Assembly: GCA_021372535.1 (NCBI GenBank)
Contig: JAJFUH010000152.1
Location: 1 to 50,300, forward strand
Direction: 5' to 3'
DNA length: 50,300 nucleotides
Origin: a bacterium
Lineage (GTDB): Bacteria > Latescibacterota > Latescibacteria > Latescibacterales > Latescibacteraceae
In this document: positions 1 through 50,300 of the stretch, piece after piece
Layout: every line of letters begins with the position of its first letter
Position numbering within the stretch: the stretch's first letter is position 1
Made by a program: the position numbers and the translations under genes
The notes under the pieces: generated by a model
Told to the model about the DNA's origin: nothing
What the model saw: the letters and a program-made list of their open reading frames with translations, nothing else
The model's database searches: none

Positions 1-216
1 GCGGGATCGGGGCACCCCGGCGGATCGCTCTCGGCCATCGATATCATCACGTAACTTGCCCATCAATTCTTCAACAAAAGCAAGATCGCCGAACTCTTTC
101 ACAGCCTCATCGAGATCGACAGGATTTTCTTCCCGCTCATCCCTTTTCTTATCGGAAAATGAGTCAGGTACGAATCCTTCTTCTGATTGTTCGGGGTAAT
201 CTGATGAAAAGGACAT
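1..216 (-). CDS. Hypothetical protein, N-terminal part, cut by window edge
   Basis: An open frame runs leftward from an ATG at 216 to the window edge without a stop, giving the first 72 residues. The ATG is preceded by a good ribosome-binding site (GGAG, about 7 nt upstream), which is the main reason to call it real. The visible peptide begins MSFSSDYPEQSEEGF. It is very acidic and polar, with no signal peptide or membrane segment, so it is probably cytoplasmic. I do not recognise a family; low-complexity acidic N-termini are common. The rest of the gene lies outside the window. Confidence 0.5.
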   Translation of the reverse strand, partial: MSFSSDYPEQSEEGFVPDSFSDKKRDEREENPVDLDEAVKEFGDLAFVEELMGKLRDDIDGRERSAGVPRSR

Positions 217-515
217 TTTTTTGCTCCGGACCCATGTACATACCGCACCTGTACATAGTGAAATTAAGCCAAAATTCTCACACCTGCAAGTGTTAATTGC
301 ATCCTCCGGTGTTTCCTGCCGTAACAGAGCGGACACTTTCCCCTTCGCGATACAATTATATCTGATTATATGATTTATGGAACGCGGATTTACACGGATC
401 GGGCGGATTTACGCGGATTTGAAACTTATAAAATATCTTGGGGGGGTGTACTGTTGATAATTTCCAATAACATCATAAATAATATGTTATATCACTCTGC
501 GTTTTGGGGGGAAAT
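217..515. other. Intergenic region with dispersed repeat and AT-rich hairpin
   Basis: No gene is seen. The stretch holds one copy of the CGGAT-box repeat (378-425), a run of seven G at 440-446, and an AT-rich inverted repeat ATAACAT (467-473) / ATGTTAT (484-490). That hairpin lies just beyond the stop of the leftward nuclease gene and could help end its transcript, but it has no convincing T tract. Confidence 0.5.
378..425 (+). repeat. CGGAT-box dispersed repeat, copy 1
   Basis: Starts GGAACGCGGATTTACACGGA and contains four CGGAT boxes 10-12 nt apart, ending in GGATTTGAAA. The same arrangement recurs at 14545-14590 and 24804-24848, always between genes. The function is unknown. Confidence 0.75.
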
Positions 516-1808
516 TCAGCTATTTATGAACTTCACGATTGAATGAAATTTCTCACAAATGCGAACTACTTCATTAACAAGGGAAATACCCTGGTCTTTC
601 CGAGATAGTTTGCACACCTCTTCACGGTCAATCAGTTTTCTTATGGAGAAGTAGGGATATTGAAGACGATCTATAAGTGTTTCAAGATATTCGTAACTGC
701 TGGAACCGATTTCACTGTGCCTCAAAGAACTCACTTCAATCTTTGAAATCAATCTATAATCATACACCATCGCCTGTATCTTTTTCCTTTCCTCGATTTG
801 AATCCAAAGAGGATCATCCAGTTGAAGATCACTTAGAAGCTTTCTGAACTCGTCTTTGTTATTGCATACTTTTTCCTTAAGCTTATCGGTTGCAGATTTA
901 AGCTCAACGTTCAAGAATACTTCAAGCCCTGCCAAATGAATAGCAATAGAAAGGTGCGCCCGTTGTTTGTATTCTTGGTCTTTTGGGCCAAAAGCAATCC
1001 ATGAATGATTATGCTTTAGTTCAAGTCGACCGAGATCGTATCCATCATAAAAATGATCTAATTTATATAATTCTGGTTGGAGTACTTCACCGAAGCCCTG
1101 CATGGTATCGCGCACCCATTTTCGAATTTCTTCATCATCGTGAGCTATAAAATAGTCAAATACTTCAGGCTTGAAACCGGTAAACTCTGCCATACTGATA
1201 TCCTCAAGATATTGTATAAACTGCGTTACCAACCATTTATTCTTGTCACTTAATTCAGGCAAGATACCAGCAAAAAATCGATGTACTTCTGCCCATTTTC
1301 GAACATCATCATGATCCTGCAGGTTTGGGTCGATTTGTAGTTTCTGACGGTGAAATCGCATCTGAACTGGGTCTAAATTCCCAACTACTTTACTTTCGAT
1401 AAGGATAACATAATTGTCGCCGTAAATCCATGCATCTGGTCGGCTGTCTTCTCGGCTATCATTTTTGATGCCTTCTTTAATGTCTTTTCTATTGTCTTCT
1501 CTATCTGATATGTTTTCGCTTGTTGGTTGTTTTGCAGACTGTTCGGGGACAAGACCTAATAGAAGCTTTTTAGATTTCCCTTTTATTTTTGCATCACCAA
1601 TTGTTTTGCGCTGTAATTCGAAATTCGTTTTCCCGATGGCGACAATGCCTAACCATTCTAAAAATTTTTGTAAAACTGTTTGACTGCAATGTTCCAGTAC
1701 GTTTATCAGTGCTTTGGTTGTATTGTCTTCCAATTGCCGCTCAAACTCGGAATCTTCTTGCCTTGCACCTCGATAATAATAGAAAATGTTGTGATGAAAA
1801 TCCGGCAT
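516..1808 (-). CDS. PD-(D/E)XK nuclease family protein
   Basis: A 430-residue protein with no signal peptide or membrane segment. The diagnostic motif is RPDAWIYGDNYVILIESK: the PD aspartate (about D125), then after a beta-hairpin ESK (E138, K140). This is the metal-binding core of PD-(D/E)XK nucleases. A charged, low-complexity stretch (residues 88-120, rich in D, E, K, R, N) precedes the motif. The rest matches no family I know. Such stand-alone nucleases occur in restriction, phage defence and mobile elements; the role here is inference. The gene is visibly richer in A and T than its neighbours and has repeats on both sides, suggesting acquisition by transfer. The start is uncertain: ATG 1808 has a weak GGAT upstream; an in-frame TTG at 1823 would add five residues but has no ribosome-binding site. 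Confidence 0.72.
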   Translation of the reverse strand: MPDFHHNIFYYYRGARQEDSEFERQLEDNTTKALINVLEHCSQTVLQKFLEWLGIVAIGKTNFELQRKTIGDAKIKGKSKKLLLGLVPEQSAKQPTSENISDREDNRKDIKEGIKNDSREDSRPDAWIYGDNYVILIESKVVGNLDPVQMRFHRQKLQIDPNLQDHDDVRKWAEVHRFFAGILPELSDKNKWLVTQFIQYLEDISMAEFTGFKPEVFDYFIAHDDEEIRKWVRDTMQGFGEVLQPELYKLDHFYDGYDLGRLELKHNHSWIAFGPKDQEYKQRAHLSIAIHLAGLEVFLNVELKSATDKLKEKVCNNKDEFRKLLSDLQLDDPLWIQIEERKKIQAMVYDYRLISKIEVSSLRHSEIGSSSYEYLETLIDRLQYPYFSIRKLIDREEVCKLSRKDQGISLVNEVVRICEKFHSIVKFINS

Positions 1809-1823
1809 GCTCAGGTTATCCAA

Positions 1824-2241
1824 TCATAGAATGTTGTATACAGAACACACGGCATAACAAGTGTTTATACGGTTTCAATATAACACTTACCATGGTTCTG
1901 CCCGTCCGCATAACACGCACCTGTACCCTTCATCACAAGCTACCCATCAGGCTTTTTACGCCCAGTTCTCTTCGGTTGAGTACATGGGGGCCAAACCATC
2001 CTCATCCCCACCCAATGCGCTCCACAAATTCCTGGGCTTTTCGTGTTATATATCAATAAAGTAAAATTTATCCCCTGTCAAGAGAAATATGTTCAGTATG
2101 CAGTCACGGCTTTGCCCGGTATTGAAATACCGGTCTATTCCCGAAAAGTCCCTGTCGGGACTCATGAAAGCAGCTCTTTCCCTCTTTGTCCCTTTGTCTC
2201 TTTGTCCCTTTTCTTTCCCCTTCTGCCTTGTGCCTTATGCC
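1824..2241. other. Gene-free stretch with hairpin and repeats
   Basis: No coding region is supported. From left to right it holds an imperfect hairpin (AAGTGTTTATA at 1859-1869 with TATAACACTT at 1879-1888, one bulged base), about 150 nt with no recognisable content, the palindromic repeat at 2116-2163, and a pyrimidine-rich repeat at 2172-2252 built from CTTTGTCCC and GCCTTATGCC units. Confidence 0.5.
2116..2163 (+). repeat. 48-nt palindrome-headed dispersed repeat, copy 1
   Basis: Begins with the perfect palindrome CCGGTATT-GA-AATACCGG (2116-2133) and continues to AAGTCCCTGTCGGGACTC. It aligns without gaps to the reverse complement of 21564-21611. One base pair of the palindrome is swapped (T-A here, C-G there), so pairing is kept. 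Confidence 0.7.
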
Positions 2242-2252
2242 TTATGCCTGTA
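2172..2252 (+). repeat. CTTTGTCCC / GCCTTATGCC degenerate repeat
   Basis: A pyrimidine-rich stretch of short near-repeats (CTTTGTCCC, CTTTGTCTC, then TGCCTTGTGCC, TTATGCC). Related sequence occurs at the right end of the window, 50186-50206 in reverse orientation and 50270-50300 in the same orientation. It runs a few bases into the 3' end of the Fic-like gene. Confidence 0.5.
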
Positions 2253-3387
2253 TTAAACTTTTCCGCGCAGCAAGTCCCTGGGGAGTCTTTTCGATGATTC
2301 CGAGGGCTATGAGGTCATAGACATCTCTCGTGAGGGTCTTGTATGTCCTCTTTGAATATGAAAGGGCAACATGCGGCAGCATCTGCTGGAGCATGGTCAG
2401 GGGCACCGGTTTGGATATCCGTGACAACTCGAGCGCAAGATACCGCCGACGGAGGTCCGCCGGGCTCGTTTTATCCCTGAAAACGTTATGAATGTAGTGC
2501 TCCCAGAGCGTTTCGGTCTGGTGCGTGCGGATGGTGGCGGTCAGGTCGATCAGAGAGTTTCTGAAGCCCTGCACCGCGTGCATGATGAACGGCTGCACCT
2601 TTCCCTCGGGGCTGCATGTCTTTTCGAGCTGGAGCTTGTATTCCGGGCGGTTTTGAGCGAAGTGTATGCTTATGAGCGGAGCCGCCGGAGCGGGAACGCC
2701 GGCTGCGGTGAGGATATGGAACTCCATGAGCTGAGCGGTACGGATGTTCGCGTCGCCGAACGGCCGTATCCATGCCATGTAGAGATGGGCGAGCACAGCC
2801 TTTAAAACGCCGTATATGACGCCCATGCCGCGGGGAGCTTCGAATGTGGCGCTTTCGAGCCAGCGGCAGAGGTTGTCGATGAGGTTTTCGCAATCTTCGG
2901 CGGGAGGCGGTTTGTACTGATCATCGCCGGAAACTCCGGGCGCAGTGCGGAATTCGCCGGGCACGATGTAATCGGGAAGAACGAGACGGTCGAGAGCGAG
3001 ACGGTTATAATCCCTGATGATTTCGGGATTCAGGCCATCAGTATCGGAGACTGTCACGGTGTCGAGTATTCTCCGGTACCCTCTGACGATGTTGAGGCAC
3101 TTCTGGGCTGCATGCATCTGCGAAGGTGGAAGGGTCAGCGCTCCGTTCATCAGCTGTATGACATGATCGACACCGAGCGACAGACTGTCGATGCCGGTCA
3201 TGGCAAGTGCGCCCCGGGCGAGCGATACGGCTACGAGCGTGTCACGGTGTTCAGGGAGAAGAGGAGCATCCGCGGCGAACGTGCACATGGTTTTGCATTC
3301 TCCGAGCAAAACCCAGAGTTTCGCCGGTGCCTTGGACAGGTTTATGGTGAAGGTGATCCAGGGGTGGGACTGCTCGTACGCATGCAT
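2242..3387 (-). CDS. Fic-family protein with degenerate catalytic motif
   Basis: A 381-residue protein with the layout of cytoplasmic Fic proteins: an N-terminal helical region, a Fic core (about 120-260) with the flap GEFRTAPGVSG (144-154), and a C-terminal winged-helix-like segment (about 325-381). Fic enzymes use HPFxxGNGR to transfer AMP onto target proteins. Here the motif reads RPFGDANIR (208-216): the catalytic His is Arg, and the two Gly residues are Ala and Ile. The N-terminal region where inhibitory helices usually carry IEGN reads IDSL (66-69). Both the active site and its inhibitor look decayed, while the frame is intact, so this is probably a pseudoenzyme, perhaps a DNA-binding or binding-only protein. 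ATG 3387 has GAGG upstream. Confidence 0.85.
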   Translation of the reverse strand: MHAYEQSHPWITFTINLSKAPAKLWVLLGECKTMCTFAADAPLLPEHRDTLVAVSLARGALAMTGIDSLSLGVDHVIQLMNGALTLPPSQMHAAQKCLNIVRGYRRILDTVTVSDTDGLNPEIIRDYNRLALDRLVLPDYIVPGEFRTAPGVSGDDQYKPPPAEDCENLIDNLCRWLESATFEAPRGMGVIYGVLKAVLAHLYMAWIRPFGDANIRTAQLMEFHILTAAGVPAPAAPLISIHFAQNRPEYKLQLEKTCSPEGKVQPFIMHAVQGFRNSLIDLTATIRTHQTETLWEHYIHNVFRDKTSPADLRRRYLALELSRISKPVPLTMLQQMLPHVALSYSKRTYKTLTRDVYDLIALGIIEKTPQGLAARKSLIQA

Positions 3388-3630
3388 GGATGTCCTCGCT
3401 TATTTATGGAAAATCAATTATATGGGCTAAATATGTCCTGATATATGACTAAAATAAATGATCGCCAGGTTAATTTCAAGCATTTTCAGGAACACATGGA
3501 GGGTGGAAAAAAAGTGGATGTTCACGCATCCGATGAAGATGTATTATTTTTTTATACGAATAAATTATCGGGGATTCGTACCGGGCATTGACAGCTTATA
3601 TTCACACATGCAGAAAATGAAAGGACCCAC

Positions 3631-5316
3631 CTACCGGACAAACACGACCTTGCCGCGGGCGGAATGACTGCCTGCGACGAGACGGTAGAGGTATACGCCG
3701 CTGCCGACCAGCGCGCCGCCGGAATTTTTGCCGTTCCAAACCGTTTCGTGTCTTCCCGGGCTGACCATCCCGTCGAAAAGAACGGCGACTTCCCTGCCGA
3801 GAATATCGTATATCACCAGAGAAACCCGGCATTCTACCGGTATCTCGTAGCCGATGGTCGTTGCGGGATTGAACGGATTGGGATAGGGCGGATAAACCCT
3901 GAAAGACGAGGGAATCTGCTCAACATCGGTCGTGATGGATTCGTAACGGGCGGGAATCTTTTCACTTTCTCCCGTCATGCCTTCCGCGGATACCCAGTAA
4001 AAATAAAGCGTATCGTTGGAGAGGATACGGTCGTCAACAAATGAATTCACACCGGGTCCGACAGAGCCCAGCAGGATGGCATGCTGCTGTTCGGCTTTGG
4101 TCAGGGCTTCAGCGGAAGCGTATACGCTGATGGGTACAGGATTGGAGAACATGAAAGTCTGGGAACGGTAGATATTGTACTGCGTGACATACCGGTCGAC
4201 AGCGGACAGGGTCCATGTGAGTTTCAGGCTGTATCCCTGGTCGCCGGGAACATCGGAGACGGTGACATCAGTCGGGGGATCGACAATATAGTCGAGGTGT
4301 ATTGTCGTGGAAAAAACAGTGTTGTTCGAGGATTTATCGGTAACCTGTATCGAAACCGTATTATTCTTATTCAGGTCTTCGAGACCGGGTGTGCCCGACA
4401 GCTTTCCTTTCGCATCTATACTGAGCCATGACGGGGTGGTGAGCAGCGAATAAGTAAGCACTGAATCTTTTTCATCGACATCGCCGGCTATGACGGATTC
4501 CTGATATAAATGCCCGACACGGGCGTTTTTCAGTGTTTTCGTAAATATCACCGGGGAGGTGTTTCTCGATGAGGTCACCGTGAAAGCATAAGAACCGTAA
4601 CCTCCGGAATGACGGTATACCTTGATGGTGGTCGCTTTGGTAAATGTGTAATACCACTCATACATGCCTTCAGTTTCCAAAACTTTTCGCGGGTCGCCGA
4701 GACCACAGCCGCATGTTTCGACTACTTCCACATCTATATCCACCGTCGGCTCGGAAACGAATTTATAGTAGAAATTGGCTGCCTCAGGTAATACAATGAG
4801 ATAGTTATCGACCGAATCGACAACACCGCGGTTATAAAATCCAATAAAACCCGTATAGACAACATCTCTTTCGATTTGCACTGACTGGCCGGATTCATTA
4901 TCCATTATTGTATCGCCGGTATAGCGGGCAGGGTTAATATATGAGGAAACCGTATAGAAACCGGAAGAGAAGTGTTTGGGGGACATCTTGAGATAATACG
5001 TTCCCGGTGCAAGGTGAGTATGATGGATTTTCTGTGCTGTGCCTTCCGGAAGCTCGGAACCGGCAAGGAGCGTCAAATCCACATCATACAGGCTCAGATC
5101 GATCACCAGAGTCGAATCCGATACGGTTGACAGCGAAAGCTCGCCGAACGATGGTAATCCGATTTTAAACCATACGGTCTGGAACATGACACCGGAGACG
5201 GAGCCGTCGAGCGGGAGGTCACGCGCTGTTCCGGGCGTATCCTGACTTTCAGCCGCTGCCGTAAACATGACCATCATACTCAATACAAGTGCCAGAAACA
5301 AATTTCTCGTTACCAT
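3631..5316 (-). CDS. Secreted Ig/FN3-like protein with C-terminal sorting domain
   Basis: A 561-residue exported protein. Residues 1-22 form a signal peptide (ending TAAAES). The N-terminal half (about 25-250) is beta-rich and resembles a pre-peptidase-type domain. A putative Ig domain of the He_PIG type follows (about 255-345, with LTYSLLTTPSWLSID and GKLSGTPG), then a fibronectin type III-like module (about 347-460) and a FlgD-like Ig/sorting tail (477-561) with YPNPFNPATTI and GSGVYLYRL. Such tails direct proteins to type IX secretion or the cell surface in FCB bacteria. No catalytic residues are evident; a surface adhesin or binding protein is likely. It lies 53 nt downstream of the rhodanese-domain gene on the same strand, so the two may be co-transcribed. 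Confidence 0.82.
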   Translation of the reverse strand: MVTRNLFLALVLSMMVMFTAAAESQDTPGTARDLPLDGSVSGVMFQTVWFKIGLPSFGELSLSTVSDSTLVIDLSLYDVDLTLLAGSELPEGTAQKIHHTHLAPGTYYLKMSPKHFSSGFYTVSSYINPARYTGDTIMDNESGQSVQIERDVVYTGFIGFYNRGVVDSVDNYLIVLPEAANFYYKFVSEPTVDIDVEVVETCGCGLGDPRKVLETEGMYEWYYTFTKATTIKVYRHSGGYGSYAFTVTSSRNTSPVIFTKTLKNARVGHLYQESVIAGDVDEKDSVLTYSLLTTPSWLSIDAKGKLSGTPGLEDLNKNNTVSIQVTDKSSNNTVFSTTIHLDYIVDPPTDVTVSDVPGDQGYSLKLTWTLSAVDRYVTQYNIYRSQTFMFSNPVPISVYASAEALTKAEQQHAILLGSVGPGVNSFVDDRILSNDTLYFYWVSAEGMTGESEKIPARYESITTDVEQIPSSFRVYPPYPNPFNPATTIGYEIPVECRVSLVIYDILGREVAVLFDGMVSPGRHETVWNGKNSGGALVGSGVYLYRLVAGSHSARGKVVFVR

Positions 5317-5369
5317 TATTCAATACCCTTCAGATTTGTATATGATACCGTTCAGGATACCCTGTCCGG

Positions 5370-6863
5370 TTATTCGGACAGGGGGTAATCCATCATGATC
5401 CATTCCCTGATCCCGCCAAGCATATTATACATTTCCCTGAATCCGAGTTCCTGCATAATCTGCACCGCTCCGGCGCTCCGCGATCCGGCAAGGCAATAGA
5501 CGAGATACATGTTGTTCTTATCGAGAGCATCGACATCGTTTTTAAATGTCTCCGATTTATAATCGATATTGATTGCCCCCGGGATATGCTCCGCATATTC
5601 GGCCGGCGTTCTTACATCGAGAATAACGAAGCGGGGATTTGTGTTGTTCTCCCCGATCATCGAATATGCCTGTCCGACAGTTACATTTTCAACTATCTGG
5701 CCGTAAAAAACAGCCCAGTACGGGTAGTGTTCCGATTCGAAGGCAATCGTGTGAGAAACGGTGTCGACCGTGCCCTTTTTACTGGTCCAGCGTACGCCAT
5801 CCCAGTGAGCGGCAAAAAGATCGGTCTCCTCCGTATCCGCGCCGATTTTTGAGGGATCGTACGGCAGTGACAGCGTTTCGGCGCCGGTTACCGAAGCACC
5901 ATGCAAATCAACGTTATATATGGAGCTTACAGGATGAAGATACGGGACAGCGTATTCGGGCGGCAGCAGTTCGGCGCTCAGGAATGTAACCGTGGTATCG
6001 TCAGTAAAAAAATTTTCGGAAAACACCACCCGCGCACCGTTCCCGAGCTCGATTTTTCCTCCCGCCGCCGCAGTAACCGTGGCGGATGTCCTGAATTGAA
6101 GAAGGGATACCGTGAAATCGAGGATATCCCCATCATTCATCGTAATTCCGCTCAATTCAAGGGGAAATAGTGCGTCGCCGGTTATTAAAACACGGAACGT
6201 TGGAGAATTTTCGGCGATTTTCTCTTGGTATTTCGGGGTTAGCTGATCCGGGAAAGCCTGCTTCGGCACAACCCCGCCGGTGGAAGGCACAACAGCCGAT
6301 ATGCCCTTCATGTCGCGGTTACCGCCATCGAGAAGCAGCATTTTCCTCGTTTTCATGAATCCGCCGCATGTAAGCCGGTATATATATACTCCGGCTCCTG
6401 CGCCGGTTCCCCTGTCATCCAGACCGTTCCATACTGCCATGTGCTCGCCGGGTGAATAATAATCATGGACGAGTGTCCGTATTTTCTGCCCGAGAACATT
6501 ATATACGGAGAGCTCAACAAAACCGGGCCTTTCTAACGAAAACGGAATTGTCGTTGCCGGATTGAAGGGATTGGGATAGTTCTGATGTAAATCAAAATCC
6601 TCGGGAACAGCCGCCGTTTCAGCGTCCCTGTCCACGCCCGTCATGGTATCGGTAATCGTATATTTTCCGTTACTGTCGGTGACAGAGCTGTAATGAATAC
6701 CGGTATTATTCTCATCGGTAAACAGGACAAGCGCTCCGGATACAGGATTGCCGTCCGGGAATGTTACCGTTCCCGTCACCGAGGCAAAACAGACCGATAC
6801 GGTATATAACCATAATGCACCGAAAAACGATATGGCGCGAAGCCGCGGGATTCTCCGTTTCAT
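5370..6863 (-). CDS. Exported rhodanese-domain protein with internal FlgD-like domain
   Basis: A 497-residue protein with a Sec signal peptide (1-27, ending VCFA). A carboxypeptidase-regulatory-like beta-sandwich follows (28-80, GTVTFPDGNPVSGA), then a FlgD-like/NPFNP module (95-180), a beta-rich middle region (about 190-395) and a C-terminal rhodanese domain (about 398-492). The rhodanese active loop is YCLAGSRS with Cys457 as predicted catalytic cysteine; LDVRTPAEY and LGGIREW are typical family motifs. Rhodaneses transfer sulfane sulfur. An exported one could act in sulfur or redox chemistry outside the cytoplasm. The odd point is that the sorting-type module is internal rather than at the C-terminus. 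ATG 6863 has GAGGAA six nt upstream. Confidence 0.84.
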   Translation of the reverse strand: MKRRIPRLRAISFFGALWLYTVSVCFASVTGTVTFPDGNPVSGALVLFTDENNTGIHYSSVTDSNGKYTITDTMTGVDRDAETAAVPEDFDLHQNYPNPFNPATTIPFSLERPGFVELSVYNVLGQKIRTLVHDYYSPGEHMAVWNGLDDRGTGAGAGVYIYRLTCGGFMKTRKMLLLDGGNRDMKGISAVVPSTGGVVPKQAFPDQLTPKYQEKIAENSPTFRVLITGDALFPLELSGITMNDGDILDFTVSLLQFRTSATVTAAAGGKIELGNGARVVFSENFFTDDTTVTFLSAELLPPEYAVPYLHPVSSIYNVDLHGASVTGAETLSLPYDPSKIGADTEETDLFAAHWDGVRWTSKKGTVDTVSHTIAFESEHYPYWAVFYGQIVENVTVGQAYSMIGENNTNPRFVILDVRTPAEYAEHIPGAINIDYKSETFKNDVDALDKNNMYLVYCLAGSRSAGAVQIMQELGFREMYNMLGGIREWIMMDYPLSE

Positions 6864-7247
6864 GTGGTATTCCTCGTTTCATGTACAGATAATGATCTTT
6901 TCACAGCATAACAGGCTGCAATGAACAATATAAATAAAACATCCGTATATAAGAAACATATATCTGTTCAAGATATAATCTTTTCATGATTAAAAAAAGA
7001 ACAATATTATAGTAATTCTATAGTAATTCTGATAATATTGAAAGGACAATCGGATTCTTTGCCCTCCGTACTCTCCACAATTCCGTTGTTAAAATCTTCA
7101 AATGTGAAGTTTTTCACAGAACGATAACCGGATATTGTTATATACCCATCGAAAAAGCTTGATGTATTCCTGTCTTCGATTTATTATGTATTGTTGAGCC
7201 AGAAAATATGTATCATCATTCCGCTTTACCCGTTGAAGGCAGTCCAT
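6864..7247. other. Divergent intergenic region upstream of rpoN
   Basis: An AT-rich region between two divergent genes. It holds a TATAAT at 6974-6979 with no clear -35, a nested repeat at 7002-7040 (two exact 11-bp direct repeats between 8-bp inverted repeats), and a small CTTCA/TGAAG hairpin followed by TTTTT near 7098-7122. No gene is supported. Confidence 0.5.
7002..7040. repeat. Tandem 11-bp repeat framed by 8-bp inverted repeat
   Basis: CAATATTA (7002-7009) and TAATATTG (7033-7040) are perfect inverted repeats. Between them TATAGTAATTC occurs twice in direct tandem (7008-7018, 7019-7029), the first copy overlapping the left arm by two bases. It lies in the shared promoter region of the rhodanese gene and rpoN and may be a protein-binding site. 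Confidence 0.6.
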
Positions 7248-8678
7248 ATGCTGAAACTGACCCAGGAAATGAAACTGACCCAGAAGCTGGATTTCAGGAT
7301 GATCCAGTCTCTTAAGCTGCTTCCTCTTACCACCATGCAGCTGACGCAGCGGATTTCCGAGGAGATCGAACAGAATCCCATGCTCCAGATCGACGAAACG
7401 GTTGAGCAGACTCCCGATATCCCCGAATCGAACGCGGATGAATCCGGCCAGATATCAACATCATCGGAATCGGACACTGGCAATGACGGGGATTTCACCG
7501 AGGCCGAGTGGATGAAATACATGGAGGATGGTTACGACAGCGAGTACAAGACATACCAGGAATACGATCCGAACATAGAGGAACGTGAGCCGACAAATAC
7601 CTACACCATCACCATGTCCGATCATTTACTCGAGCAGCTCGGCCTGGTGGTGGAAAACGATTATGACCGTGAAATCGGAGAATTTATTATTGGCTCGCTC
7701 GATGATGACGGTTTCATCGGGCTCACCGATGATGAAATTGCAAACGATCTGAATGTTCCCATCGAGGATGTACAGCGGATTATCGAGATGATTCAGCGGT
7801 TTGAACCCCCGGGAATAGCTGCCCGCAATCTGCGTGAAAGTCTCCTTATCCAGCTAAAAGACCGTGATATGGAAAATACGACGGCATGGCAGATTATCGA
7901 CCGTTACTTCGACGATTTCACCCGGAAAAAAAACAAGGAGATTTTACGGGCTCTCCAGATTTCCGAGAATGAGCTGAAAAGCGCGATCGAGGTTATATCC
8001 ATGCTCACCCCGAAACCCGGAGCGGTTTTTTCCGATACGGGAAACATGGTGATTGTTCCCGATATCGTGGTCACAAAAATCGATGATGATTATGTCGTGA
8101 TGCTCAATGACGGTTATGTTCCCCACCTTACTATCAGTTCTCATTATCGGCAATTACTCGATAAAAATTCAAAATCCAGCTCCGAAACACGCAAGTATCT
8201 TGTCGACAAGCTCAACAGCGCCCGGTGGTTTATCAATTCCATCGAACAGCGGCGGTCGACCATTCTCCGTGTTTCAACCGCTATCGTGGAACGGCAGCGG
8301 GATTTTCTGGAACACGGCGTTTCGCATCTCCGGCCTATGACACTCCAGGATATTGCCGAAAACATCGGTGTGGCAATTTCAACCGTTCAGCGTGTAACTT
8401 CCGGGAAATACATTCAGACTCCGCAGGGTGTTTTCGAGCTTAAATACTTTTTTACCCAGCGGATAGCATCTTCGGACGGCTCCGAGGATTTATCGGCCAA
8501 ATCAGTCAAGGATAAACTGAAACAGCTCATCGAAAAAGAAAATCCTTCCAGACCACTTTCCGACCAGAAATTAACCGATATACTCAATGAGCAGGGTATC
8601 TCCATTTCGCGCCGCGCTATTGCAAAATACCGCGACGAACTCCAGATATCGCCTGCCCGTCTCAGAAAACAACTATAA
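7248..8678 (+). CDS. rpoN: RNA polymerase sigma-54 factor
   Basis: A 476-residue sigma-54 factor. It directs RNA polymerase to -24/-12 promoters and needs AAA+ activators. Region I is clear at the N-terminus (MKLTQKLDFRMIQSLKLLPL, the Gln/Leu-rich activator-response part), followed by an acidic region II (about 45-110), the core-binding domain, an HTH segment (LQDIAENIGVAISTVQRVTSG) and the C-terminal RpoN box ARRAIAKYRDEL, close to the consensus ARRTVAKYRE. I place the start at ATG 7248, which has GAAGG at good spacing and gives the usual region I start. An upstream TTG at 7191 would add 19 atypical residues. The gene stands alone and does not share the common hpf/ptsN neighbourhood. Confidence 0.96.
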   Translation: MLKLTQEMKLTQKLDFRMIQSLKLLPLTTMQLTQRISEEIEQNPMLQIDETVEQTPDIPESNADESGQISTSSESDTGNDGDFTEAEWMKYMEDGYDSEYKTYQEYDPNIEEREPTNTYTITMSDHLLEQLGLVVENDYDREIGEFIIGSLDDDGFIGLTDDEIANDLNVPIEDVQRIIEMIQRFEPPGIAARNLRESLLIQLKDRDMENTTAWQIIDRYFDDFTRKKNKEILRALQISENELKSAIEVISMLTPKPGAVFSDTGNMVIVPDIVVTKIDDDYVVMLNDGYVPHLTISSHYRQLLDKNSKSSSETRKYLVDKLNSARWFINSIEQRRSTILRVSTAIVERQRDFLEHGVSHLRPMTLQDIAENIGVAISTVQRVTSGKYIQTPQGVFELKYFFTQRIASSDGSEDLSAKSVKDKLKQLIEKENPSRPLSDQKLTDILNEQGISISRRAIAKYRDELQISPARLRKQL

Positions 8679-8871
8679 ATATTTAAAAAAAGTAATATTT
8701 TTCTATTGATTTACAAAAAAATTTTTCTCATTTTTAAATTGAGTATTATGTAAAATATGTTTATTATTATTTATTTTTTCAATATATTATTGTTGAACAG
8801 CACATATTAATATACAATTTCTTATATATTTTTTATATGACATTTACCTCTAACCACCTGATTCGTAAGCC

Positions 8872-10044
8872 ATGAGATTATATCCTCTAAAAGACATAAC
8901 CGAAGGAATGGTCCTCGGTAAATCAATCTACAATATGAACGGCACGCTTCTGCTCGGGGCCGGATTCCGAATAAATCTTGACATAATCTCAAAGTTGAAT
9001 GCACGCGGTTATACCCATGTCTATATCATGGAAGAGGGTACGGAAGAAATTATTCCAGAGGATGTGATTTCCGAAGAACACCGCCTCCAGGCGAAAATGA
9101 AACTTGCCGACAAAGTCGAGGTTGTCAAGAATATTGCCAACTTCAAGAACCTGACGATAGATAAAGCAACGGATCTCATGGAGAGCGGTTATCTTGAGAA
9201 AGTAAGCATTTCCTTTGAGCTCAGAAAGCTGGTCAAGGAGATTCTCAGAGATATATCCGAAACCGGCTCAAAATTCATGAACACCATTATGATTAAATCC
9301 AAGGATTCATACTTTCTGGATCATTCCATAAATACCACCGTGCTCGCCATACTGATCGGTTCGAAGTACCGCTTCTCAAACACGGAACTTACCAGCCTCG
9401 CACTGGGAACGCTGCTTCATGATATCGGCAAGATTATCATCGAACAGTTAGATGAAACCAGCAAAAGTAAAGCAGGAGCCAATCTTTACAAGGAACACCC
9501 GACTTTCGGTTATATTCTCCTTAAAAACAGCCCCGATGTCACCATCCTGGAAACCCAGATTGTCAATCAGCACCATGAGTTCCAGGACGGCTCCGGATTC
9601 CCCATAGGATTGAAAGGTCAGAACCTTCCCCCGGTTAAAGACGAGAAAAAAAGAGAAAACGGCCATATTTTCAGGCTCGCGGAAATAACCTGTGTGGCAA
9701 ATGCTTTCGATAACCTTGTTCTGAACCCCTTGCAGACGAAAAATCTTACACCCCAGGATGCGCTTGGTGAATTGATTATCAACGCCGGAAGCCACTTTAA
9801 CAGGGACATTATCGAAACCCTTCACCAGGTTGTTCCGATGTTCCCCGTGGGAACGCATGTCAAGATCACCGATATCGTGGATCCTAACCTTATCGGATGT
9901 TACGGCGTTGTGGCTAAAATTAACGAGGCGGCTCTCAACAAACCGATTATCATCATTACCTCAAACAAAAAAAGGAAAAAAATCAAACCCATCATGATCG
10001 ATACTTCACGATTGAACCGCATAGAACTCAAACTTATCATTTAG
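8872..10044 (+). CDS. HD-GYP domain protein, putative c-di-GMP phosphodiesterase
   Basis: A 390-residue soluble protein. The N-terminal part (1-60) is a small beta-rich domain like those preceding many HD-GYP domains. The HD-GYP domain spans about 140-310: H151, HDIGK (183-187), H209, and HHEFQDGSGFP (234-244). This family hydrolyses cyclic di-GMP at a two- or three-metal centre. The signature GYP is here GFP, a conservative change seen in active members. A C-terminal beta domain (about 325-390) ends in a Lys-rich strand. There is no receiver domain, so input must come through another partner. The ribosome-binding site is weak. The 193-nt gap after rpoN is extremely AT-rich and holds nothing I can name. 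Confidence 0.88.
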   Translation: MRLYPLKDITEGMVLGKSIYNMNGTLLLGAGFRINLDIISKLNARGYTHVYIMEEGTEEIIPEDVISEEHRLQAKMKLADKVEVVKNIANFKNLTIDKATDLMESGYLEKVSISFELRKLVKEILRDISETGSKFMNTIMIKSKDSYFLDHSINTTVLAILIGSKYRFSNTELTSLALGTLLHDIGKIIIEQLDETSKSKAGANLYKEHPTFGYILLKNSPDVTILETQIVNQHHEFQDGSGFPIGLKGQNLPPVKDEKKRENGHIFRLAEITCVANAFDNLVLNPLQTKNLTPQDALGELIINAGSHFNRDIIETLHQVVPMFPVGTHVKITDIVDPNLIGCYGVVAKINEAALNKPIIIITSNKKRKKIKPIMIDTSRLNRIELKLII

Positions 10045-10233
10045 CGCAGAAAAGGCAGCCCGCTCGACCATTTCAATCCCCATCCCCATGTAATACTTTT
10101 TATTGCCTTGTTTTTTATAATTTTATAAACGATGGGGTATTGCCCGGCATTTTATTGGCATGTCCGTTATAACAGCATATCACCAAGGATATACTGGAGT
10201 CCGGAATAATCTGAAAATCCGGATATATATCAT

Positions 10234-11274
10234 ATGGCCATACTTATTCTCTATTTACTTATCGCCCTCACGGTTTCATTTATCTGTTCGCTTCTTGAAT
10301 CGATTATGCTCTCCGTAACCCACGCTCATATTGCGGTACTGATTAAAAACGGGCACAAGAGCGGGCGTCTGCTCAGAACCATGAAAAAAAACATCAATCA
10401 CCCGCTCGCCACCATTCTGACCCTTAACACTGTTGCCAATACCGTCGGAGCCGCCATGGTAGGTACCCAGGCATATTCACTGTATGGCGTCGAGTGGGCG
10501 GCATTTGTCTCGGGCATACTCACCGTGCTGATTCTCGTGTTTTCGGAGATTATCCCCAAAACCCTCGGGGCCGTGTACTGGAAAACCCTGTCCCCGTTTG
10601 CCGCATATTTCCTGAAAGCTCTTATGGTCATACTCTACCCCATTGTCATCTTTCTCGAGAAGATATCGAAATTAATCTCCCGAAAAGGACCGTCCGCCAG
10701 AATAACCCGTGAAGAGCTCCTCGTTCTTGCGGAAATCGGCCTGCGCGAGGGAATTCTCGAACACGATGAAGCCCGTATTCTCGAAAATCTCCTCCTGCTC
10801 AGGGAGATACGAACCGGAGATATCCTGACTCCGCGGTCGGTCATGCTCGCTTTTCAGAAGGATCAGACTGTCGGCGAGGTGGTCACTGCCCATCCGCGGA
10901 TACGTTTTTCACGGATTCCCGTGTTCGGGGACGATATTGACGATATAACCGGCGTCGTTCTCAGCAGAGAACTCCTGGAGGCATATTATACCGGCAGGGA
11001 AAAGGAAACAATCGAACGCCTCACAAAACCGATTTTCGCCATACCCGATTCAAAACCGATTGCCGATCTCATCGAGGATTTTATCAACCGCCGTGAACAT
11101 ATATTCCTCGTTGTCGATGAATACGGCGGTACGGGAGGGATTGTGACGCTCGAGGATGCGGTTGAAACCCTCCTCGGTGTTGAAATCGTGGACGAACACG
11201 ATTCGGTCGAGGACATGCGCGCCCATGCGCTCGAACAGTGGAAAAAACGCCGCCAGGAGCGGCACACGTTGTGA
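10234..11274 (+). CDS. CNNM/CorC-like membrane protein with CBS pair
   Basis: A 346-residue integral membrane protein. Residues 1-140 form the CNNM (DUF21) transmembrane domain with about four hydrophobic segments and the conserved SEIIPKTLG motif. A CBS-domain pair follows (about 185-315, including ILTPRSVM and VVDEYGGTGGIVTLEDAVETLLG). The family is linked to magnesium/cobalt export and metal homeostasis. The usual C-terminal CorC/HlyC domain is absent: the protein stops about 25 residues after the CBS pair. It probably sits in the inner membrane. It is alone between the HD-GYP and methyltransferase-like genes. Confidence 0.9.
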   Translation: MAILILYLLIALTVSFICSLLESIMLSVTHAHIAVLIKNGHKSGRLLRTMKKNINHPLATILTLNTVANTVGAAMVGTQAYSLYGVEWAAFVSGILTVLILVFSEIIPKTLGAVYWKTLSPFAAYFLKALMVILYPIVIFLEKISKLISRKGPSARITREELLVLAEIGLREGILEHDEARILENLLLLREIRTGDILTPRSVMLAFQKDQTVGEVVTAHPRIRFSRIPVFGDDIDDITGVVLSRELLEAYYTGREKETIERLTKPIFAIPDSKPIADLIEDFINRREHIFLVVDEYGGTGGIVTLEDAVETLLGVEIVDEHDSVEDMRAHALEQWKKRRQERHTL

Positions 11275-11356
11275 TGATATATGGTTGCTGACGGAAAATT
11301 CCCATTTTGTTTCCCCCCATCTTCCCCTTGCTCCGCGCCTCCTTATCCATTACCTT

Positions 11357-11390
11357 TCTCTCCGTGGTCTCCGTGCCTCTGTGGTTAACT
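11357..11390 (+). repeat. CTCCGTGG dispersed repeat, copy 1
   Basis: Three near-repeats of TCTCCGTGG/CTCCGTGCC with a 9-10 nt period, ending GTGGTTAAC. Related copies lie at 24901-24935 and 32384-32450, both between genes. Translated on the opposite strand, such copies yield chance peptides like NHRGTETTE. Confidence 0.65.
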
Positions 11391-11426
11391 TTTATCTGTC
11401 GATTCCACCATATTTCAGGACATATC

Positions 11427-12440
11427 ATGACAAAACGCGAAGTCATACGGACGGTGCTCGACGGCGGTAAGCCCCCGTACGTCCCGTGGTCGTTCTCGTT
11501 CACCGCGGAAGCACGGGAAAAGCTCGTCGCGCACTACGGTCACGACGATATCATGAATGCGACCGGCAGCCATGTGCTCGGTCTCGGAAGCGATATCGGT
11601 TTTTTCGAGGATATCGGGGACAGTTGCGTCCGCGACGTGTTCGGCGTCGTATGGGACAGGAGCATCGACAAAGACATCGGCGCTGTCCGGGGACAGGTGC
11701 TTCATGAGCCGACACTACGGGGTTACACATTCCCCGATCCGCTCGACCGTAGATTTTTCGAGGGGATTCCCGGCATGATCGGGCGGTACGGCGACCGGTT
11801 CAGGGTGTACCAGATCGGGTTTTCCCTTTTCGAGCGGGCGTGGACGCTCCGCGGCATGGAAAATCTCCTCATGGATTTCTACGACCATCCCGGATTCGTC
11901 CGCGACCTGTTCGAGGCCATCGCCGATTACAATATCGCGCAGATCGGGGAGGCGCTCAGGTACGACATCGACGCTGTCTATTTCGGCGATGACTGGGGGC
12001 AGCAGCACGGTCTGCTCATGGGGCCGGTCGTCTGGCGCGAGTTCATCCTCCCCGTGCTCGGGCGGATGTATGGCGTCGTGCGCGAAGCCGGGAAATATGT
12101 CATGATTCATTCCTGCGGCGATGTGGACGAGCTTTTCGACGATCTTGCCGGAATCGGGCTCTCCTGTTTCAACCCGTTCCAGCCCGAGGTGATGGATGTG
12201 GCCATGCTCATCGGCCGGTACCGTGGTCGTCTTGCCTTTTTCGGTGGCCTGTCAACCCAGCGGACGCTGCCGTACGGGACTGCCGATGATGTACGTCGCG
12301 AGGTAGGACGGCTCATCGGGCTCGGAGGGAATGGCGGTTATATCCTCGCCCCGGCGCATGCGGTCGAGGGCGATGTCCCTCTCGAAAACATGCTCGCCTT
12401 CATCGAGGCTGTCAGGGAACAGCCGGGATACCATGGATAA
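11427..12440 (+). CDS. URO-D/methylcobamide methyltransferase-like protein
   Basis: A 337-residue cytoplasmic protein of the uroporphyrinogen decarboxylase (URO-D) superfamily. The motif HSCG at 228-231 is the zinc-ligand pair of MtaA/MtbA-type methylcobamide methyltransferases, and the C-terminal LAPAHAVEGDVPLENM is typical of this branch. True HemE decarboxylases lack HSCG, so a methyl-group transfer or related demethylation role is more likely than haem synthesis. No corrinoid protein gene is nearby, so the substrate is unknown. The start is ATG 11427, with CAGGA six nt upstream; an in-frame TTG 40 codons earlier would include repeat sequence and is rejected. Confidence 0.85.
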   Translation: MTKREVIRTVLDGGKPPYVPWSFSFTAEAREKLVAHYGHDDIMNATGSHVLGLGSDIGFFEDIGDSCVRDVFGVVWDRSIDKDIGAVRGQVLHEPTLRGYTFPDPLDRRFFEGIPGMIGRYGDRFRVYQIGFSLFERAWTLRGMENLLMDFYDHPGFVRDLFEAIADYNIAQIGEALRYDIDAVYFGDDWGQQHGLLMGPVVWREFILPVLGRMYGVVREAGKYVMIHSCGDVDELFDDLAGIGLSCFNPFQPEVMDVAMLIGRYRGRLAFFGGLSTQRTLPYGTADDVRREVGRLIGLGGNGGYILAPAHAVEGDVPLENMLAFIEAVREQPGYHG

Positions 12441-12509
12441 CGGTTCACGGTTTGTGAGCGTACATGACTGTGCGGCGGGTTGTTGAAATGGATACATGAG
12501 GTTTTTCCA

Positions 12510-12929
12510 ATGAACAACCGGAGAATTTGGTTTACGGGACTATGGTCAAGGGCTGCCGTTATCGTGCTGACTCTTGTTGTGCCGGGTGTTCTGTACGCAG
12601 GAGTTTCTGTTGCACAGGGAAGCGGCGAAACCGTACCGGCGGAAAATCATAAATCCGTCTCAACCATCGATACGGTCTTCATCTCGCTGTTTCTGCTTGT
12701 CGTGCCTTTTGCATTTTACCTGTACGCACTTGGCCGCAGAAAAATAAACCAGGACAGCATTACACCTTCCAGACATGGATTCAGTCATTTCCCACCGACC
12801 AAACAGAACACAAAACCTGCTGTGAGCGGCCAGACCCTGATTCTGGTATCGCTCATACTCATTATAGTCGGCGTTCTCGGGTGGGTCTATATCCGCGAGA
12901 TATTTCAGCAGCTCATTAACAGAAAATAA
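12510..12929 (+). CDS. Small membrane protein of unknown function
   Basis: A 139-residue protein with an N-terminal hydrophobic segment (about 12-32, signal peptide or anchor), a second at about 56-76 (VFISLFLLVVPFAFYLYAL) and a third near the C-terminus (about 113-133). A polar loop between the last two is rich in Ser, Pro, Gln and Lys. I recognise no family. ATG 12510 has GAGG eight nt upstream and is preferred over an in-frame TTG at 12480. It follows the methyltransferase-like gene by 69 nt and is followed by a palindrome that could terminate both strands. Confidence 0.65.
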   Translation: MNNRRIWFTGLWSRAAVIVLTLVVPGVLYAGVSVAQGSGETVPAENHKSVSTIDTVFISLFLLVVPFAFYLYALGRRKINQDSITPSRHGFSHFPPTKQNTKPAVSGQTLILVSLILIIVGVLGWVYIREIFQQLINRK

Positions 12930-12931
12930 AA

Positions 12932-12961
12932 TGCAGGGGCAATTCATGAATCACCCCTGCA
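12932..12961. terminator. Palindrome of the GGGGCAATTCATGAAT family, likely bidirectional terminator
   Basis: Arms TGCAGGGG (12932-12939) and CCCCTGCA (12954-12961) enclose the self-complementary core ATTCATGAAT. It lies between convergent genes. No T tract is present, so rho-independent termination is not assured. Related palindromes occur at 24875-24902 and 33793-33819. Confidence 0.55.
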
Positions 12962-13036
12962 AATGATACATCGGTCAGATACGAAATCAATCCGTGTCAA
13001 TTTGTCCGACCCGCGATATTCCGTGTTCCATACGGT

Positions 13037-14416
13037 TCAGTACCCGCGCTGTGTTGCGAGTGTGCCCATTTCCGCATTGTAAGCGTTCCCCCAGGTGAGA
13101 GCGCCATTGAAATGGATTGCCGGCGTGTTGCCCGTCCGCCGGATGATCTCCTCGGCAAGTTCTGTGCTCATCACCCAGAGAATCGAGGTTGCGAGAATCC
13201 CCGAAGTCGGGCATACCTTCTGTTCGAATCCCGGAATGGCAAAAAGACCGTACGTGTCACTGATTCTCCCCACATGCACCTCGGTTTCCTTGAACACGCA
13301 CCGTCCCTGGGGGAGCGCATGGTTGCGCGATACCGGCCCGATCGAGGCGACTCTCATGCCGAGTTCCTTGAACGTGTCGAGGTTTTTGAGGTCGGCTTCG
13401 TCGTCCGGTTTGTAGGTTCCCATGATGACACAGTCCTTTGCAGTGATCTCCTTTATGTTACCATCGGCAAGCCCGCGGGCGAAGAAAAATCCGCCGCGCC
13501 GTCCCGTTGCCTCTCCCGCCAGGGAATCGAAATAACGGCTGTAGAAGTAAACTTTCCCGCCGCCGAGCAGGGTGTCGACCGCCATGTTCGCCATTTTCCT
13601 GATATCGCCCAGCTCGGAGCCCACGAGCTCCATCTGGCGCATGACCTCGTCGAAGTAGTCGTCCATGAGCGGCCTGTCGAGATTGACCCACGGCACCCGG
13701 TCACCGGACAGTTTTGGCTCATCGCCCTTGACCGCTGCCGATTTGCCGTTGCGGGCGAGGATACGGCAGGCGTCCGCGACCATCATCCACAGTATGGTGC
13801 CGTTGAGCGGGCCGGATTCCGGGCCGAGCGGCGCGGGCGATCCCGGTATATTGACCTGCGCACCGAGGTGGTCGACGTTGGTTTCGATCCAGATATCGGC
13901 AAACGGCCGGATTTTAAGCTTCTGGATGTCGGGGACGATGTTCTCGTAGCCCATGACATCGCCGCCCCAGGGGCATGGCCCGCCGACGATGAAGAGTTCG
14001 CGCCTGGCGATGTCCTCGATGTATCCCGCCGGCCAGGGAAAATTGGCAAGCACGAGGTCGCCGTCCTTGACCTTGTCCTTATCGTACCCGGCGGTGAGAA
14101 TTTCCGGCTGGCCGTTACGGCCGGGGAAGAGGTCTGCCGCGTTCGTATGGCCGAGGTCCCAGCAGCTCCAGACACGGTGTCCTTTTTCCACCGTTCGGGC
14201 GATTGCATAGGCGGCTTCGAGAATGTTGTCGGACTGGGTTGCACGCACCCTTCTCAGCAAGTCCATCACTTTTCTCGTGTAGGTGAGCGAGAGCGGTCCC
14301 GGGCCCTCAAAACGCGGAGGAAGCGGTGGTTTGTCGAATGCGGAGGTTTTGAAGGATGTACCACCCATACCGGCAAATGCGAGCGGAATGAGCTTGAACG
14401 TTTCCCGTCGTTTCAT
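13037..14416 (-). CDS. Exported protein with apparent tandem SIS-like halves (paralogue A)
   Basis: A 459-residue protein starting MKRRETFKLIPLAFAG, a twin-arginine-like leader without the ideal Phe position. The N-terminal half has AAYAIARTVEKGHRVWSCWDLGHT and the C-terminal half has MAVDTLLGGGKVYFYSRY and later CVIMGTYKPDDEADLKNLDTFKELGMRV. In each half a helix, a Gly-rich turn and a strand are followed by a strand-and-spacing pattern like sugar-isomerase (SIS) domains, which bind phosphosugars. This fold assignment is inference. The protein is about 50% alike to the product of the divergent gene at 14734, so they are paralogues. ATG 14416 is preceded by AAGGAGC. I cannot name a substrate. 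Confidence 0.7.
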   Translation of the reverse strand: MKRRETFKLIPLAFAGMGGTSFKTSAFDKPPLPPRFEGPGPLSLTYTRKVMDLLRRVRATQSDNILEAAYAIARTVEKGHRVWSCWDLGHTNAADLFPGRNGQPEILTAGYDKDKVKDGDLVLANFPWPAGYIEDIARRELFIVGGPCPWGGDVMGYENIVPDIQKLKIRPFADIWIETNVDHLGAQVNIPGSPAPLGPESGPLNGTILWMMVADACRILARNGKSAAVKGDEPKLSGDRVPWVNLDRPLMDDYFDEVMRQMELVGSELGDIRKMANMAVDTLLGGGKVYFYSRYFDSLAGEATGRRGGFFFARGLADGNIKEITAKDCVIMGTYKPDDEADLKNLDTFKELGMRVASIGPVSRNHALPQGRCVFKETEVHVGRISDTYGLFAIPGFEQKVCPTSGILATSILWVMSTELAEEIIRRTGNTPAIHFNGALTWGNAYNAEMGTLATQRGY

Positions 14417-14733
14417 GAGTTTGCTCCTTATAATAAAGGTTTATGACGGCATGGAAAGATAATATGTAATAATAAAACATTTTCATGGAACGGCAATGAA
14501 GTTTTCGCGGGTCAGCGATATTCCTACCTATTCACAGGATTCAATGGAACGCGGATTTACGCGGATTGGGCGGATATACACGGATTTGAATTATATTTTT
14601 TGTATCAGGTACGATGATTATATTCTTTTACTTTACGAATTCACAGTTTTAAGTATCAATAATGTCCCAGGGTCTATGGTAGCACATTCATATCATAGGT
14701 TTTTCCGGAATTTATTAACCAAAGGAGAGCTGT
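14417..14733. other. Shared divergent promoter region of the SIS-like pair
   Basis: 317 nt between two head-to-head paralogous genes. It contains the second CGGAT-box repeat (14545-14590), AT-rich DNA on either side, and the ribosome-binding site AAAGGAGAG in front of the right-hand gene. No gene and no clear -35/-10 pair are seen. Confidence 0.5.
14545..14590 (+). repeat. CGGAT-box dispersed repeat, copy 2
   Basis: Begins TGGAACGCGGATTTACGCGG, with four CGGAT boxes in the same spacing as the copy at 378-425, ending GGATTTGAA. It lies between the two divergent SIS-like genes. Confidence 0.75.
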
Positions 14734-16182
14734 ATGAAACGACGCGATGCATTCAGGCTTATCCCGCTTTCGCTGGCGGGTGTCACAGGAATGGCGGCAA
14801 AGCTTTTTTCCGACGATCTTCGTTACAATTATCCGGGCGTGGATGCCGCACTCCACGAAAAACCCGGCGAGGGAATGCACGTTCCCGGCCCGGAGCTTCC
14901 GATTCCGCTTGCCATCAGATATACCCAAAAAGTGCGCGACATGCTCTTGTGGATACGGGAGACCCAGTCGGAGAACCTGCTCGAAGCCTCGTATGCCATA
15001 GCGCGGACGGTCATGAAGAGCGGCACCTGCTGGTACAACTGGGACACGGGGCACAGCACCACTTTCGATCTGTTCCCCGAGCGCAACGGTGTTCCGAATA
15101 TCTTCACCATAGGGTACGATCCTAAAAAATCCAAAAAGGGCGACCTCTTCCTCGTCAACATCTGGGGGGAGTCACTCGAGGAACAGAAGAAAAAGGGTGT
15201 TCTTATTATCGGGGCGCCGGTACCCTGGGGATCGGATGCGCGGAATTCCCACCTGATAGTCCGCGAGGGGGCGAAAACGAGAATCAGGCCGTACGCCGAC
15301 ATCTGGATCGACAACACCATGGACACGCTCGGCGCGATCATGCATGTCCCCGGCATGCCCGCTCCCATCGGGCCTGCTTCGGGCATTATCGGCATGACAA
15401 CCTTCTGGATGATGGTGGGCGATGCCTGCCGTATTCTCGCCCGGGACGGAAAATCGCTCGATGTGAGCGGCGACGAACCCCCGCTGTCGGGCAATGCGGT
15501 CGAGTGGATAAGCCTCAACAACCCGGTCATGGACGATTACTTCGAACAGCTCGTGCTCCAGATCGAAATGATCGGCGCCGAGCTGGGCACCATTCATGAT
15601 ATTGCCGCAATGGCCGTGGATTCGGTCCTCAAAGGCGGCAAAGTCTACGTCTACAGCCGGTATGAGAACTCGCTTTCAGTGGAAGCCAACACACGGCGCG
15701 GCGGTCTCGCGCTGACACAGGGTATCCACATGAAGGACGGCAGGCTTGTTTCCCCCGATGGCGATTTCAAGGGGACTTCGAACGATCTGGTGATCATGGG
15801 AATTTTCGAGCCGGACGACGAAGTCGATCTCAGGAATCTCGACACATTCAGAAGCTGCGGGATGAAGGTCGCTTCCATGGGACCGATGACCCGTGACATC
15901 AAGATTCCCGAAGGACGCACCGTTCCCAAAGAGGCCGATGTCCATGTCGGGCGCATGTGCGATACCTACGGTCTCTATGCCGTGCCGGGATTCAAGCGGA
16001 AGATATGCCCGACCTCGGGCCCGCTCCTCAACCAGATATTCTGGGCGACCTGCATGGAAATCGTGGAGGAAATGCTGCGTCGTACCGGCGACGTCCCGGG
16101 TGTGTTTTTCTCCGCCGCGATCAGAGGCGGAACCGAACATATGCACCGTATGCATGAACTCTACCGGGAACGGGGATACTGA
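14734..16182 (+). CDS. Exported protein with apparent tandem SIS-like halves (paralogue B)
   Basis: A 482-residue paralogue of the product at 13037-14416, sharing the MKRR leader, the spacing of both halves and blocks such as WMMVGDACRILARDGKS, DTYGLYAVPGF and CPTSG. The first half carries EASYAIARTVMKSGTCWYNWDTGHS, the second MAVDSVLKGGKVYVYSRYENS. The leader resembles a twin-arginine signal. The pattern fits duplicated SIS-like folds that bind sugar phosphates, but export out of the cytoplasm is unusual for that fold, so the role is open. The start ATG 14734 has AGGAG at ideal spacing. Transcription diverges from paralogue A; the downstream hairpin at 16334-16365 separates it from the convergent ABC exporter genes. 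Confidence 0.72.
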   Translation: MKRRDAFRLIPLSLAGVTGMAAKLFSDDLRYNYPGVDAALHEKPGEGMHVPGPELPIPLAIRYTQKVRDMLLWIRETQSENLLEASYAIARTVMKSGTCWYNWDTGHSTTFDLFPERNGVPNIFTIGYDPKKSKKGDLFLVNIWGESLEEQKKKGVLIIGAPVPWGSDARNSHLIVREGAKTRIRPYADIWIDNTMDTLGAIMHVPGMPAPIGPASGIIGMTTFWMMVGDACRILARDGKSLDVSGDEPPLSGNAVEWISLNNPVMDDYFEQLVLQIEMIGAELGTIHDIAAMAVDSVLKGGKVYVYSRYENSLSVEANTRRGGLALTQGIHMKDGRLVSPDGDFKGTSNDLVIMGIFEPDDEVDLRNLDTFRSCGMKVASMGPMTRDIKIPEGRTVPKEADVHVGRMCDTYGLYAVPGFKRKICPTSGPLLNQIFWATCMEIVEEMLRRTGDVPGVFFSAAIRGGTEHMHRMHELYRERGY

Positions 16183-16333
16183 TTCAAACATACATTCAGA
16201 TCGACATAAATAATGTGCGACTTACGAAATACGGTTTGAATGAGTTTAAAAATCCCAAATCGTAAATCTAAAATCGTAAATAATTTGTAAGGCTTGACTT
16301 ATTCAATAGCAACGTGGTATGACATACATGACA

Positions 16334-16365
16334 AGGGGTGGCTGCCTGAAGTCTGCACCACCCCT
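16334..16365. terminator. Hairpin between convergent genes
   Basis: AGGGGTGG (16334-16341) pairs with CCACCCCT (16358-16365), extended by TGC/GCA after a one-base bulge. It sits between the convergent SIS-like and ABC permease genes and may end both transcripts. There is no long T tract. Just upstream (about 16245-16280) are near-repeats of AAATCGTAAAT. Confidence 0.55.
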
Positions 16366-16406
16366 CGTCTATTCATGAAACACACATGTCAAGGTAAAAC
16401 CTGCAC

Positions 16407-17666
16407 TTACTCCGAGCGCACCCAGCGGAAAAGCTCCTTTATGCTCGGCTGTTTGCCGTACATGAGGATGCCGGTGCGGAAAACCTTCGATGCCGCCCAC
16501 ATTACCGCGGGGACTGAGAGCGCGAGAAGCGCTATGGACCCGATTATCTGAATCATCGGAAGATCGGGGCGGACCGCCATGCGGAGAATCATGACCATCG
16601 GTGTCGTGATCGGAATGAACGAGAGCACAACCGCCAGCATGCCTTCCGGCCTCTGGACAATGTAAAACCAGGCAACCATCGGGACAATGAGCGTGATTGT
16701 CACAGGCCCCATCAGACTCTGCGCTTCCTTGATATCGTTGCAGGCGGAGCCGATCGCCGCGAGTATCGATGAAACAAGCAGGAAACCCAGTATGTAGAAC
16801 AGAATGAAATATAAAAATATGCCGGGACTCATCATGATATTCAAACCGCGGATATGAGCCGTGACAAAAGCGGTGACCGCGTAGATACTGACGAGCGTCA
16901 GCCCTACGCCCGACTGTCCGAGTATCTTGCCCGTCATGAGCTGGAACGAGCTTACCGAGGCAAGGAGAATCTCGATCACCCGTGACGATTTCTCCTCGAT
17001 TACGCTCATGAGCAGACCCTGGCTCGTCGTTACAATTCCCATGAACATGAGGAACATGAAAAAGAACGGCATCATGAGGGCAACGAACTCGTTCTGCTTC
17101 TTTTCAGTTTTCGCCCGGAGATTGATCTGTTCCACAGGCACCCACCGACGCAGTTTCCCGATCAGCTCGGGGGACAGATTATTGAGGCGCAGACGGCTGT
17201 TGAACACCGCATCGTTGACAAGACGCTGCACGTTGGAAAACAGCTCGAAATCAGTAACCTTCACGCAATAAAACCGGACTCCGCCGTCGCCCTCGATAAC
17301 ATTCCCGTCGATGATGACATAACCGTCGATTTTACCGTCGAGCACGCTTCTCTTGAGATTTTCGGTCCTTGATTCGATAGTCTGATCCCTGACAATTTCC
17401 TGTTCAAAGAGCAGCTTTCGCTGTGGATGCGAGGCATTATAACCGCTAAACACGGTTTCGAGCTGTTCGGAAATCCCGGGTGAACTATTGAGCGCCACGA
17501 TATGCCTGTCGGGAAGAGCGCCAGACCTGCTTTTCTCCTGAAGCTTTATCGATACGAGAAAAGTAAGCCCCATCAGCACAAACGTGAACAATATACCTAT
17601 CAGGAAAGTCCTGGTCTTGACCGTTTCGATATACTCCCGCTGTGCTACTTTAAGAATTCTGTTCAT
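16407..17666 (-). CDS. ABC-2 type transporter permease (NatB-like)
   Basis: A 419-residue inner-membrane permease. The first transmembrane segment (about 20-45) follows a short cytoplasmic start MNRILKVAQREYIETVKTRTF, typical of NatB/ABC-2 permeases. A large periplasmic loop (about 45-205) follows, then five more hydrophobic segments (about 210-400). EEKSSRVIEILLASVSSFQLMTGKI is the family's conserved cytoplasmic motif. With the ATPase encoded just upstream it forms an exporter, perhaps for sodium or small molecules; the substrate cannot be read from sequence. I chose ATG 17666, where homology begins. It overlaps the 3' end of the ATPase gene by 17 nt, showing tight coupling. An ATG at 17699 would add 11 non-family residues. 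Confidence 0.9.
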   Translation of the reverse strand: MNRILKVAQREYIETVKTRTFLIGILFTFVLMGLTFLVSIKLQEKSRSGALPDRHIVALNSSPGISEQLETVFSGYNASHPQRKLLFEQEIVRDQTIESRTENLKRSVLDGKIDGYVIIDGNVIEGDGGVRFYCVKVTDFELFSNVQRLVNDAVFNSRLRLNNLSPELIGKLRRWVPVEQINLRAKTEKKQNEFVALMMPFFFMFLMFMGIVTTSQGLLMSVIEEKSSRVIEILLASVSSFQLMTGKILGQSGVGLTLVSIYAVTAFVTAHIRGLNIMMSPGIFLYFILFYILGFLLVSSILAAIGSACNDIKEAQSLMGPVTITLIVPMVAWFYIVQRPEGMLAVVLSFIPITTPMVMILRMAVRPDLPMIQIIGSIALLALSVPAVMWAASKVFRTGILMYGKQPSIKELFRWVRSE

Positions 17667-18585
17667 GGCTGTTCCCCACAAGGTGAATGAAAATTTCATG
17701 GAGCGAAGGAACTTTTATCTCGAATGCACGGACACGTGTTCTTTCCATGAGCGTGCGGAGAAAGTCCTGGTGATCGGTCTGTTCCCTGAGAACGACTTCG
17801 ATACGTCTGCCGGCCGGCATGGTTTTCATGACCATTGGAAGACTGCCGATAAAGGATGTGTCTCCCTCGATTTCGAGGCTTACGATATTGGAAGTATATC
17901 GTGAGCGGATTTCATCGAGTGTGCCGTCGATGACTTTTTCACCCTTGTTGATGAGCAGGATATAATCGCACAGCTTCTCGGCATGTTCCATCATGTGCGT
18001 CGAAAAGATAACAGTCTTGCCCGATTCGCGAATCGAGAGCATGATACCCTTGACGAGTTCGAGGTTTATCGGATCGAGCCCGGAAAACGGCTCATCGAAA
18101 ATCACGAGGTCGGGATTGTTGATCACTGTGGCAATGACCTGAAGTTTCTGCTGCATACCCCGTGACAGATCGTTCACTTTTTTATCGGCCCACCGGGCGA
18201 GATCCATTTTCCCGAGCCAGTAAGGTATTGCCTGCCGAAGACTGTTTTCGTTCATTCCTTTGATGCTGCCGATATAGGAGAGGACGTTTTTCACGGTCAT
18301 TTTGCGGTATAAACCCCGTTCTTCGGGCAGGTATCCGATTCTGTCCCGGATACGGTCGAATACGGACTCTCCCAGAATCGAAATACTGCCGCTGTCGGGG
18401 CGTATGATATTCATGATCATCCTGATGGTGGTCGTTTTCCCTGCGCCGTTCGGGCCGATAAAACCGTATATGCAGCCTGACGGCAGCCGCGCGCTCAGAT
18501 TTTTCACTGCCTTGACACCATCGAAATTCTTCGATACATCGTCGATTACAAGGGCGTCTGTATTCACGGCGTCTGTGCCTCGCAT
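17650..18585 (-). CDS. ABC transporter ATP-binding protein (NatA-like)
   Basis: A 311-residue ATPase with all motifs: Walker A GPNGAGKTT (44-52), Q-loop region YLPEERGLYRKM (85-96), signature LSRGMQQ (140-146), Walker B LVIFDEP (160-166) and the switch His in FSTHMMEHAE. The EERGLY form of the Q-loop and the C-terminal extension (about 225-311) are typical of the NatA branch, which works with ABC-2 permeases. Its partner permease overlaps its 3' end. It lies at the cytoplasmic face of the membrane complex. The gene is first in a two-gene operon, with its promoter probably in the 360-nt gap to its right. Confidence 0.93.
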   Translation of the reverse strand: MRGTDAVNTDALVIDDVSKNFDGVKAVKNLSARLPSGCIYGFIGPNGAGKTTTIRMIMNIIRPDSGSISILGESVFDRIRDRIGYLPEERGLYRKMTVKNVLSYIGSIKGMNENSLRQAIPYWLGKMDLARWADKKVNDLSRGMQQKLQVIATVINNPDLVIFDEPFSGLDPINLELVKGIMLSIRESGKTVIFSTHMMEHAEKLCDYILLINKGEKVIDGTLDEIRSRYTSNIVSLEIEGDTSFIGSLPMVMKTMPAGRRIEVVLREQTDHQDFLRTLMERTRVRAFEIKVPSLHEIFIHLVGNSHEQNS

Positions 18586-18945
18586 GTTACGAGTTATTGG
18601 TTTTCTGAATTTATCAGATTTTTCGGTTCTCTAAATTCCAACTTTCGTTTTCTTTCGACGTTCTGCTGAATAATCACTTCTACCGCGTTCCGTCTACATA
18701 TACAACGTAAAAGTGATCGATATTCATTTAAAAATTTGATTAATCACGAAAATATTTTTTACGCACGCTGTAAAACGTAACTGACAGTGGTAAAGAGTGG
18801 AGAAAATTTCCCATATAATACTCTTATTTACAGTAAAATGCAATACAAAAACGGGCCTGCGTTTCACGGCAAACCCGTTTTCGGTAGAATCCCGCCCTCA
18901 AATGATTTCCACCGGATATGGTTTCTCACCGGCTTATTGAACCGG
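18586..18945. other. Intergenic region between leftward genes
   Basis: The right end carries the terminator hairpin of the Gfo/Idh/MocA gene (18848-18881). The remainder is AT-rich and likely holds the promoter of the ABC exporter operon, though no clear -35/-10 pair was found. No gene is supported. Confidence 0.5.
18848..18881 (-). terminator. Rho-independent terminator of the Gfo/Idh/MocA gene
   Basis: Read on the minus strand, AAAACGGG and CCCGTTTT form an 8-bp stem (18874-18881 with 18848-18855) around an 18-nt loop and are followed by TTTTTG. It lies 64 nt beyond the stop codon of the oxidoreductase gene. Confidence 0.68.
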
Positions 18946-20244
18946 TTATCCCGGAATCACCGTCTCTTTTTGAGCATCCCAGAGGAAGGTCTTGTTCTGA
19001 CGGTACGATTCGACAGCCATCTTGATCGCCACCATGGTCGTACAGCCGAGGTCGACATTGCAGAAGAGCTTTTCGTCCTTACGGATGGCGTCGATGAAAT
19101 TGCCCTCGAGGTCACGGGTGTTTTCGGCGTGTACGGTAACTTTATCGTAGCCGCCGTTCAAATCCCTGAACTCCTTGACATACGAGCCGTTCCCCTCCAT
19201 GACGGGCATACCGTTGAATTCGATGGTGCCATACTGCCCGTAAATCCGTGTCGGTATCTGCGTATCGTTGGTGAGCACGCTTTCAAGGAACACGGTGTAT
19301 TCGCTGGGGTAGTCGACGGTCATCATGAATACATCGGGAACATCCCTGCCATCCTTCTTGATATAGAGGCCCCCGCTCGCGTTGACCCGCCGCGGATACT
19401 CGCCGTTTTCGCCGGCAAGCGAAATGAGCAGCGGTGCGAGACGGTGATAGAGCAGATCGGTCGCCACGCCGCCGTTGTACCGGAAATACCGGCGGAACCT
19501 GAAGAAATGATCGGGATTCCAGGGGATTTTCGGGGCAAGGTTATACTTCCACCCGAGCCACTGATCCCAGTCGATGAAATTGTCTCCCTTTTCGTAGGGA
19601 CCTGCGGCTTCGTTGATGGTACCGAGCGCCCCGAACGCGCCGTCGGACTTCGGATTACGGTTGTAGGTTCCCTGCGCCCAGGTGACCTTGCCGACACGGC
19701 CGTCCTTGATGACATCGCGGGCTTTCCAGAACTGATCGTCCGCCGTGTAGTTCGGGCCGACCTGGAGTTTCTTCCCGAGCCGTTTCACGGCATTGCGGAC
19801 CTCGATTGCCTGCTCGACGGTCAGGGTCATGGGTTTTTCGCAGTAGACATGCTTGCCGGATTCCATGGCTTCAATGGATATCTTCGAATGCCAGTGGTCG
19901 GGAGTCGCTATGAGAACGGCGTCGATATCCTTGCGGTCGAGGAGCTTGCGGTAGTCGAGATACCCTTCGGTATTGAAGCCCTTTTCCTTGCATATGCCAA
20001 CAGCTTTGTTGATTCTGCGCTGATAGCAGTCGGATATTCCGATAACCTGTATATTATCATCGGCGCTGCGCCCCACGAGACTGTTGACATGGCCCGAGCC
20101 CATGCCTCCTACTCCGATAACACCAAAATTGATACGGTCGTTGGCGCCTGAGACCGTTGAGGGGATCAGCCCGCCGAGAGAGAAAGCGCCTGCCGCTGCT
20201 GCAGCCGTTTTCAGGAATGTTCGTCGTGAAGGTTGTCGAGTCAT
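18946..20244 (-). CDS. Tat-exported Gfo/Idh/MocA-family oxidoreductase
   Basis: A 432-residue protein with a textbook twin-arginine signal, SRRTFLKTAAAAAGAF (6-21). It has an NAD(P)-binding Rossmann domain with GVIGVGGMG and the family motif CEKPM, whose Lys is usually catalytic, then the C-terminal beta-sheet domain. These enzymes oxidise or reduce sugars and related polyols with a bound or free nicotinamide cofactor. Tat export suggests folding with cofactor in the cytoplasm before release. It lies 115 nt downstream of the PIG-L deacetylase gene on the same strand, so the two may act on the same carbohydrate. ATG 20244 has AAAGGA seven nt upstream. Confidence 0.93.
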   Translation of the reverse strand: MTRQPSRRTFLKTAAAAAGAFSLGGLIPSTVSGANDRINFGVIGVGGMGSGHVNSLVGRSADDNIQVIGISDCYQRRINKAVGICKEKGFNTEGYLDYRKLLDRKDIDAVLIATPDHWHSKISIEAMESGKHVYCEKPMTLTVEQAIEVRNAVKRLGKKLQVGPNYTADDQFWKARDVIKDGRVGKVTWAQGTYNRNPKSDGAFGALGTINEAAGPYEKGDNFIDWDQWLGWKYNLAPKIPWNPDHFFRFRRYFRYNGGVATDLLYHRLAPLLISLAGENGEYPRRVNASGGLYIKKDGRDVPDVFMMTVDYPSEYTVFLESVLTNDTQIPTRIYGQYGTIEFNGMPVMEGNGSYVKEFRDLNGGYDKVTVHAENTRDLEGNFIDAIRKDEKLFCNVDLGCTTMVAIKMAVESYRQNKTFLWDAQKETVIPG

Positions 20245-20359
20245 GAACGGTTCCTTTCATTGTTTCGTATGAGTATGTGGATAACCTGTTGCTGGAACGG
20301 TCAATGGTTTAAATTAATCCGTGGGAAAGGTCAAGAAAACATGCTCCGCCTTCCGGACA

Positions 20360-21295
20360 TTATTGCCCGAAAAACGGGAAGAGCTTTTTCAGGTCCTGCT
20401 CCGAGGGACGGCGTCCATATTCGCAGACCTCGAAGGCTTCCGCGGTCTTCACATTCTTTCCCTTTTCCTCGCCGTACAGTTTGGTCAGCAAGTCACGGTA
20501 CTGATCGGCTGTTCTTACAAATCCCCGTCTGAAGCCGTCGCTGACACGTTTATATGCCGCCGCACGTTCCGTTTCGTTTTTCGGAATCATTGATTCGTTT
20601 CCGCTGACACCGGCTTCGACAAACTGAGATTCCATCTGGGCAAGCGCCGCGAGCTTCGTATCGATGACATCATCGGTAGAAACCACGATGTCGGGCTTGA
20701 AGGGAGCAGGCTTCTGGAAGCCGTCAGAGAAATACATGAACACGGGATTTTTGGTCAGGTGCGGCGTATCCGGGCAGAAAAAGGGTACGGTGACCATGAA
20801 CGCGGCATCCTGGACAAGAATCCCCGTATACCGGTGATCGGGATGATAATCGTTCGTGCGGGGCGCCAGCACGATATCCGCTTTCCACTCACGGATGAGA
20901 CGGGTGATGATCTTGCGGTTTTCCAGAGTCGGCATGAGCTCGCCGTCGTGGTTATCGAGCACTTCGGTCACGATGCCGAACATCTCCGCCGCCTTGTGTA
21001 CTTCGTCGGCGCGTCGCTGCGCAAGGGGGCCGCCAGCCATTTTCCAGTGACCTATATCGCCGTTTGTCACCGATACGAATTTGACATGATGCCCCTGCTT
21101 GGCCCAGAGCATGGCCACCCCGCCAGCTTTGAGTTCGCAGTCATCCGGATGTGCACCGAAAGCGATAATATTCAGCTTGCCGTCATCGGGAGGAGTCGCC
21201 GAAGCTTTTTGCCCCGAAGCCGGAGCTGTAACGCAGAACACGAGCGCCATTACGAGGAAAGTAATGCCAATGAATGATGAACCATGCTTTCCCAT
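20360..21295 (-). CDS. Exported PIG-L family deacetylase
   Basis: A 311-residue protein with a signal peptide (about 1-29, ending PASGQ). The metal-binding motif AHPDDCE (48-54) and a later HPDH identify the PIG-L/LmbE family, zinc enzymes that remove N-acetyl groups from GlcNAc-containing compounds. Here it acts outside the cytoplasm. I chose ATG 21295, with AGGAG seven nt upstream; an in-frame GTG directly before it is too close to that site. The next gene on the same strand encodes a Gfo/Idh/MocA oxidoreductase, consistent with amino-sugar processing, though this pairing is inference. Confidence 0.9.
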   Translation of the reverse strand: MGKHGSSFIGITFLVMALVFCVTAPASGQKASATPPDDGKLNIIAFGAHPDDCELKAGGVAMLWAKQGHHVKFVSVTNGDIGHWKMAGGPLAQRRADEVHKAAEMFGIVTEVLDNHDGELMPTLENRKIITRLIREWKADIVLAPRTNDYHPDHRYTGILVQDAAFMVTVPFFCPDTPHLTKNPVFMYFSDGFQKPAPFKPDIVVSTDDVIDTKLAALAQMESQFVEAGVSGNESMIPKNETERAAAYKRVSDGFRRGFVRTADQYRDLLTKLYGEEKGKNVKTAEAFEVCEYGRRPSEQDLKKLFPFFGQ

Positions 21296-21699
21296 CACCT
21301 GTCTCCTTGTGAAAAGGTTGAAAAATTATCAATAATACAGGATATGATTACACTGTCCGGTGTCATGATGACCAGTAAGTATTACAACTCTGATACGAAT
21401 ACAGTAAATAAACGCCGTGTGTTGAAAAACACAAGGGAAAACCCTTACCGGGAGTATCCCGTTTTCGAGAGATTCATACATATATGAATTATCCGGAGAT
21501 AAGCCTGCGTTTAATTATCGAAAAATGTCTCCGTCACTAATCTGTCTCATCGCGGGTTTGAAAGAGTTTCGTCAGGGACTTCTCGAAAGCAGCACGGCAT
21601 TTCAATGCCGGACATGAAAATATACACTTATTTTTTTATCTATTCGGAAACCCGGCTGCATAATATTCTATGAATGTACGGAAAAGGGAAAAAGTGGTC
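21296..21699. other. Intergenic region with inverted repeat copy
   Basis: 404 nt between two leftward genes. It contains copy 2 of the 48-nt palindrome-headed repeat (21564-21611, reverse orientation). The rest is AT-rich and probably includes the promoter of the PIG-L gene. No gene is supported. Confidence 0.5.
21564..21611 (-). repeat. 48-nt palindrome-headed dispersed repeat, copy 2
   Basis: The reverse complement begins CCGGCATT-GA-AATGCCG and runs to AAGTCCCTGACGAAACTC. It aligns without gaps to 2116-2163, about 75% identical by eye, with a compensatory base-pair change in the palindrome. Confidence 0.7.
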
Positions 21700-23472
21700 T
21701 CACACCCATTCGAGCGTCCGTTCGAGGTGTTCGTTGTGCAGTATCGATGAGGGACCGAGGCGAAGCTCGATATTTCTGCTTCCGGCGACAAGACGGCGCA
21801 GTTCGGTGGTCACAACGCGCATACGGTCGTAGGTTGCGACAGTGAAGCTCTGACGGCGTTCCTGAAACTGCCTTTTGTACCCGGGAGGAATATGGGCTTC
21901 TTTCCCGGAGGCCAGATCCGTTCGGTAGATAAGCGAGCCTTTCTCGAAAACGACGAGGTTTTTACGGCGGTGTGCGGAGTTTTCCGCTTCCCATGCAAGG
22001 GATGATTCAGAGAGCAGGCAGAACCACCGCGCGCGGCGGGCTGCATGCGCCCCGCGGATGATGACATGTTCGAGGGCATCCACTGTCGATTCCGATGTCC
22101 ATGATGGCTGTTCGGCGGGTATCCCTTCATCGGCGGCGGCTGTTTCCATATCGGAGCCTGTGCCGTTTTCATCGGATTCTTCCGGAGATAATTCCCTGAT
22201 CCGTTCTCTCCACAGGTGCGCCCCGAGACGAAAAAGCGCCTGTATCCCGGTCTTCTCCGAAAGCATATCGCTGTGACGGCGGAGAAACATATCGAATCCC
22301 GACCGGAAACAATCGATATCCGGGATGTACGGGGCCGGTATTCCGAGCGCCCCGGAGCAGGCCTGTTCATCGAACTGACCGTTCATACCGCCGTGTTCGA
22401 CAAGCCCGGCAATCCGTGCGAGCGGCGCCAGTGATTCCTTCGCAGGCAGCGGCCCGACAGGATGATATTCGTCGGCCCGTTCGCTGAACTGCACGAGGTC
22501 GTCCGAGGAGAACCAGATTGTCCGGTCACGGTCACGGAGCGAGATGTTGTAGGGGGGCGAGAGACGTTTTATTTCGTCCGATTCGAGGACTGCGGCTTCG
22601 AGGGCCGATGCGGTGACGGTCACATCGATGTTTACCGCCTGTGTCAGCATCTCGAGGATATGTTCGCCGTGGCCGTTCCGTTTCTGAAAATAGCTGTTGA
22701 CACGGCGCCTGAGCGAGCGCGCTTTACCGACATAGAGAACATCGCCGTTCGAGCGGAGCATCCGGTATACTCCCGGCACATCGGGTACATCGAGCCTGAG
22801 TCCGGGATTCATGGGATAGAATCTTCCCGACCGTGGAAAAGCTTCGGTATTGGACAGCCATTCGCGCAGTTCATCGAGTGTGGTTATACCGTGCTCGTCC
22901 TCGAGCAGGTCGAGCAGATTTTTCCAGATGAACGCGGTGGCGTCAACATGGTCGGCAGACCGCCGGAGCTCGGCGACCGAATAGCCGAAATAACCGGCAA
23001 TCGCCCTGAGTCCTCTGCGCGGCAGGTAGGGAAGGAGACGGATCACAAGCTCGTGCGTACACACTATATCGAGGGGAAACGGAGTATGAGCGGAATTCTG
23101 CCCGTGAAGATGCCGCAGGAATGGTTCCTCGAACCGTGCAAAATGGATGACTGTCGGGCATGTTTTCAAACCACCGTCTTTTGCCACTGTATCTGCGGCT
23201 GCGTCAAGTTTTTCCCATACACCGGCAGGTGTATCCGCCGAAACAAGATCGGTACGGGTGATGCCGGTAATACGGGTTACCTGACGGGGTATATCGGCAT
23301 TATCGGGCAGCGCGACGAGGCAGCTTTCGGCGGGACAGGGCGTTTCATTTCCCGTTTCCGAGGCCCGAAAGGGCGCCCAGCCGATTTCGAGCAGATGCCC
23401 TTTTTCGGGATTTGCGCCGGTTGCCTGGCAGTCGAGCACCAGGACTTCAAGGTCTGAAAGACGAGCGGACAT
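21700..23472 (-). CDS. DEDDh exonuclease plus GIY-YIG nuclease (Cho/UvrC-N-like)
   Basis: A 590-residue cytoplasmic protein. The N-terminal DnaQ-like domain (about 8-190) has LDCQATG (13-19), HFARFEEP (110-117) and HVDATAF (175-181), the positions of exo motifs I-III; motif I has Gln16 where DnaQ usually has Glu. A GIY-YIG nuclease domain follows (about 230-310) with GVYRML, LYVGKA and E297 in LESDEIKRLSPPYN, as in the UvrC N-terminus and Cho. The C-terminal 280 residues match nothing I can name. DnaQ-GIY fusions occur in several phyla and are thought to act in nucleotide excision repair. There is no UvrC HhH domain. It is transcribed alone and divergently from the beta-helix gene. Confidence 0.87.
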   Translation of the reverse strand: MSARLSDLEVLVLDCQATGANPEKGHLLEIGWAPFRASETGNETPCPAESCLVALPDNADIPRQVTRITGITRTDLVSADTPAGVWEKLDAAADTVAKDGGLKTCPTVIHFARFEEPFLRHLHGQNSAHTPFPLDIVCTHELVIRLLPYLPRRGLRAIAGYFGYSVAELRRSADHVDATAFIWKNLLDLLEDEHGITTLDELREWLSNTEAFPRSGRFYPMNPGLRLDVPDVPGVYRMLRSNGDVLYVGKARSLRRRVNSYFQKRNGHGEHILEMLTQAVNIDVTVTASALEAAVLESDEIKRLSPPYNISLRDRDRTIWFSSDDLVQFSERADEYHPVGPLPAKESLAPLARIAGLVEHGGMNGQFDEQACSGALGIPAPYIPDIDCFRSGFDMFLRRHSDMLSEKTGIQALFRLGAHLWRERIRELSPEESDENGTGSDMETAAADEGIPAEQPSWTSESTVDALEHVIIRGAHAARRARWFCLLSESSLAWEAENSAHRRKNLVVFEKGSLIYRTDLASGKEAHIPPGYKRQFQERRQSFTVATYDRMRVVTTELRRLVAGSRNIELRLGPSSILHNEHLERTLEWV

Positions 23473-23609
23473 ACCAGATACTCATAGAGCGATTGATGGT
23501 GTAATCACGGTAAAACCGCGCCGGTCATTGTAATTATTTACACTCTCAGATAAAGTATAAAAAGTTTCATTATTTGTCAAGAAAAAAATGATCGCGAAAA
23601 AAATTTCCT

Positions 23610-23638
23610 TTGACAATAGTTCTATATAGAACTATCTT
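23610..23638 (+). promoter_or_regulatory. Promoter with palindromic operator in the spacer
   Basis: TTGACA (23610-23615) is followed after exactly 17 nt by TATCTT (23633-23638). The spacer and the start of the -10 box are a perfect 20-bp palindrome, ATAGTTCTATATAGAACTAT (23616-23635). A dimeric repressor bound here would block RNA polymerase. It drives the beta-helix gene at 23696. The regulator is not identified; the MarR gene 1.9 kb downstream is one candidate. Confidence 0.7.
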
Positions 23639-23695
23639 ATATGGTACTGTTTTTAGCGCGCTCAATTCCACACCCGAATGCAGAGAGAGGAAACC

Positions 23696-24757
23696 ATGAA
23701 TACAACCTGGCACATGATACTGTTGTTAATCGCCGTTTTGGCCAGCAGCACGGTGTTTGCGGAAGTCCTCCATGTCGATGTCAGACACGGGAAAGATTCC
23801 AATCCGGGTTCGCCGCAGTTGCCGTTGAAAACAATCCCTCGGGCGCTTGAAATTATCGACAGCGCCCCCGGTCCCGGCTCGTCCGTCATCAAAATCGCCC
23901 CCGGAATATATTCGCTTGAGGAGCCTGCCACAATCGGGAATAAACGGGCATATTCCGAAAATGAGCGATTGATTGTCGAAGCCGCTGTTCTTCCCGGCGA
24001 TCCCGGCTGGAAAGCCGAATCGATGCCGGTAATCGTTTCATCCGAATACCCTGAATTCTCGAACAACAAGAATCAGATGATCGAAGTGACCGGTTTGAAA
24101 GTGGCGGCCAGCCATGTCACCATCCGGGGGCTCAGGTTCACGGGAAGCCCCGCTCCGAAAATCCTGTACTATCCGATTTTCCGCGAGGGGAAAGACCTCG
24201 AAGACCTCGTCGTATCCCAGTGCATGTTTCTCTGCGACCAGCATGTCATCGCCTCGAATGTGGCGATATTGGCGAACGGTCACAGCCTTAAAGTGGATCA
24301 CTGCGTGTTCTATCGCTGCTCAAATGCCGTGGTCTTCTGGAACGCCGGGGGCAATGTGAGCAGAGGGAATTCCATGACCCACTGCATCGTCGACGGCGGT
24401 TATACATCGGGAGTCTGGCTCTGTCAGACCGCCGAGGATTTTGAATTTCATCACAATATCGTCACCAATTGCCGGTTTGCATGGATGCGGAGCGAGGGAA
24501 ACAGGAACACCTATCGACTCCATGACTGCATTATCAGTAATTTTCAATCCTATTCCGGAGTCTGCAAACCGGATTTCACTCTGAGCGACACAGGCCCGGA
24601 AATAACGTGGATCGAGGATAATGTCGAAAAAACAGGTCAGATAGAGCTCGAAAAAGGTCAGGGGCTCGATCTGGATATACCGTTCCGATATATGAACATC
24701 GTGAAAAAAACAACCGGATACGGGCTCGATGCGGGCCTGTTTCAGCGCAATCCCTGA
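23696..24757 (+). CDS. Secreted right-handed beta-helix protein (DUF1565-type)
   Basis: A 353-residue protein with a signal peptide (1-22, ending STVFA). The segment VRHGKDSNPGSPQLPLKTI (29-47) is the DUF1565 signature that opens many parallel beta-helix proteins. The rest shows the short repeated strands of such helices (CMFLCDQHVIASNVAIL, CVFYRCSNAVVFWNAGG, CIVDGGYTSGVWL). Members include polysaccharide lyases and cell-surface binding proteins; no catalytic set can be identified, so enzyme activity is not claimed. The start ATG 23696 has GAGAGGA upstream and begins the signal peptide; an ATG at 23678 would add six polar residues. Expression is probably controlled through the palindrome in its promoter. 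Confidence 0.82.
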   Translation: MNTTWHMILLLIAVLASSTVFAEVLHVDVRHGKDSNPGSPQLPLKTIPRALEIIDSAPGPGSSVIKIAPGIYSLEEPATIGNKRAYSENERLIVEAAVLPGDPGWKAESMPVIVSSEYPEFSNNKNQMIEVTGLKVAASHVTIRGLRFTGSPAPKILYYPIFREGKDLEDLVVSQCMFLCDQHVIASNVAILANGHSLKVDHCVFYRCSNAVVFWNAGGNVSRGNSMTHCIVDGGYTSGVWLCQTAEDFEFHHNIVTNCRFAWMRSEGNRNTYRLHDCIISNFQSYSGVCKPDFTLSDTGPEITWIEDNVEKTGQIELEKGQGLDLDIPFRYMNIVKKTTGYGLDAGLFQRNP

Positions 24758-24803
24758 TTCTTCTGTATATAACCATGTAATCTCAACTATTCCGAAGAAT
24801 TAA

Positions 24804-24848
24804 TAGAACGCGGATTGACGCGGATCGGACAGATTTTCGCGGATTTGT
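24804..24848 (+). repeat. CGGAT-box dispersed repeat, copy 3
   Basis: Starts TAGAACGCGGATTGACGCGG and has the four-box layout, with the third box changed to CAGAT. It belongs to a compound repeat region with a palindrome at 24875 and CTCCGTG units at 24901. Confidence 0.7.
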
Positions 24849-24874
24849 TTTTCGTACCTGACCGATGTAACGTT

Positions 24875-24902
24875 GTAGGAGTAATTCATGAATTATCCCT
24901 AC
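24875..24902. repeat. AATTCATGAATT palindrome, copy 2
   Basis: A 28-nt palindrome centred on AATTCATGAATT, with outer arms GTAGG and CCTAC and one mismatch plus one G-T pair. It belongs to the same family as 12932-12961 and 33793-33819. Confidence 0.7.
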
Positions 24903-24935
24903 TCCGTGTTCTCCGTGTCTCCGTGGTGAAATAGT
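24901..24935 (+). repeat. CTCCGTG dispersed repeat, copy 2
   Basis: Begins ACTCCGTGTTCTCCGTGTCT and continues with CCGTGGTGAAATAG; three CTCCGTG units with a 9-10 nt period. It adjoins the palindrome at 24875-24902. Confidence 0.65.
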
Positions 24936-25002
24936 TTCTATGATGAAGTAGTTAATGTATTTTTTCAGATAACACCGGCTATGGTTAAAAAGAGGAGGAA
25001 TC

Positions 25003-25473
25003 ATGAACGAACGGACAATCAGGGAAGTCTGCCTTGAACTCATGGCATCCACTGATCTCGTGTATGTGTCAACCATCGATGAGCACGGGTATCCGCAGAT
25101 TCGCGCCATGGGCAACCTGCGCAACAGGAGGCAGTTTCCGCGGCTGAGCGATTTTTTCAACCATCACCGGGACGACTTTTTAGTCTATCTGACCACAAAC
25201 AGGCCTTCCCCTAAAATGCGCCAGATCGCCGTTAATCCGAAGGCCTGTCTGTACTACTGCAACTTCTCAGAAATTCATGGTTTATTGCTGGGTGGAACGA
25301 TAGAAATAGTCGACGACCCGGAAATAAGGCACATGCTGTGGGAGGACAGCTGGATTCAGTTTTATTATGACGGCGTCGACGGTGAGGAATATAAGGTTTT
25401 GAGAGTCGTACCGTCCTTCGGGAAAGGCTGGCATAAAAGCTGCGGCGCATTTGAAATCACTTTCGGCGCATGA
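25003..25473 (+). CDS. PNPOx-like FMN-binding protein
   Basis: A 156-residue cytoplasmic protein of the pyridoxamine 5'-phosphate oxidase-like fold (split barrel). YVSTIDEHGYPQIRAM (21-36) and FLVYLTTNRPSPKMRQI (59-75) are typical of the small general-stress-type members, which bind FMN, F420 or haem and handle redox reactions on small molecules. It is unlikely to be PdxH itself, which is longer and has other motifs. The ribosome-binding site GAGGAGGAATC is strong. The MarR regulator begins 72 nt downstream, so the pair may form a small stress- or ligand-responsive operon; this is inference. Confidence 0.85.
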   Translation: MNERTIREVCLELMASTDLVYVSTIDEHGYPQIRAMGNLRNRRQFPRLSDFFNHHRDDFLVYLTTNRPSPKMRQIAVNPKACLYYCNFSEIHGLLLGGTIEIVDDPEIRHMLWEDSWIQFYYDGVDGEEYKVLRVVPSFGKGWHKSCGAFEITFGA

Positions 25474-25545
25474 TGGTAGTATAAACGGCGAGAAAATATT
25501 ATATTCCCTGCTTGCGGGAGGGTTCAGCGAAAATCGGGGGATGAA

Positions 25546-26004
25546 ATGGTAATTGAAGAAAACGACATGAAAAAGCAACGTCAGGGCGGTTTTCTCATGT
25601 CGAAAATCCATCACCTGTCGGGCCGGATTTTCAAACGCATGCTCAAGGAACACGGCATCGACGAGATCAATCCCGCTCAGGGAAGGATCATGTTCGTCCT
25701 CTGGAGTAACGATGGCATATCCATTCATGATCTGGCGAAAAAGACCTCCCTGGGCAAATCGACGCTGACCAGCATGCTGGACCGGCTGGAGAAGAACGGA
25801 TTCCTCCGCAGAGAGCCCTCGAAAGAAGACCGCCGGAAAATTCTCATCTGGCGCACCGAAAAAGACAAATCGTTTCAGAAACTGTATGTGGAAATCTCAC
25901 GGGAGATGACCGAGATATACTATGAGGGTTTTTCACAGGAAGAGAGAGACCGCTTCGAGGCTTTTCTCAAGCGGCTCCATGAAAACCTGAAGCGGTATGA
26001 GTAA
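25546..26004 (+). CDS. MarR-family transcriptional regulator
   Basis: A 152-residue winged-helix repressor. HTH residues ISIHDLAKKTSLGKSTLTSMLDRLEKNGFL (about 66-95) and the wing RREPSKEDRRKILI (96-109) are the MarR core, with helical dimerisation regions at both ends. MarR dimers bind short palindromes and release them on binding small ligands. Its own promoter region shows no palindrome. A candidate target, unproven, is the perfect 20-bp palindrome at 23616-23635. ATG 25546 has GGGGG upstream. It converges on the helicase gene across a 53-nt gap. Confidence 0.9.
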   Translation: MVIEENDMKKQRQGGFLMSKIHHLSGRIFKRMLKEHGIDEINPAQGRIMFVLWSNDGISIHDLAKKTSLGKSTLTSMLDRLEKNGFLRREPSKEDRRKILIWRTEKDKSFQKLYVEISREMTEIYYEGFSQEERDRFEAFLKRLHENLKRYE

Positions 26005-26057
26005 CGTCACACCCTCAGTGCGCTGGAACATGCCGGATAGCCTTCACCGGGCTGTTT

Positions 26058-28403
26058 TCATGGACAGTGCCCGCTCCAGAACGTTTCGAGCGCTGTACGG
26101 ATATCCTGACCGTTTTTCACACATACCGTCTGCCATTCACGGGGCAGAAGTTCCCGGTAACGTGCAGTCGTGAAGCGCTCGTCGATGAGGAGCACGACCC
26201 CGCGGTCGGTTTCGGAGCGGATCACCCTGCCCGCCGCCTGCAGTACCTTGTTTATGCCGGGATACATGTACGAAAACTCGAAACCCGCTTCGAGATTGCC
26301 GTTGAAATAATCACGGATAAGCTCACGCTCGATCGATATGCCGGGCAGCCCGACACCGACTATGACAGCGCCGGTGAGACGGTCGCCGATGAGGTCGATC
26401 CCTTCACCGAATATTCCTCCCAAGACCGCAAAACCCGCGAGCGTTTCGGCATTGTCGTCTCCGAACCGCGCGAGGAAGGCGTCACGGTCATCCTCCGACA
26501 TGCCCCGTGTCTGGATTACGGTGTCAATGCCGGGGTTTTTTTCGATGAACAACCCGGCGACGTTCAGCATATACTCATACGAGGGGAAAAACATGAGGTA
26601 GTTGCCTTTCCGCTGGCGCACGAGGGTTACCAGCATATCCGCCACCGGGGACATGGTTCTGTCACGGTTCCTGTAGAGGGTCGATATTCTGTCGGCGATA
26701 AGCAGGCAGAGGTTTTCGCTGGGGAAGGGCGAGGGAAGAATGAGTTCATCCGTCGTATCGCTGCACCCGAGAACAGTCCGGAAGTACTCCATCGGCACCA
26801 TGGTTGCGGAAAAAAAGACCGCCGACCTGCACCGTCCGAGCGCTTCCCTCATCTGCGGGGACGGGTCCATGCAGAAGAGCTTCACGGTGAGATCGCTGCC
26901 GGTTTTTTCATAACAGGTGGCATAGCTTTTATCGTATCGTTCCGTAACACGGAGGAAACCGGTCACCGTAAAAAACAGGTTTATGAGCTCCTGACGGAAT
27001 GGCGTTTTTCTGTTGAGTTTGAGCCAGTATTCGGCTTCGGCGACGAATTTCCTGAGCGGCTGACAGAGGTCGGCAGGGGGCTCGTGATCGGCGAGCGGAT
27101 TTCCTTCTTCCCCGCACCGTTTCCGCGCCCGGACGAGACGGGTGTTGATGCTTCCGAGACGGGCGGCGAGACGGGGGATATCTTGCCGGACTGCCCGCTT
27201 CAGGTCGAGGAATGGCTGTTTGGTCAGTTCCGCCGAAAACATCTCCCGCGCCCTGTCGACGAGGTTGTGGGCTTCGTCCACGAGGAATGTATAGTCACCG
27301 CCCTCCTCGAAGAAAAACCGTCGCAGGTACACCCGCGGATCAAAGGCGTAATTGTAGTCGCAGATGATGCAGTCAAGCCAGAGGGCGCAGTCGAGAGAGA
27401 ATTCGAAGGGACATACCCGGTGCTTGCCGGCGAGCTCGATGACTGTCTCACGGGTCAGGGCATCACGGGTGAAGGCATCGGCGAGGGCTTCGTTGACGCG
27501 GTCGAAATGACCGCGGGCGTACGGGCATTCATCACCGGTACAGGCGCTCCCGGGGCTGAAACAGATTTTCTCCTTGGCGGTGATGTCGATGGATTTCAGC
27601 CTGAGGCCGCGTTCACGCAGGACATCGAGCGCTTTCCCGGCAACCGTCTTTCCTGTTGTCCGGGCGGTGAGGTAAAAAATCTTCGAGGTGAATCCTTCGG
27701 CAATGGACTTGACCGCGGGAAAGAGCGCCGCCATGGTCTTGCCGATGCCCGTGGGCGCCTGCACGATGAGCTGTCCGCTGTCTCTGACAGCCCGGTAAAC
27801 CGCTGCCGCCATGGCGCGCTGCCCGGCGCGGTAGGCCGTAAAGGGGAAATCGAGCGTCCGTATGGAATCGTCACGGGTGACACACCATGCCGCGATGGTT
27901 CCCGCCCAGGCAAGGTAATCGGCAACGAGCGCCCGGAAAAAGACACCGAGCTCATCCGTCCCGAACGAGCGGCGGATTTCATGTATCGTCCCCGTATCGA
28001 TCCGGCAGTATGTAAGCTGTATATCGATGGATTGAAGATCGTGCTCTTCGGCATACATGAAGGCATAACACTTCGCCTGGCCCCAGTGGAGACGGTTTTC
28101 TTCACGCTCCAGTGTCTCGAAGCTCTCCGATGTCGTTTTTATCTCGTCGATGACGACACGGTCGGGATACACATAGACGCCGTCGATCCGCCCGCCGATA
28201 TCGAGGATGAACTCATCGGTTTCGACACGCCTGGAGACGGTAACCTCGGCGATGTACTCCTTCTGCCGCGACCGCTGGATTCTCTGGTGGATACGTGTGG
28301 CTTCCACGGGATACGAGGAGGCAAAAGAGCTCAGATCGATATCGCCCGAACGGAGCGTGAATTCGACAAGCGCCCGCACCGGGACGCGGAGCATCGTTTT
28401 CAC
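26058..28403 (-). CDS. DinG/XPD-family helicase with N-terminal PD-(D/E)XK domain
   Basis: A 781-residue SF2 DNA helicase. The N-terminus (about 50-115) has GRIDGVYVYPDRVVIDEIK (D74, E87, K89) and GQAKCYAF (Gln109), the RecB/Cas4-like nuclease core. Walker A is APTGIGKT (216-223). Cysteines at 281, 288, 293 and 331 have the spacing of the iron-sulfur cluster of XPD/DinG. DEAH is at 376-379. The helicase C-domain holds GEGIDLIGDRLTG and QAAGRVIRSE. These enzymes unwind 5'-to-3'; a coupled nuclease suggests DNA repair. The start is a GTG at 28403 with a weak GGTGA; an ATG at 28394 would remove three residues. It follows the amidohydrolase gene by 40 nt. Confidence 0.9.
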   Translation of the reverse strand: MKTMLRVPVRALVEFTLRSGDIDLSSFASSYPVEATRIHQRIQRSRQKEYIAEVTVSRRVETDEFILDIGGRIDGVYVYPDRVVIDEIKTTSESFETLEREENRLHWGQAKCYAFMYAEEHDLQSIDIQLTYCRIDTGTIHEIRRSFGTDELGVFFRALVADYLAWAGTIAAWCVTRDDSIRTLDFPFTAYRAGQRAMAAAVYRAVRDSGQLIVQAPTGIGKTMAALFPAVKSIAEGFTSKIFYLTARTTGKTVAGKALDVLRERGLRLKSIDITAKEKICFSPGSACTGDECPYARGHFDRVNEALADAFTRDALTRETVIELAGKHRVCPFEFSLDCALWLDCIICDYNYAFDPRVYLRRFFFEEGGDYTFLVDEAHNLVDRAREMFSAELTKQPFLDLKRAVRQDIPRLAARLGSINTRLVRARKRCGEEGNPLADHEPPADLCQPLRKFVAEAEYWLKLNRKTPFRQELINLFFTVTGFLRVTERYDKSYATCYEKTGSDLTVKLFCMDPSPQMREALGRCRSAVFFSATMVPMEYFRTVLGCSDTTDELILPSPFPSENLCLLIADRISTLYRNRDRTMSPVADMLVTLVRQRKGNYLMFFPSYEYMLNVAGLFIEKNPGIDTVIQTRGMSEDDRDAFLARFGDDNAETLAGFAVLGGIFGEGIDLIGDRLTGAVIVGVGLPGISIERELIRDYFNGNLEAGFEFSYMYPGINKVLQAAGRVIRSETDRGVVLLIDERFTTARYRELLPREWQTVCVKNGQDIRTALETFWSGHCP

Positions 28404-28443
28404 ACGAAATCACCGGCCTGACCGCATGATTCACCAACAACCG

Positions 28444-29541
28444 TCATTTCTGGCCCTTGTACATATCGAGAATTTTCAGCGCATTTTTGTTGTAAATCTT
28501 TTCGAGCACATCATCGGGCAGATAGACACCGTAAATCATCCACCGTCCCTGACGATGATGCCCGCCCGCGGGGTCGAAGTACTCGTCGTCCGTTTCCAGA
28601 AAGCGGTAGTAAATCCGGTATGCCTCGGCATCACAGGGTGTGTCGGTGCCGAACAGGATGCGGTCCTGGTACTGTATAAGGAATTTACGGGCGGTTCGCG
28701 GCTGACGGCCGAGGTCGCTGATCCGGGCGCAGATGTCAACATAGAAGTTCGGGTAGCTGTCGAGCCACATGCCGACCTGGTGCAGCTCCTCCGGGAGCGT
28801 TCCCACATGCGCGCCGATGAATATGGTGTTCGGGTGACGGGCGAATACGCGGTTCCGCTGGGCGAGAATCTCCTCCTTGGAGGGGTACTGATCGCCGTAG
28901 AACGACCAGTCCGGATGGTCGCCTAACTCGTCATACCGCTCGTTGTATTTGTCCACGGGGGTAAAGAATGCCTTGGGATCGCTCACATGGATCATGACGG
29001 GGATACCCAGTTCGGCACATTTTGCCCACAACGGGTCGATACGGGGATCGTCCACCGGCACGAGCTTCCCGCTTTTGTCTTTGATTGTCAGACCGAGCGT
29101 TTTGAAAATTTTCATCCCGCGTACGCCGAGCTTGACCGCGTGTTCGAGCTTTGCCGCCTCTTTGATGCCGAAGTCCGGCTCGTCGATCTTACTGAAATCC
29201 GGGGAGAAAAACACGATGAACCGTTCTTTCGACACGCTCTGTGAAACGGTAAGGTGTTCACGGTAGAAATCCCCCTCGGACCGTCCGTCGAGGCTTACGC
29301 ACTTCACCACTCCGGCTTTGTCCATCTCCTCGAGATATTGTTTGGTGTTTTTAAGCCTTCCGAGGTGATTGTGGATATCGATCACCGGGAATTTGGGACG
29401 GAGAATCGTTGTCTCCTTGACCACGAGCTGGCTTTTCGGCTGCCAGTCCAGAAGTTTGAGGTCGCCGCTCTGGGCATACAGCGCCGTCGTGACAAGGATA
29501 AACAGCGCGGCATAAACACCCGTCTTCCATGAACAGTTCAT
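28444..29541 (-). CDS. Exported amidohydrolase (amidohydrolase-2 type)
   Basis: A 365-residue exported TIM-barrel hydrolase. A signal peptide (1-23, ending LYAQ) is followed by IDIHNHLG, the metal-binding HxH motif. Later ligands are in MIHVSDP and GAHVGTLPEE, with the catalytic Asp probably in FGTDTP. Amidohydrolase-2 members include decarboxylases and lactonases; the substrate is unknown. ATG 29541 has GAGGAGGA upstream. It follows the AGE-like lipoprotein gene by 45 nt and is likely third in an operon with the TIM-barrel hydrolase and AGE genes. Joint action on an exported carbohydrate or aromatic sugar derivative is inference. Confidence 0.87.
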   Translation of the reverse strand: MNCSWKTGVYAALFILVTTALYAQSGDLKLLDWQPKSQLVVKETTILRPKFPVIDIHNHLGRLKNTKQYLEEMDKAGVVKCVSLDGRSEGDFYREHLTVSQSVSKERFIVFFSPDFSKIDEPDFGIKEAAKLEHAVKLGVRGMKIFKTLGLTIKDKSGKLVPVDDPRIDPLWAKCAELGIPVMIHVSDPKAFFTPVDKYNERYDELGDHPDWSFYGDQYPSKEEILAQRNRVFARHPNTIFIGAHVGTLPEELHQVGMWLDSYPNFYVDICARISDLGRQPRTARKFLIQYQDRILFGTDTPCDAEAYRIYYRFLETDDEYFDPAGGHHRQGRWMIYGVYLPDDVLEKIYNKNALKILDMYKGQK

Positions 29542-29586
29542 GTATGCATCCTCCTCTCAACATAAAAGTTCTCTATAAAAGTGTTA

Positions 29587-30972
29587 TCATGCACTGAAAA
29601 CATCCGACACTTTACCGCCGCGCCCGATCATCCGCTCGATGGCGAGCAGATTGAGCATGAGGTGCCGCGGGTGATGAAAGTTCTCCGCACGGCTGGCGTG
29701 ACGCTCGAAAGTGACCTTTCTGTCGGCATAGTCGATCCACAGCGGGAACCCGTACTGCTTGAGAGGGAACTTCTCACGGACATAGGTGTAGGTCTTCCCG
29801 AACAGGTCCTTCGCCCATCCGGCGCCGGTGTGCTCGATGATGCAGAGCGCGCCGATGAGGATTTCCGCATGGAGATACTGCGCCTTGAACACCGACCATT
29901 CGTTCCTGTCCACGTTGACGAGCGTGTGGAGCGCGCCGCCGTATACATCGTCCCAGGCGACCTCGACATGACGGCGGAACCGGTCGGCAGCGGTATCGAA
30001 AAGCGTTTTGTCTTTACGGCGCAGCGCTTCGAACATGATCATCCAGCTTGTTTCCGTGCAGTGGCCCATGTCGACATACTGCCCGCAGTCTCCCGCGGGG
30101 CGTGTCATGTCATGATTGAGCACCTCGCTGTCGAGCCTGAATTCCGGGCTGTAGTGGTGGTTGAGAACGGCATCGACCGAGCGCCCGATGACCGCCTCCA
30201 CCTCGGGGTCGGCTTTGAACTCGAGCATCTGCGTGCCGAGCCTCATGAGAAGCATCCAGTGCCCCTGAATGCGCGGCGCGGGGACAACGAGAGGTACATC
30301 GGCGTCCTTCGTTTTGGTCGGGTCCCAGCCGAAAATATCCTTCCCGGCGGGAGGATAATCGGGGCTGTCGTATATCTTCAGGCATTGGAGCATGATGTCC
30401 TTCGCCATGTTCCAGTATGTGTCATCGCCGACAGCCTTCGAATACTCGGAGAGGCCGTTCGCAACGAACAGATCGCCGTAGACACGGGTTTCCGGCCCGG
30501 AAAGGGGCTTCCCCTCCCGCGAGTACGCTTCCGGGAAGCGGGATTCGCCCTTTGGCTTGTTTTTGAGGGTGAAATCAACCGCTTTGCTGGCGATATCGAG
30601 AAATTTCTGGTTTTTGTCGACCTTGTTGTAGAGAAACGAGTAGACCCAGATGCCGCGCCCCAGATACCATGTCCGCTTCTCAGTGCTCAGACGGGTGCCG
30701 TCACGGTCGACGGTGACCATGAAACCGCCGTACTCGTGATCCACCACGAATTTGTCGTGGAATGGCAGGAAATCGTCGAAAAGGTCATAGCGGTACAGGC
30801 CGCGGAGTTCCTCGAGCGTATATCCCGCCAGTTTGCCGTCGCTGCCGGGAACCGACAGTTCATGCTGCGGCATTTTACCGGAGGTTTGCGGCGGTTTCGC
30901 TTCACAGCCGCCGAGTCCGGCGCATACTGCGGCGGTTCCCGCGGAAGCGCCGATGAACGAGCGTCTTTTCAT
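29587..30972 (-). CDS. AGE-family epimerase-like lipoprotein (paralogue 1)
   Basis: A 461-residue protein beginning MKRRSFIGASAGTAAVCAGLGGC: a twin-arginine motif RRSFIG and a lipobox GLGGC with the acylated Cys at 23. The mature part has the (alpha/alpha)6 layout of N-acylglucosamine 2-epimerase / cellobiose 2-epimerase (AGE) proteins, with DHEYGGFMVTVDRDG, YLGRGIWVYSFLYN and the C-terminal HHPRHLMLN. AGE enzymes epimerise sugars at C2. Export and lipidation suggest activity on extracytoplasmic sugars. Related proteins are encoded at 32455 (no signal) and 39666 (Tat lipoprotein). It lies 19 nt downstream of the TIM-barrel hydrolase gene; ATG 30972 has GGAGC upstream. Confidence 0.87.
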   Translation of the reverse strand: MKRRSFIGASAGTAAVCAGLGGCEAKPPQTSGKMPQHELSVPGSDGKLAGYTLEELRGLYRYDLFDDFLPFHDKFVVDHEYGGFMVTVDRDGTRLSTEKRTWYLGRGIWVYSFLYNKVDKNQKFLDIASKAVDFTLKNKPKGESRFPEAYSREGKPLSGPETRVYGDLFVANGLSEYSKAVGDDTYWNMAKDIMLQCLKIYDSPDYPPAGKDIFGWDPTKTKDADVPLVVPAPRIQGHWMLLMRLGTQMLEFKADPEVEAVIGRSVDAVLNHHYSPEFRLDSEVLNHDMTRPAGDCGQYVDMGHCTETSWMIMFEALRRKDKTLFDTAADRFRRHVEVAWDDVYGGALHTLVNVDRNEWSVFKAQYLHAEILIGALCIIEHTGAGWAKDLFGKTYTYVREKFPLKQYGFPLWIDYADRKVTFERHASRAENFHHPRHLMLNLLAIERMIGRGGKVSDVFSA

Positions 30973-30991
30973 ATACCCAGCTCCAGTTTTA

Positions 30992-32299
30992 TCAGTAGTT
31001 TTTACCTTCCTGGCGGATGGTCTTGAAGTCCAGGTTTTTCGTTATCCGGAACAGTTCTCCATCCCCCGGAGCGAGCTCGAATTCGACAAGCTGTTTGCCG
31101 CTGCCCTTTTCGGTCCACCGTTCGTTGATGTCGCGATAGGTGATATTGTCGCCGCCGGTTCTCTGGGAGTACATGTAGAAATCGTATGCCTGGGCGATCT
31201 TGTTGCGGCTCTTTTCGGACAGTATCTCGGTGATCGGGAGCGGTATCCATGTCCCGTTCTTACGGTCGAATTTCTCGATTTTCGCCACGGGGAATTTGCG
31301 GCGGATTTCCATCGCAACGATCTGTCTGCCCTCACAGTTGGTGTTGCACACCATGGCATAATCGATTTCCTTGTCATCCTTGAATGTGCCGAGCACAAGC
31401 CCCGGATAACCATGGCTGAAGACCTGAATCCAGTGCTCCTCCGGAATCGCCTTCGCGTCCCGCGGCAGCGGCTCGGTATGGAACACATCGACCGAGTGAA
31501 GTTTCATGAGAACCGGCCCGAGCACTTTGAGCTCGGCGTTGATGGCGGCGACATCCTTCCCGCATTCGTTGAGCTCCGATGTCCCCGGCTTGAACATCAT
31601 ACCGGCCCAGAACCATTCAACGCCCTTTATGCCGTACGCAAGCGCCGTATAGACACCCTCGCGGATTCGCTCGCGGTTGTCGGGACGGTAGGAAATTTTG
31701 CCCGATTCAGACCCCCACAGCGCTTCGGGGCTGCTGTCGACCTCGAAAAAGACAACGAGCGGTACTCCCGCATCGAGCGCTGCCTTACGGTACAGCTCCA
31801 GTTTCGTGAAATGGCCGTTGGTGCCCCACCAGTACTGGTAGTAGTCGTAGCTCAGGATTCTCGGTTGAATGGTTTCCATGTAGCTGCTCAGATACTCCCC
31901 GCCGAGGGAGATGAGATTGGAGTAATCGAGATGATCGGGGTCTGCCGCGCGGTAGGCGCGGTGAAGCTTGAGCAGCGCGGGCAGGTTATGGAGCGGCTCG
32001 TCGATGATATGGTATCCCCAGAGCGCGGGATGTTTTGCCGTGGAGGGCGCATCTTCGGGACTCACCCCGTGAACGAGGAGCTTGAGACCGTACTTTTTGC
32101 AGAGATCGAGCTTGTCCCTGTCGCCGTCGATGATGTTGAAGCCGGCATCGGCAATTGCCCTGATGCGCTGCTCGGCATCGGGTGCACGGTTATTCGCTCC
32201 GAAGAGGAAGATCATGAACTCGTCCATACGCCACTCGGCCCGGGCCGGGACAGCGAAAAACAGCACAAACACAAGAAAATATGCCACGTTTCTTTTCAT
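30992..32299 (-). CDS. Exported TIM-barrel glycoside hydrolase-like protein
   Basis: A 435-residue exported protein with a signal peptide (1-21, ending PARA). The mature part shows TIM-barrel features of glycoside hydrolases: repeated strand ends such as NIIDGDR, LLVHGVS, GYHIIDEPLHN (a plausible acid/base Glu in DEP), ILSYDYYQYW, LVVFFEVDSS and GVEWFWAGM, followed by a beta-rich C-terminal domain (about 330-435). I cannot assign a GH family. ATG 32299 has GGAGG seven nt upstream. It is first in a probable three-gene operon with an AGE-like lipoprotein and an amidohydrolase. Confidence 0.7.
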   Translation of the reverse strand: MKRNVAYFLVFVLFFAVPARAEWRMDEFMIFLFGANNRAPDAEQRIRAIADAGFNIIDGDRDKLDLCKKYGLKLLVHGVSPEDAPSTAKHPALWGYHIIDEPLHNLPALLKLHRAYRAADPDHLDYSNLISLGGEYLSSYMETIQPRILSYDYYQYWWGTNGHFTKLELYRKAALDAGVPLVVFFEVDSSPEALWGSESGKISYRPDNRERIREGVYTALAYGIKGVEWFWAGMMFKPGTSELNECGKDVAAINAELKVLGPVLMKLHSVDVFHTEPLPRDAKAIPEEHWIQVFSHGYPGLVLGTFKDDKEIDYAMVCNTNCEGRQIVAMEIRRKFPVAKIEKFDRKNGTWIPLPITEILSEKSRNKIAQAYDFYMYSQRTGGDNITYRDINERWTEKGSGKQLVEFELAPGDGELFRITKNLDFKTIRQEGKNY

Positions 32300-32383
32300 A
32301 TGACATCCTCCGCGGGATTCCTGTAAAACGTTTCAGCCCTGTTCCATATGGTGTATGAATAATCCATTCAATATTGATTATTA

Positions 32384-32450
32384 TCTCCGTGTCCTCCGTG
32401 CTCGCCGTGCTGGCGAACCGTCGCAGCAGGTCTCCGTGGTTAATTGTTTC
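32384..32450 (+). repeat. CTCCGTG dispersed repeat, copy 3
   Basis: Two CTCCGTG units, then CTCGCCGTGC, about 20 nt of unrelated sequence, then GTCTCCGTGGTTAATTG. It has the same ending as the copy at 11357-11390 but is interrupted. It lies between the two AGE-containing transcription units. Confidence 0.6.
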
Positions 32451-32454
32451 GGTG

Positions 32455-33750
32455 TCATGCAAAGGCTGACGATACCATCCCTCCACGCTGTATCATCCGG
32501 TCAAGCGACAGGATGTTGTAGATGAGGCACTGGGGATAGTGGAAATTCCCGATGCGTGGGGCGCTGAACACCGCCGGGGTATCCGCCCTGTCGCCGGTGC
32601 ATGTCCAGGGGGAAAAACCGCTCTTTACCGGCTCGAATCTGTCCCTGATGAAATGGTAGAATTTCGAGTACCATGTTTTCGACCACGGCGAGCCGGTATG
32701 TTCCACCAGCAGCATACACCCGATGAGCGCTTCGAGCTGGAACAGGAGCACCACATCGAGCGTCCAGATATTTTTCATGACATTGTCGAGGGATCTGAAC
32801 ACTCCGCCGAATCCGTCATCCCAGGCAATCTCGACATGCCGCATGAACAGGTCCGCCGCGGTATCGAACAAACCGCTGTCCTTTCTGCGCAGCGCCTCGT
32901 CGAGCATGAACCACAGAACCTCGATGGCATGGCCGGTGTACGACCACTGTGAATACGGATTTTCGGGGGCCGTCCTGCTGAAATCATGGTTGAGCACCTC
33001 GTTGAAGAGTCCGTATCCTGGATTATAGTGGTGGTTGAGCAGTGCATCGATGCATCGTCCGGCCACACCTTCGACATCTGTGTCAGGCCCCGCTTCGAGA
33101 TACTGGGTGGAAACCCGGAGCATCAACATCCAGTGGCCGAGCATGCGCGGAGCGACGATGTCCGGCCCGCCGGGCAGGAACGGTTTCCCCGGATAGTCGG
33201 GACGGTCGTACATGCGGAGGCATTTCATGAGAATCGCTTTCGCCTCGTTACGGTACCGTTCGTTCCCGGGTATTTTCGCGAATTCCTGAAGACCCATCGC
33301 GATGAAGAGATCGCCGTATATTTCGCCCTCCGAGAGCGGCTTGCCCTCACGGGTATAGGTCGCGGGCCAGAAAACATCTCCTTCCGGTTTGAGCGCAAGG
33401 ATAAAATCCACCGTCCTGCGCGCCATTTCGAGAAACCGTCTCTCTCCCTCGATCTTGTTGTAGAGAAAGGAGTATAGCCAGATGCCCCGTCCCTCGTACC
33501 ATGCCCGCTTGACCGTATCGATACGGGTGCCGTCGGGACGGACGTTGCACATGAATCCGCCGTATTCATGATCGACTGCATACCGCTCCAGATAGGGCAG
33601 ATACTCCCCGAGCAGGTCCTCGAGGAACCGGTCGCGGAGAGCTTCGGGTGTCATGCCGGCGAGTGTGCCGTCATCGGAGAGGCACCGGCTGCTCCGGTCG
33701 GCGCCGGCCGTCCGCATATACGGTTTATTGAAGATACTGTGTTGTCCCAT
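32455..33750 (-). CDS. AGE-family epimerase-like protein, cytoplasmic (paralogue 2)
   Basis: A 431-residue AGE-family protein, closely related to the products at 29587 and 39666 (shared DHEYGGF, YEGRGIW, NHHYNPGYGL, MRHVEIAWDD and EHTGSPW). It has no signal peptide or lipobox, so this paralogue probably stays in the cytoplasm. AGE enzymes epimerise sugars at C2; the exact substrate is unknown. I chose ATG 33750, with GGGGA eight nt upstream; an ATG at 33768 in the same frame has no ribosome-binding site. It is transcribed leftward, ahead of the TIM-barrel/AGE/amidohydrolase operon. Confidence 0.85.
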   Translation of the reverse strand: MGQHSIFNKPYMRTAGADRSSRCLSDDGTLAGMTPEALRDRFLEDLLGEYLPYLERYAVDHEYGGFMCNVRPDGTRIDTVKRAWYEGRGIWLYSFLYNKIEGERRFLEMARRTVDFILALKPEGDVFWPATYTREGKPLSEGEIYGDLFIAMGLQEFAKIPGNERYRNEAKAILMKCLRMYDRPDYPGKPFLPGGPDIVAPRMLGHWMLMLRVSTQYLEAGPDTDVEGVAGRCIDALLNHHYNPGYGLFNEVLNHDFSRTAPENPYSQWSYTGHAIEVLWFMLDEALRRKDSGLFDTAADLFMRHVEIAWDDGFGGVFRSLDNVMKNIWTLDVVLLFQLEALIGCMLLVEHTGSPWSKTWYSKFYHFIRDRFEPVKSGFSPWTCTGDRADTPAVFSAPRIGNFHYPQCLIYNILSLDRMIQRGGMVSSAFA

Positions 33751-33792
33751 TGCCGCTGTCCCCGTCATTACTCATGGTGATTCGTTTCGCAG

Positions 33793-33819
33793 GGAGGGGC
33801 AATTCATAAAATCCCCTCC
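33793..33819. repeat. GGGGCAATTCAT palindrome, copy 3
   Basis: Arms GGAGGGG (33793-33799) and CCCCTCC (33813-33819) flank CAATTCATAAAAT, a decayed form of the CAATTCATGAAT core of the other two copies. It lies just upstream of the cytoplasmic AGE gene. Confidence 0.65.
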
Positions 33820-33920
33820 GATAAACAGTTATTGCTCCGGTGATTAAACAGTGAAATAAATTTCGAAAATTGAGCCATATAAAGGTGATTCGATACAATC
33901 TGTGTAATTGCGCACCAAGC

Positions 33921-33953
33921 CGTCATTCCCGCGAAAGCGGGAATCCATGTTTT
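33921..33953 (+). repeat. REP-like hairpin with GAAA loop
   Basis: ATTCCCGC (33925-33932), loop GAAA, GCGGGAAT (33937-33944): a perfect 8-bp stem with a GNRA loop, followed by CCATGTTTTTTTA. The core GTCATTCCCGCGAAAGCGGG is a dispersed motif found in many bacterial genomes; the trailing T run would also allow termination. Confidence 0.75.
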
Positions 33954-34223
33954 TTTACTTCCGGTATCATTCTGTATTCGCCGGAGCAATAAATATGTTT
34001 TAAGAAAAACAATATTCGGTGATACACGCTGTCAGGGATCGGCATGAAGCGCCGTATTACATGCTCCCGGCAGCGAACGGACAATCCATTACGCCTCCGA
34101 TTCGGAGGATGAGGCATAAAAAAAATATTCTTTTTCACCATATTCTTACAAATTATAACATAATTATTAATATTGTTATGAGCAATTATCAATAGTCATA
34201 AAAATAATTTGAAAAAAAATGGC

Positions 34224-34269
34224 TTGACAATAAATACATACAGAGATAGATTTACCGCTGTGTGTATTT
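34224..34269 (+). promoter_or_regulatory. Promoter and dyad operator of the blaI-like gene
   Basis: TTGACA (34224-34229) is followed after 17 nt by TAGATT (34247-34252). AAATACATACAG (34232-34243) and CTGTGTGTATTT (34258-34269) form an inverted repeat matching at 11 of 12 positions that spans the spacer, -10 box and probable start site. BlaI/MecI operators are dyads built on TACA/TGTA half-sites, so this is a likely autoregulatory site of the repressor encoded at 34290. Confidence 0.7.
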
Positions 34270-34289
34270 GCGGACAGGAGAATAATCGG

Positions 34290-34661
34290 ATGACTAATGT
34301 AGAACTGGGACGGATTCAAGTCAGAATCATGCAGGTGCTTTGGGAGAAAAAGCGTGCAACAGCCCGTGAAATAACGACCGTATTAAACGAGTTTGAACCG
34401 ATAGATCACAGAAATGTTCAGACTATCCTCAGACGTCTTGAGAAAAAAGGTTCCATAGGGTTTACCGTCGAGGATCGAACGCATATTTACTACCCCCTGA
34501 TCGATAACAACAGAGTGAAAATGAAGGCAATCAGTGACTTCATCAATCAGATGTTTCAGGGTTCCGTCAGTAATCTCGTATCGGCTCTGATCAGCCATGA
34601 ACATATTTCTGTCGAAGAACTGAAAAAAATCTTCCGTATGTTTGAAAAAAAGGATAAGTAA
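34290..34661 (+). CDS. BlaI/MecI-family transcriptional repressor
   Basis: A 123-residue winged-helix repressor, the usual BlaI length. ELGRIQVRIMQVLWEKKRATAREI (4-27) and RNVQTILRRLEKKGSIGFTVEDRTHIYYP are typical BlaI/MecI motifs, followed by a dimerisation tail. In known systems it represses the operon until cleaved after activation of the BlaR1/MecR1 protease. The start is ATG 34290 with AGGAG nine nt upstream. A TTG at 34209 would place the promoter inside the gene. The stop codon is 2 nt before the next start, so the two are translationally coupled. No beta-lactamase or PBP gene is nearby. Confidence 0.93.
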   Translation: MTNVELGRIQVRIMQVLWEKKRATAREITTVLNEFEPIDHRNVQTILRRLEKKGSIGFTVEDRTHIYYPLIDNNRVKMKAISDFINQMFQGSVSNLVSALISHEHISVEELKKIFRMFEKKDK

Positions 34662-34663
34662 TC

Positions 34664-37600
34664 GTGTGGGGAATGCCCTTTCCTGAATGGTTACAAAATA
34701 TCGTCAACGGCGCCGTCGTTACCGGGTCCAACCTTTTTGTTCAGTCCACCATCATCGTCACGACTGGTTTATTCGCTGCATATGCGATGAGAAAAAGGGG
34801 CGCGGCGGTTCAATCGGTCATTCTTCGCATCTTCCTGACAGCCGTGCTTCTCTCGCCGGCGCTGTCGTTCATTCTGCACCGGTCAGGTATAAAAAGCGTA
34901 ACATTCGATGTTCCCCAGATTCACGTATCGAAGAAATCCATACCTGCTCCGCGGACACGGCTCATACAGAAAACTTCCGAAATCCCCGGAAAGAAAAGCT
35001 CCGACACAATCGTTTATGAAAAAAGAAAAGAGAACGCGACCGTAAACACATTGAAACAGGAGAGCATCGGATCGACCGTGTTCGACAGGAACAGGGAAAA
35101 AACATCCATTCCTCATAAAGAAACTGCCGCTGTTCCCCGGCATATCGCCCCTGCTCCGTTATCCCGCAAAACTGTTCACGGCATGGATTCCCGTCAGGCA
35201 TTGCGCGCCGCGGTATATATTCTGATGACGATGGTGTGGTCAGCCGCGTCGTTTTTGTTACTCATCAAATTCTTACTGGAAAATCTCTACCTGGTATATC
35301 TCCGGAAATCATCGGTGGAGGCAAAACAATCCTACCTTGATACCTGCGGATCGATAGCCTTCGAGCTTGGTATTCAAACCCCGATTGTCCTGCAAAATCC
35401 CAATACGTCGAGTCCGTTCGTCATGGGATTGTTCAAACCCCGCATAATTCTGCCCATGGGAAAACACGAGCGTGCTCTGCCGGAAAGAGAAGTGTTTTTA
35501 CACGAACTTGCCCATTTGAAGCGGCACGATCCGTTATGGAATCATCTGTCGCGAGCGAGCAAAATAATTATCCCCTTTCAGCCTCTTTTATGGATACTTG
35601 CCCGGAAAATAACCGAAACAAGCGATTTTGTATGCGACGATTATGTGATGAATTCGGTCAATAATCGCCGGATGTATGCCCGTCGGCTCGCTCATCTGGC
35701 AAAGCGGTATCATCCGCGGGGATATGAAATCCGGACGACCGGAGTCGGATTCATTTCCTTTACCTCATCCCTCAGACGCCGTATCGAGCGGATACTCGAT
35801 GTAACACATACGCTTTCGCTGAAAGCCGGGATGCGGATTGTTCTGTATATCTCCTGTATCTGTGCACTGGTCACTTTCGTGACCGGCCTTATCGGGCTGC
35901 GGGGGAAAAGTTTTGTCAGCGAGAGTTTTGCTTCCGGTAACATTTCAGGCAGAAACAAGAAGAAAAGTACGGATAAAATCACAGAAGCGGATCGATCTGC
36001 CGGAGACTTTTCATTTAAACCGGCAAGTTCAGCGGATTCACCGCCGAAAACCGTTTCCGATCCGGTTACGGACACGCCGGTTATCGAACGGGCCACGCCG
36101 ACCGATACTGAAACCATCGGCGCCGTAATACCGACCGTTTCTGACGATATTCATGCGGCAACGGCTTTCCGGCTTCCGCAGACGACTGAAACCGACGGGG
36201 AAAATGAAATTCCGGAAAAAATCCCTGAAACGGTAACCGACAACGAAACCGGCGCGGACAACACTGACGGAATAACCGCAATTGGCCGGAGCATCGATCA
36301 GCCCGGTGAAAACGGTGATGACATCATATCGGCCGACCATGAAAATAATACAGTAATTTCCGGAGATTCCGGGACCACGGATGGTTCCACACATACGTCA
36401 CTCACCCGATTTGAGCCGGTCAGTCCGCTCGGGGCCGCCATGGTTGGTGAAAACGAAAGCGATGTTCCGACACCGGTTACTGTGCAGATATCATACAATT
36501 ACAGGGATGCCGACAGGAACAATCCGGACGAGAGAAAATGGAGCGACATATACCAGGCGGCAGACAGAAACCAGAAGTGTCCCATATGGTCTCCTGACGG
36601 AAACCATATCGCTTATTCGGACCCGAGTTACGGCATCTGGATGATACCGTGCGGCGGCGGCGAGCCGGTTCTGGTATACGACAATTATCAAAATATCCGG
36701 CTGCCGAAATTCAATTTTACTCTTGCCGGTCTGGAAACGTTGAGTTTCTCGCCGGACGGGCGTGAAATAGCGTTCACTCTCGAAGTGTTCGACCGCGAAA
36801 AGGGAACCGATTTCGATTTTCTTTACGATTCCCTTCTCAACAATAAATCATACCCCGACTACGACCCGTTCCATATCATCGCATGTGTGAATATCGAAAC
36901 CGGAGAAAAACGTATTATCGCCGAGGACACCCGATCCGGTTCATGGAGCCGTGACGGGCGGTATTTCGTGTATGTCAGGGAATCCAGTCCGGAACTTCAT
37001 GTCATGGATTTGAACTCAGGGGAAGACCGGGTCATCATGAACGGTTCGGCTCTTTCACCCTGTTTTTCCGATCAAAACCGGGAAATATATTTTTCACGCG
37101 AATCCACCGGCGGCTCCGTTGAGATTTTCCGCATCCCCAGGGAGGGAGGAACTCCCGAACAACTCACGTTCCCCGGGAAAGACAATCCCGTCCAAACCCG
37201 TATTGTCACCGATTGTTCTCCGGACGGGGAATGGATTCTCTTCACCGGGATTCGGGCCGAACGGTCCTTTCTTGGAGCGTTCAACACGCTGAGCGGCTCA
37301 CTCCGGGAAATATTCCCCGGTGAACCTCTCTCACAGTGTTCCGGGAAATTCTCTTCCGATGGTAAAAAGATTTGTTTTTACATCTCCACCACCGACAGGC
37401 TCGGCCCGGTACAGAAACTCTATCTGTGCAAAAACACCCTTCCTTCGGAAGCTTTGAGAATCCCCTCGGCGGAAGCGGATACAGCGCCGGATTCTTTTAC
37501 GCTGACCGGAAATTTTCCCAATCCGTTCAACGCATCGACAACCATACAGTTTACACTCCCTTCCGGCGGATTCACCCGTCTGACCGTTTATAACGTGCTC

Positions 37601-37768
37601 GGACAGAAAATCCGCGAGCTGGTCGCAGGCGAGATGCAGCAGGGGACATACTCGATTGTATGGAACGGGAAGAATGACTATGGAATGACAGTATCGAACG
37701 GGACATATATCTCTCATCTTCAGTTGGGCAACTTATCAGCCACAAGGAGGATGATGCTCATTAAATGA
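34664..37768 (+). CDS. BlaR1-like M56 protease fused to TolB-type propeller and sorting tail
   Basis: A 1034-residue membrane protein. The N-terminal part follows BlaR1/MecR1: transmembrane segments about 15-37, 45-66 and 182-203, the zinc motif HELAHLKRH (280-288), a downstream Glu in TETSDFVCDD (E318), and a fourth segment about 388-412. The loop between segments 2 and 3 is unusually long (about 115 residues, Lys/Thr/Ser-rich). Instead of a penicillin-binding sensor, a Thr/Asp/Glu-rich linker (about 413-630) leads to a TolB/PD40-type propeller (about 630-935: IWSPDGNHIAYSD, LSFSPDGREIAFT, SPDGEWILFTG), then an FlgD-like tail with NFPNPFNASTTI (about 945-1034). BlaR1 topology places these parts outside the membrane. 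GTG 34664 lies 2 nt after the repressor gene; AGGA is nine nt upstream. Confidence 0.9.
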   Translation: MWGMPFPEWLQNIVNGAVVTGSNLFVQSTIIVTTGLFAAYAMRKRGAAVQSVILRIFLTAVLLSPALSFILHRSGIKSVTFDVPQIHVSKKSIPAPRTRLIQKTSEIPGKKSSDTIVYEKRKENATVNTLKQESIGSTVFDRNREKTSIPHKETAAVPRHIAPAPLSRKTVHGMDSRQALRAAVYILMTMVWSAASFLLLIKFLLENLYLVYLRKSSVEAKQSYLDTCGSIAFELGIQTPIVLQNPNTSSPFVMGLFKPRIILPMGKHERALPEREVFLHELAHLKRHDPLWNHLSRASKIIIPFQPLLWILARKITETSDFVCDDYVMNSVNNRRMYARRLAHLAKRYHPRGYEIRTTGVGFISFTSSLRRRIERILDVTHTLSLKAGMRIVLYISCICALVTFVTGLIGLRGKSFVSESFASGNISGRNKKKSTDKITEADRSAGDFSFKPASSADSPPKTVSDPVTDTPVIERATPTDTETIGAVIPTVSDDIHAATAFRLPQTTETDGENEIPEKIPETVTDNETGADNTDGITAIGRSIDQPGENGDDIISADHENNTVISGDSGTTDGSTHTSLTRFEPVSPLGAAMVGENESDVPTPVTVQISYNYRDADRNNPDERKWSDIYQAADRNQKCPIWSPDGNHIAYSDPSYGIWMIPCGGGEPVLVYDNYQNIRLPKFNFTLAGLETLSFSPDGREIAFTLEVFDREKGTDFDFLYDSLLNNKSYPDYDPFHIIACVNIETGEKRIIAEDTRSGSWSRDGRYFVYVRESSPELHVMDLNSGEDRVIMNGSALSPCFSDQNREIYFSRESTGGSVEIFRIPREGGTPEQLTFPGKDNPVQTRIVTDCSPDGEWILFTGIRAERSFLGAFNTLSGSLREIFPGEPLSQCSGKFSSDGKKICFYISTTDRLGPVQKLYLCKNTLPSEALRIPSAEADTAPDSFTLTGNFPNPFNASTTIQFTLPSGGFTRLTVYNVLGQKIRELVAGEMQQGTYSIVWNGKNDYGMTVSNGTYISHLQLGNLSATRRMMLIK

Positions 37769-37817
37769 TGAATCCTCATGTATGCTGCCGGTACATGAGG
37801 GATGAACATGAATCGCC

Positions 37818-37839
37818 CGCGGAAAGGGTTCCGCGTTTT
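37818..37839 (+). terminator. Terminator-like hairpin after the M56/propeller gene
   Basis: CGCGGAA (37818-37824) pairs with TTCCGCG (37829-37835) around AGGG and is followed by TTTT. A second hairpin, CCTCATGT/ACATGAGG (37774-37800), lies immediately upstream. Together they probably reduce read-through into the next propeller gene. Confidence 0.55.
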
Positions 37840-37981
37840 GGGGACGGGGATTAAACGGCGATTCACCGGATAGGACTACGGATCACGGGAAGTTCCACCG
37901 GATGAATACCTGAGAAAATCTTGAACTGTTGATTGTCGGTGGAGCGTTCCCCGATAATACGTCAAAAAACGGAGACAGGAA

Positions 37982-39481
37982 ATGAAAGCATTGAATCTCT
38001 TTCTTCTTGCAATCATGTTGTTCGCCACAACCGCTGCCGCGGCGGATTTTATTCCATCCGAAAAGGTTGAGGTAATCGACAATAACGGCTATTCATGGGG
38101 ATACATCCCACCGATCGAAAATGTCGGTTACATGATGAATCACTTAAAATGGAACCCGATTCTGTCCTCGGATGGAAAGTGGATGGTTTTTCTGGGAAGA
38201 AGGAACAGAAAGCTCTGGCTCGTTCCTTCGGAAGGCGGTACTCCGGTTGAAATTTTTGACCTGGAGACCAAGCCGCTGCCTGAGGGTTCCCGGGGACAAA
38301 CCATTGATGAAACGACTCTTAAATTTACTCCCGATGGTAATGAATTATCGTTCACCATAGTGTTTGAAAATGAGGACATGGGAAGTTACGATGTTTACTC
38401 GGATGCGGATTCGACGTTTTCCAGTCCGAGGAATCGACTGTATTCCATCATGACATTCAATCCTTCAACGAATGAATACCGGGAAGTTGTCAAGAACGGA
38501 ATACATTACGACTGGAGCGCCGATGGCAGGTATATCTGCTATATCAATATCGATCCCCGTGCGTATTACGATCCGGCGAATGCCGAGCATCACTGCGCTC
38601 CTGCGATCTATGATACACAGACAGGAAAAACCCGCTTTCTGACGGATGAAAACTGGAATCAAAACATACTGAACCAGACGAAAATCTGCAGTCCTTACAT
38701 TGGAACGACATTCAGCCCGGACGGTTCGCATATTGTCGCCAGTAAATATATCAACGAGAGCCGTCAACTGGTGAAAATTCCGTTCGAGGGAGGAGAGCCG
38801 GAACAGATCACCTTTGTCGATCAGAAGGCTGTTTGCTCATATCCCTTCTGCGTTTTACCCAAATATTCTCCGAATGGGGATTGGATCCTTTTCAATATAG
38901 AGCGTACCATGGTTATCATGAGTACCAAAAGCGGGGAAATATATGATTTCTACAGCCGGAAACCATTCAAACTTACCGGTGCTCCGATCGAAACCCCCAT
39001 TTTCCAGATAATGGATGCGTACAATTACAGTTGGTCGTTTGACGGGAATAAAATTACATATAACCTCTGGGCCATATGGGATACTTTACAGAACAACCTG
39101 GCTTTAGGCAGTCAGTACGGAGTATTTAACCATTACATAGTGATTTATGATTTCAAACCTGAAACATTCGAGAAGATCACCTCGGTGGAAGAAACACAGC
39201 CCGAGGAGTTCTCCATAACCGGCAATTATCCCAATCCGTTCAATCCGGCCACTACGATCGACTTTACCCTGCCTGAAGCCGGGTATGCCGATCTGGCCGT
39301 CTATAACGTCGCGGGACAGAAAATATGTGAACTGGTCTCGGGAATACTTCCGGCAGGGAGACATTCGGTGGTTTGGGACGGCCGTGACCAGAATGGCAAG
39401 TCAGTCTCGTCCGGGGTATATATTACCCGCCTGATGATGAGAGATAAGGTAACGACGAGATCGATGATGTTACTTAAGTAA
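37982..39481 (+). CDS. Secreted TolB-like beta-propeller protein with sorting tail
   Basis: A 499-residue exported protein with a signal peptide (1-21, ending AAAAD). Propeller strands recur as ILSSDGKWMVFLG, LKFTPDGNELSFTI, DWSADGRYICYIN, TFSPDGSHIVASK and YSPNGDWILFNIE, the SPDG pattern of TolB/PD40 repeats. A sorting tail (about 410-499) has NYPNPFNPATTI and SSGVYITRL. It resembles the extracytoplasmic half of the upstream BlaR1-like fusion closely enough to suggest shared origin. TolB-type propellers bind proteins or peptides; no enzymatic motif is visible. AGGA lies directly upstream of ATG 37982. It could be a decoy, a partner or a target of the upstream sensor; this is inference. Confidence 0.87.
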   Translation: MKALNLFLLAIMLFATTAAAADFIPSEKVEVIDNNGYSWGYIPPIENVGYMMNHLKWNPILSSDGKWMVFLGRRNRKLWLVPSEGGTPVEIFDLETKPLPEGSRGQTIDETTLKFTPDGNELSFTIVFENEDMGSYDVYSDADSTFSSPRNRLYSIMTFNPSTNEYREVVKNGIHYDWSADGRYICYINIDPRAYYDPANAEHHCAPAIYDTQTGKTRFLTDENWNQNILNQTKICSPYIGTTFSPDGSHIVASKYINESRQLVKIPFEGGEPEQITFVDQKAVCSYPFCVLPKYSPNGDWILFNIERTMVIMSTKSGEIYDFYSRKPFKLTGAPIETPIFQIMDAYNYSWSFDGNKITYNLWAIWDTLQNNLALGSQYGVFNHYIVIYDFKPETFEKITSVEETQPEEFSITGNYPNPFNPATTIDFTLPEAGYADLAVYNVAGQKICELVSGILPAGRHSVVWDGRDQNGKSVSSGVYITRLMMRDKVTTRSMMLLK

Positions 39482-39501
39482 CCGGCCTCCCATTTTTCTT
39501 T

Positions 39502-39532
39502 AAAGGGCATTCCGTTCACAGGAATGCCCTTT
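39502..39532 (+). terminator. Rho-independent terminator, 12-bp perfect stem
   Basis: AAAGGGCATTCC (39502-39513), loop GTTCACA, GGAATGCCCTTT (39521-39532), then TTTGATCTTTC. It lies 20 nt beyond the stop of the secreted propeller gene and between convergent genes, so it could act on both strands. Confidence 0.8.
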
Positions 39533-39665
39533 GATCTTTCATGGAAAGAATTCCTCAATGCTTGCATCGGAATAAAACCACTTCGGTACTTCTTTTTAGA
39601 CCCCCCTCTCCTGGATATCCCGTCTGCCCCAAGACCACAGCATGGGGGCTTTCCCACGAATCCCG

Positions 39666-40997
39666 TCACGCTCCGAAGACACCCGAAACCTTTCCGCCCC
39701 GTTTCATGATGCGCTCGACTGCCTCCATGTTGAGCATGAGGTGACGGGGGTGATGGAGGTTTTCGGCGCGGCGGCCCTTATCACCCTTCACGAAAACGGC
39801 TTTACGGTCGGTGTAGTCCTGCCAGAGCGGGAGGCCGTACGGTTTCAGCGGGAAATTCGCATACACCCAGGTATGGAGCTTGTCGAACCACTCCTTCGCC
39901 CAGTCGGCGCCGGTATGCTCGATGATGCACATGAGCCCGTTGAGGTCTTCCATCTGGCCCCAGCCCGCTTTCCCGACATCCCACTTGTTCTCATCGACAT
40001 TTTCGAGCATGATGAACACACCGCCGTACACATCGTCCCATGCGACTTCGAGCGTCCGTCTGAACCGAGCCGCGTTCTCGTCGAAGAGCGCCTTGTCCTT
40101 TCTGCGGACCGCTTCGTACAGGGTCATCCAGAGCATCTCGGAGGAATGGCCGAGACTGCCGTACTGGGCGAGCCTGTTGTTCGGCCGGGTGAAATCGTGG
40201 TTGATCTCCTCGTTGTAGAGGCCGTAATCGGGATTGTAGTGATACTTCATCTGAGACTCGATACAACGGTCGGCGACCGCCTTGAGCTCGGGATCGTCCC
40301 TGTTTTCGAGCATCTGGGTGATAAAATGGAGCGTGATGAACCAGTGCCCGAGGGAACGTGTTCCGTTCGGGGTCAGCTCGGTTTTGTTGTATCCCGGCTG
40401 GTCGTAGAGACGCATGCACTTTTTCATGATGTCTTTGCCTATGTCCCAGTACTGCTCGTTGCCCTTCGCCTTCGAGTATTCGCAGAAGCCGGTGGCGATG
40501 AACATATCGCCGTAGATGTTGACCTCGCGGTCTCCGGCTTTCCCCTCGCGGGAATAGTAGGCGGGGAAGAATACATCCTCTTTGGGAAGATGTTTCATGA
40601 CGAAATCCACCGATCGTTTCGCCGCTTCGAGATTCCGCGGGTCCGGATCGATTCTGTTGAAGAGGTGCGAGAATGTCCACGTTCCACGGCCCTCGTACCA
40701 CGAGCGCTTTTCCCAGGAAAGCGGGGGACCGTCCCAGTCCGTATGGAGGCAGAATCCGCCGTACTCCTTGTCCACGACATACTTGTGCTGAAATTCCTTG
40801 AACTCGTTGAGGTCTGCCATGTAGCTGCTGCGGAGCTCCTCGAGGGTCTTTCCCGCCAGTTTGCCATCCGCACAGACAGCCATCGGCTGCTGAGGCTGTG
40901 TCTGACCGGACTGCCGGGGCTGTGTCTGACAGCCGCCGATTCCGGACAGCGCCGCGGCTGTTCCCGCCGTTGCGCCGAAAAATGATCGTCTTTTCAT
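39666..40997 (-). CDS. AGE-family epimerase-like lipoprotein (paralogue 3)
   Basis: A 443-residue AGE-family protein with a combined Tat and lipoprotein leader: RRSFFG (3-8) and lipobox GIGGC, Cys23. After the Cys comes a low-complexity Gln/Pro linker (QTQPRQSGQTQPQQP). The mature domain carries DKEYGGFCLHTDWDG, YEGRGTW, NPDYGLYNEEINHDF and HHPRHLMLN, like the products at 29587 and 32455. The order of conserved blocks is unbroken, so all three should be folded enzymes. A C2 epimerase of an exported sugar is the best guess. ATG 40997 has GGGAGAA upstream. It converges on the secreted propeller gene and is followed by no obvious partner. Confidence 0.87.
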   Translation of the reverse strand: MKRRSFFGATAGTAAALSGIGGCQTQPRQSGQTQPQQPMAVCADGKLAGKTLEELRSSYMADLNEFKEFQHKYVVDKEYGGFCLHTDWDGPPLSWEKRSWYEGRGTWTFSHLFNRIDPDPRNLEAAKRSVDFVMKHLPKEDVFFPAYYSREGKAGDREVNIYGDMFIATGFCEYSKAKGNEQYWDIGKDIMKKCMRLYDQPGYNKTELTPNGTRSLGHWFITLHFITQMLENRDDPELKAVADRCIESQMKYHYNPDYGLYNEEINHDFTRPNNRLAQYGSLGHSSEMLWMTLYEAVRRKDKALFDENAARFRRTLEVAWDDVYGGVFIMLENVDENKWDVGKAGWGQMEDLNGLMCIIEHTGADWAKEWFDKLHTWVYANFPLKPYGLPLWQDYTDRKAVFVKGDKGRRAENLHHPRHLMLNMEAVERIMKRGGKVSGVFGA

Positions 40998-41482
40998 TGC
41001 CGTTCTCCCGGGAAATACATGGTTTGTACATGGGGCAGATTGTGTATGTGACTTGAAAACAGAATGCTTAACGGTTTTAACGATGTACAGGGAGTTTCTC
41101 TCCCCCGATTATACCGGTTTATATATACGTATTTTAAAAGCCGGTGTCCAAGAAATTCTGTTTTTTCTTTGCAATTTCCGAATATTTCGTTGATACTGCT
41201 GTATGAGCGCCGGAGATTTACTGTATTTCCTCACCCTTTGATTCCCTCCCTCCTTATACCATAGTGACTCCCATAAATGTGAGAGGGGCTGTTCCACGAG
41301 TCCGGATCAAGGCTCTCCCTCGCCCTGAGCGTGTTTCAGGGAGATGGAGCCAGCAGGGTGATGGTTTATGGGTACGGAAACACATTACCTCGTAATCCCC
41401 CAAAATCCACGATGAATTGTACTGTAATACATTGGTTACAATGAGAATATAGACCATTAAGCCTGTGAATTTATAAACCCGT

Positions 41483-41605
41483 TGAAAAGCCCCGCGGTCA
41501 CAACCGGTTTTCGGAAAAAGAATGGGTGCTGTCCGAGCGAGCCGAAGGCTCGTGAGTTCACACATTCCCGAAAAACGGTCCGTGACCGGGGAATAAGGCT
41601 TTTCA
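41483..41605. repeat. Nested imperfect palindrome of 123 nt
   Basis: Four stems nest around one centre: TGAAAAGCC/GGCTTTTCA (41483-41491 with 41597-41605, perfect); CGGTCAC/GTGACCG (41495-41501 with 41582-41588, perfect); ACCGGTTTTCGG with CCGAAAAACGGT (41503-41514 with 41568-41579, 11 of 12); and CGAGCC-GAA-GGCTCG (41538-41552, perfect). It could form a cruciform or a long RNA hairpin. It carries no open frame of note and may be a non-autonomous mobile element. Confidence 0.72.
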
Positions 41606-41623
41606 CGGGGCGCCCTTTCCTTG

Positions 41624-41655
41624 GTTACTTCCTTTGGGCACACAAAGGAAGTAAC
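41624..41655. repeat. Perfect 13-bp-arm hairpin GTTACTTCCTTTG
   Basis: GTTACTTCCTTTG (41624-41636), loop GGCACA, CAAAGGAAGTAAC (41643-41655). It follows the 123-nt nested palindrome by 18 nt; the two probably form one element. Confidence 0.8.
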
Positions 41656-41823
41656 ATCTAAAAAATATTCTTAAAAAATGGGGAGTGTCATCAATGTATT
41701 ACTCCTTGACACCTCTGTTGATTATACTATATTGTGTTCATTATATCATTATTTCAGGTCTCGCCTAAAACCATATAATCATCGATTTATACCGTCATTA
41801 TCATAGTAATCGGGGACACTGAT

Positions 41824-42342
41824 ATGGCCGATAAGATTCTCATCGCATATGCGAGCAAGTACGGCTCGACAGCGGAGGTGGCTGCTGTCATCGGAGAGGT
41901 TCTTTCGCAGGCAGGCGCGGATGTCGATATCGTTCCCGCGCGGAAGGTCAGGGACATCGGCCCTTATGGGTATGTAATCCTCGGCACACCGATCTTTATG
42001 GGAAAACCACAGAGAGCGTCGATTGCCTTTGCCAGAAAACATCGTACAGCGCTCGGCAAAATCCCGGTGGCGCTTTTTTCTCTCGGTCTTCAGATGATGG
42101 ATGACACGCCGGAGAACAGGGAAAAGGCGCGGCAGTTTCTCGCGCCACTGCTGGCAATAATCGGCGAACCCGTGAGTCTCGGGCTCTTCGGCGCAAGGAT
42201 AGATCACAGCAAATTCGGGTTTATTCTCCGCTTTATCGCCTCACGGGATAAATCCGGGGTCATGCGCGGAGGCGACTGGCGCAACTGGGATAACATACGG
42301 GAATGGGCTGCCGGTCTGACTGCTCTCCTGAGCGGACGGTGA
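41824..42342 (+). CDS. Flavodoxin-domain protein (HemG-like)
   Basis: A 172-residue flavodoxin-fold protein. YASKYGSTAEVA (9-20) is the FMN phosphate-binding loop in the T/S-x-T/S-G-x-T style used by the protoporphyrinogen-oxidase-like (HemG) and related flavodoxins, followed by DIGPYGYVILGTPIFMGKPQ and LGLFGARIDHSKFG. It carries electrons in the cytoplasm; a role in haem synthesis cannot be settled without a genome-wide haem gene list. ATG 41824 has GGGGA seven nt upstream. Its TGA stop overlaps a possible GTG of the following gene, but the two products look unrelated. Confidence 0.85.
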   Translation: MADKILIAYASKYGSTAEVAAVIGEVLSQAGADVDIVPARKVRDIGPYGYVILGTPIFMGKPQRASIAFARKHRTALGKIPVALFSLGLQMMDDTPENREKARQFLAPLLAIIGEPVSLGLFGARIDHSKFGFILRFIASRDKSGVMRGGDWRNWDNIREWAAGLTALLSGR

Positions 42343-42374
42343 TCGATGCTCTTATTGTTGGCAGGAAAAGCATT

Positions 42375-45300
42375 GTGCAAAAGATAAAGAAATGTGAAAG
42401 TTTCGAGTTTAACGCGGGAAACAGGGTTAAACGGCTGATATACCTTTTATGCGCCTCAATATCCATAATCATACCGCATCGGGTTTTTGCCGAAAAAGCA
42501 TGGTCGAGCTTTGTACATGAGTGTTCGGGTGTATTTTCCATGGCTGTACAGGGCGATTATCTCTGGTATTTCACCGGGAGAAATGTCACCAGGCTCAACA
42601 TGAAAACGCTCATGTCAAAGGTCTTTACTCCCGAAGACGGTTTGGTATCGCCGTTTGTGGACAGAATTGTCGCCGGGCCCGATGGAACGATCTGGTTTGC
42701 CTCGGATGAGGGTCTGTCAAGATTCGACGGTGTGTCTTTTACTACATTTCCCCGGAAATTGAGACCGCTATGGGGATTTGATATCGCTCCGGATGGCATT
42801 GTCTGGGTTGTTGATAACACATATAAAAAACTGAACCGTTTCGATGGTGTCGTGTGGACTGAATATTCCGTGGGTGACAGCCTGGCCTACGATTATGTCT
42901 CTTCTCTTGCGGTAGGCCGTAACGGCGATGTCTGGGTGGCAACGTTTGACTCGGACAGGGAAGCAGGATTAGTAAGCAGATATGATGGTTCGATATGGCA
43001 AACATATTCTCCAAAAAACGGTTTTCCGGGCAGTCATGTGACTTCCATTACGGTTGGACCGGATGGTGTCGTATGGTTCGGAACAAATGACGGACTCTAC
43101 CGGTATGACGGCATAACATGCAGACATTACACCACCGCAGACGGTTTGGGCTGCGTCCTGGTAAAAAATATTACCGTGGCCCCGGACGGGATTGTCTGGA
43201 TTGGTGTTGAAGCCAATATCATCAATGTAAGCCGTGACAACGGAGCTACCCTTGATGTTATATCCAATGAACATAAAGCAGACTGTATCGCATTTGATTC
43301 CAATAATGTAGCATATATCGGTAATGGCATAGATATATACCGCTACGGTGAGCCGCGTCTGCCCGGTCGGGAGCCACCGCAATTAGTCAATCCCTCCGAT
43401 ATGTCTGTTCTCCCATACAGCGAGGAAACAACGTTCATGTGGACCTCTTTTCCGGGTGCCGAAGCGTATGAAGTTCAATTCTGGTCCTATAAACCCGACT
43501 ATAACAGACAAGGCGGGACAGTGGTATACGAGCCGTTTCTGACCATGACCATGAACGAGCTGTATACCGAAAGCGAGCCCGCATGGTGGCGAGTCAGGGC
43601 CCGTATCGGCGACGAATATAGTCAATGGAGTGAAACATTGCGTTTTTCTACAGCACTTCCCCCGGTCAGGCTGTCATCTCCTGCAGACATGGCACTGGTG
43701 GAAAAAAACACAGTAATAACGTTTTTATGGGCTGAATCCGAGTTTGCTTATCTGTACGAGGTTCAATTTTCGGATACCCCTGATTTTATAAACCCTAAGC
43801 AGCACCAGGTAACCGCGAACAATATTCTTCATGGTACCGGGGAGGGATACACCGATCTGGAACCGGCATACTGGCGTGTCCGCATCAGGAGGAACGATCA
43901 GTACAGCGATTGGAGCACGGTATTCCGGTACTATACCGAACGGCCAGAACTACAGAATGATTTTTCACGTTACAATGCGGAAAACGATATCCATGCCCTG
44001 CTATACCTCGACGGATACATCTGGTGCGGGACATCGGCTGGACTGATCCGCTGGAATCCACATGACAGGACTTACAAGCGGTTTTCCATGACAGACGGCC
44101 TTGTTCACGATACGGTAACCGCGCTGACCATCGATCCGGAAGGCCTGCTGTGGATAGGAACAAAAGGCGGCGTATCAAAATTCGACGGCAGTTCGTGGAT
44201 GGGTTGGACAACGGCAGACGGGCTTGCGGAAAATTATATCACCTCGGTAGAAATCGGTATGGACGGCTGTTTGTATGCGGGTACATGGGCTTATGGTCTT
44301 TCACGGTTCGACGGCAGTACATGGATCACATACCGTGAAGGTATTTATGGTTCACAAGTTCTGCGAAGCAACAATATAGGGTGTCTCGACTACGATCCGA
44401 ACGGTGTGCTTTGGATAGGAACCCGCTTCGGCCTTACGAGATTCGATGGCGAGAAATGGCAGACTTATTTTGCGAGTCCGAGCGGTCTGGGAGACGATGA
44501 GATTCATGCGGTAAAAACAGGAGACAACGGTGAAGTCTGGGCTGCCACACGTGGCTCCGGTGTGTGTTGTTTTGACGGAAAAACATGGAAATCCTATACA
44601 GAAGAAACTTCGGGTCTTCTCAGTAACTGGGTATCAGCAATAAATATAGGGCGCTCCGGCGAGATATGGTTCGGCGTGCTGAATGGTATATCAAGGTTTG
44701 ACGGTAAGGGGTGGAAATCGTACAGCAGCCGTACTGGGGTTGATATCCCAAGGAATGTTGCTGCCCTTGAAATCGATCCCGAAGGTACGGTGTGGGCAGG
44801 TACGCCATCAGGGCTATTCCGTCTAATCAGTGAGGTATGGGAGCCGCTCTATACCGAAATCGGTCCTGTAATTCTTTCCGGGCCGACGGATATGGCGTAT
44901 GTCGAGCGCAATAAGGAAATGAGCTTTTCCTGGGCATCTTCCCCCGGAGCCGTTACTTACGAAATAGAGATTGCCGATAACGGTGATTTCCTTGACAGTG
45001 ATCGACACCTTGTGAAAGATGCATCATTCTCATGGACACCTGACAGAGCGGCTGTTCAGAACACCCCCATGTACTGGAGAGTTCGCTTCGAGCGGATGGA
45101 CGGCATCACGAGCGGATGGAGCACGCCACGGCGTTTCTATACTCAGAAAGAAGGAACATGGAGAGTATACAACACGAATAACGGCCTGATAAACAATAAT
45201 GTTAACTGTCTGGCCATAGGACCGGACGGGTCTGTCTGGGCTGGTACGGAAGCAGGTCTGTCGGTTTTCGACGGAGAAACGTGGACCAGCTACACCGCGG

Positions 45301-46388
45301 AGAAAAACGGCCTTTTGTCCGATTATATACAAGCCATAACGGTCGATCGTGACAACGTCGCCTGGATAGGAACGCAATCCGGAATAAGCCGATTCGACGG
45401 TTGCACATGGACCACTTATACCATGTTAAACGGTTTACCAAACAATGACATACGTACATTAGCATCTGCCGGAAACGGGGATGTCTGGGCCGGAACCATG
45501 GGCGGCGGTGTCAGTAGGTTCGACGGTACAAAATGGAATAATTTCAGTCTTAAGAACAATAATGTGAACGAGCTCGTAATTGCTCCGAACGGTGATATCT
45601 GGGTAGCGACACATGGAGGAGGCATACAACATTTCGACGGGGTAAGATGGTCCGACCATTCCGAGGACACCGACTTACTCGGCAATTTCATCTACTGCGT
45701 GTGTGCAGCACCGGATGGAACAGTCTGGGCATCGATCAGCAAAACTGAATATTACAGTGATGCTCTCGGTATATTTTCATATGATGGCAGGAAGTGGACC
45801 CGTCATCTCACCGAAAGAGCAGTCGAACTGGTATATGGACCGGATGAAAAAATCTGGGCTCAGCTCGCCTACGGGAAATTGATGAAATATGACGGCAAAA
45901 CATGGACATTCGATGCCACTGTTACATGGGAAGCCACCAGGGAAATGAGTGGTAGCCCAGTCTTCAGCCCAATTGTGTTCAGTCCTGATAATTCCATGTG
46001 GGGAGCCGCATGGGCAACTCATTGGGAACACGGGCCTTTTGGCGCAGGTATTTATGTGTATGACGATTATATCATGACTCCGGTCACCGAAAAAGACAGC
46101 ACGGCTCCTTCCGCCCTCCTCATCACCGGCAGCTATCCCAATCCGTTTAATCCCTCGACCACCATCGAGTTTTTCCTGCCCGATGAAGGTTTTGCCAATC
46201 TTGTTATTTATAATATCATGGGCCAGAAAATCCGCACCCTTTTATCTCAGCCTGCGCAGGCGGGCAGACATTCGATCCTGTGGGATGGTACAAACGACCG
46301 GGGTGAGACGGTTTCCTCGGGAGTGTATCTGGCGAAACTGAAAGCAAGGTCGGGAATTACGTATCACCGCATGCTTCTTGTACGATAA
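42375..46388 (+). CDS. Giant secreted Reg_prop propeller protein with sorting tail
   Basis: A 1337-residue exported protein. After a long leader with the hydrophobic core LIYLLCASISIII come three beta-propeller blocks made of Reg_prop repeats (DGTIWFASDEGLSRFDG, GLLWIGTKGGVSKFDG, SVWAGTEAGLSVFDG and many variants), at about 45-320, 525-830 and 925-1230. FN3/Ig-like modules lie between them (PPQLVNPSDMS, PPVRLSSPADMA, GPVILSGPTDMA). An FlgD-like tail (about 1252-1337) has SYPNPFNPSTTI. Reg_prop repeats usually form the periplasmic sensor of hybrid two-component systems for glycans; here no histidine kinase follows. A surface glycan-binding role is inference. I chose GTG 42375 (AGGA eight nt upstream); GTG 42339, overlapping the flavodoxin stop, is an alternative. 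Confidence 0.88.
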   Translation: MQKIKKCESFEFNAGNRVKRLIYLLCASISIIIPHRVFAEKAWSSFVHECSGVFSMAVQGDYLWYFTGRNVTRLNMKTLMSKVFTPEDGLVSPFVDRIVAGPDGTIWFASDEGLSRFDGVSFTTFPRKLRPLWGFDIAPDGIVWVVDNTYKKLNRFDGVVWTEYSVGDSLAYDYVSSLAVGRNGDVWVATFDSDREAGLVSRYDGSIWQTYSPKNGFPGSHVTSITVGPDGVVWFGTNDGLYRYDGITCRHYTTADGLGCVLVKNITVAPDGIVWIGVEANIINVSRDNGATLDVISNEHKADCIAFDSNNVAYIGNGIDIYRYGEPRLPGREPPQLVNPSDMSVLPYSEETTFMWTSFPGAEAYEVQFWSYKPDYNRQGGTVVYEPFLTMTMNELYTESEPAWWRVRARIGDEYSQWSETLRFSTALPPVRLSSPADMALVEKNTVITFLWAESEFAYLYEVQFSDTPDFINPKQHQVTANNILHGTGEGYTDLEPAYWRVRIRRNDQYSDWSTVFRYYTERPELQNDFSRYNAENDIHALLYLDGYIWCGTSAGLIRWNPHDRTYKRFSMTDGLVHDTVTALTIDPEGLLWIGTKGGVSKFDGSSWMGWTTADGLAENYITSVEIGMDGCLYAGTWAYGLSRFDGSTWITYREGIYGSQVLRSNNIGCLDYDPNGVLWIGTRFGLTRFDGEKWQTYFASPSGLGDDEIHAVKTGDNGEVWAATRGSGVCCFDGKTWKSYTEETSGLLSNWVSAINIGRSGEIWFGVLNGISRFDGKGWKSYSSRTGVDIPRNVAALEIDPEGTVWAGTPSGLFRLISEVWEPLYTEIGPVILSGPTDMAYVERNKEMSFSWASSPGAVTYEIEIADNGDFLDSDRHLVKDASFSWTPDRAAVQNTPMYWRVRFERMDGITSGWSTPRRFYTQKEGTWRVYNTNNGLINNNVNCLAIGPDGSVWAGTEAGLSVFDGETWTSYTAEKNGLLSDYIQAITVDRDNVAWIGTQSGISRFDGCTWTTYTMLNGLPNNDIRTLASAGNGDVWAGTMGGGVSRFDGTKWNNFSLKNNNVNELVIAPNGDIWVATHGGGIQHFDGVRWSDHSEDTDLLGNFIYCVCAAPDGTVWASISKTEYYSDALGIFSYDGRKWTRHLTERAVELVYGPDEKIWAQLAYGKLMKYDGKTWTFDATVTWEATREMSGSPVFSPIVFSPDNSMWGAAWATHWEHGPFGAGIYVYDDYIMTPVTEKDSTAPSALLITGSYPNPFNPSTTIEFFLPDEGFANLVIYNIMGQKIRTLLSQPAQAGRHSILWDGTNDRGETVSSGVYLAKLKARSGITYHRMLLVR

Positions 46389-46451
46389 AAGGTATTCAGG
46401 TATTATGATGATAATCCGTCAGGAATTTCTATTCATACGTTGAGGTTGGCG

Positions 46452-48008
46452 ATGGCAAAAAAAATCGTAATGTGCATAACCGTAATAATCCTCGCTCTCA
46501 TGGCAATAGTTACTCTTTTCTGCTCATCGGGCAATATATCCAAAAAAGGCACCGGCCCCGACTACCTCGCCATCGTCAGGAGCTATGCCGATGTCATGAT
46601 CGAGCACGGCCGTGATGTCTACGGCACCGAGCATACACCGCTCTTCGCAGTCGCTCTCGACCGCAGCACGTTCCGTGTCCCCGAGGGCGACAAACTCAGG
46701 GAGATACTCGCCATCGAGCGCGCGGACTGGGGAATCAGGCCCCATGACCGGACAGTGCAGGGCGCCAATCCCATGCAGGACCAGAATCTCTACCAGGTGC
46801 TCTATGCCCTCACCGAGGTGACCGGCGACAAAACGTATACCCGTGAGGCGGACAAGGCACTCAGGTGGTTCTTCACACACTGCCAGAGCCCGGCGACCGG
46901 TCTGTTCGCATGGGGAGAGCACATCGGCTGGGATTTCACCACCGAAACCATCATCGACAAGCTGGCGGGCACCACCCACGAATTCGCCCGGCCGTGGTTG
47001 CTCTGGGGCAGATCATTCGAGCTCGCTCCCGAACCCTGCCGCGATTTCGCCCTCGGCCTCCGAAATCATCAGATCGCCGACCTGGAAAAGGGCCTGTATT
47101 CCCGTCACGCCCGCTACGATGTGCATGGCCCCGATACGGGCTCGGAATACCCCCGTCACGGCGGATTTTACATCGCAACCTGGGCCGCAGCCTACGAACA
47201 CACGAAAGACCCCGTATTCCTCGATGCGATCGACAAGCTCGTCACCGCCTTCGAGAACCGCCGCAACAAAACGACTGGCGCGCTCATGGCGGAAACCCAG
47301 AGCCCCGATCTCATGTGGCCGCAGAGCAACCTCTCGCTTGCGGTCGATCTCTGGGACAGCGCGGAAAAGGTGCCGTACTGGCTCGCTGACAAGATGCGGG
47401 CATGCGCATCGAAAACGGACGAGGTGTTCCTGAAAATCCGGCACGATCTCTCTCCCGGCGGCAAAGGATTCATGATCCATACGGTCACCTCGACACTGGA
47501 GCCCGGCTGGTGGCGCGGCGGAAAACCGGACGATTCCATGCGCCATTTCACCGACACATGGGCGACAGGGTACGGCGACGCGACGGATGCACAGATAGCC
47601 ATGCTCTGCTACCTCCGGTACGAACAGGTGCCGCTCGAGGGCTACCGCAGGCTCGTGCTCGATACCGCGGCGCGGTACTTGACGAGCGAGCCGGACACGA
47701 CCATCGCGCTCTATCCCGGAGCGCTTGCCGATGCCATAGCTCTCCTGCTCTCCGTGTACCGTATGACCGGCGAGCAGCGGTATCTCGACCGCGCCGATGT
47801 ATTCGGCAGGCGGGCGGTGGAGATATTCTTCGGCGATTCACCGCTCCCGCGGGCAAGCTCGAAGCACGACCACTACGAGGCGATTACACGGGGTGACACG
47901 CTCGTCATGGACCTCCTGCTCCTCTGGATGGCGGAAAACCGCACTGTCGTGCCCGAAGAGAAAAGGAGAGACTGGCGGAATATCTTTCTCGTGTACAACG
48001 AGCGGTAG
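46452..48008 (+). CDS. Exported six-hairpin (alpha/alpha-barrel) glycosidase-like protein
   Basis: A 518-residue protein with an N-terminal hydrophobic segment (about 5-25). The sequence TLFC near its end is a poor lipobox, so a signal anchor or an uncleaved signal is equally possible. The mature part has repeated helical-hairpin blocks typical of (alpha/alpha)6 barrels (EADKALRWFFTHCQS, GFYIATWAAAYEHTKDP, GYGDATDAQIAMLCYLR, GALADAIALLLSVYRMTGE). Candidate acidic residues occur in DWGIRPHD and TQSPDLMW. Unsaturated uronyl hydrolases and lyase-type glycosidases share this fold; I cannot assign the family. ATG 46452 has GAGG six nt upstream and starts 63 nt after the propeller gene, so the two may be co-expressed. 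Confidence 0.72.
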   Translation: MAKKIVMCITVIILALMAIVTLFCSSGNISKKGTGPDYLAIVRSYADVMIEHGRDVYGTEHTPLFAVALDRSTFRVPEGDKLREILAIERADWGIRPHDRTVQGANPMQDQNLYQVLYALTEVTGDKTYTREADKALRWFFTHCQSPATGLFAWGEHIGWDFTTETIIDKLAGTTHEFARPWLLWGRSFELAPEPCRDFALGLRNHQIADLEKGLYSRHARYDVHGPDTGSEYPRHGGFYIATWAAAYEHTKDPVFLDAIDKLVTAFENRRNKTTGALMAETQSPDLMWPQSNLSLAVDLWDSAEKVPYWLADKMRACASKTDEVFLKIRHDLSPGGKGFMIHTVTSTLEPGWWRGGKPDDSMRHFTDTWATGYGDATDAQIAMLCYLRYEQVPLEGYRRLVLDTAARYLTSEPDTTIALYPGALADAIALLLSVYRMTGEQRYLDRADVFGRRAVEIFFGDSPLPRASSKHDHYEAITRGDTLVMDLLLLWMAENRTVVPEEKRRDWRNIFLVYNER

Positions 48009-48125
48009 TATGAGGGGATGTGCCGATATTATCAAAGTAACATACTATATTTGCACCTTATTTTGAATAAGACAGGTTCGAGCTGTGATCAACAAGCATG
48101 GCCTCATCCATGAAGAGGAGTAATG

Positions 48126-48338
48126 ATGCATAAATATGAAATTATCCTTTACTGGAGCGATGAGGATGGTGTTTTTATCGCGGAAGTCCCGGAGTTGCCG
48201 GGGTGCACTGCACATGGACATACTCATGATAAGGCCCTTGCCAATTGTAACAGTGCCACACAATTATGGTTGGAGACAACCCGGGAATACGGCCGTCATA
48301 TCCCCGAACCCAAGGGCAGACGTCTCATGTTTGCCTGA
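48126..48338 (+). CDS. HicB-like protein, orphan
   Basis: A 70-residue protein with the HicB N-terminal-like fold: YEIILYWSDEDGVFIAEVPELPGCTAHG (4-31) and KALANCNSATQLWLETTRE. HicB antitoxins pair with HicA RNases. No HicA-like gene lies within 120 nt on either side, and the C-terminal DNA-binding part seen in longer HicB proteins is missing, so this is an orphan or a regulatory relative. AGGAG is five nt before ATG 48126; ATG 48123 is too close to it. Confidence 0.72.
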   Translation: MHKYEIILYWSDEDGVFIAEVPELPGCTAHGHTHDKALANCNSATQLWLETTREYGRHIPEPKGRRLMFA

Positions 48339-48462
48339 ACCGGAAACCGATAGACCTATTTACTGCATCTGACAGTACAAACGATATTTTTCTCAACTGC
48401 AGCGTTAGACAATGTGGCGATCATTGATATAAAATGCGATTTCCCTTTCCTTCCCTGCACAA

Positions 48463-48852
48463 TCACCCCATCCGTTCCGAAAGCTGACGGTGCCGTGCCC
48501 GCAGGATGAACCAGACGATAAAAAAGAACGAACAGAACAACAGACTGAATGCCGCGGGTATAAAAATCTCGGAAATCCCGGCAAGCACTACCCTCGGATC
48601 GCCGGTCCCTGATGATGCAACCGCTGAATACGCCATGAACATACCAAAAATGGGTTTAATGAAGGTAAAAAAGAGAATGAAAAAGTTTACCAGCAGTATG
48701 ATGTCAATCATACGATCCATGCCTTTGAACCGATCCGGGCGTATTTTCACAAACAGCCCGAAGGCACACCAGATCGATACTGCAAGATTGAAAATACCGA
48801 ATACGACGGTGAGCATACCGAAGAAGCCTAATAGATACAGTATTTCACGCAT
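48463..48852 (-). CDS. Small membrane protein, MotA/TolQ/ExbB-like
   Basis: A 129-residue protein with hydrophobic segments at about 5-33, 50-80 and 98-120. Residues 84-112 (SGTGDPRVVLAGISEIFIPAAFSLLF) fit the pattern of the MotA/TolQ/ExbB proton-channel family, where GISEAL-type helices line the pore. Length is shorter than TolQ/ExbB, and no TolR/ExbD partner is adjacent. It could equally be an unrelated small membrane protein. ATG 48852 has GGAGGAAACC upstream; a longer frame to 48909 would add polar residues and overlap the next gene. Confidence 0.55.
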   Translation of the reverse strand: MREILYLLGFFGMLTVVFGIFNLAVSIWCAFGLFVKIRPDRFKGMDRMIDIILLVNFFILFFTFIKPIFGMFMAYSAVASSGTGDPRVVLAGISEIFIPAAFSLLFCSFFFIVWFILRARHRQLSERMG

Positions 48853-48905
48853 GGTTTCCTCCCTTTCTGAAAAAACAGCGTCAGAACCGCAAGCCTGTTT
48901 ATCCG

Positions 48906-50063
48906 TCACATCCTGAGCGCCTTACGGTATTTATCGATCACCTCGTCCGGGTAGCTCCGCGACAACCCCTTCGGAAATCCGGCATCCCAGGTTTCGGGTA
49001 GCGATGCGACCTCGACAAGAGCGCCGTCCTTAGCGAACACCGAATGGAGGAGCGACAGGAAGATACGGCATTTCGCCTCAGTGTACTCGGGCGGCTCCGG
49101 CGATGTGCGCGTCCGTATCATGCGCTCGATGGCGTGGATCATCTCGATATAGGTGAAGATGTCCTTGTGCCACACACGGCCGTCCACCGCGCAGGTGACA
49201 TCGAAATCCCCCTTCGTGCCGTACGGGTGCACCGAGCACATGATGTCCTTGAGCTGCGAATGGTGAATGGAGCCGTAGAAGATTTTGCCGTTGCGGCGGT
49301 GTTCGAGCGTGGTGAGACCGGGAGCGTTCGCCGGATCGACTGTCCGGTGGCTGATGCGCTCGACATCGACACCCATCGTTTTCAGGGTGAACCAGAGGCC
49401 GTGCAGAACGTACATGTAGACCGTGCTGCCCGTATTGCGGGCTTCGTAGGCGGTGATATCGCCGATGTCCTTGAGACGGAGCAGGGCGACCTCGACCTCC
49501 TTGAGGTACTCGTACGCCGAGGCGACCATGAACGGCGTTCCGGTGCGCTTCGATGCGTCGATCACCTTTCTGACCCCGGTCATGCTGCTCGCCATGGGAC
49601 GGTCGAAGTAGCAGGGGACACCCGCTTCGAGATAGGGCAGCGAGAGGTCCGGCATGAAGGGTGTCGCGAAGAAATCGTCGATGAACATCCCGTCCACGAG
49701 CTTGGTCATGCCGTCGTAACGGTCGACGAGCTCGGCATCGTACCGTTTTGCGAGACGCTCGCCTGCTTCACGGTCGACGCACCAGAGATGGGTGATACGC
49801 ATCCCCGTGGCGCGTGCATAGCCTTCGGGTGGATTGAAGTATTTCCACCATGACGAGCTCATGTGGCTCCAGAGCCCGAATACGCCGCCAATTTTCAGGA
49901 GACGCTCGTCCTTTTTACGGATTCCCGGATCGGCGTTCCATGATTCCGCGCCGGGGAGATTCGGTTCCTGCGCAAGGCCGGAGCTGGCTGTGTGGAGTCC
50001 TGCGGCGAGTCCGCCGAGCAGGAGAGATGATCGTTTGATGAGCTCTCGTCTTCCTCTGTTCAT
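48906..50063 (-). CDS. Tat-exported Gfo/Idh/MocA-like protein with degenerate motifs
   Basis: A 385-residue protein with an N-terminal GRRELIKRSSLLLGGLAAG leader of the twin-arginine type. The fold is Gfo/Idh/MocA-like, but key residues differ: the dinucleotide motif GxGxxG reads GVFGLW (60-65), and the EKP motif reads DRP (154-156), so the usual catalytic Lys is Arg. Typical C-terminal pieces (CSVHPYGTKGDFDV) remain. It may no longer be a dehydrogenase and could bind a sugar or act as a structural partner. ATG 50063 has GGGAGG at good spacing. It resembles the enzyme at 18946 only in overall layout. Confidence 0.85.
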   Translation of the reverse strand: MNRGRRELIKRSSLLLGGLAAGLHTASSGLAQEPNLPGAESWNADPGIRKKDERLLKIGGVFGLWSHMSSSWWKYFNPPEGYARATGMRITHLWCVDREAGERLAKRYDAELVDRYDGMTKLVDGMFIDDFFATPFMPDLSLPYLEAGVPCYFDRPMASSMTGVRKVIDASKRTGTPFMVASAYEYLKEVEVALLRLKDIGDITAYEARNTGSTVYMYVLHGLWFTLKTMGVDVERISHRTVDPANAPGLTTLEHRRNGKIFYGSIHHSQLKDIMCSVHPYGTKGDFDVTCAVDGRVWHKDIFTYIEMIHAIERMIRTRTSPEPPEYTEAKCRIFLSLLHSVFAKDGALVEVASLPETWDAGFPKGLSRSYPDEVIDKYRKALRM

Positions 50064-50185
50064 GGATGCCTCCCTGTGGTGGAGTATTACGTATATGATT
50101 ATGGTACCTGTTTTCCCTGTCCTGTCGGATTGTATATGTCCGCGTCATATCTGAATAATATAGCATACTTTTTTCAAGAGAAAAA

Positions 50186-50300
50186 GTAGCAAAGAGACAA
50201 AGGCACTGAGGGAGACCCCTCACGGCTTCGCCGTGTCCCCCGGGATGTCCGAAGGACAGGAGGATCTATTCTTTTCTCCCTTCTCCCTTATGCCTTGTGC
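50186..50300. repeat. Degenerate repeat and hairpins at the right edge
   Basis: AGCAAAGAGACAAAGGCACT (from about 50187) is a reversed relative of the CTTTGTCTC repeat at 2172-2252. It is followed by hairpins CACGGC-TTC-GCCGTG (about 50220-50234) and GTCC-GAA-GGAC (about 50248-50258), and a pyrimidine-rich end with CTTATGCCTTGTGC in the same orientation as at 2172-2252. Confidence 0.5.

Follow-up and report, generated by a model that had tools for sequence, protein, structure and literature searches.

A BlaI-BlaR1-type locus of Latescibacterota with a propeller and sorting-tail sensor beside an exported propeller gene

Introduction

Staphylococci detect penicillin with the membrane protease BlaR1 and a DNA repressor. 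The named active-site residues of BlaR1 are H201/H205, D210, D246, Y261 and R294, its sensor is coupled to the membrane at short range, and the sensor is shed by the signal peptidase SpsB at G331 (PMC9834060). This sensor resembles class D beta-lactamases (PMC7593790). In the type IX secretion system (T9SS) of Porphyromonas gingivalis, two motifs of the sorting tail have been shown to matter for function, its C-terminus and a loop that contains a conserved glycine (PMC11285876). In the same organism, PorA binds PorV through its tail and takes a place upstream of PorXY signalling (PMC7712824).

Here, we describe a locus in a stretch of 50,300 nt (hereafter the window) from a Latescibacterota draft genome of 5.35 Mb that is 95.9% complete. 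As in the BlaI-BlaR1 and MecI-MecR1 systems of Staphylococcus and Bacillus, a winged-helix repressor of the BlaI family is encoded beside a four-helix M56 receptor, the zinc site, the positions of the active-site D, Y and R and the autocleavage position are shared, the repressor gene stands at an autoregulated-looking promoter, and the sensor domain is homologous to the kind of protein produced. Unlike these systems, the ectodomain is a TolB-like propeller with a T9SS tail instead of a penicillin-binding domain, the linker has 194-261 residues and the first extracytoplasmic loop 76-135 residues among the relatives surveyed, DxxxD (once ExxxD) replaces ExxxD, the product is an exported propeller and not a beta-lactamase or PBP2a, and the envelope is of the Gram-negative type.

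An earlier note on the window had recognized a BlaR1-type protease paired with BlaI, a propeller ectodomain, a T9SS-type tail and no detectable penicillin-binding domain. This interpretation stood in all these parts. The note had missed that the next gene always encodes an exported propeller, that sensor and product are homologous and that the host encodes a T9SS.

Results

Architecture of the receptor

The receptor gene starts 2 nt after the end of blaI, both on the + strand (Table 1). Its product of 1034 aa is matched by the profiles Peptidase_M56 (Pfam PF05569; 86.4 bits, cut-off 31, E 2.5e-24), PD40 (46.5 bits, cut-off 20.9, E 3.1e-12) and FlgD_ig (32.9 bits, cut-off 27, E 6.5e-8) and by the T9SS type A sorting domain TIGR04183 (28.2 bits, cut-off 23). 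An AlphaFold2 model built on 17 alignment rows places helices at residues 5-41, 47-73, 176-216 and 390-408 with the protease between them, extends the propeller strands to residue 924 and ends in a separate beta-sandwich at 946-1032; the ectodomain modelled alone had a mean pLDDT of 83. The order of M56 protease, linker, propeller and NFPNPFN tail beside blaI, as first read from the letters, was confirmed by the Pfam and NCBIfam profiles, AlphaFold2 and Foldseek. Structure prediction also places a propeller after residue 620, with TolB as the top Foldseek match. Since 11 further complete ORFs in four genomes share the receptor architecture, a frame error that fuses two genes at 35900-36500 is ruled out.

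Table 1. Positions of the features of the locus in the window
Feature	Coordinates	Strand	Basis
Sigma-70-like blaI promoter: TTGACA, 17 nt, TAGATT	34224..34252	+	Best promoter-like site of the region
Candidate BlaI operator: AAATACATACAG-N14-CTGTGTGTATTT, 11/12 positions paired, spans the -10 box	34232..34269	.	Shuffle test
blaI, BlaI/MecI-type repressor of 123 aa; predicted cleavage position A99|L100	34290..34661	+	Penicillinase_R, E 2.4e-24; alignment to MecI/BlaI structures
Receptor gene, 1034 aa: M56 protease, linker, propeller, T9SS tail	34664..37768	+	Profile searches, relatives, AlphaFold2
M56 protease core and last membrane helix (residues 174-412): HELAH 280-284, D321, D325, Y338, G362|F363, R373	35183..35899	+	Pfam PF05569; alignment to BlaR1 8exp; AlphaFold2
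Disordered linker to the first regular propeller strand (residues 414-637)	35903..36574	+	AlphaFold2 pLDDT; length survey
TolB-like beta-propeller (residues 638-924)	36575..37435	+	PD40; Foldseek
T9SS sorting tail / FlgD-like beta-sandwich (residues 945-1034), NFPNPFN, terminal K	37496..37765	+	TIGR04183; FlgD_ig
Two hairpins between receptor and exported gene; possible attenuator	37774..37839	+	Read from sequence
Exported propeller protein, 499 aa: signal-peptide-like start, PD40 propeller, T9SS tail	37982..39481	+	Profile searches
Terminator-like hairpin after the exported propeller gene	39500..39534	+	14-pair stem

Protease and repressor

A profile of 12 receptor relatives aligns with BlaR1 chain 8exp over residues 73-323 (E 1.9e-16). 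In this alignment, H201/H205, D210, D246, Y261 and R294 of BlaR1 correspond to H280/H284, D289, D325, Y338 and R373 of the receptor, all of them invariant in the 12 relatives. The HExxH and E/D-xxx-D gluzincin motifs and the D210, Y261 and R294 equivalents of the M56 family are all present. The BlaR1 zinc ligand E242 aligns with D321, an aspartate in 11 sequences and a glutamate in one. E318, previously taken as the third zinc ligand, varies among the relatives and was dropped in favour of D321. The salt-bridge, zinc and autocleavage positions of BlaR1 are kept in the receptor group; the autocleavage bond S283|F284 corresponds to G362|F363, and the P1' residue is I or F in 12/12. Judged from these residues, the protease looks working, and cleavage is predicted. 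The NCBIfam profile blaR1_generic reaches 64 bits, below its cut-off of 400, and the match is confined to residues 184-403. A penicillin-binding (class D beta-lactamase-like) domain was sought in the receptor and gave no Pfam match at E up to 1, so the receptor is not a beta-lactam sensor of the BlaR1 kind.

The repressor matches Pfam Penicillinase_R along its whole length (86.3 bits, cut-off 22.6, residues 6-118). The BlaI bond N101|F102 aligns with A99|L100 here, and a hydrophobic P1' residue is also found in the BlaI paralogues of the clade. The receptor is a candidate for the proteolysis of BlaI.

Ectodomain and sorting tail

The linker has a pLDDT below 50 over most of 416-599. When extended, its ~200 residues are, by arithmetic, long enough to cross the periplasm. 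For the propeller that follows, the nearest PDB structures in Foldseek are those of TolB (E about 5e-13, probability 1.00); the fold is that of the Tol-Pal protein, but the score on the TolB equivalog profile is far below the family cut-off (49.5 versus 343 bits), with a match confined to residues 739-911.

The T9SS type A sorting domain recognized by TIGR04183 sits at the extreme C-terminus, where Pfam Por_Secre_tail scores 18.1 bits, below its cut-off of 27. All 12 sensor tails keep the T9SS signature residues and the terminal K, and G980 is invariant; by eye, we read G980 as the glycine of the P. gingivalis tail loop. Mean identity among the sensors is 52% in the tail and 34% in the propeller, and among the exported propellers it is 53% and 30%. 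Such a well-kept tail on a membrane-held protein suggests that it is in use or that it is constantly exchanged with the product genes. The genome itself encodes SprA (E 2e-145), PorV (E 9e-76) and a full-length PorU (E 5e-198), with PorU adjoining PorV on contig C45. The receptor thus shares the NxPNPFN tail, the conserved glycine, the terminal K and a host with SprA, PorU and PorV with T9SS type A cargo. Unlike such cargo, it is held in the membrane by the four M56 helices before the ectodomain and has no cleavable N-terminal signal peptide, for which reasons it cannot exit whole via the T9SS.

Third gene and spread of the family

The 499-aa protein encoded after the receptor is a relative of the receptor ectodomain (A2 profile, E 3.8e-42). 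An exported propeller follows the receptor at every locus where the next gene is visible (12/12); most of these propellers, which belong to the PD40 or the Reg_prop type, end in the same tail, and contig ends truncate two of them. Sensors and exported proteins interleave in a tree of 31 propellers. The sensor is sister to the propeller of a following gene at L062 (100/99), L052/L058 (100/99) and L074 (85/82). The sensor and product of the window were not found as sisters in this tree and are homologous only. The homology of sensor and product parallels the likeness of the BlaR1 sensor to class D beta-lactamases.

The M56 protease, propeller and tail adjacent to blaI recur elsewhere: 12 complete copies, including that of the window, and two contig-cut copies occur in four genomes of one Latescibacterota family. 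The source genome has 13 M56 genes, five of them with propeller and tail. A genome of the same genus has four complete and two contig-cut copies; in two further genera of the family we count one and two. Because L052/L058 and L054/L059 are orthologous pairs shared by the two closest genomes, the independent paralogue groups number about ten. A blaI gene lies directly upstream of the receptor wherever the contig extends far enough. By sequence match, relatives occur in Candidatus Latescibacterota MAG records JAFGMP01 and JABHYP01. The receptor is absent from 60 other Latescibacterota genomes at a profile threshold of E 1e-30, and a degenerate-pattern scan of about 85,000 species genomes, which is blind to fusions with unrelated M56 proteases, yielded, outside Latescibacterota, nothing beyond M56-level matches. 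Among the remaining M56 genes of these genomes, the ectodomain consists of TPR repeats, of DUF4159, of just a sorting tail, or of carboxypeptidase-regulatory domains with or without CBM9 or AhpC/TSA. In this lineage of Latescibacterota, the M56 relay is a chassis with exchangeable ectodomains.

Promoters, dyads and hairpins

A TTGACA box lies upstream of blaI in 15/15 clade genes tested. The 12-bp dyad that spans the -10 box in the window was equalled in 1/100 shuffles, and AAATACATACAG-N14-CTGTGTGTATTT with both arms unmismatched occurs at a single site in the window; a window scan found no second copy before the exported propeller gene. Other loci have different dyads, several of them no better than shuffles. 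A universal operator for the clade is ruled out by this variation, and the AGTAAATTTAC motif suits only some loci.

Several loci have in common the motif TTGACA-N(14-18)-GTARATTTA, which has 13 exact matches in the two closest genomes (G000, the source genome, and G001) versus two for a control pattern. Six of the 13 are at blaI genes. Four of the seven others lie 5' of propeller genes (L108, L109, L110, and L112 at 2154), one belongs to an FGE-sulfatase-like lipoprotein gene adjoining such a propeller gene and one to a TPR protein. The products of L108 and L110 are relatives (47% identity), so the propeller cases count as at least three independent ones. Only a minor fraction of all genes encode Reg_prop propellers (70 and 112 matching stretches, with several to a gene). 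The distribution of this motif, which differs from that at the window's own blaI promoter, points to a putative BlaI-type regulon of exported propellers.

The gap between receptor and exported gene measures 213 nt in the window. It contains hairpin one (CCTCATGTA/TACATGAGG, 37774-37800) and hairpin two (CGCGGAA/TTCCGCG followed by TTTT, 37818-37839), neither of which the terminator scan reported. A strong terminator-like hairpin occurs just once, 3' of the third gene.

Discussion

The reading that we favour, with modest confidence, is that the locus forms a repressor/antirepressor operon of BlaI-BlaR1 type, autoregulated and in control of the exported propeller, with a sensor that is a tethered copy of the kind of protein produced. 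In its favour we count the kept active-site and autocleavage positions, the pairing with blaI and with an exported propeller gene, the homology of sensor and product, the TTGACA promoters with the dyad at the window's -10 box, the related motif before propeller genes elsewhere and the place of the strong terminator-like hairpin. The BlaI would sit on the dyad at its own promoter and hold down blaI, the receptor and, via read-through, the downstream exported propeller. The receptor would span the inner membrane in the manner of BlaR1, its zinc protease facing the cytoplasm while propeller and tail extend into the periplasm on a leash of ~200 residues. When this ectodomain, a putative membrane-tethered copy of the operon's type of product, meets a ligand or partner, the M56 protease would be released and cut BlaI near A99|L100, so that the operon would be induced and more exported propeller made. 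We infer that the same proteolytic relay is wired to another extracytoplasmic ligand, which sensor and product may have in common. The three genes may be co-transcribed; because of the 213-nt gap and its two hairpins, read-through to the exported gene may be partial. We counted against the operon model that the dyad is absent before the exported gene, that sensor and product of the window are not sisters and that dyads differ between loci. The long flexible linker was counted likewise. Across such a linker, the short-range coupling of BlaR1 would be difficult to reproduce, and we take this to favour a tether, a processing step or some part played by the long first extracytoplasmic loop. The earlier suggestion that the tail tethers the receptor to an outer structure is compatible with the long linker.

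The strongest rival, doubtful in our judgement, is a sensor of secretion status, in which the tail would reach the outer-membrane T9SS (PorV, SprA, PorU) and its being engaged, or displaced by queued cargo, would set protease activity. Propeller synthesis would then track export capacity, with the propeller as passenger or co-sensor. This fits the signature residues and terminal K of all 12 sensor tails, which are conserved (52%) about as the exported tails are (53%) although the propellers are just 34% and 30% identical. It also fits the encoded SprA, PorU and PorV, the 194-261 residues of linker and L045, a separate M56 receptor of the same genome whose ectodomain is a sorting tail alone. 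The PorA of P. gingivalis is a partial precedent (PMC7712824): as in the PorA-PorXY-SigP system, a tail-bearing protein is tied to the control of secretion-related genes, but PorA is free at the cell surface and acts upstream of a two-component system, whereas in the receptor described here tail and transducing protease form one protein, and a repressor is the output. However, repeated exchange with product genes, which the tree allows, could keep the tails, L045 has no close tail-bearing relative in 60 genomes, and the TPR-type receptors L053 and L060 of the same M56 subclade lack a tail. A related reading, which we consider unlikely, has the ectodomain as a tethered decoy of the product with its tail docked on the outer-membrane T9SS; engagement or displacement would be relayed to BlaI cleavage, matching propeller synthesis to secretion.

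It is quite improbable, though the intact tail would be accounted for, that the ectodomain has a dual fate, being severed from the last membrane helix on the periplasmic side, through signal peptidase or a cut in the linker, before leaving via the T9SS as ordinary cargo; shedding would yield a surface protein and also reset the receptor. The shedding of the BlaR1 sensor by SpsB at G331 (PMC9834060) is in its favour, as is S/T-x-A-S-(E/G), which follows the last helix at equal spacing in the receptors of the window, L052, L057, L070 and L075. This motif is altered or missing in the remaining relatives, and because an A at -1 and a small residue at -3 often coincide by chance, it was suggestive in the five sequences but not counted significant and was not retained as a signal-peptidase site. 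Very improbable indeed is a cell-wall or beta-lactam stress system as in Staphylococcus with propeller and tail as incidental additions. The M56 protease and BlaI do resemble BlaR1 and MecI in sequence, but the receptor has no penicillin-binding domain match, propeller and tail are present in 12/12 full-length relatives, and the conserved product is a propeller.

The protease and repressor themselves belong to known families. For an M56 receptor with propeller and sorting tail, paired with an exported homologue, we found no description in the open literature searched with narrow terms; such searches found neither BlaR1, M56, BlaI and a propeller together nor Latescibacter with type IX secretion.

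The BlaR1 has been regarded almost solely as an antibiotic sensor. Since the sensor outside the membrane is a tethered copy of the kind of exported propeller encoded beside it, the target of the switch is probably the set of exported surface proteins and not antibiotic defence. The protease-repressor relay is multiplied inside single genomes, to five and six copies, and the ectodomain mirrors the kind of protein apparently controlled; these multiplied receptors are natural sensor swaps for studying how M56 proteases transmit signals. The locus is also a concrete candidate for the regulation of type IX cargo in bacteria outside Bacteroidota. Should the sorting tail itself do the sensing, the occupancy of a secretion machine would be linked directly to transcription.

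A Shared Promoter Motif and the Surroundings of the blaI Operon

The motif TTGACA-N15-AGTAAATTTAC is common to several blaI promoters and is best developed at those associated with the TPR-type receptors of L053 and L060, two loci of the same M56 subclade as the receptor in the window. It also lies 5' of genes for Reg_prop and PD40 propellers, FGE-sulfatase-like lipoproteins and one TPR protein (loci L107, L108, L109, L110, L112 and L130), and the genes behind it form a candidate regulon.

Between the receptor and the exported propeller gene, a perfect 9-bp inverted repeat (CCTCATGTA/TACATGAGG) directly follows the receptor stop codon, and the second element is a GC-rich hairpin followed by TTTT. 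These hairpins may cause attenuation of the exported propeller gene.

The blaI locus is flanked on both sides by three paralogous epimerase-like proteins. Two of the three start with MKRRSF(I/F)GA and carry a Cys past a hydrophobic stretch, and as sequences these starts resemble twin-arginine lipoprotein signals. A large Reg_prop protein is encoded on the operon's own strand, 2.8 kb beyond its downstream end.

Features around the blaI operon and sites of the type IX secretion (T9SS) observations
Feature	Position	Strand	Remark
N-acylglucosamine 2-epimerase-like protein	29587-30972	minus	identified by its own sequence only
N-acylglucosamine 2-epimerase-like protein	32455-33768	minus	
Two hairpin elements between receptor and exported propeller gene	37774-37839		
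N-acylglucosamine 2-epimerase-like protein	39666-40997	minus	
Exported Reg_prop propeller protein	42303-46388	+	1361 aa; FlgD-like/T9SS tail
T9SS observations	contigs C18 and C45 of the window's own genome (G000); 60 Latescibacterota genomes		

Sorting Tails and Sensor Domains of M56 Receptors

The T9SS translocon component SprA scored above the cut-off in 57 of the 60 Latescibacterota genomes searched, and PorU adjoins PorV on contig C45 of G000. The phylum is absent from the list of T9SS phyla in a 2024 paper (PMC11285876).

Elsewhere in the window's own genome, a 454-aa M56 receptor with blaI immediately upstream (L045:5411-6775, contig C38) has an ectodomain consisting entirely of a T9SS sorting tail, with no propeller (Por_Secre_tail, E 1.4e-11); no close relative of it bearing a tail was seen among the 60 genomes. 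An M56 protein from another Latescibacterota family (L140:1453-2850, minus strand) has a short, beta-sandwich-like ectodomain, which resembles the sorting tail but lacks the NPFN motif.

Among other M56 receptors of the family (L043, L047, L049, L053, L059, L060, L066, L069, L071 and L072), the ectodomains consist of TPR repeats, of DUF4159, or of carboxypeptidase-regulatory domains, which stand alone or together with CBM9 or AhpC/TSA (thioredoxin-like) domains. The M56 receptors of this family combine one protease with a varied sensor repertoire.
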